In this document: positions 1-64,000 of the stretch, piece after piece
Layout of the letters: every line of letters begins with the position of its first letter
How positions within the stretch are numbered: position 1 is the stretch's first letter
DNA from: Elusimicrobia bacterium GWB2_63_22
GTDB taxonomy: Bacteria > Elusimicrobiota > Elusimicrobia > Elusimicrobiales > UBA9959
Assembly: GCA_001799735.1 (NCBI GenBank)
Contig: MGUA01000022.1
Location: 80,863-144,862, forward strand
Reading direction: 5' to 3'
DNA length: 64,000 nt
Position numbers and translations under genes: made by a program
Notes under the pieces: generated by a model
Told to the model about the DNA's origin: nothing
The model's input: the letters and a program-made list of their open reading frames with translations, nothing else
Database searches by the model: none

Positions 1-272
1 TCTTCGACCAGTTGGGGGTCATGCTCTTCTGGCCGTTCACCGCAGAAAGGTTCTCGGTCGGGATCTGGCCCTGGTCGGACACTACCGTCTGGCATGACTG
101 GTATGTCTATTTCACCACCCCGGCTTCGGGGCTGTTCGAACTCTTCTTCTTTATCTGGGCGGTAGTGATCATCCGGCAGTCAGAAGGACCGACCTTCCTG
201 GCCAAGGCCCTGCGGCCCTGGCGGGAAACCGGCTGGTTCGACGCTCCGCTGAAGCCGGGGAGCGGGTTTTAA
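1..272 (+). CDS. Partial (5' truncated) membrane protein, YdjM/DUF457-like metal-dependent hydrolase C-terminus
   Basis: Frame open from the window edge (FDQLGVMLFWPFTAERFSVGIWPWSDTT...); LFWPF.. motif followed by a TM segment. Confidence 0.55.
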   Translation, partial: FDQLGVMLFWPFTAERFSVGIWPWSDTTVWHDWYVYFTTPASGLFELFFFIWAVVIIRQSEGPTFLAKALRPWRETGWFDAPLKPGSGF

Positions 273-336
273 GCCGGCTGCCTCAGCGGTACTTTAGGGA
301 CTTCTTCCCGGAGTACCTCTCTATCCCGTAGTCCGG

Positions 337-1974
337 CTATTCGGTTTCCTGGAATTCCTTGCAGTTCCTGAGGCCGCTGACGCCGGGTTTGGCCGGGTCC
401 GGCTTGAACTGCACACCCTTGCAGCCCGCTGGCGCGCCCGGCGCCTTGGCGAGGAAATAGGGCGGCATCCCGCCTGTGTAGTGCACGCAGTAGCAGCTGT
501 CCTGCGAGGGCGCGGCCGAGGGGCGCGCGGAGGAGCTCCGTCCGGAGCTGACGGCCGGGGCCGCCGGCTGTCCGCCTTCGGAAGCCTCGTCGTAAGCCTT
601 CAGCATCTTCCTCATCAAGGCGCGCAGGTTGCCGCCGGGTTTTTCATGGCCCACGGCGGCGTTCCTGCGGATTTCCGCCAGGGCGGCGGGGTCGTTGTCG
701 GCCACCGAGGAGAAAAGTTCCAGTGCCTCGGAGCGGCGCCCCGAGCCGAGGAAAGCCAGTGACAGGAGGACGGTAGCGTCGACGGAGCCCGGGTTGCCCT
801 TCAGCGCCTGCTTCAGGTCGGCTTCGGCGCCTTTGTAATTACCGGTCTCCAGCCGCGTTTCGCCCCTGGCGAAATAATCCTGGGCCGTAGCCTTGCCGGA
901 AGCTATCACTTCCGTCTGCGAGGCCTCGGCGCCCTTGGCGTTGCCGTTCCAGACCTGCACCGCCAGCAGTTTGTCCCTGAGGTCCTTGCGCCCCGGCAGC
1001 CGGGCTACGGCCTTTTTAAGGATTTCCTCGGACAGGTCCAGCCGCTTTTTGTTCTGGTAGGTGACCGCCAGCGCCGAGTAGGCGTCGCCCGAGTCGGGGG
1101 AGGCCTCTAGGGTGCGCTTGTAGGCGTCCTCGGCGCAGTCGTAGTCTTTCTGGTAGTAGCAGGCGTTGCCCAGGCCGTACAGGGCTGTCGCGTTGCGCGG
1201 CTCCGCGGAGAGGGCCCGGTTGAACTCCAGCTTCGCCTTGAAGTAGTCGGGGATCTTGAGGTACATCTTGCCCCTGCGGGTCAGCAGGTCCGGCTCGGGC
1301 CCTATCATCTCTTCGGCGGTGCTGTAGTCGGCCAGGGCTTTCTGGAAGTCCTTCTTGCCGGCCCAGGCGTCGCCGCGGTTCATATAGGCCATGGCGAACT
1401 GCGCCAGCTTCAGCGCGGCGTTGAAATCGGCTATGGCTTTGTCGTATTCCCCACGCCGCAGGTAGATGGCGCCGCGGTTGTTGTAGGCGAAATGCTGTTT
1501 GGGGTCCAGCTTGAGGGCTTTCGTAAAGTTCTTCTCGGCCTCGGCGTTACGCGCCATGGCGTACTGCGCGTTGGCCAGCCCGGCGTAAGCCATTCCCCCG
1601 TCGAACCCGAGGCTGATGGCCTTTTTATAGCCCTCCTCGGCCAAGGCGTGTTGTTTCAGGTTCCCGTAGGCGTTGGCGCGGTTGTAGTAGGCCACCGCTA
1701 TCGTCGGGTCGAGTTCCAGGGCTTTCGTGTATATCGAGATGGTGGCCTGCGGTGTGATGGTGCCGTAAAGCAGGTAGGCGCGGCTCGCAAGACCGTAGGC
1801 GGAATCCGGCGCGGCCTTGGCAATGGCGGCGCGCAGGCGGCCCCGCTCCTGCAGGTCCTCCGTGTCTACGGAGCGCTGGAACATGCCCTTGAGCTCCGCG
1901 TTGGTGTAGCCGGCCGCCGTGCAGGGCGCCGCGAGGAAGAAGGCCAGTACGGCCGCCGCGAGTTTTACGTTCAT
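337..1974 (-). CDS. Exported TPR-repeat protein
   Basis: 545 aa ORF, N-terminal signal peptide (MNVKLAAAVLAFFLAAPCTAA), many TPR units (AYYNRANAYGNLKQHALAEEGYKKAISLG...). Confidence 0.85.
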   Translation of the reverse strand: MNVKLAAAVLAFFLAAPCTAAGYTNAELKGMFQRSVDTEDLQERGRLRAAIAKAAPDSAYGLASRAYLLYGTITPQATISIYTKALELDPTIAVAYYNRANAYGNLKQHALAEEGYKKAISLGFDGGMAYAGLANAQYAMARNAEAEKNFTKALKLDPKQHFAYNNRGAIYLRRGEYDKAIADFNAALKLAQFAMAYMNRGDAWAGKKDFQKALADYSTAEEMIGPEPDLLTRRGKMYLKIPDYFKAKLEFNRALSAEPRNATALYGLGNACYYQKDYDCAEDAYKRTLEASPDSGDAYSALAVTYQNKKRLDLSEEILKKAVARLPGRKDLRDKLLAVQVWNGNAKGAEASQTEVIASGKATAQDYFARGETRLETGNYKGAEADLKQALKGNPGSVDATVLLSLAFLGSGRRSEALELFSSVADNDPAALAEIRRNAAVGHEKPGGNLRALMRKMLKAYDEASEGGQPAAPAVSSGRSSSARPSAAPSQDSCYCVHYTGGMPPYFLAKAPGAPAGCKGVQFKPDPAKPGVSGLRNCKEFQETE

Positions 1975-2096
1975 GATGTGCCCCTTTGCTCTTAACCCGT
2001 AGTTCTATTATAACTCTCTGCCCGGCCGGCGGCAAATGCGTGCCTTGCCGCCCGCAATTTCTTACAATATCCCTGATGAACGGGTTAGCGGGGAAC

Positions 2097-3797
2097 ATGA
2101 TGAACTTCAGGCGTGAGACTTTACTTTCCTTATTACTATTGTGCCTGGCCCAGGCCGTATGCGCCGGGCCTTACAAAGCGGCCGCGGACAGGCTGGCCGC
2201 CGGCCTGCCGGCGGCGTCCAAGGTGGCGGTGCTGCCTTTCCTTTATATAGGCGAAGACGAGAAGTCCCGCGGCGGCCAGGTGGTGGCCGAGCGGCTGACC
2301 ACCGAGCTGGCCGGGGATAAGAAACTGCGGGTGCTGGAGCGCGCGCTGCTGGACAAGGTGCTCGGCGGGCCCAGGTTGGACGCCGCCGGCCTGGCCGGAG
2401 AAGACGGAGCCCGCAAGGCCGGCAAATTGCTGGCCGCCGACTTTGTGGTGATAGGCAGCCTGTACCGCGGCAATGGCGGCCGGTTGGAATTTAACGCGCG
2501 CGCCGTGGAGACCGCCACGGGGAAGATAGCAAGCGCTGTGGCCGGCGGAGTGACGGCCGACTGGCTGGAGGGGTTGCCGGCTTTCCCGGGCGGGAAAATG
2601 CCGGAGAACGCGGTGTTCAAGCTTTGCTGGGCCGGCCTGCGGGCTCTGGAGCGCAGTGACCACGCCGCCGCGGCCGAAAAATTTTCCCGGGCGCTCAAAG
2701 AGGACGCGACCGGGGCCTGCGGCCTGTATTCCCCGGGGCTGGGCTGGCGGGCCCGCGGCCAGGCGCGCCTGAACCTGGGCGACTCCGCCGGCGCTATGGA
2801 GGATTTCGCGGCCGGGTTGAAGGCCGCCCCCGGCAGCGTGGAGCTGCTCTCCGCCCGGGCCGAGGCTTACATAACCCTCGGCAGGACCGCCGAGGCCATG
2901 AAGGATTTCGACGCTATCGTGAAGGCCCGGCCCCGCGACTCCGAGCCTTGGCTGCGGCGCGGCATGGCGCAGGCCATGTTCGGCGACAAGGAGGCGGCGG
3001 TGAAGGACCTGACCCGCGCTCTGGAGTTGGGAGCCATAGAGCCCATGGCCTACGCCGTGCGCGGCGCCATGCTGATGTTCCAGGGGAAACTAGCCGAGGC
3101 CGGCCGGGACCTGGATAAAGCCGCCTCGCTGGACCCCGACCTGCCGGAGACTTATTTTACCAGGGGCCTGCTGTACGGACGGCAGGGCAGAATGAAGGAA
3201 GCCCTCCAGGCTTTCGAGATCATGGTGGAGCTGGAACCCTGGCGGCCGCAGGGCTACTTCGAGAGGGGGACCTGCCTGGCCGCCATGCACCGCTTCGACA
3301 GGGCGCTGGCCGATTATAACAAGGCGCTGGAACTGAACGCCGACTACGCCGAGGCCTACTGCTACCGCGGCGCGCTGCTGCGCACCCGCCTGCGCAACGA
3401 CGAGGCCCTGGCGGACTTCGACAAGGCGCTGGCGCTTAAGCCGGGCTATGTCCGGGCGCTGGGCGCGCGGGCCTCCGTCTATTTCGACCTGGGCCGGAAC
3501 AAGGAGGCCGCGGCCGACCTGGGGAAGATCATAGAACAGGAGAATCCTCCACGCCCGGAGCGCTACTACGACCGGGCGCTGGCCTGGGGCCGGATGGGAA
3601 AATTCAAGCAGGCCATCGAAGACCTGGACCGCTACATAGCGCAGGTGCCCGACAATCCGGCCGCCTACGAGGCGCGCGGCTATTCGCACGAGCGCCTCGG
3701 CCAGAGCGCCAAAGCCATGGCGGACCTGGCGAAGATCAAGGAACTGGTGAAGAAAAAAGTTAAGCCCTCCCCGGCCGGCGCGGGAGGCAGGCAATGA
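2097..3797 (+). CDS. Exported CsgG/FlgO-like domain protein fused to TPR array
   Basis: Signal peptide then KVAVLPFLYIGEDE..RLTTELAGDKKLRVLER..GKLLAADFVVIGSL; at least 8 TPRs. Start moved from 1986 to the ATG before the signal peptide. Confidence 0.8.
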   Translation: MMNFRRETLLSLLLLCLAQAVCAGPYKAAADRLAAGLPAASKVAVLPFLYIGEDEKSRGGQVVAERLTTELAGDKKLRVLERALLDKVLGGPRLDAAGLAGEDGARKAGKLLAADFVVIGSLYRGNGGRLEFNARAVETATGKIASAVAGGVTADWLEGLPAFPGGKMPENAVFKLCWAGLRALERSDHAAAAEKFSRALKEDATGACGLYSPGLGWRARGQARLNLGDSAGAMEDFAAGLKAAPGSVELLSARAEAYITLGRTAEAMKDFDAIVKARPRDSEPWLRRGMAQAMFGDKEAAVKDLTRALELGAIEPMAYAVRGAMLMFQGKLAEAGRDLDKAASLDPDLPETYFTRGLLYGRQGRMKEALQAFEIMVELEPWRPQGYFERGTCLAAMHRFDRALADYNKALELNADYAEAYCYRGALLRTRLRNDEALADFDKALALKPGYVRALGARASVYFDLGRNKEAAADLGKIIEQENPPRPERYYDRALAWGRMGKFKQAIEDLDRYIAQVPDNPAAYEARGYSHERLGQSAKAMADLAKIKELVKKKVKPSPAGAGGRQ

Positions 3798-5227
3798 GAC
3801 GATTTTTAATGGCGGCCGGGCTGCTGGCCGCCGCCGCGCCGGCGCTCCTTGCCGGCGACCCGTACCAGGCCGCGGCGGAGGAACTGGCCGGCCGGCTGCC
3901 CGAAGGCGCCAAAGTCTGCGTGCTGCCTTTCGACTATATCGGCGCCGCGGGGGGCAGGGGCGGCGTGGTGGTAGCGGAGCGCCTGGACACGGAACTTATA
4001 AAAGACGGCCGGCTGAAGGTGCTGGCGCGGTCCCGCGTGGCGCAAGTACTAGCCGGGCTGGATGGCGGAGGCGGCGGGGAAGAGCGGGCCAAGCAGGCCG
4101 GCGCGCTGCTGGGCGCTGATTACGCCGTGACCGGCACCTTGTTCAAGAAAGCCGGCGGTAGGCTGGAGCTCAACGCGCGGGCCATAGTCCCGGCCACCGG
4201 CGAGGTGAAGGCCGCGGTAAAGGCGGCGGTGCGGGAGGACTGGCTGGAGAAGTTCCCAGAAGCGCCGGCCGACGCCGCCGGGGCCAAAGCCTACGCGCTG
4301 TGCAGTAAGGGCATCTACGCCCTGGACGCGCGGCGCTTCGCCGAGGCCGCGGAACTTTTCACCAAGGCGATCGCCGCCGAGCAGGACGCCGCCTGCGGCA
4401 TGGGGATACCCGGCATGGCCCTCATGGCGCGGTCCATGGCCCGCCAGGGCCGGGCCGGCCCGCAGGACGATCCGCCGGAGGAGACCGGCCCGCCGGTCGG
4501 CTTCACGCTCAAGGAGCAGGCCCGCATCAGCGGCGCGTCCGCCGAGAACGCCGGGAAGCTGGCCAGGTACGGCGCGCTTATAAAAGCCATGCCGGACAAC
4601 GCCGCCGCCTACTTTGAGCGCGGGCGGCTGCTGGCCGGGGAGCGCCGCTACCGCGAGGCGCGCCGCGACCTGGACATGGCTATAAAATTGGCGCCGGACA
4701 AGGCCGAGTATTACCACGCCCGCGGCTACGTGAGGTCGATGCAGCGGCTTTTTGACAACGCCGCCGCCGACTTCTCCGCCGCTATCCGCCTTAACCCGAA
4801 GTACGGCAGGGCCTATAACGGCCGCGCCGGGGCCTACACCGAGACCGGCCAGTACGCCAAAGCCCTGGCCGACTACGACCTGGCCATAAAATACGAACCG
4901 TCGGAGCCGGTGGCCCGCTCTAACCGCGCGCGCTGCCTGTTCCTGCTGAAGCGCTACGCCGAGTCGGTCAAGGCCAGCGACGGGGCGCTGGGCCTGGACC
5001 CGGCGTTCACCGAGGCGCATTACTGGCGCGGCTCCGCCCTGACGGGGCTGAAGCGCTACGACGAGGCGGTGCGTGCCTTCGACAGGGCGCTGGAGCTGAC
5101 CCCCGGTTACCCCGCGGCCCTCGAGGGCCGGCAGGAAGCCCTGGACCGCAAGAGCGGCAAATACGAGGGCTATGCCCGCGACACGGATAAGGCCATGGAG
5201 CTTTTTAACGCCAGGGGAATGGACTAG
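3794..5227 (+). CDS. Exported CsgG/FlgO-like + TPR protein (paralogue of upstream gene)
   Basis: 4-bp overlap (ATGA) with upstream gene; VCVLPFDYIGAAGGRG..ERLDTELIKDGRLKVLARSRVAQVL, TPRs. Confidence 0.8.
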   Translation: MRRFLMAAGLLAAAAPALLAGDPYQAAAEELAGRLPEGAKVCVLPFDYIGAAGGRGGVVVAERLDTELIKDGRLKVLARSRVAQVLAGLDGGGGGEERAKQAGALLGADYAVTGTLFKKAGGRLELNARAIVPATGEVKAAVKAAVREDWLEKFPEAPADAAGAKAYALCSKGIYALDARRFAEAAELFTKAIAAEQDAACGMGIPGMALMARSMARQGRAGPQDDPPEETGPPVGFTLKEQARISGASAENAGKLARYGALIKAMPDNAAAYFERGRLLAGERRYREARRDLDMAIKLAPDKAEYYHARGYVRSMQRLFDNAAADFSAAIRLNPKYGRAYNGRAGAYTETGQYAKALADYDLAIKYEPSEPVARSNRARCLFLLKRYAESVKASDGALGLDPAFTEAHYWRGSALTGLKRYDEAVRAFDRALELTPGYPAALEGRQEALDRKSGKYEGYARDTDKAMELFNARGMD

Positions 5228-5245
5228 TAGCATAGCAGGGAAACG

Positions 5246-5280
5246 AAAACCGCCGGCTGGGACCGGCGGTTTTTATTTTT
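5246..5280. terminator. Bidirectional intrinsic terminator
   Basis: AAAACCGCCGG-ctggga-CCGGCGGTTTT then TTATTTTT, between convergent genes. Confidence 0.85.
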
Positions 5281-5290
5281 GCTGGCGGGC

Positions 5291-5737
5291 TTAACGGGCC
5301 AGCAATTTGTTCTTTAAGACTTTCAGGAGCTGGGCCAGCCGGCGCACGCTGGAGGGGATGACCAGCACGGTGTTGTCGCCGGCCACGGTGCCCAGCACCT
5401 CCGGGAAGCGCTGGGAGTCTATGAATTCGGCCACGGTGCCGGCCGCGCCCGGCAGGGTGCGGATGAGGACCAGCGTTTCGTTGGCGGCTATGTCGGTAAC
5501 GCTGGCGCCCAGCAGGGTGCGCAGCGGGGGGACGGTGCCCGGTTCCGTAAGGGCGTAGCGGCCGCCGCCCGGCCCCGGCACCCAGGAGGCGCCCAGGTCT
5601 TTAAGGTCGCGCGACAGCGTAGCCTGGGTTACCCGGCAGCCTTCCTTGGCCAGTTCCCGCTTCAGCTCTTCCTGGCTGCCAACCGCGCCGGAGGCTATGA
5701 TCTTGCGTACCGCGTAGATGCGTTCGGTCTTGTTCAT
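5291..5737 (-). CDS. argR: Arginine repressor ArgR
   Basis: 148 aa; N-terminal wHTH ([30 protein letters not shown]) and C-terminal [12 protein letters not shown] arginine-binding region; divergent from argG. Confidence 0.93.
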
Positions 5738-5761
5738 GTTCGTGGCTTCCCCTGTCCGCTA

Positions 5762-5797
5762 TTGCATAATTATACACTATTTTGTATAGTTATACAA
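5762..5797. promoter_or_regulatory. Overlapping divergent argR/argG promoters with two ARG-box-like palindromes
   Basis: + strand TTGCAT-N17-TATAGT (5762-5790); - strand TTGTAT-N17-TATAAT (5797-5769); palindromes TGCATAATTATACA (5763-5776) and TGTATAGTTATACA (5783-5796). Confidence 0.75.
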
Positions 5798-5839
5798 GAT
5801 TTGCGGGCCGCCCCGCCTATATATAAGGAGAGAAAGGAC

Positions 5840-7074
<1,235 letters not shown>

Positions 7075-7078
<4 letters not shown>

Positions 7079-8256
7079 AGCTCTGGGACAAAGGCGGCGG
7101 CCTTAACAAGGACATAGAGTCATTTACCGTCGGGGACGATTATGTCCTCGACCGCAGGCTGGTCAAGCACGACTGCATGGCGTCGATCGCTCACGCGAAG
7201 GCGCTGCGCAAGGCCGGCCTGCTGACCGCGAAAGAACTGGCTAACATTACCGCCGGGCTCAAGGCTATAGCGGCGTTGGACGCCAAGGGTAAGTTCAAGA
7301 TAAAGCGTGAGGACGAGGACTGTCACACGGCCATAGAGGGTTGGCTGACGGCGCATTACGGTGAAGCCGGCAAGAAGGTGCACACGGGCCGCTCGCGCAA
7401 CGACCAGGTGCTCACGGCGCTGCGGCTTTACGAAAGGGAAGCGCTGACGGAAATTAAAACCCGGCTGGCCGCCTTTGCCGGTGCCGCGGGGGCGCTGGCG
7501 AAGAAACAGGGCCGCCTCCCCATGCCCGGCTACACCCACACGCGCCGGGCCATGCCCACCACGGTGGGGACCTGGATAGGCTGCTTCGCCGCCGCGGCTG
7601 CCGACGACTCCCGCCTGGCCGACGCGCTTATCAAGATAATGGACCAGTCGCCGCTCGGCTCGGCCGCCGGCTTCGGCGTGCCGGTGCTGAATATAGACAA
7701 GAATTATAGCGCCAAGCTGATGGGTTTTGACAGAGCCATAGAAAACCCCATCTACGCCCAGTTCACGCGCAGCAAGTTCGAGCCGGCCGTTATGCACCTG
7801 TGCTCGCAGATCATGCTGACGCTCAATAAACTGGCCACGGACCTGGTGCTGTTCAGCACGCCGGAGTTCGGTTTTGTGGACTTGCCCGAAGCCTTCTGCA
7901 CCGGTAGTTCCATCATGCCGCAGAAGAAGAACCCCGACGTGCTGGAGCTGGTGCGGGGGAAATACCATGTGGTGCTGGGCGAGGAATTCAAGGCGCTGAG
8001 CCTGGCGGGCAACCTGATCTCCGGCTACAACCGCGACGCGCAGCTGGCCAAGGGCCCGCTCTTCTCCTGCCTGGACACGGCGCTGGCTTCGCTGAACATC
8101 ATGGCCACGGTCACGGCCGGCCTGAAGTTCAACAAGGAACGCTGCGTGCTAGCCCCGGAGCTGTTCGCCACCGAGGAAGCCTACAAACTGGTGAAGGGCG
8201 GCCTGCCCTTCCGCGACGCCTACCGCAAGGTGGGGGAAAAATACCGCGGAGCCTAA
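7075..8256 (+). CDS. argH: Argininosuccinate lyase
   Basis: ATGA overlap with arg[18 protein letters not shown] and [12 protein letters not shown] fumarase/lyase signature. Confidence 0.97.
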
Positions 8257-8303
8257 TGTGGTACTATTTTAGCAGGTCAGGCACCCAACTACAGGAGAAC
8301 AAA

Positions 8304-9632
8304 ATGAAAAAACGTTTTTTATTAGCGGCGCTCGCAATAATATTCAGCGCGGGCGTCTGTGACGCGAAAAGTCCGTTCTCCCGCATAAAACCCGAGCCGG
8401 CCAAGCCCACCATCGGCGGTGATGTGAATAAAAAGGAGCATGACAAATTAATGGAGTCCTTCACTCCCCTTGGTTCCCTCGCCGACGATTCCAGGGCCCT
8501 TTACTCCGACCAGAACGCCCTTATCCACCGCGTAAAGGACATTCAGACTTTCCTAAGCGTGTCCGCCAACGCCCTGGGCGTGCTTACCACCGTGGACACC
8601 GACCTGCAAAAGCTGGAAGTTTCCGCCAAGGCGCTTTACGGCACCGCCGAAGCTGCTTCTGCCATACCGCAGGCCAGGGAGAAAGCGCAGAAGGTAAAGA
8701 CCACGCTGGGCGCCACCCTTAAAAATATCACCGCGGCGCGCCAGCGCATGGACGCCATAGTGGCCAAGACCGAGCCCGTGCGCGTAAAGATGGCCGCCGC
8801 GGCCGAACGGGCCAGGCAGCTGGAGCTGGGGTTGACCGGCCTGAACTCCGTGGTAGACCTCATCCCGTCCGCCACGGTCAATATAGAAGCGTGCCTTAAG
8901 CGGCTCCCCGAAGACAAGCAGGCCTGCGCCAAGGGCAACGTTGAGGATACGGCCATTAAAGTGGACTCTGCCGTAAGGGAGTACGACCGGGTGGTAAAAG
9001 TGCTGATCTACACCCCCGACGGCTGGCTGCCTTCCATGAATTTCTTCGACCCGTTCAGCGCGGATATGCGGGCGATAGAAAAACTGCGCGAAGACATAGA
9101 AGCCCTTTATGCGCGCGTGGAAAAGCTTTCCGGCGAACTCGCCGGGCTTAACGCCGTGCTGGACCGGAACTTCTCCTTCGGCTTCCCTTACCCCAACCCT
9201 ACCTGGACAAATCCCGCCCGGATGTCCACCTACGACGTCTCCATAGGCTTCAGGACCATCATACAGGGCGCCAACACCATACAGGACAGGATACAGGAAG
9301 TCCTGAGCAGCTTTCTCTGGGGCATCCTGAAGGGGCTCGGCGTGGGCGGCTACGTGAACTACCTGATAGACCAGGCCAACAACGCCGTCAACGCGCTGAT
9401 GTCTATGGTGGGCTTCGACGCGGCGCTGGACCTGCCCGACATGTCCCCGCTTGACGCCTTCGGCGACATAGAGGTTAAGCTGATGGCGGACCTGGACGGG
9501 CTCAAGTTCCCCGCGGTAGGCGCGGACCTGCCCGGGTTCGGTTTCCCCGGAGTGGGCACCGGCTTCAACTTCGGCATCCTGTCCGGCTCTTTCCCGAGCG
9601 CCTGCAGCGCGGCGGCCTACAACTGCAATTAA
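8304..9632 (+). CDS. Exported protein of unknown function
   Basis: Signal peptide MKKRFLLAALAIIFSAGVCDA; SD AGGAG; long helical central part. Confidence 0.8.
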   Translation: MKKRFLLAALAIIFSAGVCDAKSPFSRIKPEPAKPTIGGDVNKKEHDKLMESFTPLGSLADDSRALYSDQNALIHRVKDIQTFLSVSANALGVLTTVDTDLQKLEVSAKALYGTAEAASAIPQAREKAQKVKTTLGATLKNITAARQRMDAIVAKTEPVRVKMAAAAERARQLELGLTGLNSVVDLIPSATVNIEACLKRLPEDKQACAKGNVEDTAIKVDSAVREYDRVVKVLIYTPDGWLPSMNFFDPFSADMRAIEKLREDIEALYARVEKLSGELAGLNAVLDRNFSFGFPYPNPTWTNPARMSTYDVSIGFRTIIQGANTIQDRIQEVLSSFLWGILKGLGVGGYVNYLIDQANNAVNALMSMVGFDAALDLPDMSPLDAFGDIEVKLMADLDGLKFPAVGADLPGFGFPGVGTGFNFGILSGSFPSACSAAAYNCN

Positions 9633-9655
9633 GCGCGACCCGCTGAAGTAAAGCA

Positions 9656-9689
9656 AAACCGCCGGGGCAGCCCGGCGGTTTCGTTTTTG
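9656..9689 (+). terminator. Intrinsic terminator
   Basis: AAACCGCCGGG-gcag-CCCGGCGGTTT then CGTTTTT. Confidence 0.85.
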
Positions 9690-9692
9690 ACT

Positions 9693-9777
9693 AGGGGACG
9701 CTGATGACTATATTCCTAATTGCTGACAATTTAGTCTCATGTGTGGATAAATAGTCATATAGTCATCAGCGTCCCCT
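9693..9777. repeat. Hairpin/REP-like element, copy 1
   Basis: 20-bp perfect terminal inverted repeat AGGGGACGCTGATGACTATA...TATAGTCATCAGCGTCCCCT; termini shared with 31549-31643. Confidence 0.9.
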
Positions 9778-9781
9778 GCCG

Positions 9782-11107
9782 CTAAAGGTCCATGCGCATG
9801 CCTTCGCGGGCGCCGAAGCACTCCGTGGCGCCGCCGCCTTTTCGGATAAGGCTCCGGCAGTGCTCTATGTATTCGTCCAGCATGGCGTCGCTGTGGTAAG
9901 GGTCGTGGTGGGTGATGGCCAGGCGTCGGGCCCCGCTGGCCAGCGCCAGCTTGGCCGCGTCCTCGTAGGTGCCGTGGCCCCAGCCTTTGCGGGCCGCGTA
10001 TTCCTGCTCGGTGTACTGCGCCTCCATTATCACCAGGTCGCTGCCCCGCGCGAACGCGGCTATCTCTCCGTCCTGGCGCAGCGACAGCTCGGAGGCGCCG
10101 CCCAGGCGCGAGAACGGCTCGTGGTCGCTCAGATAGGTTATTATGCGGCCCTGCGTCTCAACGCGGAAGCCGATGCAGACGCCTGGGTGGTTCATGTGCT
10201 GAAAGGTGACCCTGGCTCCGCCGATGTCCACCGGCCCCTTAAGCTCCACAAAGTCCAGCCGGCCGCCCAGGCTGGAGAGCGGTATGGGGAAATAGTCCAG
10301 CGACATGGACTTGCTGAAGATGCTGCCCAGGCCGCCGTGCGCGCCGTGCACGCTGTACAACTGGAAGGTGTTGGCGGGATTATAGAAAGGCACAAAGAAC
10401 GGGAAGCCCTGGATATGGTCCCAGTGCGTATGCCCCACAAAGATGTGCCCGGCCAGCGGCCGGCCTTTAAATTCTGCGGCCAGCGAGTCTCCCAGCTCCC
10501 GCAGGCCGGTGCCGCAGTCGAAAATAAAAAGTGTATCCCCTATTCTGAGTTCTGTGCAGGCGGTATTGCCGCCGTAGCCGGCCACTTTGGAGTTGCAGGT
10601 GGGGCAGGAGCCGCGCGTTCCCCAGAAGCGCACATACAGCTGCCGGGACCCTGCTCCCGGGGCGGCCGCCGGGGCAGGAGAGGGGGTTGTGGCCGCGGCG
10701 GGCGCCGGGGCCTGGGCGGCCGCGGCGGGGAGCGCGCCGCTCAGCAGTTTGTGCGCCCGTTCCAGCATTTCGGCGGGCCGGTACGGCTTAACCAGGTAGT
10801 CGTCGGCGCCGGCGTCCATGGCCTGCGAGACATCGGTGGTGAAAGTCTTGGAGGAGCTCACCAGCACCTTAATCCCGGGCAGGCCGTTTGGCCCCTTTAT
10901 GAGGCTGCACAGCTCGTAGCCGTGCATGCGGGGCATCATGAGGTCGGTGATCACCAGGTCGGGCAGCCAGGCCCGCGCCTTCTCCCAGCCCTCCTGGCCG
11001 TCCTGGGCGGTCTGCACTTCGAAATCTTCGGAAAGCACGTCGGACGCAAGCTCCCTGAGGATCACGTCGTCGTCCACCACCAGCACTTTTTTTCTGGGTT
11101 CGGTCAT
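9782..11107 (-). CDS. Response-regulator receiver + metallo-beta-lactamase-fold fusion
   Basis: N-term REC (KKVLVVDDD..ITDLMMPRMHGYE..VKPYRPAEML); C-term MBL (RFWGTRGSCPTC..GHTHWDHIQGFPFF..AITHHDP). Confidence 0.88.
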   Translation of the reverse strand: MTEPRKKVLVVDDDVILRELASDVLSEDFEVQTAQDGQEGWEKARAWLPDLVITDLMMPRMHGYELCSLIKGPNGLPGIKVLVSSSKTFTTDVSQAMDAGADDYLVKPYRPAEMLERAHKLLSGALPAAAAQAPAPAAATTPSPAPAAAPGAGSRQLYVRFWGTRGSCPTCNSKVAGYGGNTACTELRIGDTLFIFDCGTGLRELGDSLAAEFKGRPLAGHIFVGHTHWDHIQGFPFFVPFYNPANTFQLYSVHGAHGGLGSIFSKSMSLDYFPIPLSSLGGRLDFVELKGPVDIGGARVTFQHMNHPGVCIGFRVETQGRIITYLSDHEPFSRLGGASELSLRQDGEIAAFARGSDLVIMEAQYTEQEYAARKGWGHGTYEDAAKLALASGARRLAITHHDPYHSDAMLDEYIEHCRSLIRKGGGATECFGAREGMRMDL

Positions 11108-11149
11108 GGTGAAATAACAATATAGCATACTGCCGCCGCGCGTACGGGC

Positions 11150-11184
11150 AAAAAAAGGGCCGCCGGCTTAAAACCGGCGGTCCT
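11150..11184 (-). terminator. Intrinsic terminator for the minus-strand gene at 11259
   Basis: GGACCGCCGG-ttttaag-CCGGCGGCCC then TTTTTTT read on minus strand. Confidence 0.8.
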
Positions 11185-11194
11185 TGCTTTTTTT

Positions 11195-11234
11195 ATCCCG
11201 ACACTACGCTGTCGGGATGGCCTGCTATGCTATC
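11195..11234. repeat. Hairpin + 16-bp tail repeat, copy 1
   Basis: ATCCCGAC-actacgct-GTCGGGAT-GGCCTGCTATGCTATC; tail identical to 17455-17470. Confidence 0.8.
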
Positions 11235-11258
11235 GGTATGGCTAAGGTAAGGGAACGC

Positions 11259-12248
11259 TCAGTTGACCGCGGCCGGCTTGAGCGGCGCTATGAAAGCCTG
11301 AAGGGAAACTTCCAGGGTGCCGTCGAGGTCGGTGCGGAAGATCTTGGCGCCGGCGGCCAGCAGGCGGCCCAGCGCGTCCTGCGTGGGGTGGCCGTAATTG
11401 TTCTTGCCTACCTCTATATAGGCCCGGGCGGGCTTTACGGCGGCCAGGAAGGCCGAGGTGGAGGAGTACTTGCTGCCGTGGTGGCCCACCTTGAGCACGT
11501 CGGACTTGAGGGCGCTGCCGTAGTGCGCGGCCAGCTCGGTCTCCCGCTCGCCTTCTACGTCCCCGGTGAACAGAACCGAGGAGCCGTTGTAGGAGAGCCT
11601 CATCATGATGGAGCAGTTGTTGATGGTTTCGCTCTTCTTGCTGGCCAGCGGCTTGTCGCAGGCGTTGAAGACCTTTATGTCCACGCCGGGGGCGCTCCAG
11701 TTAAGGTTGTCGCCGGCGGCCGGGTAAAAGGTGTTGATGCCGAGGGCCGCTACCTGCGCCCGGATGGTCTCGTCGCCCTTGGCCCCGGAGTTGTCCAGGC
11801 GGGTGTCGTAGAAAGAGCCTACCGTCAGGTTGGAGAAAACGTACTGCAGCCCGTTGTAGTGGTCGGAATGGGGGTGGGTGAGCACCACGTTGTCTATGTG
11901 GGAAACTTTTTTCTCGGCCAGGAAGCCGGCCAGGCCGCCGGTGGCGGCGCGGGAGGGGCCGCCGTCTATAAGGGCGTTCTTGCCGCCGGGCAGTTCTATG
12001 TAGATCGCGTCGCCCTGGCCTACATTAAGGAAATATACATTAAGGCCGGGGCCGGCGCTGAACACGGTATAGGCGCTGGCGGCCGGGGTCTGGGGCAGGG
12101 CCGTGTCCGCTACGGCGTCGCGCAGCTGGCTATAGGCCTGCGCGTTGGCGGCGGGGGCAAAATGGAATACGGTTAGCAGCAGGAAGACTGCTGAGAATAC
12201 GGCTTTGAGGACTGCGGGTGCTGGAGAGTTCTGGTTCACGCGGTGCAT
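11259..12248 (-). CDS. Exported ComEC/Rec2-type metallo-beta-lactamase-fold hydrolase
   Basis: Signal peptide; VYFLNVGQGDAIYIELPGGKNALIDGG..LTHPHSDHYNGL..KVGHHGSKYSS. Confidence 0.88.
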   Translation of the reverse strand: MHRVNQNSPAPAVLKAVFSAVFLLLTVFHFAPAANAQAYSQLRDAVADTALPQTPAASAYTVFSAGPGLNVYFLNVGQGDAIYIELPGGKNALIDGGPSRAATGGLAGFLAEKKVSHIDNVVLTHPHSDHYNGLQYVFSNLTVGSFYDTRLDNSGAKGDETIRAQVAALGINTFYPAAGDNLNWSAPGVDIKVFNACDKPLASKKSETINNCSIMMRLSYNGSSVLFTGDVEGERETELAAHYGSALKSDVLKVGHHGSKYSSTSAFLAAVKPARAYIEVGKNNYGHPTQDALGRLLAAGAKIFRTDLDGTLEVSLQAFIAPLKPAAVN

Positions 12249-12417
12249 ATCCACCTCCCACTTGCCTGCGCCGGCGCTCTGTTGAATACTGACGCGCCCT
12301 GCGCTCCGGCCTAGTGGTGAATCCGGATTAAGGTCCGGAGGTGGATGCTTCCCGGCCAATCCCGGGAATTACACAGAAGCCTGATATAGGGTACGCTCTG
12401 CATTGACTTTGCTCAAG

Positions 12418-12468
12418 GGCCGAAAGGCCTATGCGCGCGTAGGCCCAAAGACCTATATGCGTATAGGT
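12418..12468. repeat. Tandem palindromes centred on TGCG
   Basis: GGCCTA-tgcgcgcg-TAGGCC (12426-12445) and ACCTATA-TGCG-TATAGGT (12451-12468). Confidence 0.75.
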
Positions 12469-12566
12469 ACAAGTGTGCGGCAGGCATAGGTACTATGGGC
12501 CTGACGGTATTTTGCATGGGGGGTATACTCTATTTGGAACAGAAAGCAAGGATGAGGAAAAAGACA

Positions 12567-13346
12567 ATGAAAAAACTTCTCGCGTTAACCGTAGCCGCAA
12601 CGGCCCTCTTCTCCGCCCGTGTCTCCGCCGAGGACGTCACCGATCCCCGTTACTTCGCCGCGGACGAAAGTTCCATAGTTATAGAGGAAATAAAGGACGC
12701 CGGGCCCCTCCAGCCCGCCCTGCCCGGCCCCGTGACAGTTTCTGACGGCAGGATAGTGGGGGTTATCGACGCCCTCGACAAGATCGTCAACCTATTCGAA
12801 AAGATCTGGAACATCATAGAGAAGAACCAGCCGGTGGTGAATATCACCACCAACTACGCCAACGCGGTCCCTTTCGGCACCAGCCACTGGTCCCAGCTGC
12901 AGGGCTGGAGCCGGCCCGGCAGGAAGAAATATAGTTTCTCTATGAAGAACGGTTTCGGTTCCGAAGTCGTTAAGGTGGTCTACCAGGTGCACTATACCTA
13001 CGCCGGCAACTTCCAGGGCAAGGGCAAGTTCCTCACCGGGGTGACCGTGGAGCCGCTCAGCGTGACCACCGCCTGGGGCTACAAGGTAAGCCTGATCTCG
13101 GAAGTGCCGGACTCTACCATCGCCAATGTGGGCACCCATGAGGACCCCGTGGCCGCCATGCAGGTGCAGCTTAAGTGGACCGTCCACACCGCGGTGAAAG
13201 ACATCAGCTCCAAGGCCATCTACTACGTGCAGGGGGACGGCCTGCTGCAGGAGATCGGGACGCCCTTTAAGAACGCGCAGGAGCTTAAGAATAAGGCCAG
13301 GCTCGAGATGGCCGACGCCCGCGTAATGGACGTAAGCTTCAATTAA
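12567..13346 (+). CDS. Exported protein of unknown function
   Basis: MKKLLALTVAATALFSARVSA signal peptide; 259 aa from this start. Confidence 0.8.
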   Translation: MKKLLALTVAATALFSARVSAEDVTDPRYFAADESSIVIEEIKDAGPLQPALPGPVTVSDGRIVGVIDALDKIVNLFEKIWNIIEKNQPVVNITTNYANAVPFGTSHWSQLQGWSRPGRKKYSFSMKNGFGSEVVKVVYQVHYTYAGNFQGKGKFLTGVTVEPLSVTTAWGYKVSLISEVPDSTIANVGTHEDPVAAMQVQLKWTVHTAVKDISSKAIYYVQGDGLLQEIGTPFKNAQELKNKARLEMADARVMDVSFN

Positions 13347-13368
13347 AACAGGCGCGCAGCCAGCTCTT

Positions 13369-13398
13369 CCGGCCCCGTAAAAGGGGCCGGTTGTTTTA
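13369..13398 (+). terminator. Intrinsic terminator
   Basis: CCGGCCCC-gtaaaa-GGGGCCGG then TTGTTTT. Confidence 0.8.
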
Positions 13399-13449
13399 TG
13401 TGCCGGCGGCCGGCGGCCAGGCGCTAAATGGTAAAATTAAAACCGGCCC

Positions 13450-15036
13450 ATGCCTGAAGAAACCCTGATAGAATTCAACGAACAGTTCTCCAAAGCCCTG
13501 CACCTGCTGCAGCACGGCAGCGGCAACCTGTTCGTCACCGGCAAGGCCGGCACCGGCAAGAGCACCCTGCTGCGCTATTTCCGCGCCCATACCGTAAAAA
13601 AGCTGGTGGTGCTGGCGCCTACCGGGGTGGCGGCGCTCAACGTGCAGGGGGAGACCATACATTCCTTCTTCCGCTTCAAGCCGGGCCTGACCCCCGACAA
13701 AGTGCGGCGCGCCCGCAAGAAGGACGCCGAGCTGTACAAGGCCCTGGAGATCATAGTCATAGACGAGGCCTCCATGGTGCGGGCGGACCTGATGGATTGC
13801 GTGGACGCCTTCATGCGGCTTAACGGGCCGGACCCGCTGCGGCCTTTCGGCGGGGTGCAGGTGGCGCTGTTCGGGGACCTGTACCAGCTGCCGCCGGTGG
13901 TGACCGGGCCCGAGCGGGAGATCTTCTCCTCCTTTTACGCGGGCCCGTATTTCTTCAACGCCAACGTTTTTAAAAAAGCCGCCCTGGAATACCTGGAGCT
14001 GGAGAAGATTTACCGCCAGAAGGACCAGGGCTTCATAGACATCCTCAACGCCATCCGGAACAACTCTATCAAGGCCCCGCAGCTGGAGGCGCTGAACAAA
14101 AGGGTGGGCGCGGACGTGGAGCAGGAGGGCCGGGGCGTAACCGTGCGCCTGCTCACCACCAACGCCGACGCCGCCGGCATAAATAACGAGCGCCTGCGCT
14201 CGCTGGACGGGCGCGGCCATGTCTACAAGGCGGAGATAACCGGGGCCTTTACTCGGGAGTCCTACCCGGCCGACGACGACCTGCACCTGAAAGCCGGCGC
14301 CCAGGTGATGCTGCTCAATAACGACCCGCATGGCCGCTGGGTCAACGGCACCATGGCCGCGGTGCAGGATATCATGAAGGGCCTGCCGGGCGAGTGCGAC
14401 GTGGTGCACGTGCGCCTGCCCGACGGCTCGGTGGAGGCGGTGGAGCCTCACGCCTGGGAGCTGTTCCATTTTACGCTCGACAAAGAGGCCGGGAAAATAA
14501 AGACCGAGACCGCCGGCACCTTTACGCAGTACCCGCTGAAACTGGCCTGGGGCATAACCATCCACAAGAGCCAGGGCAAGACCTTCGACCGGGCCATCAT
14601 AGACCTCGGCCGCCGCGCCTTCGCCGCCGGCCAGACCTACGTGGCGCTCAGCCGCTGCGTCTCGCTGGAGGGCCTCAGCCTGGCGCGGGCCGTGCGCCCC
14701 TCGGACGTGATGACCGACTGGCGCATAGTGCGCTATGTCACCGGGCGGCAGTACGGCGTCAGCGAGGCGCTGCTGCCGCTGGCCGAAAAGATAAAACTGA
14801 TAGAGAAGGCCATAGCGGACGGCTGCTGCCTTGAGATACTTTACCTGAAGGCCGGCGACGAGAAGAGCCGCCGCGTGGTGCGGCCGGTAACGGTGGGGGA
14901 CTGCCGTTTCAAGGAGTCTGCTTTCAAGGGGCTGGTGGCGGAGTGCCTTAAACGCGGCGAGCGCCGCACCTTCCGGGTGGACCGCATATTGGAAATGAAG
15001 GCTGTGGCGGAAGAGGAGACTACGGGGGAATTGTAG
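13450..15036 (+). CDS. PIF1-family helicase with C-terminal WYL-like domain
   Basis: Walker A GKAGTGKSTL, VIDEAS, TIHKSQGKTFDRAIIDLG; C-term IEKAIADGCCLEILYLKAGDEKSRRVVRPVTV..FRVDRILEM is WYL-like. Confidence 0.87.
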   Translation: MPEETLIEFNEQFSKALHLLQHGSGNLFVTGKAGTGKSTLLRYFRAHTVKKLVVLAPTGVAALNVQGETIHSFFRFKPGLTPDKVRRARKKDAELYKALEIIVIDEASMVRADLMDCVDAFMRLNGPDPLRPFGGVQVALFGDLYQLPPVVTGPEREIFSSFYAGPYFFNANVFKKAALEYLELEKIYRQKDQGFIDILNAIRNNSIKAPQLEALNKRVGADVEQEGRGVTVRLLTTNADAAGINNERLRSLDGRGHVYKAEITGAFTRESYPADDDLHLKAGAQVMLLNNDPHGRWVNGTMAAVQDIMKGLPGECDVVHVRLPDGSVEAVEPHAWELFHFTLDKEAGKIKTETAGTFTQYPLKLAWGITIHKSQGKTFDRAIIDLGRRAFAAGQTYVALSRCVSLEGLSLARAVRPSDVMTDWRIVRYVTGRQYGVSEALLPLAEKIKLIEKAIADGCCLEILYLKAGDEKSRRVVRPVTVGDCRFKESAFKGLVAECLKRGERRTFRVDRILEMKAVAEEETTGEL

Positions 15037-15040
15037 GGGA

Positions 15041-15268
15041 TCAGATCTTGCCGTTGAAGTGGAACAGCAGCAGTATCATGAAGAGTATGCCCAGCACGCC
15101 GCCCCAGAGCAGGATATTGCCTGTCAGGCGCCCGGCCTTTTGCAGTCCTGTGCGGGGCGCGCCCTCCGCTGAGGCGAATTTTTTGCGCAGCAGCAGCCCG
15201 GCTATCACCGGGATAAAAGGCGCCGCCAGCAGCAGCACGGTTTCTAAAATATAATTCAGATCGGTCAT
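15041..15268 (-). CDS. Small membrane protein
   Basis: 75 aa, MTDLNYILETVLLLAAPFIPVIAGLLLRKKF...ILLWGGVLGILFMILLLFHFNGKI, two TM; ATGA overlap with upstream gene. Confidence 0.7.
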   Translation of the reverse strand: MTDLNYILETVLLLAAPFIPVIAGLLLRKKFASAEGAPRTGLQKAGRLTGNILLWGGVLGILFMILLLFHFNGKI

Positions 15269-16659
15269 TGCGCGGCAACCTCCTGCCCGTCGCGGTAGCA
15301 CGCCTTCTTGCCGGCCACGTAGCCGGGGGTGGTGGCTTCCTGGTTGCCCATCACGCGCGTAAGGCCCGGCAGGCGGCCGGGCACCAGGCCGAAGGTGCGG
15401 TAGCCGCACACTACGGCGCCGCGTACGCCCAGGCTGGTGTCGCGGGCCAGGTCGGCGTCCCAGCCCTTCTCCCACTGTTCCTTGGCCTGCGCGGCGGGTA
15501 CGCCGTCGGCCCTGTCCTGGAAGTAGGGCAGGCTGAAATAGAGCAGGCGGCGGGCCACCATTGAAATGCCTACCGCGGGATTAAGGGTGGCGCTGCCTAT
15601 GGAGGCCGTGTTGCAGCCGGAGAACTGGATGACGCCGCCGCGGGCCATCTTGCCCTTGAGGAGCTCCGCCGTGGATTCAGAATCGTAGGTGGCCGGGCCC
15701 ACGGTCTGCATGCCCGGCGAGCCGTGCCCGTAAAGGATTATTTTAGAGACCGAGCCGTTAGGCAGGGCGCGTATGGCCGCCTCGGCCGCGGCCTGGTCGC
15801 GGTAGGTGGTGGTCCTGCCGCCGGCGGTTATGGTGTAGCCGTAGGCGTCTGAGGTCCAGGCCGAAGATTTAGCCGTGTCGGCGGACTTCTGCTGAGGCAG
15901 CGGGGCCGGGACCCTGGCTCTTACCTGCGGGGCGGGGGCGGCCTTCAGCGCGGCTGCGGCGCCGCCGGCCTGCGCGCGGGAAGCCTGAGCCGCGCCTGAG
16001 AAATTTACCGCCGCGTCGCCGCTGGCGTTGGAACCGTCGAAGAACCTGGCTACCGCCGCGGAGTCACCGGAGGGCAGCGAGGCGGAAAATTTTTCAAGGG
16101 CGGCGGTGGAGGCGCTGCCGGGGGAGCTGCCCTTTTTGCCGGGGGTAAGGGTGGCGGAGGCCGCGGCGGCCCGCATGGCCCGCAGGTCGTTAATGGCTTC
16201 TGGCGTCAGGTGCGGGGCCAGCGCCAGCACGTCGTTGTTGTTGAGCCCTTCCACGGGAGCCCTCTTGAGCGCGGCGCGGACCAGTTTCAGTTTCTTTTTT
16301 AGTTCGGATGCGGCCGCCCGGCCGAGCCAGAGCTCAGCCGACTGCAGGTCCTTTTCTTTTATGCCGGCGGTATAGCCCTGCAGCTCGCGGGTGCTCCATT
16401 TGCGCATGGCGGCGGCGTGCCAGGTCCGCACGGCGGCCAGCCGCGCGGCGGCAGGGTCCCTCGCCAGAGTAAGTTCCCGCTCCTGCTCCTGCGCCGGCAG
16501 TGCCGCCCAGGAGTCCCTGTCGAAGGTCCTGGTTTCGCTGAACAGCTTGAATTCGGAAGCGTAGTCTTCCAGACCCCAGGCTACCGGTCCCGCGGCAAAA
16601 GCGTAACTCCCGGCCAGGGCCAGGGTTAATGAAAAGAATATAAGGCGCAGCTCTTTCAT
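15265..16659 (-). CDS. Exported protein with putative caspase-like (clan CD) or DUF4347-like domain
   Basis: Signal peptide; KIILYGHGSPG..GGVIQFSGCNTASIG pattern (His after GHG, Cys after beta-strand). Confidence 0.65.
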   Translation of the reverse strand: MKELRLIFFSLTLALAGSYAFAAGPVAWGLEDYASEFKLFSETRTFDRDSWAALPAQEQERELTLARDPAAARLAAVRTWHAAAMRKWSTRELQGYTAGIKEKDLQSAELWLGRAAASELKKKLKLVRAALKRAPVEGLNNNDVLALAPHLTPEAINDLRAMRAAAASATLTPGKKGSSPGSASTAALEKFSASLPSGDSAAVARFFDGSNASGDAAVNFSGAAQASRAQAGGAAAALKAAPAPQVRARVPAPLPQQKSADTAKSSAWTSDAYGYTITAGGRTTTYRDQAAAEAAIRALPNGSVSKIILYGHGSPGMQTVGPATYDSESTAELLKGKMARGGVIQFSGCNTASIGSATLNPAVGISMVARRLLYFSLPYFQDRADGVPAAQAKEQWEKGWDADLARDTSLGVRGAVVCGYRTFGLVPGRLPGLTRVMGNQEATTPGYVAGKKACYRDGQEVAAQ

Positions 16660-16696
16660 AAGTAGCGTATATAGTCTACATCCCTATACGCGGTTG

Positions 16697-17386
16697 TCAA
16701 GGTGCGGGCGGAACATTGGGCTTGTCCTGCACCGCGGCGTAGATGACCCTGACGCAGTCCGCGTAGGGCTTGCGGCGCTCGGGGGTGAAGTCGCGGTAGA
16801 CCAGTTCCACGGCGCGGCCCGCGCCGAACATGGCGTGGTCTATGGGGAAAAGAGCCTCCGTGCCGGGCGGCAGGAATTCTTTCTTTATCTCCATGCGCAG
16901 GCCCCAGCCGGCCAGCAGGGACAGGCAATAAACCCATTTCTGGGTCTCCTGGTTGAACATCTTGAGCACCGGGCCGGGGTTCTTGGCCGTGTTGGGCCGC
17001 ATTTCCCAGGTCTGGCCCGGCAGGTCGCCGGCCGCCGCCATGAGTTCGCCCCAGAATTCGCGGAAGGCTTCTGCGGATTTGGGGTAGCGCGCGGCGATGT
17101 GCTTCACGAATTTTTCAAATTCTTCGCGGATGAGGGCCGGGTCGGCCTTCATGGTCTTGGCTTTAAGGCGGTTCTCCTCCTCCAGCTTAAGGCGGGTTAC
17201 CAGGTCCTGCAGCGAGGCGGCCTCGGCCTCGGTGGCGGGGGCCAGGTACTGGGCCCGGAAGGTCAGCCTGTCTCCGGAGACCGGCTGCACGGTTATGTTC
17301 TCGCCGGCCACCTTCACCACCACGCCGAGAGCCTTGTTGATGGTGTTGCGCACCGGCGCGTAAATTTCAAAAGTCTTTATTTCCAT
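16697..17386 (-). CDS. Protein of unknown function (230-codon reading frame from the internal ATG)
   Basis: Begins MEIKTFEIYAPVRNTINKALGVVVKV; the longer ORF to 18277 runs antisense to radC. Confidence 0.65.
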   Translation of the reverse strand: MEIKTFEIYAPVRNTINKALGVVVKVAGENITVQPVSGDRLTFRAQYLAPATEAEAASLQDLVTRLKLEEENRLKAKTMKADPALIREEFEKFVKHIAARYPKSAEAFREFWGELMAAAGDLPGQTWEMRPNTAKNPGPVLKMFNQETQKWVYCLSLLAGWGLRMEIKKEFLPPGTEALFPIDHAMFGAGRAVELVYRDFTPERRKPYADCVRVIYAAVQDKPNVPPAP

Positions 17387-17430
17387 TTTTACCGCTCCCC
17401 TGTGGAACAATGATACAAAATTCAAAAACC

Positions 17431-17470
17431 AACCCGACAGACCTTTGACGGGTTGGCCTGCTATGCTATC
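17431..17470. repeat. Hairpin + 16-bp tail repeat, copy 2
   Basis: AACCCG-...-CGGGTT-GGCCTGCTATGCTATC. Confidence 0.8.
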
Positions 17471-17500
17471 TTGGGGATAACTTGACGGTGAGGAGGGGTT

Positions 17501-18175
17501 ATGAAAGGAGCCGGAACCATACAGGACATGCCGCGGGTGGAGCGCCCGCGCGAGAAGATGATGCGCTACGGCCCGGAGAAGCTGGGCGAGGAGGAACTGC
17601 TGGCCATCCTGCTGCGCACCGGCACCAGGGGCAGGAACGTGCTGGACCTGGCCGGGGACCTGCTGCGGCGCTTCGGCCGGGGGGAACTGGCCAAAGCCGG
17701 CTTCGCGGAGCTGCGCGCCGCGCCCGGCTTGGGCCCGGTACGCAGCTGCGAGATCCTGGCCGCCTTCGAGTTGGGCCGGCGCTACCTCAACGGCAAGAAG
17801 GCCGGCATCTACCTCAAGCCGCGCGACATCTGGGAGGAGCTGCGCGACGTGCGCGGCGAGAAGAAGGAGCATTTTGTGGTGTTCTACCTGGACACGCGCA
17901 ACCAGGAGATCAAGCGTGACATCGTCTCCATCGGCACGCTGAACTACAACCTGGTGCACCCGCGGGAGGTGTTCGAGCCCGCCGTGAAGAACCTGGCGGC
18001 CAGCGTGATAGTGGCCCACAACCACCCGTCCGGCTGCCTGGAACCTTCCGACGAGGACCTGAGCCTCACCAAGCGCCTGTCCCAGGCCGGCAAACTGCTG
18101 GGCATAGAATTGCTGGACCACGTGATCGTGACCAAGGAGGGCTTTATGAGCTTCAAACAGAAAGGGCTGTTGTAG
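17501..18175 (+). CDS. radC: RadC-family JAB/MPN protein
   Basis: N-term PREKMMRYGPEKLGEEELLAILLRTGT, HhH-like APGLGPVRSCEI, C-term AHNHPSGCLEPSDEDLSLT. Confidence 0.95.
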   Translation: MKGAGTIQDMPRVERPREKMMRYGPEKLGEEELLAILLRTGTRGRNVLDLAGDLLRRFGRGELAKAGFAELRAAPGLGPVRSCEILAAFELGRRYLNGKKAGIYLKPRDIWEELRDVRGEKKEHFVVFYLDTRNQEIKRDIVSIGTLNYNLVHPREVFEPAVKNLAASVIVAHNHPSGCLEPSDEDLSLTKRLSQAGKLLGIELLDHVIVTKEGFMSFKQKGLL

Positions 18176-18311
18176 CCGGACCGCGCGGCCTAAGGGCCTA
18201 TTCCGGGGATAGGCCTTATGGCTCTTATGGCGGGGGGCGGATATTTCGTTTAATAACCATAATAGAGAACTTGTCACTCAACGTACACTGTCGGTTAGGA
18301 GAGAATAGATA

Positions 18312-19070
18312 ATGAACCAGAAAACAATTAAGGGCCTTGGCCTGGCGGCCGTAGCCCTCTTCCTCGTAGGCTGCAATGAGATCAACTTCAGCGGCCTGCT
18401 CAACGTTACAGAACCCATCACCTTCGCCGGCCAGGACCGGGTCAACGTGGTGGTAAACCCCGGCCAGTTCAATACCAAGGCTTCCATCGGCAAGTCCGGC
18501 AGCAAGAAGGTCATTAAACTGGAGATCGCCAACGGCGCCCAGCCCACCAAAGTGGAACTGAGCTTCGACAAGAACATCAATATCGGGGCTGCCTTCACCC
18601 TGACCGCCGCCCAGATCGGCCAGAACTTCGACATGAACGGCACCATGGATACCAAGGTGGAGAAATCCCCCGAGTATTCCCGCAGCGAGTTCTGCACCTA
18701 CCAGATGCCGCAGACCGTCTGCCGCTCCGCTGCCAAGAGCGCCGCGCAGACCGCCTCCGAAGAGGCCGTGACCGGCGAGGCCGCCAAACTGGACTCCTCC
18801 GTGGTCGCTCAGGGCTCTGTGCCCGAGGCTTCCAACCCCGCGCTGGTGGACACCAAGGGCCCGCAGTTCAACGGGCCGGTGCCGTACGCCCCGACCTGCC
18901 ACACCCAGTGGATCACGATGAACGGCTACAAGTACGTGCGCTACTACGTCGAGACCACCACCAGGGACATCAAGTCCGACTTCGTCCAGGCCGGCCGCAC
19001 CCTCGGCTCCTACTCGGGCCTCTCGGTAGAGCACCGGGACGTCTACACCTACGAAGGCCAGTGCCGCTAA
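18312..19070 (+). CDS. Putative lipoprotein of unknown function
   Basis: Signal with lipobox LFLVGC; SD GGAG upstream. Confidence 0.8.
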   Translation: MNQKTIKGLGLAAVALFLVGCNEINFSGLLNVTEPITFAGQDRVNVVVNPGQFNTKASIGKSGSKKVIKLEIANGAQPTKVELSFDKNINIGAAFTLTAAQIGQNFDMNGTMDTKVEKSPEYSRSEFCTYQMPQTVCRSAAKSAAQTASEEAVTGEAAKLDSSVVAQGSVPEASNPALVDTKGPQFNGPVPYAPTCHTQWITMNGYKYVRYYVETTTRDIKSDFVQAGRTLGSYSGLSVEHRDVYTYEGQCR

Positions 19071-19096
19071 CGCAGCAAAGCCTGCCATAAAAAAAG

Positions 19097-19127
19097 AAGC
19101 CCCCGTGAAAACGGGGGCTTTCTTTTT
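19097..19127. terminator. Bidirectional intrinsic terminator
   Basis: AAGCCCCCGT-GAAA-ACGGGGGCTT, T-tract on both strands. Confidence 0.9.
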
Positions 19128-19150
19128 GTCGGAGGCGCGGGCGTTAAAAT

Positions 19151-20251
19151 CTAACTCACTCTTTTTGCCGCGAGGGCCGTCAGCGTCATAATGCGCTTGA
19201 TGTACTCGCGCTTAGGATGCCCCTCCATGGAAACGCCCAGCGCCAGGCGCCCGGCGTCCAGCAGCAGGTAGGAGAACCGGCTCCCGGCCGCCTGCACCGG
19301 GCCGTCCTGCCCGCCCAGAGCCGTCAGCAGCGGCTGGGCCGCTTCGGGCGGCTCGCAGTAAATGCCGTGCCCTTCCCAGCCCGGGAGGGCGGGGGCTTTA
19401 GGCAGCGCCAGCGGCATGCCTAGAGGCCTGTTGAGAAAGCCGCCCGGGTGCACCAGCAGCCGGCGCCCGCTCCAGTTGGCCACGGTGCAGCTGACCTCCA
19501 GGTAGAAAGCGGCGGGCGAGTTCTTGTGGCGTTCGCTCTGGTTCACGTTCACCAGGGTCTCCACTCCCTCCCACGTTCCGCGCGCGTCGTACTTGCCGTC
19601 CCGGCCGAGCGGGCCGCTGTCGGCCAGCGTAAACCCGAGCGGTTCAAGCATGTCCAGCAGGTCCGTGTTGGTCTGGTACATCAGGCTGTAATAGAAGGCG
19701 TAAATGCTGGCGGCCAGCCCCGCTGCGCCGAGGTAGGAATAGACGTTCCACCTGGTGGGCATGTCGGAGGCGCCGGAAAGGTGGGTGATAAGCGTAACTA
19801 CGCTGACAATGAAGCCCGCGAAGGCCGCCCCGCCGATAATCAGGCGGAACACATTGCCGGCCGCGCCCGAACCCCCAAGCCTGGCATGCCCGGCCGCGTA
19901 GACCAGCCCCGAGGCCAGTATTACCCCCAGGAAGCCCAGGGTCCACCCGTTCACGCCGTTCGGGGCGAACTGGAAACAGACCAGGCCCGCAACGCCCGCG
20001 ATTATGCACAGGTAGCGCAGCCGTATTAGTTTTAGCTCGTTGGAAAGCTTCTTGTCCGCCGGCCCGCCTCGCAGCAGGTGCAGGCCCGCCGAGGCTAAAC
20101 TGTAGCCCGGCAGCAGCATAAGCAGTACTCCGGCGCCCATGAGCGCCAGAGAAACGCCCAGGGAATCCCCGGTGTTGCGCGAAGTCTGCAGCAGTAAAAA
20201 ACCGCCGCCCGTCAGGATCAAACCAGCTATCACGGCTATTTTTGCCAGCAT
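19151..20251 (-). CDS. Multi-TM membrane protein of unknown function
   Basis: 366 aa, about 6 hydrophobic segments then a soluble C-terminal part. Confidence 0.75.
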   Translation of the reverse strand: MLAKIAVIAGLILTGGGFLLLQTSRNTGDSLGVSLALMGAGVLLMLLPGYSLASAGLHLLRGGPADKKLSNELKLIRLRYLCIIAGVAGLVCFQFAPNGVNGWTLGFLGVILASGLVYAAGHARLGGSGAAGNVFRLIIGGAAFAGFIVSVVTLITHLSGASDMPTRWNVYSYLGAAGLAASIYAFYYSLMYQTNTDLLDMLEPLGFTLADSGPLGRDGKYDARGTWEGVETLVNVNQSERHKNSPAAFYLEVSCTVANWSGRRLLVHPGGFLNRPLGMPLALPKAPALPGWEGHGIYCEPPEAAQPLLTALGGQDGPVQAAGSRFSYLLLDAGRLALGVSMEGHPKREYIKRIMTLTALAAKRVS

Positions 20252-20318
20252 ATGTCGCGAGTTATTATAGCGGAATAAGGGAGTGGTTTACAGCAGCCTT
20301 CCCGGCTTCGCTCCTCAG

Positions 20319-20358
20319 CCTCCCGTCGGGCGATTGGCCCGGCGGGAGGTCTTTTTTA
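20319..20358 (+). terminator. Terminator-like hairpin in the tex leader
   Basis: CCTCCCGTCGGGC-gattg-GCCCGGCGGGAGG then TCTTTTTT, 37 nt upstream of the tex ATG. Confidence 0.8.
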
Positions 20359-20394
20359 TATCCTATACGGAGAATTTTAGTCCGGAGGCTGTAC

Positions 20395-22698
20395 ATGAGC
20401 GACGTATACGTACCTAAAATAGCGGGCGAACTGGGGCTTAACCCCGCAGGCGTGGCCGCGGCCATAGCGCTGTTCAAGGAAGACGCCACCATCCCTTTTA
20501 TCTCCCGCTACCGCAAGGAAGCCACCGGCAACCTGGACGAGGTAGCCCTGGGTAAGATACAGGACCGCCTGGCCCAGCTGAAAGAGCTGGACGACCGCCG
20601 CGCGGCCATCCTGAAATCCCTCACCGAACGGAACCTGCTCACCGAAGAGCTTAAAGCTAAGATAGAGGCCGCCGGGGTCCTTTCCAAACTGGAAGACATC
20701 TACCTGCCTTTCCGCCCCAAGCGCCGCACCCGCGCCACCATCGCCAAAGAGAAAGGCCTGGAACCGCTGGCCGATCAAATTTACGCGCAGGGGCCCGAAG
20801 CCCCCGCCGCGCTGGCCGCGCCTTTCATAAGCGAAGAGAAAGGCGTGAAGACCGCCGAGGAAGCCCTCGCCGGCGCGCGCGACATTATAGCCGAGCGCAT
20901 AAGCGAAGACGAGACCGCCCGCGCCCGCCTGCGCGGGCTCTTCGCCAATAAGGGCGTGTTCCACTCCAAGGTGCTCGAAGGCAAGGAGGCGGAGGGCGCC
21001 AAGTTTAAAGACTATTTCGACTGGAAAGAGCCGGCCCTCAAGGCCCCGTCCCACCGGATACTGGCCATGCGCCGCGGCGAGACGGAAGGGTTCCTGACCA
21101 TGCGCATAGAAGTGGAGGCCGCCGAGGCCATAGCCCTGCTGGAGCCGCTGTTCGTAAAGAACGCCGGCGCAACCGGCCTCCAGGTGAAGGAGGCCGTGAC
21201 CGATTCTTACAACCGGTTGCTGGCCCTCTCCATGGAGGGAGAGGCCCGCTTTGAGACCAAGAAGCGCGCCGACGCCGAGGCTATAGGCGTGTTCGCCCGC
21301 AACCTGCGCGAGATCCTGATGAGCTCGCCGCTGGGCCACAAGAACATCCTAGCGCTGGACCCGGGCTTCCGCACCGGCTGCAAGCTGGTCTGCCTGGACA
21401 ATAACGGCAAGCTTATCCACGACGACGTGATCTACCCGCACAGCGGCGACGGCGCCTCCGCCTCGGCCGCAGAGAAAGTTAAAAAGCTGGCCGCGCAGTA
21501 CAAGACCGAGGTCATCGCCATCGGCAACGGCACCGCCGGCCGCGAGACTGAAGAGTTCGCCCGCGGCCTGAAGCTTGAAGGCGTGATCATAGTGATGGTC
21601 AACGAGAGCGGCGCGTCTGTTTATTCCGCCTCGGAAGTGGCCCGCAACGAATTTCCGGACAAGGACGTCACCGTGCGCGGCGCCGTGTCCATCGGCCGCC
21701 GGCTGATGGACCCGCTGGCCGAGCTGGTCAAGATCGATCCCAAATCCATCGGCGTGGGGCAGTACCAGCACGACGTGGACCAGGGCGGCCTGAAGAAGAG
21801 CCTGGACGCCACCGTGGAGAGCTGCGTCAACAGCGTGGGCGTGGAGGTGAACACCGCCAGCCGCGAACTGCTCTCCTACGTGTCCGGCCTGAACGCGGCC
21901 CTCGCCAAGAATATAGTGGAGTTCCGCAACGAGAACGGGGCCTTCCCCAGCCGCGCGGCTCTTAAGAAAGTGCCGCGCCTCGGGCCCAAAGCCTTCGAGC
22001 AGGCCGCCGGTTTCCTGCGCCTGTCGGCCGGCAAGAACCCGCTGGACGCCAGCGCCGTGCACCCGGAGCGCTATGAAATAGTGGAGAAGATGGCCGCGGA
22101 CCTGGGCTGCAAGGTGGCTGACCTGATGACCGACGCGGCCCTGCGCTCCAAAATAGATATTTCCAAGTACGTGTCCGAAGGCGTGGGCGAGCCCACCCTC
22201 AAGGACATCCTGGCCGAGCTGGCCAAGCCCGGCCGCGACCCGCGCAAACAGTTCGAGGCCTTCGTCTTCGGCGAGGCGCAGAAGATAGGCGACCTCAAGC
22301 CCGGCCAGAAACTGCCCGGCATTGTGACCAACGTGGCCGCCTTCGGCGCCTTCGTAGACATCGGCGTGCACCAGGACGGCCTGGTGCATGTCAGCGAGCT
22401 GGCTGACCGCTACGTGCAGGACGCCGCCTCGGTGGTGAAAGTAGGCCAGCGCGTTAACGTTACCGTGATAGACGTGGACCTGCCGCGCAACCGCATAGCC
22501 CTTTCCCTGAAGTCCAACCCGCTGGTAGGCCCCCGCGAGAGCCGCGGGCCCAGGCAGGAGCCGGCCCAGGCCGCGGCCGGCCCGCGCCCCGGTTTCAACC
22601 GGGACCGCCGGCCTGACAACAGGCCCCGCCGCGATGAAGCCCCGGCCGGCTCCATGGCCGAGGCCCTTAAAGCCTTCATGGACAAGCGCCGCGGCTGA
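20395..22698 (+). CDS. tex: Tex family S1 RNA-binding protein
   Basis: IPFISRYRKEATGNLDEV.., ILALDPGFRTGCKLV, S1 domain LPGIVTNVAAFGAFVDIGVHQDGLVHVSEL. Confidence 0.96.
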   Translation: MSDVYVPKIAGELGLNPAGVAAAIALFKEDATIPFISRYRKEATGNLDEVALGKIQDRLAQLKELDDRRAAILKSLTERNLLTEELKAKIEAAGVLSKLEDIYLPFRPKRRTRATIAKEKGLEPLADQIYAQGPEAPAALAAPFISEEKGVKTAEEALAGARDIIAERISEDETARARLRGLFANKGVFHSKVLEGKEAEGAKFKDYFDWKEPALKAPSHRILAMRRGETEGFLTMRIEVEAAEAIALLEPLFVKNAGATGLQVKEAVTDSYNRLLALSMEGEARFETKKRADAEAIGVFARNLREILMSSPLGHKNILALDPGFRTGCKLVCLDNNGKLIHDDVIYPHSGDGASASAAEKVKKLAAQYKTEVIAIGNGTAGRETEEFARGLKLEGVIIVMVNESGASVYSASEVARNEFPDKDVTVRGAVSIGRRLMDPLAELVKIDPKSIGVGQYQHDVDQGGLKKSLDATVESCVNSVGVEVNTASRELLSYVSGLNAALAKNIVEFRNENGAFPSRAALKKVPRLGPKAFEQAAGFLRLSAGKNPLDASAVHPERYEIVEKMAADLGCKVADLMTDAALRSKIDISKYVSEGVGEPTLKDILAELAKPGRDPRKQFEAFVFGEAQKIGDLKPGQKLPGIVTNVAAFGAFVDIGVHQDGLVHVSELADRYVQDAASVVKVGQRVNVTVIDVDLPRNRIALSLKSNPLVGPRESRGPRQEPAQAAAGPRPGFNRDRRPDNRPRRDEAPAGSMAEALKAFMDKRRG

Positions 22699-22710
22699 AC
22701 GGTCCCCGTC

Positions 22711-22730
22711 ATTCCGGCGCAAGCCGGAAT
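22711..22730. repeat. dRS3/REP-like short palindrome
   Basis: ATTCCGGC-GCAA-GCCGGAAT in context GTCATTCCGGCGCAAGCCGGAATCCAG. Confidence 0.7.
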
Positions 22731-22741
22731 CCAGTAAAAGT

Positions 22742-22775
22742 AAAGAACCCCGCCCCCGCGGGGTTCTTTATCTTT
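22742..22775. terminator. Intrinsic terminator
   Basis: AAAGAACCCCGC-cccc-GCGGGGTTCTTT. Confidence 0.85.
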
Positions 22776-22873
22776 ACAGGCTGTTGGCCCCTTTTGCGGG
22801 GGGGTCCATTGGGCCCATGGGCCTGGGCCCTAAGACACTTACGGTTTTTGGGGGCGGCTGATAGACTATAGTC

Positions 22874-24142
22874 ATGAGAAAACTTATCCTCGCGGTCATA
22901 GCGGCGGCCAATCTCTCGGCGGCGGTTTTTGCCGGTGAGTTCGGCCTCGAAACCCTGAGCGTGTCGGACCTGAAGGCTTCACAGAGCAGCCTGCAGGCCG
23001 CGCCCATACCGGTACAGCCCGAGCTGCTCGGCATGGATAAGTCGCCCAACCTGCCCTCCCCGCTGCTGGACATGACCATCAAGCTGCCTTTTAAATCCCT
23101 CAGCTCCCGCATCTCCGAGCTGCCCGGCATAAAGATGAAGGCCATCAACCCCGGTGCCCCCATCCTCTTCAAGCAGGGCGACCACATAGCTTTTAGCAAC
23201 GTGGCGGTGGACTATAACGGCATAGAGATAGAACCTACCATCCTTATAAAGCCCGCCTTCGAGGGCCAGAACAAGCTCTCTATAAAGGTAATGAGGGTCG
23301 AGGCCGACATAGCCTTCGGCCCCAACAAGGCCCTGCCCACCCAGCTGGACAAGGACGGCCTGATGGAAATGGTGATGACCAATCTCACCACCGGCATGCT
23401 GCAGAGCATGGACGAGGCCTTCGCCAAGAACAAGGTGGCGCTCCGGGCCAAGGACGTGCTGACCTTCGCCTACGACCGCAAAAGCTGGACCCTGCGCTCC
23501 ACGGTGAACCCTAATTTCATCGCTCCGCTGCTGCCCGGCCTGATCAGCAACGTTTCGCTCTCCAACTTCTCTTTCGACGAGGCCGGTTTCGCCCTTAGCG
23601 TGAAATCCGGTTCCGCCAACGCGGCCCAGCTGGCCGGCTATAACCTCACCATGTCGGACGGCCTGCTGGACAACTTCATCGGCCAGTTCACCAAGGGCAC
23701 CGATTTCGAGTTCCACCCCCAGGGCAAAGAGGGCGGGCTTAAGTTCCGCGCCGACGGCCGCCTGGAAATCGCCGGCAAGATCTACGCCCGGGACGTGTTC
23801 GGCAAGCCCAACGTCTTCTTCAAGGCCACCATCCTGGCCGAATATGTCGGCCCCAACACGCTGCGGGTCAGGGTTGAGCGCGTGGACGTGGACAAGGCCT
23901 ACGGCATCGGCATCCCCGGCTTCATCAACAACTGGATACAGGGCAAGGTAGTCGGCTCGGTCATAGACACCCTGACCACCAACCCCGCGCTGACCAAGGT
24001 GATGACCGCCACCAAGCTCGACGACAAGACCGTCAGGATCGTCCTTAAGAACAGCGCTTTCATGCCCTCCTTCGCCAAGGGCGCCGTGATCAATAACCTG
24101 AAAATAACCAACGGCCTGCTGTACCTGGGCTTCGAGCTGTGA
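22874..24142 (+). CDS. Exported protein, two-module TULIP/LmeA-like candidate
   Basis: Signal peptide MRKLILAVIAAANLSAAVFA; module resembling the next gene (LDMTIKLPFK..APILFKQGDHIAFSNVAVDYNGIEIEPTILIKP). Confidence 0.75.
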   Translation: MRKLILAVIAAANLSAAVFAGEFGLETLSVSDLKASQSSLQAAPIPVQPELLGMDKSPNLPSPLLDMTIKLPFKSLSSRISELPGIKMKAINPGAPILFKQGDHIAFSNVAVDYNGIEIEPTILIKPAFEGQNKLSIKVMRVEADIAFGPNKALPTQLDKDGLMEMVMTNLTTGMLQSMDEAFAKNKVALRAKDVLTFAYDRKSWTLRSTVNPNFIAPLLPGLISNVSLSNFSFDEAGFALSVKSGSANAAQLAGYNLTMSDGLLDNFIGQFTKGTDFEFHPQGKEGGLKFRADGRLEIAGKIYARDVFGKPNVFFKATILAEYVGPNTLRVRVERVDVDKAYGIGIPGFINNWIQGKVVGSVIDTLTTNPALTKVMTATKLDDKTVRIVLKNSAFMPSFAKGAVINNLKITNGLLYLGFEL

Positions 24143-24165
24143 TCGCGGACACAAGGAGAAAATTT

Positions 24166-24894
24166 ATGAAAAAACTTATCCTGAACCTGATAGCCCTGGC
24201 CCTCCTCGCGAGCGCCGCCTCGGCTTCCGACTTCGACCTCTCCGGCTTTAGCGCCTCCGATATCCGCACGGGCATGGCCGACCTCAGGGCCCCGGCCCCG
24301 CAGGCGCAGATAGAGGACGACGTGATAGGCGTGGACATGAATATCCGCGTGCCTTTCAAGATGATCAAGAACGCCGTGGTGGCGATGACCGTCACTGAGA
24401 ATCGCCTGACCATAATAGACAAGAACGCCCCGGTGATCTTCAAGTCCGGCGAGTTCCTGAGGATCTCCAACATAACCGTGGACCAGGGCGGCATCGTAGT
24501 GGTGCCCACCCTGACCCTGAAGCCCTACTTCGTGAGCCGCGACAAGTTCGCCATCCGCATCCAGCGCGTACAGATGCACGCCTCCATGGAGCCTTCCGTG
24601 AAGTCCGTCCCCGCCGCCGTGACCGAAGAACAGGTGATGGTGCAGGTGATGGACGTGCTGATAAAGGGCGTCTACTCCGCCCTGGACGCCAAACTGAAGG
24701 CCAAGAACATCCCCCTGAAAGCCCAGGACGTGGTAAAGCTGAACTACGATAAGGCCGCCTGGACCCTGAACGCCCAGGTCTCCTCCAAGATCATCAACCA
24801 GTTCGTGCCCGCCGGCATCATGGGCGACCTGCACCTGACCGGCTTCTCGTTCAGCGACACCGGCCTGGCGCTTAAGATACAGACCGCCAATTAA
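24166..24894 (+). CDS. Exported paralogue of the upstream protein, single module
   Basis: Signal peptide MKKLILNLIALALLASAASA; VDMNIRVPFK..APVIFKSGEFLRISNITVDQGGIVVVPTLTLKP. Confidence 0.8.
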   Translation: MKKLILNLIALALLASAASASDFDLSGFSASDIRTGMADLRAPAPQAQIEDDVIGVDMNIRVPFKMIKNAVVAMTVTENRLTIIDKNAPVIFKSGEFLRISNITVDQGGIVVVPTLTLKPYFVSRDKFAIRIQRVQMHASMEPSVKSVPAAVTEEQVMVQVMDVLIKGVYSALDAKLKAKNIPLKAQDVVKLNYDKAAWTLNAQVSSKIINQFVPAGIMGDLHLTGFSFSDTGLALKIQTAN

Positions 24895-24910
24895 GCCGGG
24901 CCGCCCCGAT

Positions 24911-24942
24911 AAAGAACCCCGCCCCCGCGCGGGGTTTTTTAT
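24911..24942 (+). terminator. Intrinsic terminator
   Basis: AACCCCGC...GCGGGGTTTTTT. Confidence 0.85.
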
Positions 24943-24971
24943 ATAATTTCAGGACTCTACAGGAGGGAACA

Positions 24972-25379
24972 ATGCTTTTCGACAAACTGAGCCCGGAGAT
25001 GGTGAAGGCGCTGATAGAGACCATGCCGGCCGAGCTGACGGTGATAGACGCCAACGATGAGGTGGCCGGCTGGAACAAGCACGAGACGCGCCTGTTCAGG
25101 CGGCCGATGACGGCCATGGGCATGAACTTCCGGCAATGCCACCCCGAGAAGAGCCTGGCCATGGTGGAGCGGCTGATAGGCGAAATGAAGGCCGGCACCC
25201 GCGACAAGGCCACCTTCTGGATAGACATGGAAGTAACGCCTGGCGAGCCCAAGCACAAGATCTTTATAGAGTTCTACGCGCTGCGCGACGACAGGGGCAA
25301 ATATATTGGCTGCATGGAGTTCACTCAGGACGTGCAGGCCATAAGGGAACTGCAGGGCCAGAAACGCCTGATGGATTAA
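24972..25379 (+). CDS. Single-domain PAS protein
   Basis: 135 aa; METMPAELTVIDANDEVAGWNKHETRLFRRP..FYALRDDRGKYIGCMEFTQDV (PAS of the DUF438-associated type). Confidence 0.8.
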   Translation: MLFDKLSPEMVKALIETMPAELTVIDANDEVAGWNKHETRLFRRPMTAMGMNFRQCHPEKSLAMVERLIGEMKAGTRDKATFWIDMEVTPGEPKHKIFIEFYALRDDRGKYIGCMEFTQDVQAIRELQGQKRLMD

Positions 25380-25395
25380 AGCCTGTCTCTCAAAT

Positions 25396-25427
25396 AAAAA
25401 AGCCGGACAAGGGTCCGGCTTTTTTTG
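25396..25427. terminator. Bidirectional intrinsic terminator
   Basis: AAAAAAGCCGGAC-aag-GGTCCGGCTTTTTT. Confidence 0.88.
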
Positions 25428-25441
25428 TGGCCCGGCAAATA

Positions 25442-26080
25442 TTATTTAACTTTGTACAGCCCCGGCCAGATGGCCTCCAGCGAGGCGATAAAGGCGTCGG
25501 TGATGCCGGACATGGCCGAGGTGGTGTCGAAGCCCTCGTAACCCATGGACGCCGACCAGAGTATGGACCCGGTCTTAACGTCCACCATCCGCGAGACCAG
25601 CGACACGTTGGCGGTGGTGCTGAGGATCTGCGAATCGGGCATGCCCATCACGGAACCTTCGGAATAGACCGTGCCGTTGTTGAGCTGCGTGACGCCGGAA
25701 CCGAGATTTACCTTGGAGTTGGTCACTATATAGCTGGACTGCGGCGTGCTCTGGGCCACCGTGCCCACGAACAGGGCGTCGACCCCGAGCAGTTTGCCTA
25801 GCTCCCTGGCCGTGGCCGGGTCGAAGGCAGAGGAGGAGGTCAGCGACTGCTCCTTCATCACGGAGTCCAGGTGCTGGCGTTCTATAACGTCGGCGCCGTG
25901 CTCCAGCAGGCTCTGGGTCATCAGGTCGGCGGCCAGGTCGCCCTGGGAGCCGTTGAAAGAAAGCACCGCGACGCGTTTAATGGCGGTAAAATCGGCGCGG
26001 GGATTTATGGCCACCTTGGGGGTGGCGCAGGCCGCCAGCAGCAGCGGCGCGGCTATAAGAATAAGGCGTATGTTTTTCAT
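25442..26080 (-). CDS. CsgG-like lipoprotein
   Basis: Lipobox LLAAC; RVAVLSFNGSQGDLAADLMTQSLLEHGADVIERQHLDSVMKEQ..LGVDALFVGTV. Confidence 0.8.
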   Translation of the reverse strand: MKNIRLILIAAPLLLAACATPKVAINPRADFTAIKRVAVLSFNGSQGDLAADLMTQSLLEHGADVIERQHLDSVMKEQSLTSSSAFDPATARELGKLLGVDALFVGTVAQSTPQSSYIVTNSKVNLGSGVTQLNNGTVYSEGSVMGMPDSQILSTTANVSLVSRMVDVKTGSILWSASMGYEGFDTTSAMSGITDAFIASLEAIWPGLYKVK

Positions 26081-26490
26081 CTTTTAACGGTGAGGTGGTG
26101 CAGGTGGCGCTCGGCGGTATTGCGCATCTGCGGGTCGCCGGCGTTCTCGAGGCAGGCCTTCCAGGCGGCTATGGCCTGGCTAGTCATGCCTTTCTTCTCG
26201 TAGATCAGGCCCAGCATGTAGTGGGCTACGGCTTTTTTGGGGTCCAGCGACACCGCGGTCTCGAAAGCCCGCTGCGCGTCGTCGGCCTGCTTCAGCCGGG
26301 CGTAGGTGAAGCCGAGCTTCACAAAAACTTCCGTGTCCTTGGGCGTGGTCCTGGCCTGCTGTTCCAACGCGGCGGCTTCCTGTTTGAGGCGCGCCACCAC
26401 TTCGGGCGGGTCGTTGGGGGGCGGGGCCGGCGGCTCGGCGGACAATACCCCGGGGACGAAAAATAAAGCGGCTAACAAGAGTCTTTTCAT
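26077..26490 (-). CDS. Small exported TPR protein
   Basis: Signal peptide + TPR units; ATGA overlap with the following CsgG-like gene. Confidence 0.8.
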   Translation of the reverse strand: MKRLLLAALFFVPGVLSAEPPAPPPNDPPEVVARLKQEAAALEQQARTTPKDTEVFVKLGFTYARLKQADDAQRAFETAVSLDPKKAVAHYMLGLIYEKKGMTSQAIAAWKACLENAGDPQMRNTAERHLHHLTVKR

Positions 26491-26581
26491 GGGTCACCTC
26501 GCTGTCTCTAAAACGATATAAAATTTGACCGGCTTTTAACAGGGTTTAACCGGCCGGGGGGAGATTTGGTAATATGGTCTT

Positions 26582-26953
26582 ATGAAATTCACCTTTTCCC
26601 ACAATAATCTCAACGTCCTGGACCTGGAGAAGAGCCTTAAGTTCTACCAGGAGGCGCTCGGCCTGACGGAAACACGCCGCAAGAGCCCGCCGGACAACAG
26701 CTTTACCCTGGTCTTCCTCGGGGACGGGGTCACCTCCCACCGCCTGGAGCTTACCTGGCTGCGCGACAGGAAGGAGAAGTACAACCTGGGGGATAACGAG
26801 CTGCACCTGGCTTTCGACACCGACGATTACGCCGCCGCCTACGCCAAACACAAGGCGATGGGCTGCGTCTGCTACGAGAACCCGGCCATGGGCATCTACT
26901 TCATAGAGGACCCCGACGGCTACTGGCTGGAGATCCTGCCGGTGAAAAAATAA
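26582..26953 (+). CDS. VOC-family protein (lactoylglutathione lyase-like)
   Basis: FTFSHNNLNVLDLEKSLKFYQEALGLTETRR..FIEDPDGYWLEIL. Confidence 0.87.
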   Translation: MKFTFSHNNLNVLDLEKSLKFYQEALGLTETRRKSPPDNSFTLVFLGDGVTSHRLELTWLRDRKEKYNLGDNELHLAFDTDDYAAAYAKHKAMGCVCYENPAMGIYFIEDPDGYWLEILPVKK

Positions 26954-27180
26954 TGAACTGTCCTAAATGCGGTACTGCGATAGAAGAGGGCAAGGCCTAC
27001 TGCTCCAACCCGGCCTGCGGCGCCGTCACCGGGGCTGGGGTGAAACAGACGCGCGAGATAAAGCTGGAGAAAGAACTCAAGTTTAAACTTGTGATGGATT
27101 TTGCCGTCCTCGCCCGCCTCGGTGCGCTGCTGATAGTCATCCTCGCCGCCGCCTACCTCTACTTCTTCGTCCGCGGCTGA
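26953..27180 (+). CDS. Zinc-ribbon, single-TM small protein
   Basis: MNCPKCGTAIEEGKAYCSNPACG + C-terminal TM; TAATG coupling to upstream gene. Confidence 0.75.
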   Translation: MNCPKCGTAIEEGKAYCSNPACGAVTGAGVKQTREIKLEKELKFKLVMDFAVLARLGALLIVILAAAYLYFFVRG

Positions 27181-28178
27181 ACCGGCTCCCCCGGGCCGGC
27201 CAACGCTCCAAGCACGCCCTTCATCCCGTCGGCGAAAGCCGCCATGTACGCGTAGTTCAGCGTGTCGGGCAGGTCCGAATCCTTGTGGTAATGCCGGTTA
27301 CGGTAGAAAGACGTATCGGTGAACATCACGGCCTTGTAGCCGGCCTTCCAGAAATCCCTGTGGTCCGAATAATCCACGCCCGGCACAAATTCCGGCAGCG
27401 ACACCGTGCGCAGCGGCAGCGGCGTGGCGGCCCTGAAAGCTTTGTCCGCCTCACCCGCCAGACCCCGCGAGGCGAAGTTGGAGACCTGGGCTATAAAGTT
27501 GCCCCTGCCGGGCATGAACGGGCCTATCAGCGGCGGGTAGCGCTGGGAGAGCCGCTCCTCGGTGAAATAGCCGGTCATCTCCAGTATCAATACGGCCTTT
27601 ATGTCGTCGCGCCGTTCCAGGGCCGCGCGCGCGTAGACGGCGCTGCCCATGCCGGCCGTTTTAAAGAAAGGCGGTTCTTCGTTGGCGAAAGCGGCGAAAG
27701 TTACGGTCCTGCCGAAACTTTTCTTCGACGCGTACTCGGCCAGTTCCAGCAGGCAGGCCACGCCGCTGGCGTTGTCGTCGGCGCCGGGGTTGTCGTAAGT
27801 GTCGTAATGCGCCCCCACCAGCACGCTCTCGCCAGGCCTGGCGCTCCCCGGCTTTGACGCGATAATGTTTCTGGCAAAGGTTCCCGCCGAGGGATACTCC
27901 TGGACTTCTACCTTGTAGCCGGCGGCACGCAGGCGGCCGGAGATATAGTCCTCCGTCCGGCGCAGGCGAGGCCGGTTGTTCCTGAATACGTCCCTGGCGC
28001 CTATTTCAACGGCCAGGTGCGTGACGGTCCTGCGCAGGTCTTCCGGAGAGGTGGCCGTAGCGTGCCCGGCCGGGTAGGACGGCGCCAGGAAATTCCAGCC
28101 GACGGTTGTTAGTTTGAGGACCAGGTAGGCCGCCGCCGTAAAGACCAGCAGGGAGAGAAAACGTTTCTTTGTCAGCAT
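27159..28178 (-). CDS. M28-family metallopeptidase, membrane anchored
   Basis: VLVGAHYDTYDNPGADDNASGVACLLELA, FANEEPPFF, DYSDHRDFWKAGYKAVMFTDT. Confidence 0.9.
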   Translation of the reverse strand: MLTKKRFLSLLVFTAAAYLVLKLTTVGWNFLAPSYPAGHATATSPEDLRRTVTHLAVEIGARDVFRNNRPRLRRTEDYISGRLRAAGYKVEVQEYPSAGTFARNIIASKPGSARPGESVLVGAHYDTYDNPGADDNASGVACLLELAEYASKKSFGRTVTFAAFANEEPPFFKTAGMGSAVYARAALERRDDIKAVLILEMTGYFTEERLSQRYPPLIGPFMPGRGNFIAQVSNFASRGLAGEADKAFRAATPLPLRTVSLPEFVPGVDYSDHRDFWKAGYKAVMFTDTSFYRNRHYHKDSDLPDTLNYAYMAAFADGMKGVLGALAGPGEPVQPRTKK

Positions 28179-28210
28179 GCGCCTATCCTAGCATATGGCG
28201 CCGCAGAAAT

Positions 28211-28245
28211 AAAAAAGCGCGGCTTTTAAGGGCCGCGCTTTTTTT
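28211..28245. terminator. Bidirectional intrinsic terminator
   Basis: AAAAAAGCGCGGC-ttttaag-GGCCGCGCTTTTTTT. Confidence 0.88.
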
Positions 28246-28258
28246 ATTGGCGCAGGGT

Positions 28259-29521
28259 TCAGTAGTAATAACCCGGGTGGAAGTAGGTTATGGTGAACTG
28301 CGTTCCGGAAACGTTCTTCTCCAGGATGACCAGGCCCTGCGAGGCGAAAGCCGCCGCGGTCTCGGCGGCCGCGCGCTGGGCTTCGCTGGCGAAGGTGTAG
28401 TTGCCGCTGGCGTACTTCTGCAGCTCCAGCCTGGACTGGGAGAGGAACACGATATTGTAGGTGGTGCCGGTGAGGCGCTTCTCCAGGATCACCAGGCCGC
28501 GCACCCGCTGCAGGGCGGCCGCCGCCTCGTCCAGGGAGCGCTTGGCGTCGCTGGAAAAGACGAAACTGCCGCTGGCGTAATTCTGGGTCTCCATGAGGTA
28601 AGGGGTCTGATACACCAGGGTGTAGGAGGTTCCGGCGAGGCGTTTCTCCAGCATAATGGCGCCGGCGCCCTGCAGGGCGGCCGCCGCTTCGTCCATGGAG
28701 CGCCTGGCGTCGCTGGCGAAGACGAAAGAGCCGCTCTCGTAGGTCTGGGTCTGCATGTAGCCGGTATGGCCGGCGGAAAGGTAGCTCACTACGAAAGACG
28801 TTCCCGTAACATTGGCCTCGAGCACCACTTTGCCCTGGCCCTGCATGGCCGCCACGCATTCCTCGGCCGCTCTTTTGGCCTCGCTGGCGAAGACGAAAGT
28901 GCCGCTGTTATATTTCTCCACCTTCAGGAAGGAGGGAGCTATAAAGACCAGCGTGTAGGAATTGAAGTTGCTGCGCTTCTCCAGTACCGTGTAGCCGGCC
29001 CGGCTGATGGCCTCGGCCGCGTTCTCCATGGAGCGCTTGGCGTCGCTGACAAAGACGAAGTTGGAACTCTCGAAGCGGAACTGCTGCATCTGCGCCTGGG
29101 GCGGGTATACCGGCGGGTATTGCGGCGGATACTGAGGCGGGTACACCGGCGGATACTGCGGCGGGTACTGGGGGGGATACACCGGTGGGTAGCCGGGGTT
29201 CCAGGGCTGCGGCGGGTAGGCCGGGTGCGTGGGCTGCGGATTGTATCCGGGGTAGCCGGGGGTCACGGGATGCGAAGGCGTCACGGGATGCGAAGGCGTC
29301 ACGGGATGCGAAGGCGTCACGGGATGCGTCGGATGCGTGGGGTGCGTGGGGTGCACGTTCACGGGGTGAGGCACTCCGGGCTTGGGCGGCTGCTGATGTG
29401 TGCCCACCGTCACCGAGATGCCGGCCTTCTCAAGCTCCGCCGACATGGTCTCAACCGTGGCCGCTCTGGCGGCGCCTACCGCGGCAAAGGCGGCGGCCAT
29501 TATTAAGGCTAATTTTTTCAT
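28259..29521 (-). CDS. Exported protein with Pro/His/Tyr-rich low-complexity linker and five repeated ~54-aa modules
   Basis: Signal peptide; HPVTPS x4, PPQYPPVYPPQYPP; modules of form Y.SG.FVFASDAKRS..EAAAAL...G.VILEK...GTSYTLVY. Confidence 0.85.
   Translation of the reverse strand: MKKLALIMAAAFAAVGAARAATVETMSAELEKAGISVTVGTHQQPPKPGVPHPVNVHPTHPTHPTHPVTPSHPVTPSHPVTPSHPVTPGYPGYNPQPTHPAYPPQPWNPGYPPVYPPQYPPQYPPVYPPQYPPQYPPVYPPQAQMQQFRFESSNFVFVSDAKRSMENAAEAISRAGYTVLEKRSNFNSYTLVFIAPSFLKVEKYNSGTFVFASEAKRAAEECVAAMQGQGKVVLEANVTGTSFVVSYLSAGHTGYMQTQTYESGSFVFASDARRSMDEAAAALQGAGAIMLEKRLAGTSYTLVYQTPYLMETQNYASGSFVFSSDAKRSLDEAAAALQRVRGLVILEKRLTGTTYNIVFLSQSRLELQKYASGNYTFASEAQRAAAETAAAFASQGLVILEKNVSGTQFTITYFHPGYYY
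29262..29328. repeat. 18-bp tandem repeat in coding sequence (3 perfect units + partial fourth)
   Basis: GTCACGGGATGCGAAGGC at 29262, 29280, 29298, then GTCACGGGATGCG at 29316. Confidence 0.9.
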
Positions 29522-29687
29522 GTTACCTCCCCCGGAAACTTTAACTGCTTATATTAGTAATGCTATAAATCTCCGCTCGCCCCGCCTACAGGCCAAGGCC
29601 CCAGGGGAGCCATGTTTTTAGGCCTACCGGGAATTAGGCACATCGGCCCGGTTGCTTGTGCGGCCTATCTTTAATAGGATTTTCCTT

Positions 29688-30857
29688 ATGGAGCGCCGTA
29701 TAGTGCATGTGGACATGGACGCGTTCTTCGCGGCCATAGAGCAGAGGGATAACCCGTCCCTCAAGGGCCGGCCTGTCATTATAGGGGCCGACCCCAAAGG
29801 CGGGCGGGGCCGCGGCGTGGTCTCCACCTGCTCCTACGAGGCCCGCAAGTTCGGCGTGCGCTCGGCCATGCCTATTTCCGAAGCCTGGCGCCGCTGCCCT
29901 AAAGGCGTTTTTCTGCCGCCGGATTTTCACAAATATGAGGAAGCCTCCGCTAAAATACGCCAGGCCTTCTACGAGTTTACCCCGGACATAGAGCAGGTGA
30001 GCATAGACGAAGCTTTCCTGGACATTACCCGCAGCGCCCACCTGTTCGGCGGGCCGCTGGAGACCTGCCGCCGCATCAAGGCCCGCGTGAGGGAGCTCAC
30101 CGGCCTCTCCTGTTCCGTAGGCCTGGCTCCCACCATGATGGCCGCCAAGATAGCCTCCGATCTTAAGAAGCCGGATGGCCTGGTGGAGGTGCGCCCCGAC
30201 GGGCTGAAGGCTTTTCTCGCGCCGCTGGATATTTCAAGGCTCTGGGGGCTGGGGCCCAAGACCGCTGACGTACTGCGCTCGCACGGTATAAATACGGTGG
30301 GGGAGCTGGCCGCCGCCGGGCCCGAAGCCCTGCGCGGGCTGGGCAGCCACGGCGCCGGCTTAAAAGAACTGGCGCTGGGGGAGGACCCGCGCGAGGTGCG
30401 CGAGGACGGCGAGACCAAGTCCGTGAGCAACGAGACCACTTTCGAGACCGACACCGCTGACGCCCGCGAGATAAAAGAATCCCTGGTAGCCCTGGCCGAC
30501 AAGGTCTCCTCCCGCCTGCGGGAAGCCGGCTTGAAAGGCCGCACCGTCACCCTGAAGATACGCCTTGAAGGTTTTGAAACCTATACGCGCGCTAAAACCC
30601 TGCCGCTGTCCACCAACTACGCGGACGTACTAAGCCGCGAAGCGCTGGCCCTGTACGCCGCCTTCGACAGGGGCCGCAAAAAGGTGCGGCTGCTGGGGGT
30701 GAAGGTGTCGGGGCTGATGCCGGCGGGGGAGGCCGAAAGCCTTTTCGAGGACGCCGGCGACGCCAGGCGCGAGAAGGCCCATAAGGCCATAGAAGTTATA
30801 AGGGAAAAATTCGGCAGGGGTTCTATCTACAGGGCTGGCGGGAAAAAAGATATCTGA
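29688..30857 (+). CDS. dinB: DNA polymerase IV (Y family)
   Basis: MERRIVHVDMDAFFAAIEQRDNP.., YEARKFGVRSAMP, VSIDEAFLDIT. Confidence 0.95.
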   Translation: MERRIVHVDMDAFFAAIEQRDNPSLKGRPVIIGADPKGGRGRGVVSTCSYEARKFGVRSAMPISEAWRRCPKGVFLPPDFHKYEEASAKIRQAFYEFTPDIEQVSIDEAFLDITRSAHLFGGPLETCRRIKARVRELTGLSCSVGLAPTMMAAKIASDLKKPDGLVEVRPDGLKAFLAPLDISRLWGLGPKTADVLRSHGINTVGELAAAGPEALRGLGSHGAGLKELALGEDPREVREDGETKSVSNETTFETDTADAREIKESLVALADKVSSRLREAGLKGRTVTLKIRLEGFETYTRAKTLPLSTNYADVLSREALALYAAFDRGRKKVRLLGVKVSGLMPAGEAESLFEDAGDARREKAHKAIEVIREKFGRGSIYRAGGKKDI

Positions 30858-30866
30858 CGCCCGGGG

Positions 30867-31514
30867 TCAGACGGCGCCGCCGGGGAGCACCGGGCCTTTG
30901 TTCTTCCAGCCGGTGAGCGCGGTTATGAACCCGGACCATTTGGCTTCCAGTTCCGCCCGGCCCGGCTTGCCGCCGGGCGCCGAGGCGGCGTAAAGCATGG
31001 CGCCGAACAGCGCGTCCTGCAGGGTCTCCGCCACGGAGGCCGGGTCCGCCTTCAGCGTGAACAGCCCTTCCCTGACCCCGGCCAGCAGATGCTCCAGCAG
31101 CCTTTCCCTGCCCACGGTTATCATGCGGGTGAAAAGCCCGGAAAATTCTCCGCCGCGGCCGGCCAGGTAATAGAGCAGCAGCAGCACCTGGGCGTCGCTG
31201 GCGCGGTAGCGCAGGGCCCACAGCGCGTTGCCGAGACAATGCTTGAGCAGGCGCCGGCCCGCGTCGTCGCGGATATCCATCAGGCCGCTCACCACCTCGT
31301 GGTTGTGGCGCACTATGGTCTCCACCAGTTCGGCGAACAGGGAATTCTTGTCGGGGAAATGGTACATCACGGCCGACTGGCTGAGGCCTATCTCGTCGGC
31401 TACCATCTGGAAACTCGTTTCGGCGAAGCCGTGCCGCGCCGCCAGCTTAATGGCGGCCAGCAGGATCTTCTGCCTGGTGCTGCCGCCCTTCTTTGTTTCC
31501 GGCCTCGTTTTCAT
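30867..31514 (-). CDS. TetR/AcrR-family transcriptional regulator
   Basis: N-term TRQKILLAAIKLAARHGFAETSFQMVADEIGLSQSAVMYHFPDKNSLFAEL. Confidence 0.92.
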   Translation of the reverse strand: MKTRPETKKGGSTRQKILLAAIKLAARHGFAETSFQMVADEIGLSQSAVMYHFPDKNSLFAELVETIVRHNHEVVSGLMDIRDDAGRRLLKHCLGNALWALRYRASDAQVLLLLYYLAGRGGEFSGLFTRMITVGRERLLEHLLAGVREGLFTLKADPASVAETLQDALFGAMLYAASAPGGKPGRAELEAKWSGFITALTGWKNKGPVLPGGAV

Positions 31515-31548
31515 GCTGAAATTCTACCTTACTCCCCCCGGCGTGTCT

Positions 31549-31643
31549 AGGGGACGCTGATTCCTAAATTCCTAATTTGGTTTTCCGAGCGGCTATGCGG
31601 GTGAAGCAGCGCGAAATTAGGAATTTAGGAATCAGCGTCCCCT
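31549..31643. repeat. Hairpin/REP-like element, copy 2
   Basis: 30-bp perfect TIR AGGGGACGCTGATTCCTAAATTCCTAATTT...AAATTAGGAATTTAGGAATCAGCGTCCCCT, 35-nt loop. Confidence 0.92.
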
Positions 31644-31745
31644 CCCCAAGGGCCCACCTCCGCCCGGGTCCCCGGACCCATGACAAAGCGTTACGTTTGA
31701 AATACAATGTGTTACACGGTTTTAGCGCGGCAAAGGACCTGAACG

Positions 31746-32195
31746 ATGAAAAAAATATTCCTGGCGGCGGTACTGGCGGCGGTCTGCGGTTCCTTCTCCT
31801 ACGGCGGGCAGTCCTCCCCGGACGCCCTGGCCGGCTCCCCGCTCTATTCCGACCCGGTCTTCCAGGATTACATAGAGACGGCTTACGGCTACCTTAACCC
31901 GGCCAACAGGTTCCTGCCCGCCCCGGTCTACCGCGACGCCGTGGCTTCCCCGGCTCAGGCCAGCGTGTTCCTGATCATTACCCCGGTCAAGGGGGATGTG
32001 GCGGGCCTGCTGGAGCGCCTGTCGGCCGCCGGCTTCTCGTTCTCCGGGGAGAGGACTTCTTACGCTGGGGGGAGCAAGGTCACCCGCCTGCTGGGGAGGG
32101 CCAGCCCCGGGTCGGTGGAGGCCATACGCAAGGTGGAGGGAGTAGCCGGGGTGAGGGTAGACGGGAAAAAAGCCAAAAGGTCACGCGCCGCGTAG
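31746..32195 (+). CDS. Small exported protein of unknown function
   Basis: Signal peptide MKKIFLAAVLAAVCGSFSYG; 149 aa. Confidence 0.75.
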   Translation: MKKIFLAAVLAAVCGSFSYGGQSSPDALAGSPLYSDPVFQDYIETAYGYLNPANRFLPAPVYRDAVASPAQASVFLIITPVKGDVAGLLERLSAAGFSFSGERTSYAGGSKVTRLLGRASPGSVEAIRKVEGVAGVRVDGKKAKRSRAA

Positions 32196-32261
32196 CGGGC
32201 CGCTCGCTCCATGCCGCCGGCCGGGTTTTTGCCCGGCCGTTTTATTTTATAGGATATCCGT

Positions 32262-32690
32262 ATGGCTATTTCTAAAATTCTGGAATACGAACATCAGGTG
32301 ACGCCCGAAGAGATAGACGGGCTGGGCCATGTGAACAACCAGGTCTACCTGGACTGGCTTATGGAGGCCGCTACCAAGCATTCCGCCCTGGTGGGCTGGG
32401 ATATCATGCGCCTCATCGCCATGGGCGAGGGGTGGGTGGTGCGCCGGCACGAGATAGACTACCTGCTGCCGGTGCTGCCGGGCGAGACGGTGCAGATGCG
32501 CACCTGGGTGGAGACCGCCGAGCGCGCCTCCTCCGAACGGCATTACGAAATTTTCAGGAAATCAGACGGTAAACTGGTCTGCCAGGGCCGCACGATGTGG
32601 GTGTGGGTAAACTACAAGACCGGCCGCCCCAGCCGGATACCGCAGCCGCTGATAAAAGATTTTACCGACTGGACCCCGCCGGCCGGCTGA
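32262..32690 (+). CDS. 4HBT-type acyl-CoA thioesterase
   Basis: GLGHVNNQVYLDWLMEAATKHS hot-dog signature. Confidence 0.88.
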   Translation: MAISKILEYEHQVTPEEIDGLGHVNNQVYLDWLMEAATKHSALVGWDIMRLIAMGEGWVVRRHEIDYLLPVLPGETVQMRTWVETAERASSERHYEIFRKSDGKLVCQGRTMWVWVNYKTGRPSRIPQPLIKDFTDWTPPAG

Positions 32691-32707
32691 GGCCGGTAGC
32701 GGCTTTC

Positions 32708-32775
32708 TCGGCCCGCACCTGTTCCACCGTTAACATTATCTTCGCGCAAGCCTCGGCGTCCGAAAGGGCGTTGTG
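32708..32775. repeat. 68-bp direct repeat, copy A (3' fragment of exonuclease gene)
   Basis: Base-for-base identical to 36560-36627; minus strand reads HNALSDAEACAKIMLTVEQVRAE. Confidence 0.95.
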
Positions 32776-32852
32776 CGCCGCTATGGATCCAGACCCTCGA
32801 GAAATATCCGGATTGTGTTGGATTGCTTCCCAAGATTACTAATCACTTCGCG

Positions 32853-34796
32853 TTACAGTTTCCCCGAGCTGCCCTCCCAGTCTATGAAGTGAACCCCGTC
32901 CAGTGCCGCGATAAGCAGCCTGTTGCGTGTGGCCAGCAGGTTGCTGCGCCAGTACTTCTCCTGTATGCTTTGTGGAAGTTTCCAGTAGGAGTAGGGGCCG
33001 TGAGGGTCCGCGCCGGTCTTTACCAGGTAGGCGTTGCCTATCGTGAACCAGAACTCGCCATTTTCCTCCCTGACCAGCGCTATTTCTCCTTTTGCACCGG
33101 GGAGGTCTCTCAATATCTGGTCGAGGCTGAAAGACTCTATGGATCTCCCGTCCCGGGTCAGGATATTGAATTGCGGGGACTCGAGGTCTTTCTTTGTCTT
33201 TCCGAAAATAGTTTTGACCGTAACCTCCACGCGTAATTTCCTGTTGTAGCCCCAGAGGGTCCCGTCGGTGGCCGACCAGAGGTTAGAGCCAAAGCGGAAG
33301 TAGCCCTGCCAGAGCTTGCGGGCCTTCTTCCCGGGGGGGCAGAGGTAAGCGGCATAGTCTTTGCCTTCACCGGCCGGCACTATGTAGTTTACCCCGTCGT
33401 TGAGCCTTGCCCCGACGATAGGGGATTTGGACCCCAGGGCTCCCGGCACCGTCCACTTCTCGCCGCCGGAAGTCACGGTCCTCCCGTCGGTAGAGACCAC
33501 GGCTACGCCAGGGGCTCCGGCCAGCCTGGCGCGCAGGAAGGCGTCCAGCAGGGCTTCCTCGCCGGTACCGGCCAGCCAGCGTTTTGCGGCCGCCTCGGGC
33601 ATGCCGGTTTTTTCCCACTTCAGCGGCCCAGTGCCGGTCCGGAGCGGCGCGTAATAGGCGCCGTTCTTGCGGCGCTCGACTATAGCCGGGACTTTTCCCC
33701 GCACGAGGTACGCCCGCCGGGAGTCCGGCAGGGTGGAGCGCAATTTCAGCCCCGCGGCGGCGCTGCCGTTCATCAGCACGGCGGGCTTGTCATAGCGGTT
33801 GCAGTAGATCCAGACGCTGCCGTCGGAGGCTGACAGTGTCTGCCCGCGTACGAAAGACGGAACCGGGAAAAAATAATTCGGTATGCCCCGGTCCGAGTCT
33901 TCGGGGAAGACTACGGCGCGCCTGCCCGCCTCGTCTATCAGAAAGACCTCGCCGGTGAAAGGCTTCTGCGCCAGCATGACGCCGGGCGCGGCCTGCGGAG
34001 TGTCGGAATTAATGACCAGCGGGTAGACCGGCCAGGTGACATCCGCGGCTTTGGCGCGCAGGGCGGCCAGACCGAAGAAAGGCGGAAGCACGGGGGCCGC
34101 AAGCAGAAGCGCGGAAAGAAGCGCCTTGGCCGTTCTGCCGGCCTCCCTGCGGGCGTAAGCGCGGCACAACAGGTGGAGCGCGCCCAGCGCGCCGGCCAGG
34201 GCCAGTACCGCGGTCAGTGTATTGATGAAGGCCAGCGGTATCAGGTCCAGCAGCAGCTCGCCGAAGAGGGCCGCCGAGAGCAGGGGGAGCGCCGTGAGCA
34301 CCAGCAGCGCCGCCGCGGCCAGGCCTCCCGCCACCGCGTTGCGGAAGGCGTAGGAGAGGGTGAAACTGTACAGGACCAGGAACGCCGCGTAGAACGCGTA
34401 GTGCCGCGCCACGTGGGCGTTCACGAAGTTTAGCTTGTCTAGCGGTACTGAAAAGCCCATTATGGCGTAGATGGCCAGTAGCAGCAAGGCCGTCTGCGCC
34501 GCTGCGGCGGCCAGGCCGGAGAGGACCTGCCTGTACTGGCTCGCAGGCAGCGGCTGCTCGGCCGCGCGCGACGCGTCCGAAGCCGCGTCTGAGCCGGCCG
34601 TGCCGGCCAGGGTCATTATGGCCAGCGGCAGGCCGGCCAGGGCCCAGAAGAGCATGGCGATGTTGACGGCCTCGGCGCCTGTGAAGCTATCCGGCCGGAA
34701 CAGCAGCGCCGCCGGCACCGAGAGAAGGACGGCCCCCGCCAGCACCAGGAAGGGGAGGCGGCTTTTCCTGAATTGAAGGATGATGAGGTTCTTCAT
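32853..34796 (-). CDS. ABC-type membrane protein with large extracytoplasmic/C-terminal domain
   Basis: Multiple N-terminal TM segments, then ~400 aa soluble beta-rich region; directly downstream of the ABC ATPase gene. Confidence 0.7.
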   Translation of the reverse strand: MKNLIILQFRKSRLPFLVLAGAVLLSVPAALLFRPDSFTGAEAVNIAMLFWALAGLPLAIMTLAGTAGSDAASDASRAAEQPLPASQYRQVLSGLAAAAAQTALLLLAIYAIMGFSVPLDKLNFVNAHVARHYAFYAAFLVLYSFTLSYAFRNAVAGGLAAAALLVLTALPLLSAALFGELLLDLIPLAFINTLTAVLALAGALGALHLLCRAYARREAGRTAKALLSALLLAAPVLPPFFGLAALRAKAADVTWPVYPLVINSDTPQAAPGVMLAQKPFTGEVFLIDEAGRRAVVFPEDSDRGIPNYFFPVPSFVRGQTLSASDGSVWIYCNRYDKPAVLMNGSAAAGLKLRSTLPDSRRAYLVRGKVPAIVERRKNGAYYAPLRTGTGPLKWEKTGMPEAAAKRWLAGTGEEALLDAFLRARLAGAPGVAVVSTDGRTVTSGGEKWTVPGALGSKSPIVGARLNDGVNYIVPAGEGKDYAAYLCPPGKKARKLWQGYFRFGSNLWSATDGTLWGYNRKLRVEVTVKTIFGKTKKDLESPQFNILTRDGRSIESFSLDQILRDLPGAKGEIALVREENGEFWFTIGNAYLVKTGADPHGPYSYWKLPQSIQEKYWRSNLLATRNRLLIAALDGVHFIDWEGSSGKL

Positions 34797-34808
34797 AATG
34801 TTTTCCTC

Positions 34809-35675
34809 TTATTCTCCGAGCAGCACTTTGAAAGAGTCTTCCAGGGACAGGGGCGAGATCTCCGCCCCGGCGAAAGCGGGGTCCAGCTTGAGCCGCTCCA
34901 GGTTTTCGCGGCCGAACACCGCGAATTCCCGCAGCGCGCCGCCGCCGCCGAGCGCTACGACGCCGGCCGGCAGGGAAACCGGCGACTCCAGCCGCGCGGC
35001 CGCGCGGAACACCTCTTCGGTCAGGAAGGCCGCGTTGTGGTTTGCGGCTATAGCGCCGTCCTTGAGCACGCAGACCCGGTCCAGGATGCCGCCCATCTCG
35101 CCCATGCGGTGGTTGGCCACTATGATCGTCCTGCCCCCTTCGGTGAGTTCGTGAATGAGGCCGTTGAGAATATGGTCCCGCACCAGGTAGTCGAGGCCGG
35201 AGGTGGGCTCGTCGAGCAGCAGCAGCTCCGGGTTGTGGGCCGTAGCCGCTATCCAGGCCAGCTTGGCCAGGTTGCCCTTGCTCATGGCCGAAACCCTGGA
35301 GGCCGGGTCCAGTTCCAGTTTTCGGCACAGGTCCAGGGCCTTGGCCATGTCCCAGTGCCGGAAGAAACGGGCGCGGAACTCCAGTACTTCCCGCGCCGTC
35401 ATGAAGCCGTGGAAGGCCGGTTTCTCGGGGACATACCCTATTAAGCCGCGCAGCCTGCCGCTGCCGTCCGGCCTGAGGCCGAGTATTTCCGCGCTGCCGC
35501 CGTCGGCGGACATCAGGTCGAGCAGGATGGAGAAAAGGGTGGTCTTGCCGGAGCCGTTGCGGCCCAGTATTCCGACCACTTCACCGCGCTCGGCGCTCAG
35601 GTTCAGCCCTTTAAGGACTTCTTTGGGACCAAAAGCTTTCTTCAGGCCTTTCGTTTCAAGGATGCGGTCGTTCAT
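34809..35675 (-). CDS. ABC transporter ATP-binding protein
   Basis: GILGRNGSGKTTLFSILL Walker A; MSKGNLAKLAWIAATAHNPELLLLDEPTSGLD. Confidence 0.95.
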   Translation of the reverse strand: MNDRILETKGLKKAFGPKEVLKGLNLSAERGEVVGILGRNGSGKTTLFSILLDLMSADGGSAEILGLRPDGSGRLRGLIGYVPEKPAFHGFMTAREVLEFRARFFRHWDMAKALDLCRKLELDPASRVSAMSKGNLAKLAWIAATAHNPELLLLDEPTSGLDYLVRDHILNGLIHELTEGGRTIIVANHRMGEMGGILDRVCVLKDGAIAANHNAAFLTEEVFRAAARLESPVSLPAGVVALGGGGALREFAVFGRENLERLKLDPAFAGAEISPLSLEDSFKVLLGE

Positions 35676-36043
35676 AATAGTTTCCTCTTAAGGGCGGCTA
35701 TCATCTTCTCCACCTCTGCCCACGAAAAGCCGCTCTCCATGGCGCCCTTGAGCGCCGTCTCAAGACTTTCCGACACCCGCCTGGCCGCGTGCTCTGCCAG
35801 CGAGCCGGCGCGGGGGGAAATAATATTTTCCTGGCCGCGGAGGCTCTCGAAGAAGCCCTCCGCGGTCAGTTCCCGGTAGGCGCGGGCCACCGTGTTGGGG
35901 TTTACCTTCAGGTCCAGGGCCATCTTCCTTATGGAAGGCGCGGCGTCGCCGGGCTTCAGCAGGCCTTTTTTGACGAGGCCCTTCAGTCCAAGCTTGATCT
36001 GGTCGTAGATGGGCGTCTGCGAGTTCTGGTTTAAGGTGATCAT
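35672..36043 (-). CDS. GntR-family (YtrA-type) regulator
   Basis: IYDQIKLGLKGLVKKGLLKPGDAAPSIRKMALDLKVNPNTVARAYRELTAEGF; 4-bp overlap with ABC ATPase gene. Confidence 0.92.
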   Translation of the reverse strand: MITLNQNSQTPIYDQIKLGLKGLVKKGLLKPGDAAPSIRKMALDLKVNPNTVARAYRELTAEGFFESLRGQENIISPRAGSLAEHAARRVSESLETALKGAMESGFSWAEVEKMIAALKRKLL

Positions 36044-36045
36044 AT

Positions 36046-36100
36046 GTGTACTACCATGCTAGTACACTAATAGTCTAGCAGGCGCATGCGCGTCTGTCAA
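36046..36100 (-). promoter_or_regulatory. gntR promoter and operator
   Basis: Minus strand TTGACA (36100-36095) N17 TAGACT (36077-36072); inverted repeat GTGTACTA-N6-TAGTACAC at 36046-36067. Confidence 0.75.
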
Positions 36101-36104
36101 GGCC

Positions 36105-36146
36105 CAAAAGAAAAGGGCCCGGCGTAGTCCGGGCCCTTTTCTTCTT
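36105..36146. terminator. Strong bidirectional terminator
   Basis: AAGAAAAGGGCCCGG-cgtagt-CCGGGCCCTTTTCTT. Confidence 0.85.
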
Positions 36147-36158
36147 ATCGGAAGCGGG

Positions 36159-36380
36159 TTAGAACCTGCTCCAGAGTTTCTTTGCCAGCTCGCCTACGTT
36201 CTTAAAGTAGCGGTTAGCTGTTTTAGCGTTGTTGACCAGCAGCGCGTTGGCGACTTCCATGAACCCCTGCGATGGGTCGCGCTTGAGGTGCTGCGGCCAC
36301 AGGCCGCAGCGCAGCTCTTAGAGCATGTTCACCGTCATCGCGTCGGTGCCCAGGCCCATCAGCACGCCCTTCTTGGTCAT
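36159..36380 (-). pseudogene. Remnant of an SsnA-like amidohydrolase C-terminus
   Basis: Minus strand MTKKGVLMGLGTDAMTVNML*ELRCGLWPQHLKRDPSQGFMEVANALLVNNAKTANRYFKNVGELAKKLWSRF*; in-frame TAA at 36318-36320, N-terminal part missing. Confidence 0.75.
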
Positions 36381-36546
36381 GGAAACGCGCCCCGCCGGTC
36401 AGAAAGAACCTGTCCGAATTCACGAAAAACCACCCGGTTTTTGATATTACAAACAAAACAGGCGGCGCTCACGCGGAATTTTTATGAAAACGCGCCCGGA
36501 GAAGGGGAAAAGGCGGGGGGGCTGATGCTAGCTGCTCTTATCTTTT

Positions 36547-37053
36547 CTACAGTCTTTTTTCGGCCCGCACCTGTTCCACCGTTAACATTATCTTCGCGCA
36601 AGCCTCGGCGTCCGAAAGGGCGTTGTGATGCTTGAGCGGTATACTGAGGTGATGGCAGACATGCGAGAGCGTGGCGGGCTTGAGCCCCAGTTCCTTCCTT
36701 GAGAGCTGCACCGTGCAGACAAAAGGCTGCGGCGGCGCAGCCAGCCCGGCCGCGGCGCAGCAGGCGTTGAGCACGCCCCTGTCGAAAGGCGCGTTGTGCG
36801 CCGTTATAAAATCCGCGCCTTTAAAGAACTCCTCCAGGCACGGCCAGACCTCGCCGAAGGGCGGCTCGCCCGCCACGTCCTCCCAGGTTATATCGTGAAT
36901 ATAGGTGAACAGGATGTCGGGCCGGGGCGGCCGGATAAGCCGGTAGCCCGTCTTGACGATTTCCCCGTGCTCGACGCGGGCCAGGCCAACGGCGCAGGCC
37001 GAATCGCGCCCGTTGTCGGCGGTCTCGAAATCTATGGCGGTGAAGATCGACAT
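36547..37053 (-). CDS. DnaQ-like 3'-5' exonuclease
   Basis: FTAIDFETADNGRDSACAVGLARV, FITAHNAPFDRGVL, HHNALSDAEACA. Confidence 0.92.
   Translation of the reverse strand: MSIFTAIDFETADNGRDSACAVGLARVEHGEIVKTGYRLIRPPRPDILFTYIHDITWEDVAGEPPFGEVWPCLEEFFKGADFITAHNAPFDRGVLNACCAAAGLAAPPQPFVCTVQLSRKELGLKPATLSHVCHHLSIPLKHHNALSDAEACAKIMLTVEQVRAEKRL
36560..36627. repeat. 68-bp direct repeat, copy B (inside exonuclease 3' end)
   Basis: Identical to 32708-32775. Confidence 0.95.
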
Positions 37054-37805
37054 CAGGGTGCGGCAGGGCCCTGCAGCAGGGTTTTGTAATTGGAGAAATA
37101 CTCCGTCACTTTTTTAACGTAACTGCGCGTTTCTTTAAAAGGGGGGACGTCGTTGTACTTATGCACGTTGCCCTGGCCGGCGTTATAGGCGGCTATGGCC
37201 ATCTGCGAGGTCTTCTGTTTGATGTCTTCGGCGGACAAGTCGCCGGCCGGGATGGTGGCGAACTCGTCCCAGAGGTATTTGAGGTATTTGACGCCGTACT
37301 TAATGTTCACGGCGGGGTCGATGATCTTCTTTGCGTCCTTCAGGCCCATCCATTTGGCGGTGGAGGGCATCAGCTGCATCAGGCCCCTGGCGCCTACCGG
37401 GCTCTTGGCGTTGGGGTTGAAAGAGGATTCCTTCTGTATGACGGCCAGTACCAGCGCCAGGTCTATGCCCTGCGCTTTGGCCTCCGCCCGGGCCAGCGCC
37501 AGGTAGGGAATGCCGCCGCCGGCCGCTTTTTCGGAGCCGCGCCCTTCCATGACCAGCTCTGCCGGGTCGAAGAGCTCCGCCCCGGGTTCGTGTACGGCGT
37601 CCGGGCGGACGAGGAAATCAAAATCGGCGCGCAGCGTCTGGTCTGTGACCTCAGCTTCTTCTGCGGCCGCGGAGACCGGCTCCGGGGCGGAAACGGAAGG
37701 GATATCTGCGCCGCCGTCTCCGGACAGCTCGTCAAAAGCGCCGGCCCGGGCCGCGCAGGGCGCGGCCAGCAGGAGTCCGGAAAGGATGGCGAGTACGGTC
37801 TTCAT
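37053..37805 (-). CDS. Exported lytic transglycosylase (SLT domain)
   Basis: Signal peptide; VIQKESSFNPNAKSPVGARGLMQLMPSTAKWMG..AYNAGQGNVHKY. Confidence 0.92.
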   Translation of the reverse strand: MKTVLAILSGLLLAAPCAARAGAFDELSGDGGADIPSVSAPEPVSAAAEEAEVTDQTLRADFDFLVRPDAVHEPGAELFDPAELVMEGRGSEKAAGGGIPYLALARAEAKAQGIDLALVLAVIQKESSFNPNAKSPVGARGLMQLMPSTAKWMGLKDAKKIIDPAVNIKYGVKYLKYLWDEFATIPAGDLSAEDIKQKTSQMAIAAYNAGQGNVHKYNDVPPFKETRSYVKKVTEYFSNYKTLLQGPAAP

Positions 37806-37816
37806 AAGTCTCAAAT

Positions 37817-37845
37817 AGTGTAATTGACATGTCAATACCTGTCAA
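37817..37845 (-). promoter_or_regulatory. Promoter of the SLT gene with palindrome in spacer
   Basis: Minus strand TTGACA-N17-TACACT; perfect 14-bp palindrome ATTGACATGTCAAT (37823-37836). Confidence 0.6.
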
Positions 37846-37872
37846 GGGCCTCCGGGGCCGCCCCCTGGCGGC

Positions 37873-37903
37873 AAAAAACCCGGGGGCTGTCCCCCGGGTT
37901 TTG
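37873..37903 (-). terminator. Intrinsic terminator
   Basis: AAAACCCGGGGG-ctgt-CCCCCGGGTTTT with T-run on minus strand. Confidence 0.8.
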
Positions 37904-37920
37904 GCGCCTTAACGGTCCTG

Positions 37921-38829
37921 TCAATTCTCTTTAAGAATGTCGGTCCGCTTTACCGCGGCCTTGGTCTCGGCTATGGAGAACTTGGGGTTCACCTTCACCA
38001 CTTTGGCGGTGCCGATCTTTTCTTCTTCCGAGCCCAGCGATTCGCCGGTATCGGGGTCCAGCATTTCCTCTCCCGTGCGGTAGATGCCGTAGACCCGGCC
38101 CACCTTTTCGCCGTCAGCGCCGCCGGAGTTGATGTAGATCTGGTTGCCGGTCACTTTAATGATCTTTATAGCCCCGCCACCGCCCTCGTCGAATTTCTTG
38201 GACAGCTCCGCCGCCACGGTGTCCACGGCCTCCCGGGCCGCCTTGCCGAGGATGGTTTCGTCAAAGCCATCTTTGCCGAAGTCGAAGCTGGGGGCTATGC
38301 TGAGGTTGCCGGAGAACTCGGCGCTGGACTTGGAACCCTCGCCCTTGGCCGCGGCCACTATCTGGGCGGAGGTGGTGTCTATGGCGCGCACATCAATGAC
38401 GGCGCGGGCCTTGGTCTTGGAGACCTTGGCGCCGCCGCCGAAGGGCAGCACCTTCTCCAGGCCGCCCACGCCTATCTTCGAGTCCTTTATGCCGAACTCG
38501 GTGACCGCGCCGGTGATGATGTACTGCGCGCCGAGCAGGCGGCCTATCTTGGCCGCGGTCTGGGCCGTCACGGCCCCGGAGGCGCCGAGCTTCTGCTCGT
38601 CCATTACGGCCTCCAGCTTGCTGCGCTCTATTAAAGTGTATTTTTTGGTTTCGGACAGGGCCGTCACCAGCATTTCGGCCACGCCGGTGCCGATGTTATG
38701 CCAGCCGCTGTGGTGATTGGACTTGTCTTCCAGGTCCATTACGCAGACTATCTTCTTGCCGCCGCACCAGCCGCTGGCCGTGAGGGACAACAGCAGCGCC
38801 GCCGAGAGCAGTTTGACGCTTAGTTTCAT
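37921..38829 (-). CDS. CsgG-family exported protein
   Basis: Signal peptide; GTGVAEMLVTALSETKKYTLIERSKLEAVMDEQKLG..AAKIGRLLGAQYIITGAVTEFG. Confidence 0.88.
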   Translation of the reverse strand: MKLSVKLLSAALLLSLTASGWCGGKKIVCVMDLEDKSNHHSGWHNIGTGVAEMLVTALSETKKYTLIERSKLEAVMDEQKLGASGAVTAQTAAKIGRLLGAQYIITGAVTEFGIKDSKIGVGGLEKVLPFGGGAKVSKTKARAVIDVRAIDTTSAQIVAAAKGEGSKSSAEFSGNLSIAPSFDFGKDGFDETILGKAAREAVDTVAAELSKKFDEGGGGAIKIIKVTGNQIYINSGGADGEKVGRVYGIYRTGEEMLDPDTGESLGSEEEKIGTAKVVKVNPKFSIAETKAAVKRTDILKEN

Positions 38830-38917
38830 TTGAAGCCTCCCTTTTTCCAGTTCCTATGATACCAAAAAGCGCGGCCGCGATTTTGCTAAAATATTGGCAG
38901 AGTTTTTAGGAGGCTAC

Positions 38918-39808
38918 ATGTTCGCTTTCGCAAAAAGAACCCTTATTTTCCTCGGTGTAAACGCGCTGATCCTGCTGACCCTGTCCATCACGCTGAACCT
39001 GCTGGGCGTGGGGCATTATTTCACCGCGCGCGGCATAGATTTCCGCTCGCTGCTGATCTTCTGCCTGGTCTGGGGCATGGGCGGCGCATTCATATCGCTG
39101 GCGCTGTCGCGCATAATGGCCAAGTGGATGATGGGCGTGCAGGTTATCGACCCCAATACCACCGAGCCCGCGCTGCACGAGCTGGTAGCCACCGTGCACC
39201 GCCTGGCCCGCGCCGCCAACCTGCCGGAGATGCCCGAGGTCGGCCTGTACCCCAGCCCCGAGATCAACGCTTTTGCCACCGGCCCCACAAAGAGCCGGGC
39301 CCTGGTGGCCGTTTCGGCCGGCCTGCTGGAGCGCATGGACCGCGCGCAGGTGGAAGGCGTGCTGGCCCATGAGATCGCCCATGTGGCCAACGGCGACATG
39401 GTGACGATGACCCTGGTGCAGGGCGTCATAAACGCGCTGGTGATGTTCCTGGCCCGCGTGATAGCTTTCTTCCTGGCCAACCGCGGCCGCGACAGCGACA
39501 GTTCCTCCGCGCCGAGCTACCTGGTGATCTTCCTGCTGGAGATGGTGCTCAGCGTGCTCGGCATGATAGCCGTGGCCGCCTTCTCCCGCTACCGCGAGTA
39601 CCGCGCCGACGCCGGCGGGGCCGCGCTGGCCGGCCGCGAGAAGATGGTGGGGGCCCTGGAGGCCCTGCAGGACAGCATGCGCTACGTGGACCTGACCCAC
39701 AAAGAGTCGCTGGCCACGCTCAAGATCTCGGGCCGCCCCAAGTTCTCCCTGTTCTCCACCCACCCGCCGCTCGAGGACCGCATAGCCAGGCTTAAAGCCC
39801 AGGTTTGA
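38918..39808 (+). CDS. htpX: M48 protease HtpX
   Basis: GVLAHEIAHVANGDMVTMTL (HExxH), YREYRADAGGAALAGREKM; start at SD-preceded ATG 38918. Confidence 0.95.
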   Translation: MFAFAKRTLIFLGVNALILLTLSITLNLLGVGHYFTARGIDFRSLLIFCLVWGMGGAFISLALSRIMAKWMMGVQVIDPNTTEPALHELVATVHRLARAANLPEMPEVGLYPSPEINAFATGPTKSRALVAVSAGLLERMDRAQVEGVLAHEIAHVANGDMVTMTLVQGVINALVMFLARVIAFFLANRGRDSDSSSAPSYLVIFLLEMVLSVLGMIAVAAFSRYREYRADAGGAALAGREKMVGALEALQDSMRYVDLTHKESLATLKISGRPKFSLFSTHPPLEDRIARLKAQV

Positions 39809-39828
39809 CCGCTCCAGAGCGTAAAGAA

Positions 39829-39860
39829 AAGCCGCCGGGCCCTCCCGGCGGTTTTTTTTT
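39829..39860 (+). terminator. Intrinsic terminator
   Basis: GCCGCCGGG-ccc-TCCCGGCGG then T9. Confidence 0.88.
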
Positions 39861-39886
39861 GCGGTTTTATTTGGGATAATGTCGGT

Positions 39887-40669
39887 ATGGGGAACTCAGG
39901 GTTAAAATACGCTTTTGTATTCTCGTGCCTGCTCTACTTCGGCGCCTGCCACCAGGACAACTACAGCTATAAACTGGTAGCCGGCCCCCTGCCGTCCACG
40001 CAACAGCAGCCGCTGCAGGCGCTGCCTGAGGCCCCGGTAAGCATCGAGCCCTGCTGCCGCGGGCCCTACTGTTGGAAATTCGACCCCTTGTTCTCCTACG
40101 ACCTCAGCGGGGTGGTCTTCGGGGTTTCCCATAAATTCTCCAGCCGTCTGGCCGACGTGATGGCCGCCGACGTGGGCATGGTCTGGGGCGAGAACGCAGC
40201 GCTCGAGCACTACCGCAAGGTGCGCTTCCGCGTGATGCTTAACTATTCCGAGGTGTACTGGAAGGACGGGGTAAACTTCAACCTGCACGAGTTCGGCAAT
40301 ACCCACGTGCTGTCCTGCGACCCCGCCGCCTTCAAGGCCGTCAAAGCCATAAAGACCGGGGACCAGGTCCGCCTGCGCGGCTGGCTGGTCAACGCCGAGA
40401 TAGCCGAGAAACCCGGCGAGACGGACAAGTCTAAAATAATGCGGCTGCCGAGCAGCGTCTCCCGGCGGGACAAGGGGGAGGGCGCCTGCGAGGTGCTCTA
40501 CGTGCGCTCCGCCGCCGACGTGGAGGTTCTGAAGGCCGGGCCGCGCCTGTGGCTCTGGCTCAAATGGCTGGGCCTCGCGGGCGCGCTGGCCAGCGCCGTG
40601 CTGCTGCTGCTGGCCTGGCAGCGCAAGCTAAAACGGGACTTGGCCGAAACCGAGGCCGCTAATTTTTAA
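39887..40669 (+). CDS. Putative lipoprotein with C-terminal TM, unknown function
   Basis: Lipobox-like LLYFGAC; conserved-looking GDQVRLRGWLV and GEGACEVLYV segments. Confidence 0.75.
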   Translation: MGNSGLKYAFVFSCLLYFGACHQDNYSYKLVAGPLPSTQQQPLQALPEAPVSIEPCCRGPYCWKFDPLFSYDLSGVVFGVSHKFSSRLADVMAADVGMVWGENAALEHYRKVRFRVMLNYSEVYWKDGVNFNLHEFGNTHVLSCDPAAFKAVKAIKTGDQVRLRGWLVNAEIAEKPGETDKSKIMRLPSSVSRRDKGEGACEVLYVRSAADVEVLKAGPRLWLWLKWLGLAGALASAVLLLLAWQRKLKRDLAETEAANF

Positions 40670-40730
40670 ACGGCCGGCGTGCCGCGGCCGCGGAGTAGTT
40701 GTATAATCAAAGTGTAAGCTTGGAACCTAT

Positions 40731-41462
40731 ATGTGCGGCAGATACTCGCAAACCCTGGACCTGGCCGAAGTGGTAAAACGCTTCGGCCTCAAGCAGTCGC
40801 CTTTCGCCTGCAAGCCCTCCTATAACATTCCGCCCGGGGCCCAGGCCCCCGTGGTCTGCGCGGGCGGGCTGAAGCTCATGAAATGGGGCTTCGTCCCGGC
40901 CTGGTCCTCCGGCGGTTTCGGCGGCGGGGCGTCCCTGCCCCTGTTCTCCGCCGGCAATACCCTCGAGAAGAAATTTTCCGAAGAGACCACCCCGGACACC
41001 GCCGCCCCCCAGGAGCGGGAGGGCTTTATAAACGCCCGCGCCGAGGGCATCGCCTCCAGGCCGGCCTTCCGCTCGGCCTTCTACAGGACGCGCTGCATAA
41101 TCCCCGCCGACGGTTTTTACGAGTGGCAGAGCTCCGCCGGTGTAAAATCCCCGTACCGGTTCGAGATGCGCGATAAGGGGCTTTTCGGCATGGCCGGGAT
41201 CTACGAGGAGAAGAGCGCCACCTTCGCCATCATCACCACGGCCGCCAGCGCGCTGGTGCGCACGGTGCACCACCGCATGCCGGTCATCCTGGAGCCGCGC
41301 CACGAGGCGATGTGGCTGGACCCCAAATTCCGCGACAGCGAGACGCTGCTGCCGCTCTTGCGCGCGTACGATTCCGCCAAGATGCACGTCTACCGCGTCT
41401 CCGACATCGTCAACGACCCGAAGAACGACTCGCCCGACTGCCTGAAACCGCTGGATAAATAA
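40731..41462 (+). CDS. SRAP (YedK/HMCES-type) protein
   Basis: MCGRYSQ with Cys2; NARAEGIASRPAFRSAFYRTRCIIPADGFYEW; HHRMPVIL. Confidence 0.95.
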   Translation: MCGRYSQTLDLAEVVKRFGLKQSPFACKPSYNIPPGAQAPVVCAGGLKLMKWGFVPAWSSGGFGGGASLPLFSAGNTLEKKFSEETTPDTAAPQEREGFINARAEGIASRPAFRSAFYRTRCIIPADGFYEWQSSAGVKSPYRFEMRDKGLFGMAGIYEEKSATFAIITTAASALVRTVHHRMPVILEPRHEAMWLDPKFRDSETLLPLLRAYDSAKMHVYRVSDIVNDPKNDSPDCLKPLDK

Positions 41463-41475
41463 ACGCTCCACGCCC

Positions 41476-42216
41476 ATGCCCGATGACATCCAAAAAGCCC
41501 GCGAACTGGTAGGGAACGCGGGCAGGATACTGGTGTTTACCGGCGCGGGCGTCTCCACCGGCAGCGGCATCCCGGATTTCCGCGGGCCGGACGGCGCCTG
41601 GACCCATAGGGAGCCGGTGCTCTACCAGGATTTCGTCAATTCCACGCGCGCTAAAGTTGAGTATTGGCGCTACAAGGCAGACACCTTCCCGGCCTTCCTC
41701 GCCGCCGCGCCTAACGCGGCCCACCGGGCCATAGCCGCGCTGGAAAAGACGGGCCGGCTGCTGAAGGTGGTGACGCAGAACATCGACAACCTGCACCGGG
41801 CCGCCGGCACCGGGCCGGACCGGCTGGTGGAGCTGCACGGCTCCGGCCTTTACGCGGAATGCCTGGAGTGCCTGAACTGGGTCTCTATGGAGACGGCGAT
41901 AAAATCTTTTAACACCGACGGCGCTCCGCCGCAATGCGCCTGCGGCGGCTGGCTGAAGCCGGCCGTGGTGATGTTCGGGGAGCCGATGGAGAAGGAGAGC
42001 CTGATGAAGGCTTTTAAGGCGGCCGAGAGCTGCGACCTGGCCATAGCGGTAGGTTCTTCGCTTTCAGTGGAACCCGCGGCCTCGGTGCCATTGGCGGCCA
42101 AGGCCATAGGTAAACCCTATATCATCGTCAACCAGGGCCCCACGGCCCACGACAAGGCCGCCGATATCAAGCTCGACGGCGACGCCTGCGAGCTCCTGCC
42201 GCTGCTGCTCGGCTAA
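41476..42216 (+). CDS. Sir2-family NAD-dependent deacylase
   Basis: [36 protein letters not shown], two Cys pairs, [10 protein letters not shown]. Confidence 0.95.
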
Positions 42217-42590
42217 TTCAAACCCGCGAAGATCTGTTCCGCGTGCCCGGTCTCTCCAGGCAGGCTCTTCTGCATGCAGACCACGGTGGGCCGGTGCTCC
42301 CTGCATTCCTCTTCCGAATATTGCGCGTAGGAGACTATGATGAGCAGGTCGCCCTTCTGCACCAGGCGCGCGGCCGCGCCGTTGACGCCGATCACGCCCC
42401 GGTCGCCGTGGATGACGTAGGTGGAGAACCTGGCGCCGGAGTTGACGTTGTAGATGTCCACCTTCTCGTTCTCCAGCAGGTCGGCCTGGCGGGCCAGGTC
42501 GCGGTCTATGGTGATGGAGCCGTTGTAATTGACGTCGGTCTGGGTGGCCGCCACCCTGTGGATCTTGGATTTCATCAGCGTGCGTATCAT
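42213..42590 (-). CDS. panD: Aspartate 1-decarboxylase
   Basis: [26 protein letters not shown] with G-S processing site. Confidence 0.96.
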
Positions 42591-43366
42591 TTCTTCGCCC
42601 TCTCTTTGTTCATCCTGGCCGCCATCGCCGTGCCGGTCAGCACCAGGTCGGCGAGCACCTTGTCGAAGAGTTCCGCCCCTTCGAACAGCTTGGAGAAGCC
42701 GCCGGTGCCCAGCACCAGGGCGTCCCCGCCGAAATATTCTTCTTTTATTTTAGCCGCTATGCCTTTTATGGCCAGCAGGTTGGAATAGTACAGGCCGGAC
42801 TGGATAGAGTCTACCGTGCTCTTGCCCACCAGTTCCGGCGGCTTCATGATCTCCACCCGGGGTAGCTTGGCGGTGCGCGTGGCCAGGGCCTCCATGGAGA
42901 TGCGCAGGCCCGGCAGTATCAGCCCGCCCAGGTATTCCTTGTTGCGGCTCACCGCGCAGAAGGTGGTGGCGGTGCCGAGGTCCACGATGATGAGGTTGCG
43001 GTCCGGGAACATGGCCGTGGCGGCTATGGAGTTGGCGATGCGGTCGGCGCCTACCTCCAGGGGGTTCTTGTACTTGATGTTGAGGCCGGTCTTTACGCCG
43101 CCCTGCAGCAGGAAAGGCTCGATGCCGAAATACTTTATGGCCATGTGGCGCAGCGTGTAGAGCAGGTCCGGCACTACGGAGCAGATGGCCACTTCCGTTA
43201 TCTCTTTAGGGTCTATGCCGTTCTCCCGGATGGCGTTCTTGAAGAAGGTGCCGAACTCGTCGGCGGTGGCGTTGCAGGAGGTGCCCCTGAACTTGGCCAC
43301 CACGTCGTCGTCCCTGAACACCCCGGCGAAGATCTGCGTGTTGCCTACATCGAGCGCTAATAGCAT
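42587..43366 (-). CDS. coaX: Type III pantothenate kinase
   Basis: [41 protein letters not shown]. Confidence 0.95.
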
Positions 43367-44037
43367 AAGGCCTCCGTTCTGTTCTCTATGAAGTTGAAAA
43401 GTTTTCCGGCCAGCTCTCCGGCCCCCGTGCAGGCTCCCGTCCTGGCGCCGTTGCTGTAGAGGCGGAAGATGCGGGCTCGCCGCATTTCCTCGAGGTCGTT
43501 ATGCACCACCAGGTCCGCTCCGGCCAGCGCGCGCACTTTTTGCAGCGCCTGCTCCGGTCCCGCGCCGGCGGTGAGTTTAAAGCCTATCAGCAGCGGCTCG
43601 GGCCTGCCTGCCGCGGCGGCGTAGCCTTTTATCCGGTCCAGGATCTTGAAGTTGCGCTTCAGGGTTACCCGCATTTCGGCGGGGGAGGAATCCAGCTTGG
43701 CGTCGCTGCCCGGAAGGAAAGTTTTGCCGTCCGCCTCTATGAGAGATGGGGAATAGTCGCTGACCGCGGCCAGGTGGATCACTGCGTCGAAAGTTTCCGC
43801 TCCCAGCGAGACCCGCAGGGCCGCGTCCAGCTCGCTGAAAGTGGAGAAACTCTTTACGCGTATATTGTCTCCTGCCGGGCGCTCTGCCCCGGCGGCGCAA
43901 AGGCAGAGCAGTTCGCAGCCCCGCCCGGCCAGGGTTTCGGCTATCACGCGCCCGGTACGGCCGCTGCTCATGTTGGTCACAAAGCGGGCCGCGTCTATGG
44001 GTTCGCGCGTCCCGCCGGAGGTGAGGAGTATTTTCAT
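43357..44037 (-). CDS. coaB: Phosphopantothenate-cysteine ligase (stand-alone CoaB)
   Basis: MKILLTSGGTREPIDAARFVTNMSSGRTGRVIAE; no CoaC domain in this ORF. Confidence 0.92.
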   Translation of the reverse strand: MKILLTSGGTREPIDAARFVTNMSSGRTGRVIAETLAGRGCELLCLCAAGAERPAGDNIRVKSFSTFSELDAALRVSLGAETFDAVIHLAAVSDYSPSLIEADGKTFLPGSDAKLDSSPAEMRVTLKRNFKILDRIKGYAAAAGRPEPLLIGFKLTAGAGPEQALQKVRALAGADLVVHNDLEEMRRARIFRLYSNGARTGACTGAGELAGKLFNFIENRTEALCY

Positions 44038-44573
44038 AAATATTTCCTGATCTCCAGGTAGATCTCGCCGGGCTCCAGCAGGCGGCCTTCGCCTATGTCG
44101 CCGCAGGCCTGGCGGCCTTTGGCGGGGCCCAGCAGCCGCACGCCCCACTCCGCCAGCGTTTTCGCCGAGCGGCGGGTGGCCGGGTGGTCCCACATGTTGC
44201 GGTTCATCGCCGGGGCCACCAGCCAGGGCTTCTTCTGGTCCCAGGCCAGGAACAGCGTGGTGAGGAAGTCGTCGGCTACGCCGGCCGCCAGTTTGTTCAT
44301 GACGTTGGCGGTGGCCGGGCAGACTATGGCCAGGTCCATCCACTTGGTGAGTTCTATATGCTCCAGCGCGGAGCGGTCCTCGAAGGTGTCCGTGTAGACC
44401 GGGTTATGGGTGAGGCCCTCCAGCGTGGACTTGCCTATGAACTTCAGGGCGTTGGGCGTGCAGACCGTCTTAACTTCGCAGCCGGCCTGCACCAGTTTGG
44501 AAATGACATTGCAGGCCTTGTAGCAGGCGATAGACCCGGTCAGCAGGAACAGTACTTTTTTAGATTTCAACAT
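44034..44573 (-). CDS. coaC: Phosphopantothenoylcysteine decarboxylase (stand-alone CoaC)
   Basis: KKVLFLLTGSIACYKACNVISKL, VAPAMNRNMWDHPATRRS; ATGA overlap with coaB. Confidence 0.93.
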   Translation of the reverse strand: MLKSKKVLFLLTGSIACYKACNVISKLVQAGCEVKTVCTPNALKFIGKSTLEGLTHNPVYTDTFEDRSALEHIELTKWMDLAIVCPATANVMNKLAAGVADDFLTTLFLAWDQKKPWLVAPAMNRNMWDHPATRRSAKTLAEWGVRLLGPAKGRQACGDIGEGRLLEPGEIYLEIRKYL

Positions 44574-45321
44574 TATCGATCAGCCTCACTTTTCCCAGTT
44601 TAGCGGCCGCGAACCTGCGGCCCCAGCGCTCCTCCACGTAATCCGGTTTAAAGCCCAGCGCCGCGAGCTCCTTCTTTATCCTGGCTGGCCCGGCTTTGGA
44701 GGAGAGTACCCGGTTCAAGGCCGGGGCCAGCGCCCTTTCGCGCGGTTCAAGCAGCCGGTTGCGCGAGCTCATGGCCAGCCCGTCGGGTTCCCGCAGGGTG
44801 GGGCAGGGCACTATCTCCGTGCGCAGGAAGAAAGCCTCCGCCATGCCGCTTATGAGCCGGTACTGCTGGTAATCCTTCTCGCCGAAATAGGCCCGGTCGG
44901 CCCGCACCAGGTTCAAGAGCTTCAGCACCACGGTCAGCACGCCCTCAAAATGGCCCGGCCGGCAGGCGCCGCAGAGCAGCCGGCTTTCCGTAGTCTCGCC
45001 GAGGCGGTAGCGGTAGCCGTCGGGGTACATATCTTTGGCGGAAGGCAGCAGCAGGAAATCCGTGCCGGCCTCCCGCAGCATTTTCGCGTCCGCGCCCAGG
45101 GTGCGGGGGTAGCGCTGCAGGTCTTTGGGGTCGTTGAACTGCGTGGGGTTCACGAAGACGCTGGCCACCGCTATAGCGTTCTCGGCCTTTGCCCGCCGCA
45201 GCAGGGACAGGTGGCCCTGGTGCAGGGCGCCCATGGTGGGCACAAAGCCTACTGTCCGTCCTGCAAAGCGCCGGCCGGCGCGCAGCTTAAGCCAGGCAGC
45301 CGTTCCTTTTAGTATTTCCAT
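44560..45321 (-). CDS. panC: Pantothenate synthetase
   Basis: VGFVPTMGALHQGHLSLLRRAK, SVFVNPTQFNDPKDLQRYPR. Confidence 0.96.
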   Translation of the reverse strand: MEILKGTAAWLKLRAGRRFAGRTVGFVPTMGALHQGHLSLLRRAKAENAIAVASVFVNPTQFNDPKDLQRYPRTLGADAKMLREAGTDFLLLPSAKDMYPDGYRYRLGETTESRLLCGACRPGHFEGVLTVVLKLLNLVRADRAYFGEKDYQQYRLISGMAEAFFLRTEIVPCPTLREPDGLAMSSRNRLLEPRERALAPALNRVLSSKAGPARIKKELAALGFKPDYVEERWGRRFAAAKLGKVRLIDNVEI

Positions 45322-46137
45322 TTATTTCTCCGCCAGCGCGTAAGGGCTTTCGGCCGCGGCCTTTTTTGGCTTTGCCGGGAAGGCGCCTTCCTTTACTTCC
45401 AGGTCGAAGGCGTTGAGGGCCTCGGTCACCAGGCGCCTGCCTTCGAGATACTGCTTTACGAAGGACGGCGGCTCGCCATAAAGGCCCAGCATGTCCTGCA
45501 TGACCAGCACCTGCCCGTCGGTATGCCGCCCGGCGCCTATGCCGATCACCGGGATCTTGAGCAGCTGCGTTATGCGCGCGGCCAGCGCCTCGGGCACGCA
45601 TTCCAGCACCAGCGCAAAGCAGCCGAGGCGTTCCAGTTCGAGGGCCTGTTCCACCAGTTTCTCGGCGGAGGCCTGGTCCCGGCCCTGCGTTTTGTAACCG
45701 CCCAGGCGGTTGAGCGACTGCGGCGTCAGGCCGAGGTGGCCCATCACCGGCATGTCGGACTGCACGATGTGGGCTATTATGTCGCCGTGGCCGTCCAGGC
45801 CTTCTATCTTAACGGCCTGCGCGCCGGCGCGGGCCAGCGCCTCCACGGTCTCCATGGCCGGCCCGAGGCCTTTGCGCACGGAGAGGAAGGGCATGTCGCC
45901 GACGATGAGCTTGCCTTTTACCGCGCGCGCCACGGCGGCGGTATGCAGCGCCATCAGTTCGGGGGTGGCGGCTAGGGTGGAGGGGTGGCCGTGCATCACC
46001 ATGGCCAGGCTGTCGCCCACCAGGACGCAGTCCACGCCGGAGCCGGCGGCGATGGACGCCAGCGTGTAGTCGTAGGCCGTGATCATGGAGATCTTCGGCC
46101 CGGGTTTCCGATAATTATAGAAGTCGGTTATTTTCAT
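45322..46137 (-). CDS. panB: 3-methyl-2-oxobutanoate hydroxymethyltransferase
   Basis: ITAYDYTLASIAAGSGVDCVLVGDSLAMVMHGH; GHLGLTPQS. Confidence 0.96.
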   Translation of the reverse strand: MKITDFYNYRKPGPKISMITAYDYTLASIAAGSGVDCVLVGDSLAMVMHGHPSTLAATPELMALHTAAVARAVKGKLIVGDMPFLSVRKGLGPAMETVEALARAGAQAVKIEGLDGHGDIIAHIVQSDMPVMGHLGLTPQSLNRLGGYKTQGRDQASAEKLVEQALELERLGCFALVLECVPEALAARITQLLKIPVIGIGAGRHTDGQVLVMQDMLGLYGEPPSFVKQYLEGRRLVTEALNAFDLEVKEGAFPAKPKKAAAESPYALAEK

Positions 46138-46139
46138 GG

Positions 46140-46991
46140 TTATACCTCTAGCTTTCTAACGCCGGGCTTACCTGAGGGGGAAGGGTTAGCAAAACCCTGT
46201 CGGAGCCCCGAGCTTGCGTAAGCGCGAGGGGCGAGACGGGGAGTGGCGAGCACGGTGTGCGGGTGGCCGCAGGCCATTGCAGTGACCACGTTTTTGCGTT
46301 CCTTCCCCCTCAGGTGAGCCCTTGCAAAAGCTGAATATACTTTGGCGTACGGGTCGCGGCCGAGGGCGGTGATGTCGGCGCGGACGGTGGCGGCGTCGCG
46401 GCGGGCGATGGGGCCGGTGAGGGCGCCGGCCGGGTCGCTGATGAAGTTGGCGAGGGAGGCGGCGAAGTAGGCCTGCGCCGCGGCGGGGGGGACGCCGAAA
46501 TCCGCGGCCAGGTCGCGCAGGACCTTGGTCCACAGGAGGACCGGCAGGTTGGCGCCCAGGGCGCAGAGCGCGTGGTAGCGCGCCTTTTGCCCGCGCGGCA
46601 CGCGGAACACCGGGTTGGAGAACTCCGGGATCAGCCGTTTCAGGGAGACGCCCGGCTCCAGGGCGAAAGGGATGGCGCGGTAGTCCGCCAGGGTGAGGGG
46701 CCGGGTGGCCAGCGGCATGAAAGGGTGCATGGCCGCCGCGCCCTCCACGCTGAGGGAGCCGGAAAAATGTATGAGCCGTTTTTCTTTAAGGAAAGGCTGC
46801 GCCGCTATGAACGGGGCGATGACCGAATCTTTAAGGAGGAGGAAGACCGTAGTGCAGGGCGCGAGAACGACGCCGGGGTTTAACCCGGAGCGCCTGTGCC
46901 AGAGCCTGAAGGGGATATTTAGCAGCCTGAAGTAGGCTTGCAGATGAGCCGAAGCGCGGCCATTGCCGGCTATGCCGTAAGATCTTTTCAT
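46140..46991 (-). CDS. Rossmann/DUF2520 oxidoreductase, candidate ketopantoate reductase
   Basis: SYGIAGNGRASAHLQAYFRLLNIPF; first gene of the pan/coa operon, 2-nt gap to panB. Confidence 0.8.
   Translation of the reverse strand: MKRSYGIAGNGRASAHLQAYFRLLNIPFRLWHRRSGLNPGVVLAPCTTVFLLLKDSVIAPFIAAQPFLKEKRLIHFSGSLSVEGAAAMHPFMPLATRPLTLADYRAIPFALEPGVSLKRLIPEFSNPVFRVPRGQKARYHALCALGANLPVLLWTKVLRDLAADFGVPPAAAQAYFAASLANFISDPAGALTGPIARRDAATVRADITALGRDPYAKVYSAFARAHLRGKERKNVVTAMACGHPHTVLATPRLAPRAYASSGLRQGFANPSPSGKPGVRKLEV
46164..46321. mobile_element. MITE-like element overlapping DUF2520 C-terminus
   Basis: 158 bp, 21-bp TIRs GGGCTTACCTGAGGGGGAAGG / CCTTCCCCCTCAGGTGAGCCC (20/21). Confidence 0.7.
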
Positions 46992-47114
46992 AACGTGGGT
47001 ACCTGTCCGTAACCGGATCAAGTCCGCTGCTCATATTATACCAAAACAGGGGCCCGCGGGTGAACGCTCGTTCAGTAAAGCCCGGGGGCGTTATTTTGTA
47101 AAATAGCCTATCGC

Positions 47115-48656
47115 ATGAAAATACTCCTCCTGCTCCCCTTTCTCGCCCTCACACCCCCCGCGGCCCTGGCCGCGCAGCCCGGCACCTACGACTACGGCAT
47201 GGAGCAGCGCCGGGGCGGCGACTACGCCGGGGCGAAAGAAACTTTCCTGCAGCTCCTGGCGCAGAACCCGGCTAACGGCGGCGGCCTGGAAGGCCTGGCG
47301 CTGGCCTGCCTCTCTCTGGGGCAGTACGCCGAGGCCCTCCCCGCCCTGGAGAAATGGAACGCGCAGTCGCCCGGCAACCCTTATATCCTCGGCCTGCTGC
47401 TGCGCGCGCAAAAGGGCCTGCGAAACGAGGCCGGCGCGTTGGCCACGCTGAAGGCGCTGGCCGCCGCGGACCCGCGCGACTGCGCCGTCCGGTCCAGGCT
47501 GGACGCCGACCTGGAGCGCCTGGAGCGCGGCCTTTTCCCTTACGGCAAGTCCTACAAGTCCTACTCCGAGGAAGGGCTGGATACCGCCTCTCCCCAGCGC
47601 ATCCTCTACGAGGGCACGTCCGCCGGTTCCCGCTTCCGCGTGCCGCTTAAGGCCGGCCTGGACCTGATAGGCGGCGCAGAGATCCGTGAGGAAGCCCAGC
47701 GCAACGACGGCCAGGGCTTCACGTATTACGATATACAGGAACAGACCTATTCCGCCGGCCTCAACGGCCGCCCCTCCCGCGATCTCGGCTGGGAGGCGGA
47801 GTACGGCCTTTCGCTGCTTTCCGACATAGAGGGCGCCGGCATAGGCCACAAGCAGGTCAGCCGCGCGCGCCTCGCCGGCAGCTGGCATTACCGGAGCGCC
47901 GACCTGCGCCTGGCGCTGAACAGCGCCCCCAAATTCCTGCGCGGCCCCGGCGGCACGCAATTCTTCAAACTGCTGCGCGAGAATTCCGTCCGCGCCGAGG
48001 CTGAAGCCGGCCTTTGGGGCTGGGACTGGCTGGCCAGGGCCGGCATCTACGATACCTCCGACGGCACCACGCTGGGCGCCTACGGCCTGCGCGGCCTGAA
48101 AGAGACCGGCCCCTACGTTTTCCAGTCCGCCTATTCGCACGGCCAGCAGGAATTTTACAGCACCTCCGCCGAAGGGCATCTGCGCTATGTCAGCCTGGAC
48201 CGCCTCAGCCTGGGCCTGCGCCGCGCTTCCGCCGGGGTCTACCGCGCCGGCGTCTCGGCCGCCAAAACCTTCTACTCCGACACCAACCGGCTCGAGGAGC
48301 TGGAGACGGAGCTGACCGGCTGGCTGCCCTGGCAGAAAGAATTTTACGCCAGCTACCGCTTCTCCGTTCAGGATTTCCGCGGGGTGCGCGACGGCTACTC
48401 CTCTATAGACGAGCGCGCCCACTGGCTGGGCGCCTACTGGCGCCGCTGCGGCGGCTACAACTGGTCGGCCCTGGCCGGCTACGAGCACGGTTTCCTGGAG
48501 GACAGCCTGGCCAGCTACAAGGGCGATGTCTACCTGGCCGAAGCCGAGTGGTACGCCGGGCAGCGCGGCTCGGTGCGCGTGCAGGGCCGCCGCAAGACCA
48601 CCACCGGCCGCGGCCGTTCCTATTCGCTCGGCCTGCAGGCCCGCTACAGTTTCTGA
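47115..48656 (+). CDS. TPR + outer-membrane beta-barrel protein (BcsC/PgaA-like architecture)
   Basis: Signal peptide, N-terminal TPRs, long beta-rich region ending ...SYSLGLQARYSF (C-terminal Phe). Confidence 0.78.
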   Translation: MKILLLLPFLALTPPAALAAQPGTYDYGMEQRRGGDYAGAKETFLQLLAQNPANGGGLEGLALACLSLGQYAEALPALEKWNAQSPGNPYILGLLLRAQKGLRNEAGALATLKALAAADPRDCAVRSRLDADLERLERGLFPYGKSYKSYSEEGLDTASPQRILYEGTSAGSRFRVPLKAGLDLIGGAEIREEAQRNDGQGFTYYDIQEQTYSAGLNGRPSRDLGWEAEYGLSLLSDIEGAGIGHKQVSRARLAGSWHYRSADLRLALNSAPKFLRGPGGTQFFKLLRENSVRAEAEAGLWGWDWLARAGIYDTSDGTTLGAYGLRGLKETGPYVFQSAYSHGQQEFYSTSAEGHLRYVSLDRLSLGLRRASAGVYRAGVSAAKTFYSDTNRLEELETELTGWLPWQKEFYASYRFSVQDFRGVRDGYSSIDERAHWLGAYWRRCGGYNWSALAGYEHGFLEDSLASYKGDVYLAEAEWYAGQRGSVRVQGRRKTTTGRGRSYSLGLQARYSF

Positions 48657-48658
48657 TT

Positions 48659-49018
48659 ATGAAAAAACGGATCGCCAGCTTCAAATACGCCTGCAAGGGC
48701 GTACACCGCGTAGCCGCCTCGCAGGTCAATTTCCGCATCCACCTGGCCGCCGCCGCGGCTGCCGTCTTCCTCGGCTTTTACCTGCGCATCTCCAGGGCCG
48801 AATGGACGGTTGTGCTGCTCTGTTTCGCGCTCGTCATGTCGGCCGAGGCCTTCAACAGCGCGATAGAGAAACTGGTGGACCATGTCTCCCCGCAGTACCA
48901 CGCGCAGGCCGGGGAGGTAAAGGACATGGCCGCCGGCGCGGTGCTGATCTCGGCGGCGCTGGCGGCCGTTATCGGCTGTATTATTTTTTTGCCGGGGCTG
49001 GCGGCGCGGCTGGGCTGA
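48659..49018 (+). CDS. dgkA: Diacylglycerol kinase / undecaprenol kinase
   Basis: RIASFKYACKGVHRVAASQVNFRIHLAAA.., VMSAEAFNSAIEKLVDHVSP. Confidence 0.94.
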   Translation: MKKRIASFKYACKGVHRVAASQVNFRIHLAAAAAAVFLGFYLRISRAEWTVVLLCFALVMSAEAFNSAIEKLVDHVSPQYHAQAGEVKDMAAGAVLISAALAAVIGCIIFLPGLAARLG

Positions 49019-50918
49019 CCCCGGAGCCCGGCGCGGTGCGCGCCAGTTCGTAGAGCTCAATCTTTCCAAAATCCGCCGACGACCAGTTCCCGGCCGGGAT
49101 GAAACGCCCGGCCAGCTTCTCCATATTTTCCCGCTCTTCTTTTCCTTCCTCAGGGTACCAGGCCGGTACCCAGAGGGCGAAGTAGCGCACGTTCAGGCGC
49201 TCGAGCAGCGCCAGCCACGCGGCCGTGTCGGTAGCGGTAAAGGTGTCTGGATAAGGCGTTTTGTCGGCGGTGACCACGATCACCCTGCCGCGCGCGGGGA
49301 CGCCGGCCCAGGGCAGCATCAGCTCGCCGTAGTTGGTCGCCACCACGTCGCCTGGCGCCAGGCGCGCGTCCAGCGCCGCCCAGGCCTCGCCGAGCGCGCC
49401 GTATTTCTCGCGATAATATTTAAAAGGCCGCACCTGCCCGGCGCCCCGCAGGGCGTCCCAGGCGTTGACCGTATGCCGGTCCCGGCCCGCGTAGTTAAGC
49501 ACCCCGAACAAACCCCAGGCGATGCCTAAAGTCCAGCCGGCCGCCGCGAGGGCCCTCAGGCCGCCCGCGGCTTTTCTGAAGACATAGACGAGGGAAAGGA
49601 TAGGCACGGCCGCGATGAAGATGACGTAGCGCTGCTCGCGGGTGGGGTGCAGGGCGAAAAAGAAGAAGGCCGTGGCCGGCAGCAGCAGCAGAAACCAGAA
49701 AGCCCCGCGGTCCCGGGCGCGCCGCGCCCGCCACAGCGCGTAGGGCCAGAACGCCCAGCCGGCCGCGAACAGCGGGCCAAAACCGTTCTCGGTGCCGTAC
49801 ACGGTGGCGCCCTTCATGGTTTCGTGGAAAGGGTACCAGAGCCAGCCCCATGGCGAGGAGACGAACCAGCTCTCCACCGTCACCAGCAGCTCTCCCGGGG
49901 AGACCACGCCTTTGAAAATAGTTTTGACCCCGATCCGGAAGGCGTAGGGGAAAATAGGGTTGCCGGTGGTCCACCAGTTGTGCAGGTAGCTGGAGGCCCC
50001 GCACAGCGCGGCCAGGGCCAGCAGGCCGGGGGCCAGGCGCAAAGCCCGCCGGGCCAGCGCTTCGTCGGAGTACAAAGTCCGCAGCAGCGGCAGCAGCAGG
50101 GGCAGCTGGAAGTACAGCGTGGATTTTGTCCCGGCCGCCAGGCCAAAAGCCGCGGCGTAGAGGAAAAGATAAACCGGCCTGCGGGTGCGCTCCAGGCATA
50201 AGGCGGCGGCCGCGGCGGCCAGCCAGAAAGCCGAGTAGATCAGGTCCACGTAGGGAATGCCGGCGTGTATTACGGCTATCGGCAGGCAGACCAGGGCCAG
50301 CGCCGACGGGACGGCCCAGCGGAGGCCGGCCAGCCGCCTGCCCAGCACGGCCCCGGCGGCGCCCAGCACGGGCAGGGCCAGGGCCTGGGCCAGCTTGGCC
50401 GAGTCCAGCGCGCCGCCCAGCAGCGCCAGCCAGGCCGGCAGCAGCTCCCCGTTCCAGGGGAAATAGCGGGCCGGTCCCACCCAGCCGGCCAGGTCGAAAT
50501 TGCCCTGCTGCAGCCAGCGCCAGAGTATCGGTACATGGTAGCTTAAGCCGTCCCAGGAGTCGAAAGGCAGGGCTGCGGCCAGTTTTAACCGGAAGTAAAG
50601 CACGGCGGCGGCGAGCCCCAGCGCCGGCCACAGCGGCCACGGGACCAGCAGCGCCAGCCGCCGGAAGGACAGCCGCGGCCGCAGCGGGCGGCGCCGGTGT
50701 AGGGCTGCGGCCAGGTTGCCGGCGGCCAGCAGCAGTGTGAAGATTATCGCCGGGGCCGGCCTCAGCAGGCCCAGCCAGCCCAGCAGTGTTATGGCGGTTA
50801 AAACCTCGGTGCAGGCGAGCAGCCCTGCCGCGAGCAGCGCTTCGTCCGTCCTTTTAAGGCGGTTGCGCGCCAGCAGCCAGGCGGAAGCGTAAAGCAGGGC
50901 GGCTAGCGGCCAGGCCAT
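48981..50918 (-). CDS. Multi-TM glycosyltransferase (GT39/PMT-like, GT-C fold)
   Basis: ~10 TM segments, LPFDSWDGLSYHVPILWRWLQQGNFD, AAGTKSTLYFQLPLLLPLL. Confidence 0.75.
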   Translation of the reverse strand: MAWPLAALLYASAWLLARNRLKRTDEALLAAGLLACTEVLTAITLLGWLGLLRPAPAIIFTLLLAAGNLAAALHRRRPLRPRLSFRRLALLVPWPLWPALGLAAAVLYFRLKLAAALPFDSWDGLSYHVPILWRWLQQGNFDLAGWVGPARYFPWNGELLPAWLALLGGALDSAKLAQALALPVLGAAGAVLGRRLAGLRWAVPSALALVCLPIAVIHAGIPYVDLIYSAFWLAAAAAALCLERTRRPVYLFLYAAAFGLAAGTKSTLYFQLPLLLPLLRTLYSDEALARRALRLAPGLLALAALCGASSYLHNWWTTGNPIFPYAFRIGVKTIFKGVVSPGELLVTVESWFVSSPWGWLWYPFHETMKGATVYGTENGFGPLFAAGWAFWPYALWRARRARDRGAFWFLLLLPATAFFFFALHPTREQRYVIFIAAVPILSLVYVFRKAAGGLRALAAAGWTLGIAWGLFGVLNYAGRDRHTVNAWDALRGAGQVRPFKYYREKYGALGEAWAALDARLAPGDVVATNYGELMLPWAGVPARGRVIVVTADKTPYPDTFTATDTAAWLALLERLNVRYFALWVPAWYPEEGKEERENMEKLAGRFIPAGNWSSADFGKIELYELARTAPGSGVSPAAPPAPAKK

Positions 50919-51067
50919 CAGAAGAACTCCCTCATGCCCTGCAGGAAAGAGGCGTGGTTCCAGAAATAAACAGCCAGCAGGGCAAAAAAAACCAGCAGGG
51001 CCGCCCACTCCCGGCGGCGCGCGCCAGCCCGGCCGGCGGTCGGCTTGTTGTTAGTCTCTGTAGGCAT
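50918..51067 (-). CDS. 49-aa single-TM small protein
   Basis: MPTETNNKPTAGRAGARRREWAALLVFFALLAVYFWNHASFLQGMREFF; 17-nt overlap with upstream gene, TGATG coupling to downstream gene; not in supplied ORF track. Confidence 0.7.
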   Translation of the reverse strand: MPTETNNKPTAGRAGARRREWAALLVFFALLAVYFWNHASFLQGMREFF

Positions 51068-52145
51068 TCTTGAACTCCGCGTAGTCGGGCGAGGCGGAGA
51101 GGAAAGCGTGTATGGCCGTCGGCTTTTTAAGGCGCTTTATCTCCTCAACGGCTTTTTTCCTGGCGGCAGTGTCCATTGACCTCCAGGGATAGCTTGCGAG
51201 GGGGAGGCGGTATTTGGCCGCGATCTCTTTTTCCTTTTTTATCCAGGACAGGTTTTCCGGGTTGGCCGGGTCCAGCAGGGAGACCAGCGAGGCCACGCTG
51301 CCGTTGAGCACGTAGCCGAAAAATTCCTCGTCCGTAGGGTAGGGCATCAGGAAGACGTCCTTGGCCAGCACCGTTATCGCGCCGCGTTCAAAACTTTTTA
51401 TGTCGTAGAGCGTCCTGGCCGAACCGGGCGGCGGGGCAGCCTGGGCCCCGTCCCCGGAGAGCCCGGCGAGCATCCGCCTGAAGACGTTCACCCGGTCCTT
51501 GCCCAGGTAGCAGTGCACGTAGTATTTTCCGGAGCCCTTCGCCAGCAGCTCCGAAAGCGCCTTCTCCACGTGGTCGTTGGAGGAGATCCAGGGCAGCATC
51601 GGCAGGTGTATGAGCGGCAGCCCGGCTTCTTGGGCTTCCTCTATCTCGCTGGCCAGCAGGACCGGTTCGAAGGGGACCACGGCCGGGCTGAGCAGCGAGA
51701 TGACCGCAGTGTAGCCTTCCTCCTTCAGCCCGGAGAGCCGCTCCTCCCCCGGGTAGGGGCCGAAGACGAATTCCGTCCCGGAAACAATGACGGCATCGCT
51801 CTTCATCCCCCGGTCTATCATCAGGGAAGGGGTCAGCCAGAACCACAGGGCCAGCAGGGCCAGCGCCAGGGCGCCGGCAGGCAGGCCGTAGCGGCCGGCC
51901 TTCCCGGCGGCGGCGGTCTTATCCGCCAGCAGCCTGGCGCACAGCAGCGAGACGAAGAAAAGAACGCCTATCAGGGCGAAGACCGCCGCCTTCTCTCCAG
52001 TTTCGCTCCAGCCGGCGGCCCGGGCGTGGTCCGTGATACGGCGTACCGGCCCCATCAGGGTAAGCGTGCCGAGGAAGAACCCAGAGCAGAGCCAGTGCCA
52101 GGCGAATAGCGCCGCGTACTTTAAAGAGTTCCGTTCTTTTTTCAT
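51051..52145 (-). CDS. Membrane protein with tyrosine-phosphatase-like domain
   Basis: N-term TM segments; KYYVHCYLGKDRVNVF = HCX5R motif; second degenerate copy near C-terminus. Confidence 0.75.
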   Translation of the reverse strand: MKKERNSLKYAALFAWHWLCSGFFLGTLTLMGPVRRITDHARAAGWSETGEKAAVFALIGVLFFVSLLCARLLADKTAAAGKAGRYGLPAGALALALLALWFWLTPSLMIDRGMKSDAVIVSGTEFVFGPYPGEERLSGLKEEGYTAVISLLSPAVVPFEPVLLASEIEEAQEAGLPLIHLPMLPWISSNDHVEKALSELLAKGSGKYYVHCYLGKDRVNVFRRMLAGLSGDGAQAAPPPGSARTLYDIKSFERGAITVLAKDVFLMPYPTDEEFFGYVLNGSVASLVSLLDPANPENLSWIKKEKEIAAKYRLPLASYPWRSMDTAARKKAVEEIKRLKKPTAIHAFLSASPDYAEFKNAYRD

Positions 52146-52171
52146 AAGCCGTTCTGTGAAGCGGGGTCTGG

Positions 52172-53572
52172 CTACTGCTTGAAAACCTGCCGGTCCTGGG
52201 TGCCCCAGGCGGTTTCGCGGAAGGAGAGCGTAGCGCGCAGGCGCTCGAGCAGCATGATCTGCCTGTAGCCGAAAAATTCTGCGGCCGAGAGCAGGCAGAG
52301 GCGCAGGATGTCAGAGGTTTTCTTATAGCGCCGGAAATTATAGGTATCCAGGAAGACGGCCGCGACGTTGATGGAGATGCCCCAGAACACGGCCATAAGA
52401 ATAAGCATTACCATGAACTGGGTGTTAAGCATGCCCAGGAAGTACAGGATAGGGATAGAGACGTAGCCGAACAGCTCTATGAGCGGGCCGAGGAATTCCA
52501 CGAAGACGAAGTAGGAGATGCCGACCAGGCTGGTGGCCCCGTATTTGCGGTTGAGTATCATGCCGCGGTTGGACAGCAGGGCGTCTATCATGCCGCGGTG
52601 CCAGCGGTTGCGCTGCTTGAGCAGCATCTTCATGGAGAAGGGGGCCTGCGTCCAGCAGACCGGGTCCGGCACGAACAGTATCTTGTAGGGGATGGCGTTA
52701 TCCTTGCAGTGGCGGTGCAGGCGCATCACCAGGTCCATGTCCTCGCCGATGGTCTTGCGGTAGCCGTTGACCGCCACCACCATGTCCTTGCGGAAAACCC
52801 CGAAGGCGCCGGAGATGATCAGCAGGCTCTTGAGAGCGTTCCAGCCGGTGCGCCCGGAGAGGAAGGCGCGGGTGTATTCCAGCACCTGCATCGCCTCGAT
52901 GAAGCTCCCGGGCAGGCCGATCTCCACCACGGAGCCGTCCTGTATGCGGCAGCCGTTGAGGATACGGATGATGCCGCCGGTGGCGATAAGCTCGTCGTCC
53001 TCCAGAAAAAGTTTGGACGATTTAAGTATGGCGTCCGGCTCCAGGATGGAGTCCGCGTCGATGGAGCAGAAGATGGGGTAGGAGGAGACGTTGATGCCGG
53101 CGTTAATGGCGTCCGCCTTGCCGCCGTTCTCCTTGTCGATCACAATGAGGTTCGGGTAATCAGCGGACTTGAAGATGGCCCTTATGGCCTCGTGCGGCAC
53201 CTGCAGGCGTACGGGCTTTTTGGATGAGACCAGGGAGAAGTCCTCTTTGAGCCTGGCCAGCGTGTCGTCGGTGGAGCCGTCGTTGATGACGATGATCTCG
53301 AATTCCGGGTAGTGCAGGTTGGTCAGCGCCTTGACGCTCTGGGCGATGACGGCGGCCTCGTTGTAGGCCGGCACTATGACCGAGACCGGCTTGTAATAGA
53401 ACTCGCCGGCCAGCTGCCGCCGCGCCACGCGGGAGGTGGTAAGATAGGCGTGGCGGATAATGTCGCGCATGGCGAGGACGATAAGCACGGTGTACACCGT
53501 GTTGATGGCGAGGAAATATAGAAAAACCGTGAACTGGGAGAATTGCAGGGCGAACCAGAGCAGGAAGCTCAC
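52172..53572 (-). CDS. Processive GT2 polysaccharide synthase-like glycosyltransferase
   Basis: VIVPAYNEAAVIAQSV, VINDGSTDDT, SIDADS, GEDMDL, KQRNRWHRG (QxxRW); GTG start at SD AGGAGG, overlaps HEAT gene stop. Confidence 0.88.
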   Translation of the reverse strand: MSFLLWFALQFSQFTVFLYFLAINTVYTVLIVLAMRDIIRHAYLTTSRVARRQLAGEFYYKPVSVIVPAYNEAAVIAQSVKALTNLHYPEFEIIVINDGSTDDTLARLKEDFSLVSSKKPVRLQVPHEAIRAIFKSADYPNLIVIDKENGGKADAINAGINVSSYPIFCSIDADSILEPDAILKSSKLFLEDDELIATGGIIRILNGCRIQDGSVVEIGLPGSFIEAMQVLEYTRAFLSGRTGWNALKSLLIISGAFGVFRKDMVVAVNGYRKTIGEDMDLVMRLHRHCKDNAIPYKILFVPDPVCWTQAPFSMKMLLKQRNRWHRGMIDALLSNRGMILNRKYGATSLVGISYFVFVEFLGPLIELFGYVSIPILYFLGMLNTQFMVMLILMAVFWGISINVAAVFLDTYNFRRYKKTSDILRLCLLSAAEFFGYRQIMLLERLRATLSFRETAWGTQDRQVFKQ

Positions 53573-54657
53573 AGGGCCTCCTGGCTGAGGGCGTAGGCGG
53601 CCGCGGCCGCGGCGAACCTGTCGTCGGAAGATTCCTCGGCCCTGAGCACGGCGCGACCTGCGTCGCCCGACCGCGCAAAAGCCAGGGCCGCGTTCAGCCG
53701 CACGTGGTAGTTGGGGTCGTGGAGCATGGCCCGGACCTCCGGCAGCATGTCGGTGCAGCACAGGTGCGAGAATTTGAGCGCGGCCAGGCGCACCCGCCAG
53801 TCGGGGTGCTTCAGGGCGGCCGGCAGCTGCGAGAAATCGCCTATGCCGGCCAGCGCCCGCAGCGAGGCGATCAGTATTTCCGGCTCGCCGGGGAAGGCCG
53901 CGTAATACCCGAGCAGCGTCGCGCGGCCCTTTTCGCATACGGCCGCGGAACAGGCGGCCAGGCAGTCGCGCTTTACCATTTTCAGCACGCTCTCGTCGTG
54001 CATAGTGTCGCGCATGAACAGGCCGAACTCCTCTTCCCTGCCCGCGGCTTTCAACGCCGTGATGACGTTGTAGAAGATGTCCTCGGTGTACTTGGCCGTC
54101 AGGTACGGCAGAGAGGAGAGCAGCCGCGCCAGGACCAGGATGTCGCCGTGGTCCCGTACCAGCCGGCTCAGGCCGTAGATGATGCGGTACTTCACCTCGC
54201 TGGAGGTCTCGCTGCGGAAGATCGCGAGGAAAAATTCTTTATTGGCTTTCAGGCGGAACGAGGCCAGGATGTCCACGGCGTTGCCGCGCTTGTACCAGGT
54301 CCGGTGCCGGGCCAGGCGGCGGTAATGCGCGTCTATGCCCAGCTGTGTGATGAGCGCTGCGGCGCGGTCCGCTATCTCGCCCTCAAAGCTGTCCAGCACG
54401 CTGGCCACGGCCTCGCTGTAGGCGGCGTATTCGTCTTCGGTGGCGGGCTTGGGGAGCAGCTCGGCCGCGTTGGTGGCGGTTATCAGCGCCGTGGAAGCCA
54501 GGCGCTTGAGATTCTGGCGCTTCCGCTCCGACCTCTCCACTCGGGCTTTGTTGTAGAGCAGGAACAGGATCTCGAAGGTGTTGAAAAACACCAGCAGCAG
54601 CACGGCCAGGGTGATGTAATCGTAGAAATTGCGGGATTCTGTAATGAAATCGAACAA
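53569..54657 (-). CDS. Membrane-anchored HEAT-repeat protein
   Basis: N-terminal TM; repeated PDWRVRLAALKFS..DPNYHVRLNAALAFARSGD units. Confidence 0.8.
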   Translation of the reverse strand: MFDFITESRNFYDYITLAVLLLVFFNTFEILFLLYNKARVERSERKRQNLKRLASTALITATNAAELLPKPATEDEYAAYSEAVASVLDSFEGEIADRAAALITQLGIDAHYRRLARHRTWYKRGNAVDILASFRLKANKEFFLAIFRSETSSEVKYRIIYGLSRLVRDHGDILVLARLLSSLPYLTAKYTEDIFYNVITALKAAGREEEFGLFMRDTMHDESVLKMVKRDCLAACSAAVCEKGRATLLGYYAAFPGEPEILIASLRALAGIGDFSQLPAALKHPDWRVRLAALKFSHLCCTDMLPEVRAMLHDPNYHVRLNAALAFARSGDAGRAVLRAEESSDDRFAAAAAAYALSQEAL

Positions 54658-54700
54658 GGCGTCACCGTTAAACGGCCGGGCCCGGCAGCCTGCCGGCGGG

Positions 54701-55072
54701 CTATTTCTTCTTTTCCAGGAACTTCTCTATCCTGAGCTTCAGGTGTTCTACGTTGGCCGGCTTGGTGATGTATTCCTCTATGCCCAGACCGTAGCCGCGC
54801 TGTATGTTGGAGGCCTGCTTCAGCGAGGTCATCATGAAGATCGGTATATGTTTTGTCTTTTCGGTCTCTTTGAGCTGTTTAGCAACATCGAACCCCGACA
54901 TCTTGGGCATATTGATGTCGAGCAGCAGGATATCCGGGTTAAAGGCGGCCGCCTTCTCCAGGCCTTCCGGCCCGTCGAAAGCCGTCTCCACCGTGTGCCC
55001 GGCCTTGGTAAAGTAGGCCCTGCAGATCAGGTGTATGGTCTCGTCGTCGTCTATGATGAGTATTTTTGCCAT
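54701..55072 (-). CDS. Single-domain response regulator
   Basis: MAKILIIDDDETIHLICRAYF..ILLLDINMPKMSGFD..MMTSL..ITKPANVEHL. Confidence 0.93.
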   Translation of the reverse strand: MAKILIIDDDETIHLICRAYFTKAGHTVETAFDGPEGLEKAAAFNPDILLLDINMPKMSGFDVAKQLKETEKTKHIPIFMMTSLKQASNIQRGYGLGIEEYITKPANVEHLKLRIEKFLEKKK

Positions 55073-55085
55073 GGGGGGTAAGACG

Positions 55086-55127
55086 GGATTAAAAACCCGG
55101 CCCCGGCTTTGCTTCCGGGACCGGGCA
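55086..55127 (-). terminator. Intrinsic terminator
   Basis: Minus strand CCCGGTCCCGG-aagcaaag-CCGGGGCCGGG then TTTTTAAT. Confidence 0.78.
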
Positions 55128-55143
55128 CGGTCCTTTTTATTCC

Positions 55144-55863
55144 TTAGTTAAGCAGCTGCGCGCTCTTGATGTAGTCCATCCTGGGGAACTCGGCCTTCAG
55201 GTAGGCGTTGCCCTGCATCTGCACGCGGCCCTGGTCCGGGCCCATGCCGCTGGGAGCGCCTTCGCCGTAGCCGGAGTAGATGCTCTCCACCACGTCCATC
55301 CCCTCGGTCACTTTGCCGAAGGGGGAGAAGCCCATGCCGTCCAGGCGCTCGTTGTCGCCGAAGTTGATGAACATCTGGGTGGTGCGGGTGTTGGGGCCGG
55401 CCATGGCGAATGAGATGTAGCCCTTGGTGTTGGACTGCTTCACGGGGTCGTCCTGGATGCGGGCGCCGCGCCAGGCGGAGGCCACGGCGGGGTCGCCATG
55501 GATGCCGAACTGCACCATGAAGCCGCTGATGACGCGGAAGAAGGCGATGTCGGCGAAGTAGCCGTTCTTGACCAGGTTGTAGAACCGGTCGGCGCCGAGG
55601 GGGGACCAGGCGCGGGTGACCTCGAGCGTGAAGGCGCCCTTGGTGGTGTCGAACTTGACCTTGAAGGTCTCGGGGGCCTTTTCCGTGGCCTTGGACGGGT
55701 CTTTTAATATATCCATGTTGACTTTCGCCTCCTTGATCTCAGCCGGGGCCGCGGCGGTGGTGGCCGACGGGGCGGAACCGGTCTGGTTGGTTTCCTGCGC
55801 CTTGTGGGAACAGGAGACAGCAAAAAACGCCGCTACAGCAAACGACAGATGACGGATGTTCAT
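55144..55863 (-). CDS. Cyclophilin-type peptidyl-prolyl isomerase lipoprotein
   Basis: Lipobox AVSC; DRFYNLVKNGYFADIAFFRVISGFMVQFG, FINFGDNERLDGMGFSPFGKV. Confidence 0.93.
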   Translation of the reverse strand: MNIRHLSFAVAAFFAVSCSHKAQETNQTGSAPSATTAAAPAEIKEAKVNMDILKDPSKATEKAPETFKVKFDTTKGAFTLEVTRAWSPLGADRFYNLVKNGYFADIAFFRVISGFMVQFGIHGDPAVASAWRGARIQDDPVKQSNTKGYISFAMAGPNTRTTQMFINFGDNERLDGMGFSPFGKVTEGMDVVESIYSGYGEGAPSGMGPDQGRVQMQGNAYLKAEFPRMDYIKSAQLLN

Positions 55864-55935
55864 TTTAAAGGAACCTCCTGCAGGGATAGAAGAGATAAGT
55901 ATTATAATAAATACGGATAAGGTTTAGGAGGATAT

Positions 55936-56337
55936 ATGCCGTTAAAGATAAACGCCGTTTACGCCGGCGACGACCAGGTTGAACTTACTCACGGCCCCAG
56001 CGGCAGCAGGCTGCTGACCGACCTGCCGGTGGACAATGGCGGCCGGGGCAGGACCTTTTCTCCCACCGACCTGGCGGCCGCTTCCGTGGCCTCCTGCGTG
56101 CTGAGCATCATGGCCAAGCTGGCCGCGCGCGAGGGGATAAAGTTCGAGGGCGCCTCCATAGAGATAGAGAAGCACATGCAGGAGGGGCCGCGCCGCATAG
56201 CCCGCCTGGCCGGCGTGGTAAAGCTGCCGCCCGGCATTACCCCGCTGCAGCGCGAGAAGCTGATGGCCTGCGTGAAGGCCTGCCCGGTCAGCCGCAGCCT
56301 GCACCCGGACGTGGCGCTGGAGCTGACGGCCGTATGA
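55936..56337 (+). CDS. OsmC-family protein
   Basis: FSPTDLAAASVASCVLSIMA..ACPVSRSLHPDV, two conserved Cys. Confidence 0.9.
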   Translation: MPLKINAVYAGDDQVELTHGPSGSRLLTDLPVDNGGRGRTFSPTDLAAASVASCVLSIMAKLAAREGIKFEGASIEIEKHMQEGPRRIARLAGVVKLPPGITPLQREKLMACVKACPVSRSLHPDVALELTAV

Positions 56338-56984
56338 ATTCCGCTCCCCTCAAGAAGGTGCTGCTGTCGGTCTTCCCCGTGCTGGGAGTTGCCGCGCTGG
56401 CGCTCTGGTACCGCAACGCCGGCTGCCCGTTCGCCTCTGACAGCGCCTACGCGGCGCTGGTGCTGGGCCGCCTGGCCGGCATTATAGCCGCCCTGGGCGT
56501 TATGGGGCAGCTGCTGGTAATGTCCCGCGCGTCCTGGCTGGAGCCGCTCACCGGCGGGGCCCTGCCGGTAAAATGGCATCACCGCGCAGGCTTGGTCATA
56601 CCTCTGGCCCTGCTGGTCCACCCGCCATTGATAGTCTGGTTTAATTCCGTGCAGTCCGGGACCCCCTTCATGGAGCAGTATTTAAACATGTTGAACTGGG
56701 ACGATATCCCGGCCGCGGCCGGCGGAGAAGGTTTGATAATAGCGGCCGTGCTCCTGTCTCTGCCCCTGTTGCGGTCCCGCCTGCCGTACGGGCTCTGGCA
56801 GAAAACCCATCTCGCCGTCTACGCCGGGCTGGCGCTCTCTATCGGCCACCAGCTGGAGTTCGGCGGGGACCTTTCCGGGGGCAACCCTGGCTTCGCCCTT
56901 GTTTGGTACGCCCTGCTGGCTTTCACCGCCGTCAACGCCGCCTGGTTCCGGCTGGTGCAGCCGCGGCTGGGAGCCAAGGCGTGA
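56334..56984 (+). CDS. Ferric-reductase-like heme membrane protein (YedZ/MsrQ-like)
   Basis: ~6 TM with spaced His (KWHHRAGLV, HLAVYAGLALSIGHQLEFGG); ATGA overlap with OsmC gene. Confidence 0.78.
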   Translation: MNSAPLKKVLLSVFPVLGVAALALWYRNAGCPFASDSAYAALVLGRLAGIIAALGVMGQLLVMSRASWLEPLTGGALPVKWHHRAGLVIPLALLVHPPLIVWFNSVQSGTPFMEQYLNMLNWDDIPAAAGGEGLIIAAVLLSLPLLRSRLPYGLWQKTHLAVYAGLALSIGHQLEFGGDLSGGNPGFALVWYALLAFTAVNAAWFRLVQPRLGAKA

Positions 56985-57565
56985 AGAAGTTTTTAGCTTT
57001 CCTGCTGATATTCGCGGCTGCGGCGCCCTTGTGCTGCGCCGCGCCCGGCAAGAGGACCAAAAAAATGGAAAATAAACCTGTACTCGAGACTGCTACCCTG
57101 GCCGGCGGCTGCTTCTGGGGGATGGAAGAGATACTGCGCGGCCTGCCCGGGGTGGCGGACCCCGTTGTGGGCTATACCGGCGGCAAGACGGAAAACCCGA
57201 AGTACGAGGAAGTGAAGACCGGCGCCACCGGCCACGCCGAGAGCATCCAGCTTAAATTCGACCCGGCAAAAATTTCCTACGGGGCCATCCTCGACATGTT
57301 CTTCAAGATGCACGACCCCACCACGCCCGGGCGCCAGGGCAACGACGTGGGCACGCAGTACAGGTCGGTCATCTTCTACCACGGCGAGGTGCAGAAGAAG
57401 GAGGCCGAGGCGGCTGTGGCGAGGGCCAGGGCTTCCGGCCGCTGGCGCAAGCCCATTACCACGGAAATAGTGCCCGCCGGCAAGTTCTGGCCGGCGGAGG
57501 CTTATCACCAGGATTACTTAAAGAAGCATCCCGGCGGCTATACCTGCCATTATATAAGGGATTAA
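56981..57565 (+). CDS. msrA: Exported peptide-methionine (S)-S-oxide reductase
   Basis: GTG start, signal peptide VKKFLAFLLIFAAAAPLCCA; ATLAGGCFWGMEEILRGLPGV..GYTGG. Confidence 0.92.
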   Translation: MKKFLAFLLIFAAAAPLCCAAPGKRTKKMENKPVLETATLAGGCFWGMEEILRGLPGVADPVVGYTGGKTENPKYEEVKTGATGHAESIQLKFDPAKISYGAILDMFFKMHDPTTPGRQGNDVGTQYRSVIFYHGEVQKKEAEAAVARARASGRWRKPITTEIVPAGKFWPAEAYHQDYLKKHPGGYTCHYIRD

Positions 57566-58021
57566 CTACTTGTGGTCCAGCTCGAAACCGCGGTCCGTGG
57601 CCAGCTTTTTAATTTCCTGCGCGAAGGAAGGGTTCTGCTTGATGGCTTCGGAGAAGTGGTCGGCCATCAGCACGAAGAGCTTTGAATCTTCCTCGCAGGC
57701 CACGGTGGCCGTCCTGTTGGCGCGGGTCAGCAGGGCCATCTCGCCGAAGCAATCCCCGGCTATCAGCTCCGCCACCTTCCTGGAAAAAGACAGCATGCCG
57801 TTCTTAACGTTTACGCTCAGGCGGCCTTCGGCCACCACGTAGAAGGAGTCGCCGGGGTCGCCCTGTCGGCATACCTTCTCGCCCTTGGCGAACTGGTAGT
57901 AGGTGATGCGCTTGAGGATCTCCTCCAGCAGGCCCATGTTCATGGACGCGAAAAAATTGATCTTGTGCACTATCTTGGTGAACAGGACGGTCTCGGTGTC
58001 GGTGAGCTGAAGCTTTTTCAT
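57566..58021 (-). CDS. Cyclic-nucleotide-binding-domain protein
   Basis: GEKVCRQGDPGDSFYVVAEGRLSV..GDCFGEMALLTRANRTATVAC; no HTH. Confidence 0.9.
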   Translation of the reverse strand: MKKLQLTDTETVLFTKIVHKINFFASMNMGLLEEILKRITYYQFAKGEKVCRQGDPGDSFYVVAEGRLSVNVKNGMLSFSRKVAELIAGDCFGEMALLTRANRTATVACEEDSKLFVLMADHFSEAIKQNPSFAQEIKKLATDRGFELDHK

Positions 58022-58046
58022 TTAATCCCCCGGGCAAATTCTACCA

Positions 58047-58084
58047 AAAAAGAAAACGCGCCGGTAAAGGCGCGTTCTCTTTTT
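58047..58084 (-). terminator. Intrinsic terminator-like hairpin
   Basis: AGAAAACGCGCC-ggtaaa-GGCGCGTTCTCTTTTTT. Confidence 0.75.
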
Positions 58085-58096
58085 TGCCGGGGCCGC

Positions 58097-58414
58097 TTAT
58101 TTCAGCTGCTTGCTGATGTGCGTCCAGGCGTTCTTCACTTCCGCGGTCAGGTGCTTCATCTCTTCGGCGCTGACGCGGCCCACGCGCTCGTAGCGCTTGG
58201 CCACTTCGTCCACCAGGGCGTAGTAGTTTTCCTTGTTGATGTCCTTCATCTTCTTCATCTTCTCAAGGACTTCGCCCTTCATCTTAAGCGTCCAGGCCGC
58301 GATCTTCTCGCGGTTCTCAACGCCGCGCTTGCCGGTGAGAAAATAAGTCGCAGCCGCGGCTATGGCCGCCACCGCTATGCCCGCCCCGATCATTTTTTTA
58401 GATTTTGTTTCCAT
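58097..58414 (-). CDS. YtxH-like small membrane-anchored protein
   Basis: METKSKKMIGAGIAVAAIAAAATYFLTGKRG + coiled-coil-like C-term. Confidence 0.65.
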   Translation of the reverse strand: METKSKKMIGAGIAVAAIAAAATYFLTGKRGVENREKIAAWTLKMKGEVLEKMKKMKDINKENYYALVDEVAKRYERVGRVSAEEMKHLTAEVKNAWTHISKQLK

Positions 58415-58550
58415 GTGCCCTCCCTGAAATTTCCCTGCCCTGTAATGATACAAAAAAACAGGGCCGGGCTTTCTCCGTCAGCGCCCGGCTTGCAGCCTTG
58501 AGTTTATAGATGTCAGGACGCTGAGTATTCCGCCTGCCTGCCGCGGCGGC

Positions 58551-58580
58551 TTGACAGCAGCGGAACGTTTTAAATAGACT
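58551..58580 (+). promoter_or_regulatory. Promoter of the small-ORF operon
   Basis: TTGACA-N18-TAGACT. Confidence 0.6.
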
Positions 58581-58726
58581 AACCGTAGATTGGACTCCTA
58601 GGGGTAGGGGCTCTTTACCGCAACCGTAATCTCAGTTCACTGCCGAGATTCTGAATAAGCAGCCTTCCGGCTTTTGTGTCTTTATCACAAGGCCGGCGAA
58701 GTCGTCGCATCTTTACAGGGAGAAAT

Positions 58727-58900
58727 ATGGGTATCATTCACAAACGGCGACGCGCCGTTGAGGGGTGTCATCACATAAAGGCAAAGAAAAGCCGTTCCGC
58801 GAGCGGCAAGACGGGGCAATTCCTGCGTAGCGCATTCTATTACCTTAAGGCGGAACAGCTCCTTAAGACTTCAATGCGCCTTTTGTGCGAAGCGGCCTAA
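58727..58900 (+). CDS. 57-aa basic protein of unknown function
   Basis: AGGGAGAAAT SD; MGIIHKRRRAVEGCHHIKAKKSRSASGKTGQF.. Confidence 0.55.
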   Translation: MGIIHKRRRAVEGCHHIKAKKSRSASGKTGQFLRSAFYYLKAEQLLKTSMRLLCEAA

Positions 58901-58910
58901 GGAGAAATGT

Positions 58911-58979
58911 ATGCCCTCCTCAGGTGTAATTGCCGACAAGAACAGGCAACCGGACTCAGAGTCCGCCGCTCTCTCATGA
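58911..58979 (+). CDS. 22-aa leader ORF
   Basis: MPSSGVIADKNRQPDSESAALS*; SD GGAG at 6-nt spacing; ATGA overlap with next ATG. Confidence 0.5.
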   Translation: MPSSGVIADKNRQPDSESAALS

Positions 58980-59251
58980 AGTGCTTGATATACCGGAATA
59001 AGGCGGCGGTGATGAAGAAGATCGCCGCCAGGCTGGGGCGGGGCAGGTCCGACGGCGAGAAAGCCAGGCTGGCGGCCAGGCTGGGGGAAGAGGCTGATTC
59101 GCTTATAGCCTGCGCCGATTACGACAGCGCCAGCCAGGACTGCAAGAACTGCCGCGCTATCGCGTCCAGGCGCAAAAGAACAATGTGGGGCATCTTAAAA
59201 AGCATAAAAACCGGGCAGGTGATACTACCGGGGACTAAAGGGAGAATGTAA
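58976..59251 (+). CDS. 91-aa protein of unknown function
   Basis: MKCLIYRNKAAVMKKIAARLGRGR...ACADYDSASQDCKNCRAIASRRKR. Confidence 0.6.
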   Translation: MKCLIYRNKAAVMKKIAARLGRGRSDGEKARLAARLGEEADSLIACADYDSASQDCKNCRAIASRRKRTMWGILKSIKTGQVILPGTKGRM

Positions 59252-59255
59252 AACT

Positions 59256-59594
59256 ATGGGAATAACCAAACTGATGCGGGCGATAGGCAAAAAGAAGACA
59301 GCGACGGACAAGATCGGAGCCGGGAGCCGGGCCACACTGGACTATCCGGAGCGGGGCGAAAAGATTACCTCGCCGCAATACACGTTCCGCGTGGGCGTAT
59401 CGGGCGCGGTAGAACGGGTGGAGGTCTCGATAAACCAGGGGCCTTGGCAGCCTTGCCGGTGGTCGGTGGGATATTGGTGGTATGATTGGAAGGGCTATGG
59501 TAATGGGCGTTACCAGGCTGCGGTCAGGGCGATGGTGAAAGGCGAACGTGTGACCGCGTCCGAGCCGGTCAAATTCACGGTGAATTTGAGATAG
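59256..59594 (+). CDS. Small protein with Ig-like/E-set-like domain
   Basis: VSGAVERVEVSINQGPWQPCRWSVGYWWYDWKGYGNGRYQAAVRAMVKGERVTASEPVKFTVNLR. Confidence 0.65.
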   Translation: MGITKLMRAIGKKKTATDKIGAGSRATLDYPERGEKITSPQYTFRVGVSGAVERVEVSINQGPWQPCRWSVGYWWYDWKGYGNGRYQAAVRAMVKGERVTASEPVKFTVNLR

Positions 59595-59678
59595 GCGAAG
59601 ACGAGAGCGTGAAATAGCGGAGGAATAGCGGATGTCCCTATCCGCCCTGTGAGGGCCTGAGGGGACGTTTTGCTGTTT

Positions 59679-59952
59679 TTATGTTTTGGCCTGGGTGGCC
59701 GGTGAGTCGGCCAAGGCCTTTGATACTGCGGCCATAAAAACTTCCAGGTTGAACGGCTTCTCGAAATAAAATTTGGAGCCTGCCCGGGGGCGAGTTCTGA
59801 GGCGGAGCCTGTGACAAGGAGGCTTTTTGCCCCCTTCTGGTTCTCCTCGAATATTCTTGTCAGCTCGGTGCCCAGGCCGTCTTGCAGCATCAAGCCTGTT
59901 ATAAGCAGGTCGCAGCCTTGTCGTCGTCGGCCATAAGTATATTTCTCGGCAT
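59679..59952 (-). pseudogene. Decayed response-regulator receiver
   Basis: MPRNILMADDDKAAT / CDLLITGLMLQDGLGTELTRIFEENQKGAKSLLVTGSASELAPGQ / GSKFYFEKPFNLEVFMAAVSKALADS spread over different frames. Confidence 0.75.
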
Positions 59953-60013
59953 CTTGTCTCGGTAAGGGGCATACGGTCCACCGGGGCATAGGACGCCAAA
60001 CCTATGACGGTGG

Positions 60014-62107
60014 TCAACTTTTGGCGTTCTTCAAGGGGTGTTCGGCGTGTGCCGGGGCGCGTGTGGCCGGCGGGGACAAGGCTTCGCGCACTTTTTGCGT
60101 GAGCAGGTCTAGCGTGAACGGCTTTTGAATAAAATTTTTGTCCGGGGGCAACATGCCGTCGGTAAGGACGGAATGGTCCGTATAGCCGGACATGTAGATG
60201 ACTTCCATCTCCTGGTACTCTGCCTTCAATCGTTCCGCCAGTTCTATGCCGGTCATTTCAGGCAGGACCATATCCGTCAGCAGCAGGTCTATACGCTTTT
60301 GATGATGTTTGCAGAGGGTAAGCGCCTCCTCGGCACTGCCGGCTTCCAGCACTGAGAGTCCGTCTTCGGAGAGTGCGCGCCTGGCGAGGGTCTTTATCTG
60401 GGTATCGTCGTCCACCACCAGGACCGTGCCGCTTACGGCGGAAAACTTTTTAACGGCGGCTGGCTGCCCTGCCTCGGCCGCTTCACCTGAAGCCAGGGGG
60501 AAGTACAGTTTAAAGACCGTGCCGCGGCCTTCCTCGCTGTCTATCACTATGGTCCCGCCGCTTTGCTTGACTATCCCATGCACGGTGGAGAGCCCGAGGC
60601 CGGTGCCTTTATCGCGCGGTTTTGTGGTAAAGAACGGCTCGAAGATATGCGCTTTTGTTTCAGCGTTCATACCGCAGCCGTTGTCGCTGACCGAAAGCAG
60701 GGCATACTCGCCCGGCTTCAGGGTGCCGTTGCGGTGGATGTATTCGGCGTCAATACGCGCGACGGAGACTTCAAGGGTCAGTTTCCCGCCTTTAGGCATG
60801 GAGTCGCGGGCGTTAACACAGAGGTTTAAAAGCACTTGCTCCAGGTAACCCGGGTCCGCTTTTATCAGCACCGGCTCTTTGCGCGCAACAGTGGTCAGTT
60901 TTATGTTTTCGCCTATCAGGCGGTGGAGCATGGTCTTCATCCCCGCGAGGATCATGTTAATGTCCAGTACTTTCGGCTGGAGCACCTGTTTGCGGCTGAA
61001 GGCCAGGAGCTGGCGGGTCAGCGCGGCGGCGCGCTGGCCTGTATTTTTTATCTCTTCTACGTCGGAACGTTTGGGGTCATCCTCCCCCATGGCTTTGAGC
61101 AGTAAGTCGCTATAGGTCAGAATGGCGGAGAGCATATTATTGAAATCGTGCGCTATGCCGCCGGCCAGGTTGCCGGCGGTCTCCATTTTCTGCGACTGGC
61201 GTAATTGCTCTTCCAACTGGGCCCTTTCCTGTTCTGCCGCCCTGGCCGCGCTTATGTCTTCCACCATTCCCAGATAGCGTGGATTGGTCTTGTCGAACGC
61301 CGGCAGCGGGGTGGCGGTGAGCTTTACCCAGGCTATGCTCCCGTCGGGCCTGAGATATCGCTTTTCCACCTGGAGCACTTTTGTTTCCCCGGAGTTAAGC
61401 CGGGCCAGGCTGTCAGACTGCGTCTTTATATCTTCGGGATGAGTGACGCTCATCCAGTCGGCGCCGGCCAGGTCTTCCTGGGACCGGCCGATTATCCTGG
61501 CCAGCATCGGGTTCACGCGCAGGAAGCGGTCTGTCCTGGCGTCGAGCAGGCATATTCCCATGGGAGATTCTGTGAACACGGCTTTGAACAGCGCTTCGCT
61601 CTCTTTCAGGGATTCCAGGGCTTTTTCCCTGAGCGCAAGTTGTTCCGCTAATTCATGCGTGCGCAGCGCTACCATCTGCCGCAGTTGGGCGCGCTCCGTC
61701 TGTTGTGAGATGTTTGCCGCCTTGATCTTCAGCATGGCCCGTATCTGGACCAGCAGTTCCCAGAGCTCGAAAGGCTTTGAAATGAACGCCTCGGCCCCGG
61801 CCGCAAGGGCCTTTTCGCAGATCTCGGCATCGGGCTTAACGGCGGTAAGGAATATCACGGGGGTATTCTTGAGGCGGATGTCCTCTTTGATGCGCCTGCA
61901 AGTCTCAAAGCCGTCCATCTCAGGCATTACGACGTCGAGCAGGATTATGTCGGGGATCTTTGCCAGGGCCAGCTCTATGCCTTGAGCCCCGCTCCGGGCG
62001 GGAAAGAAGTCCGCGCCGGGGAAGGTGTGGGCTATCCCGGCCTGTAATTGTTCCAGTGTTTCTTCTCCGTCGTCTATGGCCAGGAACTTGTATCTATGGG
62101 TGGTCAT
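60014..62107 (-). CDS. Hybrid sensor histidine kinase (REC-PAS-HK-REC)
   Basis: FLAIDDGEETLEQL..DVVMPEMDGFE; PAS; LAGGIAHDFNNMLSAIL; DNGCGMNAET; VLVVDDDTQIKTLARRAL..LTDMVLPEMTGIEL. Confidence 0.94.
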   Translation of the reverse strand: MTTHRYKFLAIDDGEETLEQLQAGIAHTFPGADFFPARSGAQGIELALAKIPDIILLDVVMPEMDGFETCRRIKEDIRLKNTPVIFLTAVKPDAEICEKALAAGAEAFISKPFELWELLVQIRAMLKIKAANISQQTERAQLRQMVALRTHELAEQLALREKALESLKESEALFKAVFTESPMGICLLDARTDRFLRVNPMLARIIGRSQEDLAGADWMSVTHPEDIKTQSDSLARLNSGETKVLQVEKRYLRPDGSIAWVKLTATPLPAFDKTNPRYLGMVEDISAARAAEQERAQLEEQLRQSQKMETAGNLAGGIAHDFNNMLSAILTYSDLLLKAMGEDDPKRSDVEEIKNTGQRAAALTRQLLAFSRKQVLQPKVLDINMILAGMKTMLHRLIGENIKLTTVARKEPVLIKADPGYLEQVLLNLCVNARDSMPKGGKLTLEVSVARIDAEYIHRNGTLKPGEYALLSVSDNGCGMNAETKAHIFEPFFTTKPRDKGTGLGLSTVHGIVKQSGGTIVIDSEEGRGTVFKLYFPLASGEAAEAGQPAAVKKFSAVSGTVLVVDDDTQIKTLARRALSEDGLSVLEAGSAEEALTLCKHHQKRIDLLLTDMVLPEMTGIELAERLKAEYQEMEVIYMSGYTDHSVLTDGMLPPDKNFIQKPFTLDLLTQKVREALSPPATRAPAHAEHPLKNAKS

Positions 62108-62230
62108 ACCGCTTCCCCCTATCAAACGCGAAAGATTTATGAAGCTATAATCCGCTGGTGTCGATGGAAAATTGCCCCTCTTCTGAGCGGTTGCTGTTTT
62201 TATCTGGCCTGCCCTGTATGCGTGGGAAAG

Positions 62231-62635
62231 CTAGTCTGTCTGTATCAGGCGGCGTGCGCGGTTTCCCGTATGAAGAATTTTGAAAACGGCGGACAGGGTT
62301 TCTTTGTTCTTAAGGGTTTTTAATACCGCCAGGAATTTTTCCCGATCCTCCTGCGGTTTCCCTTTCAGGATCGCCCGTATCTGGCTGAAGACCTGATGGT
62401 CGAAAATATTCGCGACTTGTAATTCCTGGTCCGCGAAAATATCGGCGACGGAAACGTTCAGCGCCTTTGTGATCTTGGTAAGTGTGCGCAGGCTGGGCGT
62501 TTTCTTTCCGTTCTCGATACAGGTTATAAAACCGCCGTCAATCCCCGCCATTTCCGCCAATTGGCTTATGGTCAGGCCGGCCTGTTTGCGTACGAACCTT
62601 ATTCGTGTTCCAACGGTGATGTTCATTTGGTTCAT
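62231..62635 (-). CDS. XRE-family HTH regulator
   Basis: VGTRIRFVRKQAGLTISQLAEMAGIDGGFITCIENGKKTPSLRTLTKI. Confidence 0.92.
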   Translation of the reverse strand: MNQMNITVGTRIRFVRKQAGLTISQLAEMAGIDGGFITCIENGKKTPSLRTLTKITKALNVSVADIFADQELQVANIFDHQVFSQIRAILKGKPQEDREKFLAVLKTLKNKETLSAVFKILHTGNRARRLIQTD

Positions 62636-62652
62636 TTTTTCGTCCTAGAGAC

Positions 62653-62700
62653 ATTATAAGCATAATGCGGGAACGACAAAATATCCTGAAAGACAAAATA
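62653..62700. promoter_or_regulatory. XRE gene promoter with direct repeats
   Basis: Minus strand TTTGTC-N16-TATAAT; GACAAAATA repeated at 62675 and 62692. Confidence 0.5.
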
Positions 62701-62954
62701 GGGATATTGTCCTTTAGACATTTGCTGCTGCGGTACGGAGATATATCGAATGTTAGAAAATTTTGGTCACTAATTCACGAAGCCGGAAACATCCGCGCAC
62801 AAAACAGACCGACAAGGCCGGTGGGCAGGAGACAGCTGCAACAACACCGGGATAACAGTATATCAGTTAAGGGTACTTCGCATTAGCCGGAATCTGCTCT
62901 GTAATGAATATTGAAAAAACGCGGAGTTCGTGCGCTTGGTGCCTGTGTAAACAG

Positions 62955-62981
62955 AAAGCTCCTCGGGTGAGGAGCTTTTTT
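62955..62981 (+). terminator. Intrinsic terminator
   Basis: AAGCTCCTC-gggt-GAGGAGCTTTTTT. Confidence 0.8.
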
Positions 62982-63707
62982 GTTTGCCAGAAAAATCTGG
63001 CGGGCCTTTCAGGATGAAGTTCGCGACTACTTTGCGCAACATCCCGAGGTAACTTTATAAATACCGCCAGCAAGCCGTTAAAGCTGCGGTATTGGGGATC
63101 TTATCCGCGAGATGTCGTCGCAGGCGTGGCCACGAAGCGCGGCCCCGCACTGCTCCTTGCCGCGAGAAGGCGGTTCGCAGGGCTCCGGCACTATGCGCCG
63201 TCGCACCTGCTCCAAAGGTGTTCTGCATCTTATCAACACCCCCTATGCGCGGCCGGCCGGCCCCCAACAGGGCCTTACCCGGCCGCTCCCGTCCGCCTTC
63301 GGCGTCCGTACAACGCAGAAAATTATTTCCCGCGCCCACTGCAAAGAACAAATTGAACTGGTTTAATTCTATAAAGTATCTGCCCGCGCTAGCCAGCGGT
63401 ACGCCGCGCACCGCTCGCGGCGCGGGCTTGTTTTTGATTTCTATCTTAGGCTGAACCGGTGGCAGCCGTATTTATAAAACACCAGCCCGGCGTCCGCTGC
63501 TGCGGCCGCCGCGCTGGTATTTTCTGTTACTGTTTTGCCGCCACCGGGAAGAAGCTGCGGGGAAATATGGTAGCAGAGGGCCAGGCCGGTAGCGTCTTGC
63601 GCTCGGGAGGCGCCGCCGCCCCCGGCCTGGCCCGTCTTATGCTGTCCCCGCCCATTCATGATACGGCGTAATGACCCACCCTCAAATAATAACGGCTAAC
63701 CCTGCCG

Positions 63708-64000
63708 TTAATGTGTCCACTCAATAACTTTCACTTCCGGCCCCACCTTCTTAACTACGGCCTCTTTCATCTTTTCAAAGTGCGGGCACGGAAAGCCTAT
63801 AGGGTTTCCATTTTTAATACAGGAAGCGAATGTTATTATCTGCGCGCCGCGTTCCACCATCATTTTAGCCCTCGCTACGGCTTTCTTCCCAGGGCAGCCG
63901 CCGCAGGATACAAATCCTGCCACTTCCACCGGCCCGGTCTCCTCAAAAGCGCATTTCCCTTCGCGCGCGACCTTAAAATCGGTGTTGCCGGGACACATAT
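63708..64000 (-). CDS. CGGC-domain protein, 5' end beyond window
   Basis: MCPGNTDFKVAREGKCAFEETGPVEVAGFVSCGGCPGKKAVARAK..FASCIKNGNPIGFPCPHF. Confidence 0.85.
   Translation of the reverse strand, partial: MCPGNTDFKVAREGKCAFEETGPVEVAGFVSCGGCPGKKAVARAKMMVERGAQIITFASCIKNGNPIGFPCPHFEKMKEAVVKKVGPEVKVIEWTH

Follow-up and report, generated by a model that had tools for sequence, protein, structure and literature searches.

A REC-HEAT-GT2 gene assembly recurring across phyla marks a candidate exopolysaccharide locus in an Elusimicrobiota genome

Among the described systems, PgaABCD/HmsHFRS, which makes PNAG, shares with the locus analysed here a processive GT2 with similar motifs and a TPR-barrel outer-membrane protein, and relatives of the locus additionally carry a glycoside-hydrolase-like partner (cf. 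PgaB); however, the locus itself has no recognised PgaD or deacetylase, and has a HEAT-repeat protein and a receiver (REC) instead. The Bcs cellulose synthase likewise has an inner-membrane GT2 with DxD, ED and QxxRW and a BcsC-style TPR-barrel exporter concept, whereas PilZ and BcsB are absent from our locus. NfrA/NfrB is a c-di-GMP-activated glycan system that pairs a GT2 with a TPR protein of the outer membrane; the present locus differs in that its GT2 has no C-terminal regulatory domain. The YaiO family of outer-membrane barrels (TIGR04390) is represented by E. coli yaiP-yaiO; the barrels of many relatives match this model, while the locus's own barrel is not recognised by it. The OPG/MDO and LTA systems (OpgB, LtaS, DgkA) are similar in that LtaS/OpgB-type enzymes recur at related loci and dgkA is present in the family of the locus, but the locus lacks an LtaS-type gene and its polymerase is different. 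By description alone, XagABCD of Xanthomonas is comparable as a non-pga GT2 operon; it is distinct from pga, is required for elevated biofilm, and is up-regulated in a mutant of rpfG, which encodes a c-di-GMP phosphodiesterase (PMC3609779).

The locus lies in the window, a 64,000-nucleotide stretch of an Elusimicrobiota MAG, and all reading frames that an earlier note on this DNA had named were recovered where it had placed them. REC, HEAT, GT2, PTP-like, micro-ORF and GT-C genes occupy the minus strand, and a TPR-barrel gene and dgkA converge on them. The features are as follows.

47115..48656, plus strand: 513-aa protein with a signal peptide, TPRs and a predicted outer-membrane barrel (TPR_19, 3e-8)
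48659..49018, plus strand: dgkA, small prokaryotic lipid kinase, convergent (DAGK_prokar, 8e-35)
48981..50918, minus strand: GT-C type membrane glycosyltransferase, 645 aa (PMT_2, 0.0015, below cut-off; TM pattern)
50918..51067, minus strand: micro-ORF, 49 aa, with one predicted TM; apparently window-specific
51051..52145, minus strand: membrane PTP/DSP-like protein with TM helices, an HCxLGxxR domain and a second domain without the motif (from homologues and model)
52172..53572, minus strand: processive-type GT2 synthase, 466 aa, GTG start (Glycos_transf_2, 4e-24)
53569..53572, minus strand: GTGA overlap of the HEAT stop and the GT2 start (read from the sequence)
53569..54657, minus strand: membrane-anchored HEAT-repeat protein, 362 aa, TTG start (HEAT_2, 1.6e-11)
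54701..55072, minus strand: REC, stand-alone CheY-like receiver, 123 aa (Pfam Response_reg, 2e-26), upstream of HEAT in family relatives and most other phyla
60014..62125, minus strand: hybrid histidine kinase, REC-PAS-HisKA-HATPase-REC (Pfam)

The minus-strand genes had been described as coupled from HEAT onward, and they are: besides the 4-nt HEAT/GT2 overlap, a 26-nt gap separates GT2 from PTP, the PTP gene shares 17 nt with the micro-ORF, which in turn shares 1 nt with GT-C (TGATG), while REC is spaced from HEAT by 43 nt without overlap. The processive-synthase motifs reported for the GT2 were also confirmed by Pfam scan and alignment (DGST, DADS, GED and QRNRW). The protein is thus of the kind by which synthase-dependent exopolysaccharide systems are recognised, that is, a processive-type membrane GT2 with DxD, ED and QxxRW.

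The HEAT gene was found directly upstream of the GT2 gene in 79 of 80 GT2 relatives from other genomes, and 35 of 79 homologous loci allow the same 4-nt stop/start overlap, a signature of co-translation. In the phylogenetic tree, the HEAT-type GT2s formed one clade (support 0.91) apart from 20 PgaC-like control GT2s, with a lowest family score of 504 bits vs. ≤192 bits for the controls, and the window GT2 belongs to this clade by both tree and scores. Further, REC-HEAT-GT2 is conserved in 12 family genomes, and carriers were identified in Bacteroidota, Acidobacteriota, Bacillota, Actinobacteria, Thermus, Proteobacteria and archaea, including two archaeal MAGs; annotated records from Mesorhizobium, Deinococcus and haloarchaea likewise show the HEAT-GT2 pair. 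We defined the REC-HEAT-GT2 module by a GT2 of the HEAT-type clade, a TM-anchored HEAT gene coupled upstream of it and, in most members, a REC gene upstream, all of which are found at the window locus. Within the sampled species, the GT2 subfamily was detected in 66 of 248 (27%) in the phylum of the Mucilaginibacter carrier, 37 of 295 (13%) in the window's own phylum, 23 of 250 (9%) in the Rossellomorea phylum and 9 of 249 (4%) in the Stenotrophomonas phylum. By these sequence comparisons, the gene assembly across phyla is well supported. The earlier note had proposed that HEAT and REC stand in place of PilZ/BcsB-type partners, possibly as a distinct architecture, and had suggested a synteny search, with lack of neighbour conservation counting against the proposal. 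The neighbours proved conserved, and the HEAT/REC set holds up as a distinct arrangement, but one spread over many phyla and not specific to the window genome.

The association of REC with HEAT was quantified. Of 77 loci, 53 had a REC gene no more than 400 bp upstream of HEAT, vs. a background of 5/73, 5/70, 8/66 and 6/61 (7–12%) elsewhere in the same loci, an approximately seven-fold enrichment. In the window REC, the phosphorylation residues are in place (the N-terminal DDD, the D in LLLDINMP, the T in MMTS and the K in TKP). Eight REC fusions were examined by Pfam, in which REC is at the extreme C-terminus, facing HEAT; GGDEF was matched in four of them (strongly in one) and Hpt in five. 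In Mesorhizobium the gene run is ATP-binding protein-RR-RR-YaiO-HEAT-GT2-Hpt. The hybrid histidine kinase, 5 kb off, is a possible but unproven partner of the window locus. As for HEAT, a single N-terminal TM (residues 15–33) is predicted, as is an N-terminal TM in 79 of 79 homologues, and the AlphaFold2 model (mean pLDDT 89) comprises a long N-terminal helix (residues 2–60) followed by an alpha solenoid. The Foldseek matches of this model were HEAT/ARM-type solenoids, and none of them pointed to a functional relative. HEAT solenoids are generic binders.

Based on these data, the locus probably encodes a synthase-type exopolysaccharide system whose control lies with REC and a HEAT adaptor in place of the usual PilZ/PgaD. 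The GT2 would polymerise sugar at the inner membrane and extrude the polymer, which in diderm bacteria the TPR-barrel protein would carry over the periplasm and outer membrane. Anchored by one helix, HEAT would be an obligate partner of the GT2, lying on the cytosolic side beside the catalytic domain, and the CheY-like REC may dock on the HEAT solenoid depending on phosphorylation state and thereby switch the synthase, so that REC and HEAT would occupy the place of PilZ (BcsA) or PgaD in other systems. In relatives, the polymer probably receives phosphoglycerol from the LtaS/OpgB-type enzyme, and the remaining diacylglycerol would be recycled by DgkA. Points against this reading are the REC genes not adjacent to HEAT in about one third of the loci, the generic binding character of HEAT solenoids and, at the window locus, the missing GH and LtaS genes and a barrel that is not recognised as YaiO. 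More tentatively, and with somewhat less confidence than doubt, REC and membrane HEAT may constitute a phosphorylation-controlled gate for processive GT2s in many bacterial phyla and archaea, with an LtaS-type enzyme attaching phosphoglycerol to the polymer in some of these systems; this would be a way of controlling polysaccharide synthases distinct from PilZ and PgaD. If the exopolysaccharide reading is right, the module would be one of the commoner exopolysaccharide machines, regulated via a receiver-HEAT pair; no description of receiver-HEAT control of a polysaccharide synthase was found in the open-access literature searched. Gene deletions are possible in the tractable carriers Massilia, Clostridium, Rossellomorea, Deinococcus and haloarchaea.

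Alternatively, HEAT could be a mere assembly or stability factor for GT2, with REC controlling another target such as a diguanylate cyclase or kinase. REC is not adjacent to HEAT in about one third of the loci, being in some of them further upstream or on the opposite strand, and the GGDEF-bearing REC proteins could act through c-di-GMP, both of which suit this explanation. However, the enrichment of REC directly upstream of HEAT, the orientation of the REC end toward HEAT in the fusions, and a window REC without an output domain of its own argue against it, and we regard it as somewhat unlikely.

Accessory genes bear on the nature of the product. A YaiO barrel was present in 34 of 80 loci, and in many relatives the barrel beside HEAT-GT2 is YaiO by TIGR04390/PF19413, with annotated YaiO in Mesorhizobium and Emticicia. 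One GT2-YaiO fusion was found, in the sequence of a single relative locus (L041); the long GT2 reading frames (728–863 aa) in other Elusimicrobiota, considered as such fusions, were rejected as merely upstream open frame. A glycosidase-like (GH-like) protein occurs in 10 loci outside the window's phylum, and proteins of LtaS/OpgB type were seen in family relatives and at a further 7 loci, in one case as a fusion with GT2. At the window, the locus is a local variant that has neither the glycosidase nor the LtaS gene present in relatives; no orthologue of the relatives' GH gene was found in the window genome, which carries LtaS-like proteins elsewhere (~30% identical). Of 11 loci in relatives, 10 keep the TPR-barrel gene, and in the remaining one the contig stops before that point; dgkA is kept at the same place in family relatives.

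The product could instead be a non-exported periplasmic phosphoglycerol-substituted glucan of OPG/MDO type, or a lipid-linked glycan, with the LtaS/OpgB-like enzyme and DgkA acting as in E. coli MDO synthesis. The OpgB/LtaS-type proteins of the relatives and the retained dgkA are compatible with this, as is a PTP homologue with a seemingly polyprenol-kinase-like end in an Acidobacteriota MAG. Against this, many diderm loci have a YaiO or TPR-barrel protein, a GH-like partner occurs, the same module is found in monoderm Bacillota and archaea, both without such a periplasm, and the best named models of the GT2 are PgaC-type polymer synthases, no OpgH model giving a match in the NCBIfam search. 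Overall this product is unlikely, and an exported polymer is preferred.

The best NCBIfam model of the GT2 was PgaC_IcaA (TIGR03937), at 127.8 bits vs. a curated cut-off of 422.3, while it scored 45.9 bits with BcsA (TIGR03030; cut-off 699) and 15.4 bits with NfrB (cut-off 1170). The earlier note had assigned the convergent gene the layout of a BcsC/PgaA exporter; the TPRs and the predicted barrel stand, but the match to PgaA (TIGR03939) was 22.2 bits, in the TPR region alone, vs. a cut-off of 366.65, and the usual diderm exporter of these loci is YaiO-type. By NCBIfam the barrel protein is therefore no PgaA, and membership of the locus in the PNAG, cellulose and NfrB systems was rejected because the scores are far below the model cut-offs. 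A divergent form of the usual PNAG (PgaABCD) or cellulose (Bcs) machinery, to which the top-ranking PgaC_IcaA model and the PgaA-like TPRs of the barrel protein might point, is very improbable given these scores, the separate GT2 clade and the lack of PilZ in a Pfam scan. The window barrel gave no direct match to the YaiO models TIGR04390/PF19413 in the Pfam and NCBIfam searches. In full-length hhalign it reached 97% probability with YaiO, aided by the TPRs, and 35% once the TPR half was removed, vs. ≤0.3% for four controls; because of this fall, it is taken as a possible and not a proven YaiO, the barrel half being only weakly YaiO-like in profile comparison.

That the genes are chance neighbours in a single genome, as the GT-C and micro-ORF private to the window might hint, is refuted by the synteny of REC-HEAT-GT2 in family genomes and across phyla. 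No match to the GT-C was found in the loci of family relatives, and judged by these comparisons the GT-C and micro-ORF, which the earlier note had counted among the system parts, are not in the conserved gene set.

PTP homologues are located directly 3′ of GT2 in family relatives and in Acidobacteriota (2), Rubrobacter and Halobacillus loci, and HCxLGxxRV is invariant in 5 homologues. No Pfam family scored above cut-off, and a PDB sequence search returned no significant match. The model is of moderate confidence (pLDDT 75), and its Foldseek matches included several PTP/DSP folds (top 4kyq, E 3e-3), with SRP GTPases at similar E. Motif and model may point to a Cys-based phosphatase-like protein, for which a role in the exopolysaccharide system may be supposed. 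The Acidobacteriota MAG homologue carries an extra multi-TM C-terminal region, which by eye appears polyprenol-kinase-like.

A REC-HEAT-GT2 module, comprising a receiver domain protein (REC), a membrane-anchored HEAT-repeat protein (HEAT) and a processive-type glycosyltransferase synthase (GT2), was located in the window, whose source genome is 3.06 Mb in 45 contigs. The genes of the locus are as follows:

47115-48656, plus strand, TPR-barrel gene
48659-49018, plus strand, dgkA
48981-50918, minus strand, membrane glycosyltransferase (GT-C)
50918-51067, minus strand, micro-ORF
51051-52145, minus strand, membrane Cys-phosphatase-like protein (PTP-like)
52172-53572, minus strand, GT2
53569-54657, minus strand, HEAT
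54701-55072, minus strand, REC
55144-55863, cyclophilin gene upstream of REC, retained in relatives

In the sequence, the last 4 nt of HEAT and the first 4 nt of GT2 coincide as GTGA, with GTG as the GT2 start codon.

Within the window's phylum, Elusimicrobiota, 295 genomes were searched; close homologues of HEAT turned up in 12 genomes of the family, the window's own among them, and GT2 was present in all 12. The REC-HEAT-GT2 order and the upstream cyclophilin gene were kept in the 11 other family loci. PTP directly followed GT2 in eight of these 11, with dgkA convergent on it in all eight, and also in a ninth, where the contig ends within PTP; the TPR-barrel was found farther along in 10 of the 11. 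In relatives' loci, the interval between the barrel and dgkA carries a secreted glycosidase-like protein of ~310 aa (matching a PDB entry labelled 'putative GH97' at 2e-9, and GH18 at E 0.04 only), and in several also a ~800-aa membrane protein with a sulfatase fold, for which LtaS and OpgB were the best named models. Both genes are absent from this interval in the window, and the window genome as a whole yielded no orthologue of the glycosidase-like gene. As a variant, the window has GT-C and the micro-ORF in the PTP-dgkA interval; no GT-C counterpart was found in the 11 family loci.

The distribution of HEAT-GT2 was then evaluated by a GT2-alignment scan, with one genome per species, seeded with HEAT-associated GT2s; inspection covered the closest (best) 80 loci among the matches listed. 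Within these 80 loci, HEAT was directly upstream of GT2 in 79, a TM segment was predicted at the N-terminus of all 79 HEAT proteins, and the GT2 start codon was positioned for the same 4-nt HEAT overlap in 35 of the 79. Of 77 loci, 53 had a REC upstream of HEAT at a distance of at most 400 bp; at four positions farther downstream, the background rates were 5/73, 5/70, 8/66 and 6/61. Larger REC-containing proteins carried REC at the C-terminus, adjoining HEAT, in all eight examined; four of these matched GGDEF (one of them strongly) and five matched Hpt. The same 80 loci included Elusimicrobia, Bacteroidota, Acidobacteria, Ignavibacteriae, Neomarinimicrobiota, Gemmatimonadota, Actinobacteria, Chloroflexi, Bacillota, Thermus, Proteobacteria, Bdellovibrio, Treponema and Myxococcota, and among archaea one Methanomicrobia MAG and one Thermoplasmatota MAG. 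Annotated plasmids carry related orders in Mesorhizobium ciceri (ATP-binding protein - response regulator (RR) - RR - YaiO - HEAT - GT2 - Hpt), the haloarchaeon Salinirubellus (RR - HEAT - GT2), Emticicia (RR - hypothetical - GT2 - hypothetical - YaiO - LTA synthase) and Deinococcus radiophilus (TPR - HEAT - GT2), and a system name is absent from the annotation of all four records.

Among 30 loci of the window's phylum retrieved as a control with the PgaC model, four had the family GT2, all with HEAT. Of the remaining 26, one matched the HEAT profile, and that match was on the opposite strand. GT2 scores were bimodal (HEAT type ≥504 bits vs. controls ≤192 bits), and a tree built from 90 HEAT-type GT2s and 20 controls placed the HEAT-type sequences in one group with a support of 0.91. 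Counting GT2 matches alone at E≤1e-80, irrespective of a HEAT neighbour, the subfamily was found in 37 of 295 sampled genomes of the window's own phylum, and in 66/248, 23/250 and 9/249 of the phyla of the Mucilaginibacter genome, Rossellomorea and Stenotrophomonas, respectively.

Accessory genes were also recurrent. A YaiO outer-membrane barrel was present in 34 of the best 80 loci among the matches listed. Outside the window's phylum, homologues of the glycosidase-like gene occurred in at least 10 loci and an LtaS-type gene in at least seven, in one of them fused to GT2. The Stenotrophomonas koreensis genes run HEAT - GT2 - YaiO - LtaS - glycosidase-like gene, with overlapping ends. Fusions were observed as well: in one Elusimicrobiota genome (locus L041, 10432-12606) the GT2 frame runs on into a YaiO domain, and in a Sphingobacterium MAG (locus L117, 8896-12318) a HEAT-type GT2 is fused to an LtaS/sulfatase-fold domain (residues 742-1028 of 1140). 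The former has a hydrophobic joint, and such a fusion is odd given the pairing of inner and outer membrane; the phylum of the latter has several further frames, 1135-1273 aa long, that may be of the same GT2-LtaS type. A 700-1100-aa protein family beside HEAT-GT2 in Bacillota and others (L084, L090, L094, L097 and further loci) looked glycosidase-like by eye, with no Pfam match. A PTP homologue followed GT2 in two Acidobacteriota, one Rubrobacter and one Halobacillus locus. The PTP homologue at 11632-13860 of L062, in an Acidobacteriota MAG, has an added multi-TM C-terminal region resembling dolichol/phytol kinases by eye, without Pfam confirmation; this extension and the window dgkA hint at lipid-phosphate metabolism.

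The HEAT protein model (mean pLDDT 89) showed a helix at residues 2-60 followed by a solenoid, with HEAT/ARM-type solenoids and designed alphaReps as best PDB matches; the predicted fold says 'binding scaffold', nothing more specific. Basic residues following the TM segment suggest that the solenoid is cytosolic. The PTP model was moderate (pLDDT 75) and comprised helices at the N-terminus plus a PTP-like domain. Its PTP-fold matches in Foldseek included 4kyq, a plant glucan phosphatase and the best of them (E 3e-3), as well as DUF442 phosphatases and KAP. Since SRP GTPases were also matched at similar E-values, the putative identity of this protein depends mainly on its invariant HCxLGxxR.

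GT2 synthases polymerise at the inner membrane and extrude the product. The conserved start/stop overlap and the almost invariable linkage imply that the GT2 and HEAT proteins would act as one unit. Because the window REC has no output domain, it probably acts by binding, and HEAT is the partner encoded beside it. In the most economical model, phosphorylated REC would bind HEAT and so switch GT2. LtaS/OpgB-type enzymes use phosphatidylglycerol as the donor of glycerol phosphate, and the diacylglycerol left behind is phosphorylated by DgkA, as in E. coli MDO synthesis; such handling of LtaS-derived diacylglycerol would account for dgkA beside the LtaS gene in relatives. The window dgkA persists without a local LtaS.

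Synthase-dependent exopolysaccharide systems are already known as a class, and Xanthomonas xagABCD is a possible relative. For the HEAT subunit, the models searched describe HEAT repeats and nothing beyond, and no relevant paper on a HEAT-repeat/YaiO/glycosyltransferase exopolysaccharide system was found in the open-access literature; the REC-HEAT control module thus appears undescribed so far.

About 5 kb from the locus, a hybrid histidine kinase (REC-PAS-HisKA-HATPase-REC; 60014-62125, minus strand) is a possible phosphodonor. Beside it, receiver-domain-like remnants over three frames (59680-60017, minus strand) probably reflect either a disrupted gene or sequence errors in this region. On the other side, a CoA/pantothenate cluster (42587-46137, minus strand) contains, by eye, panB, panC and a type III pantothenate kinase. 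It also has a CoaC-type flavoprotein on a frame of its own (44034-44573), as well as a CoaB-like frame, so that CoaB and CoaC functions, judged partly by eye, seem to be split between two frames.
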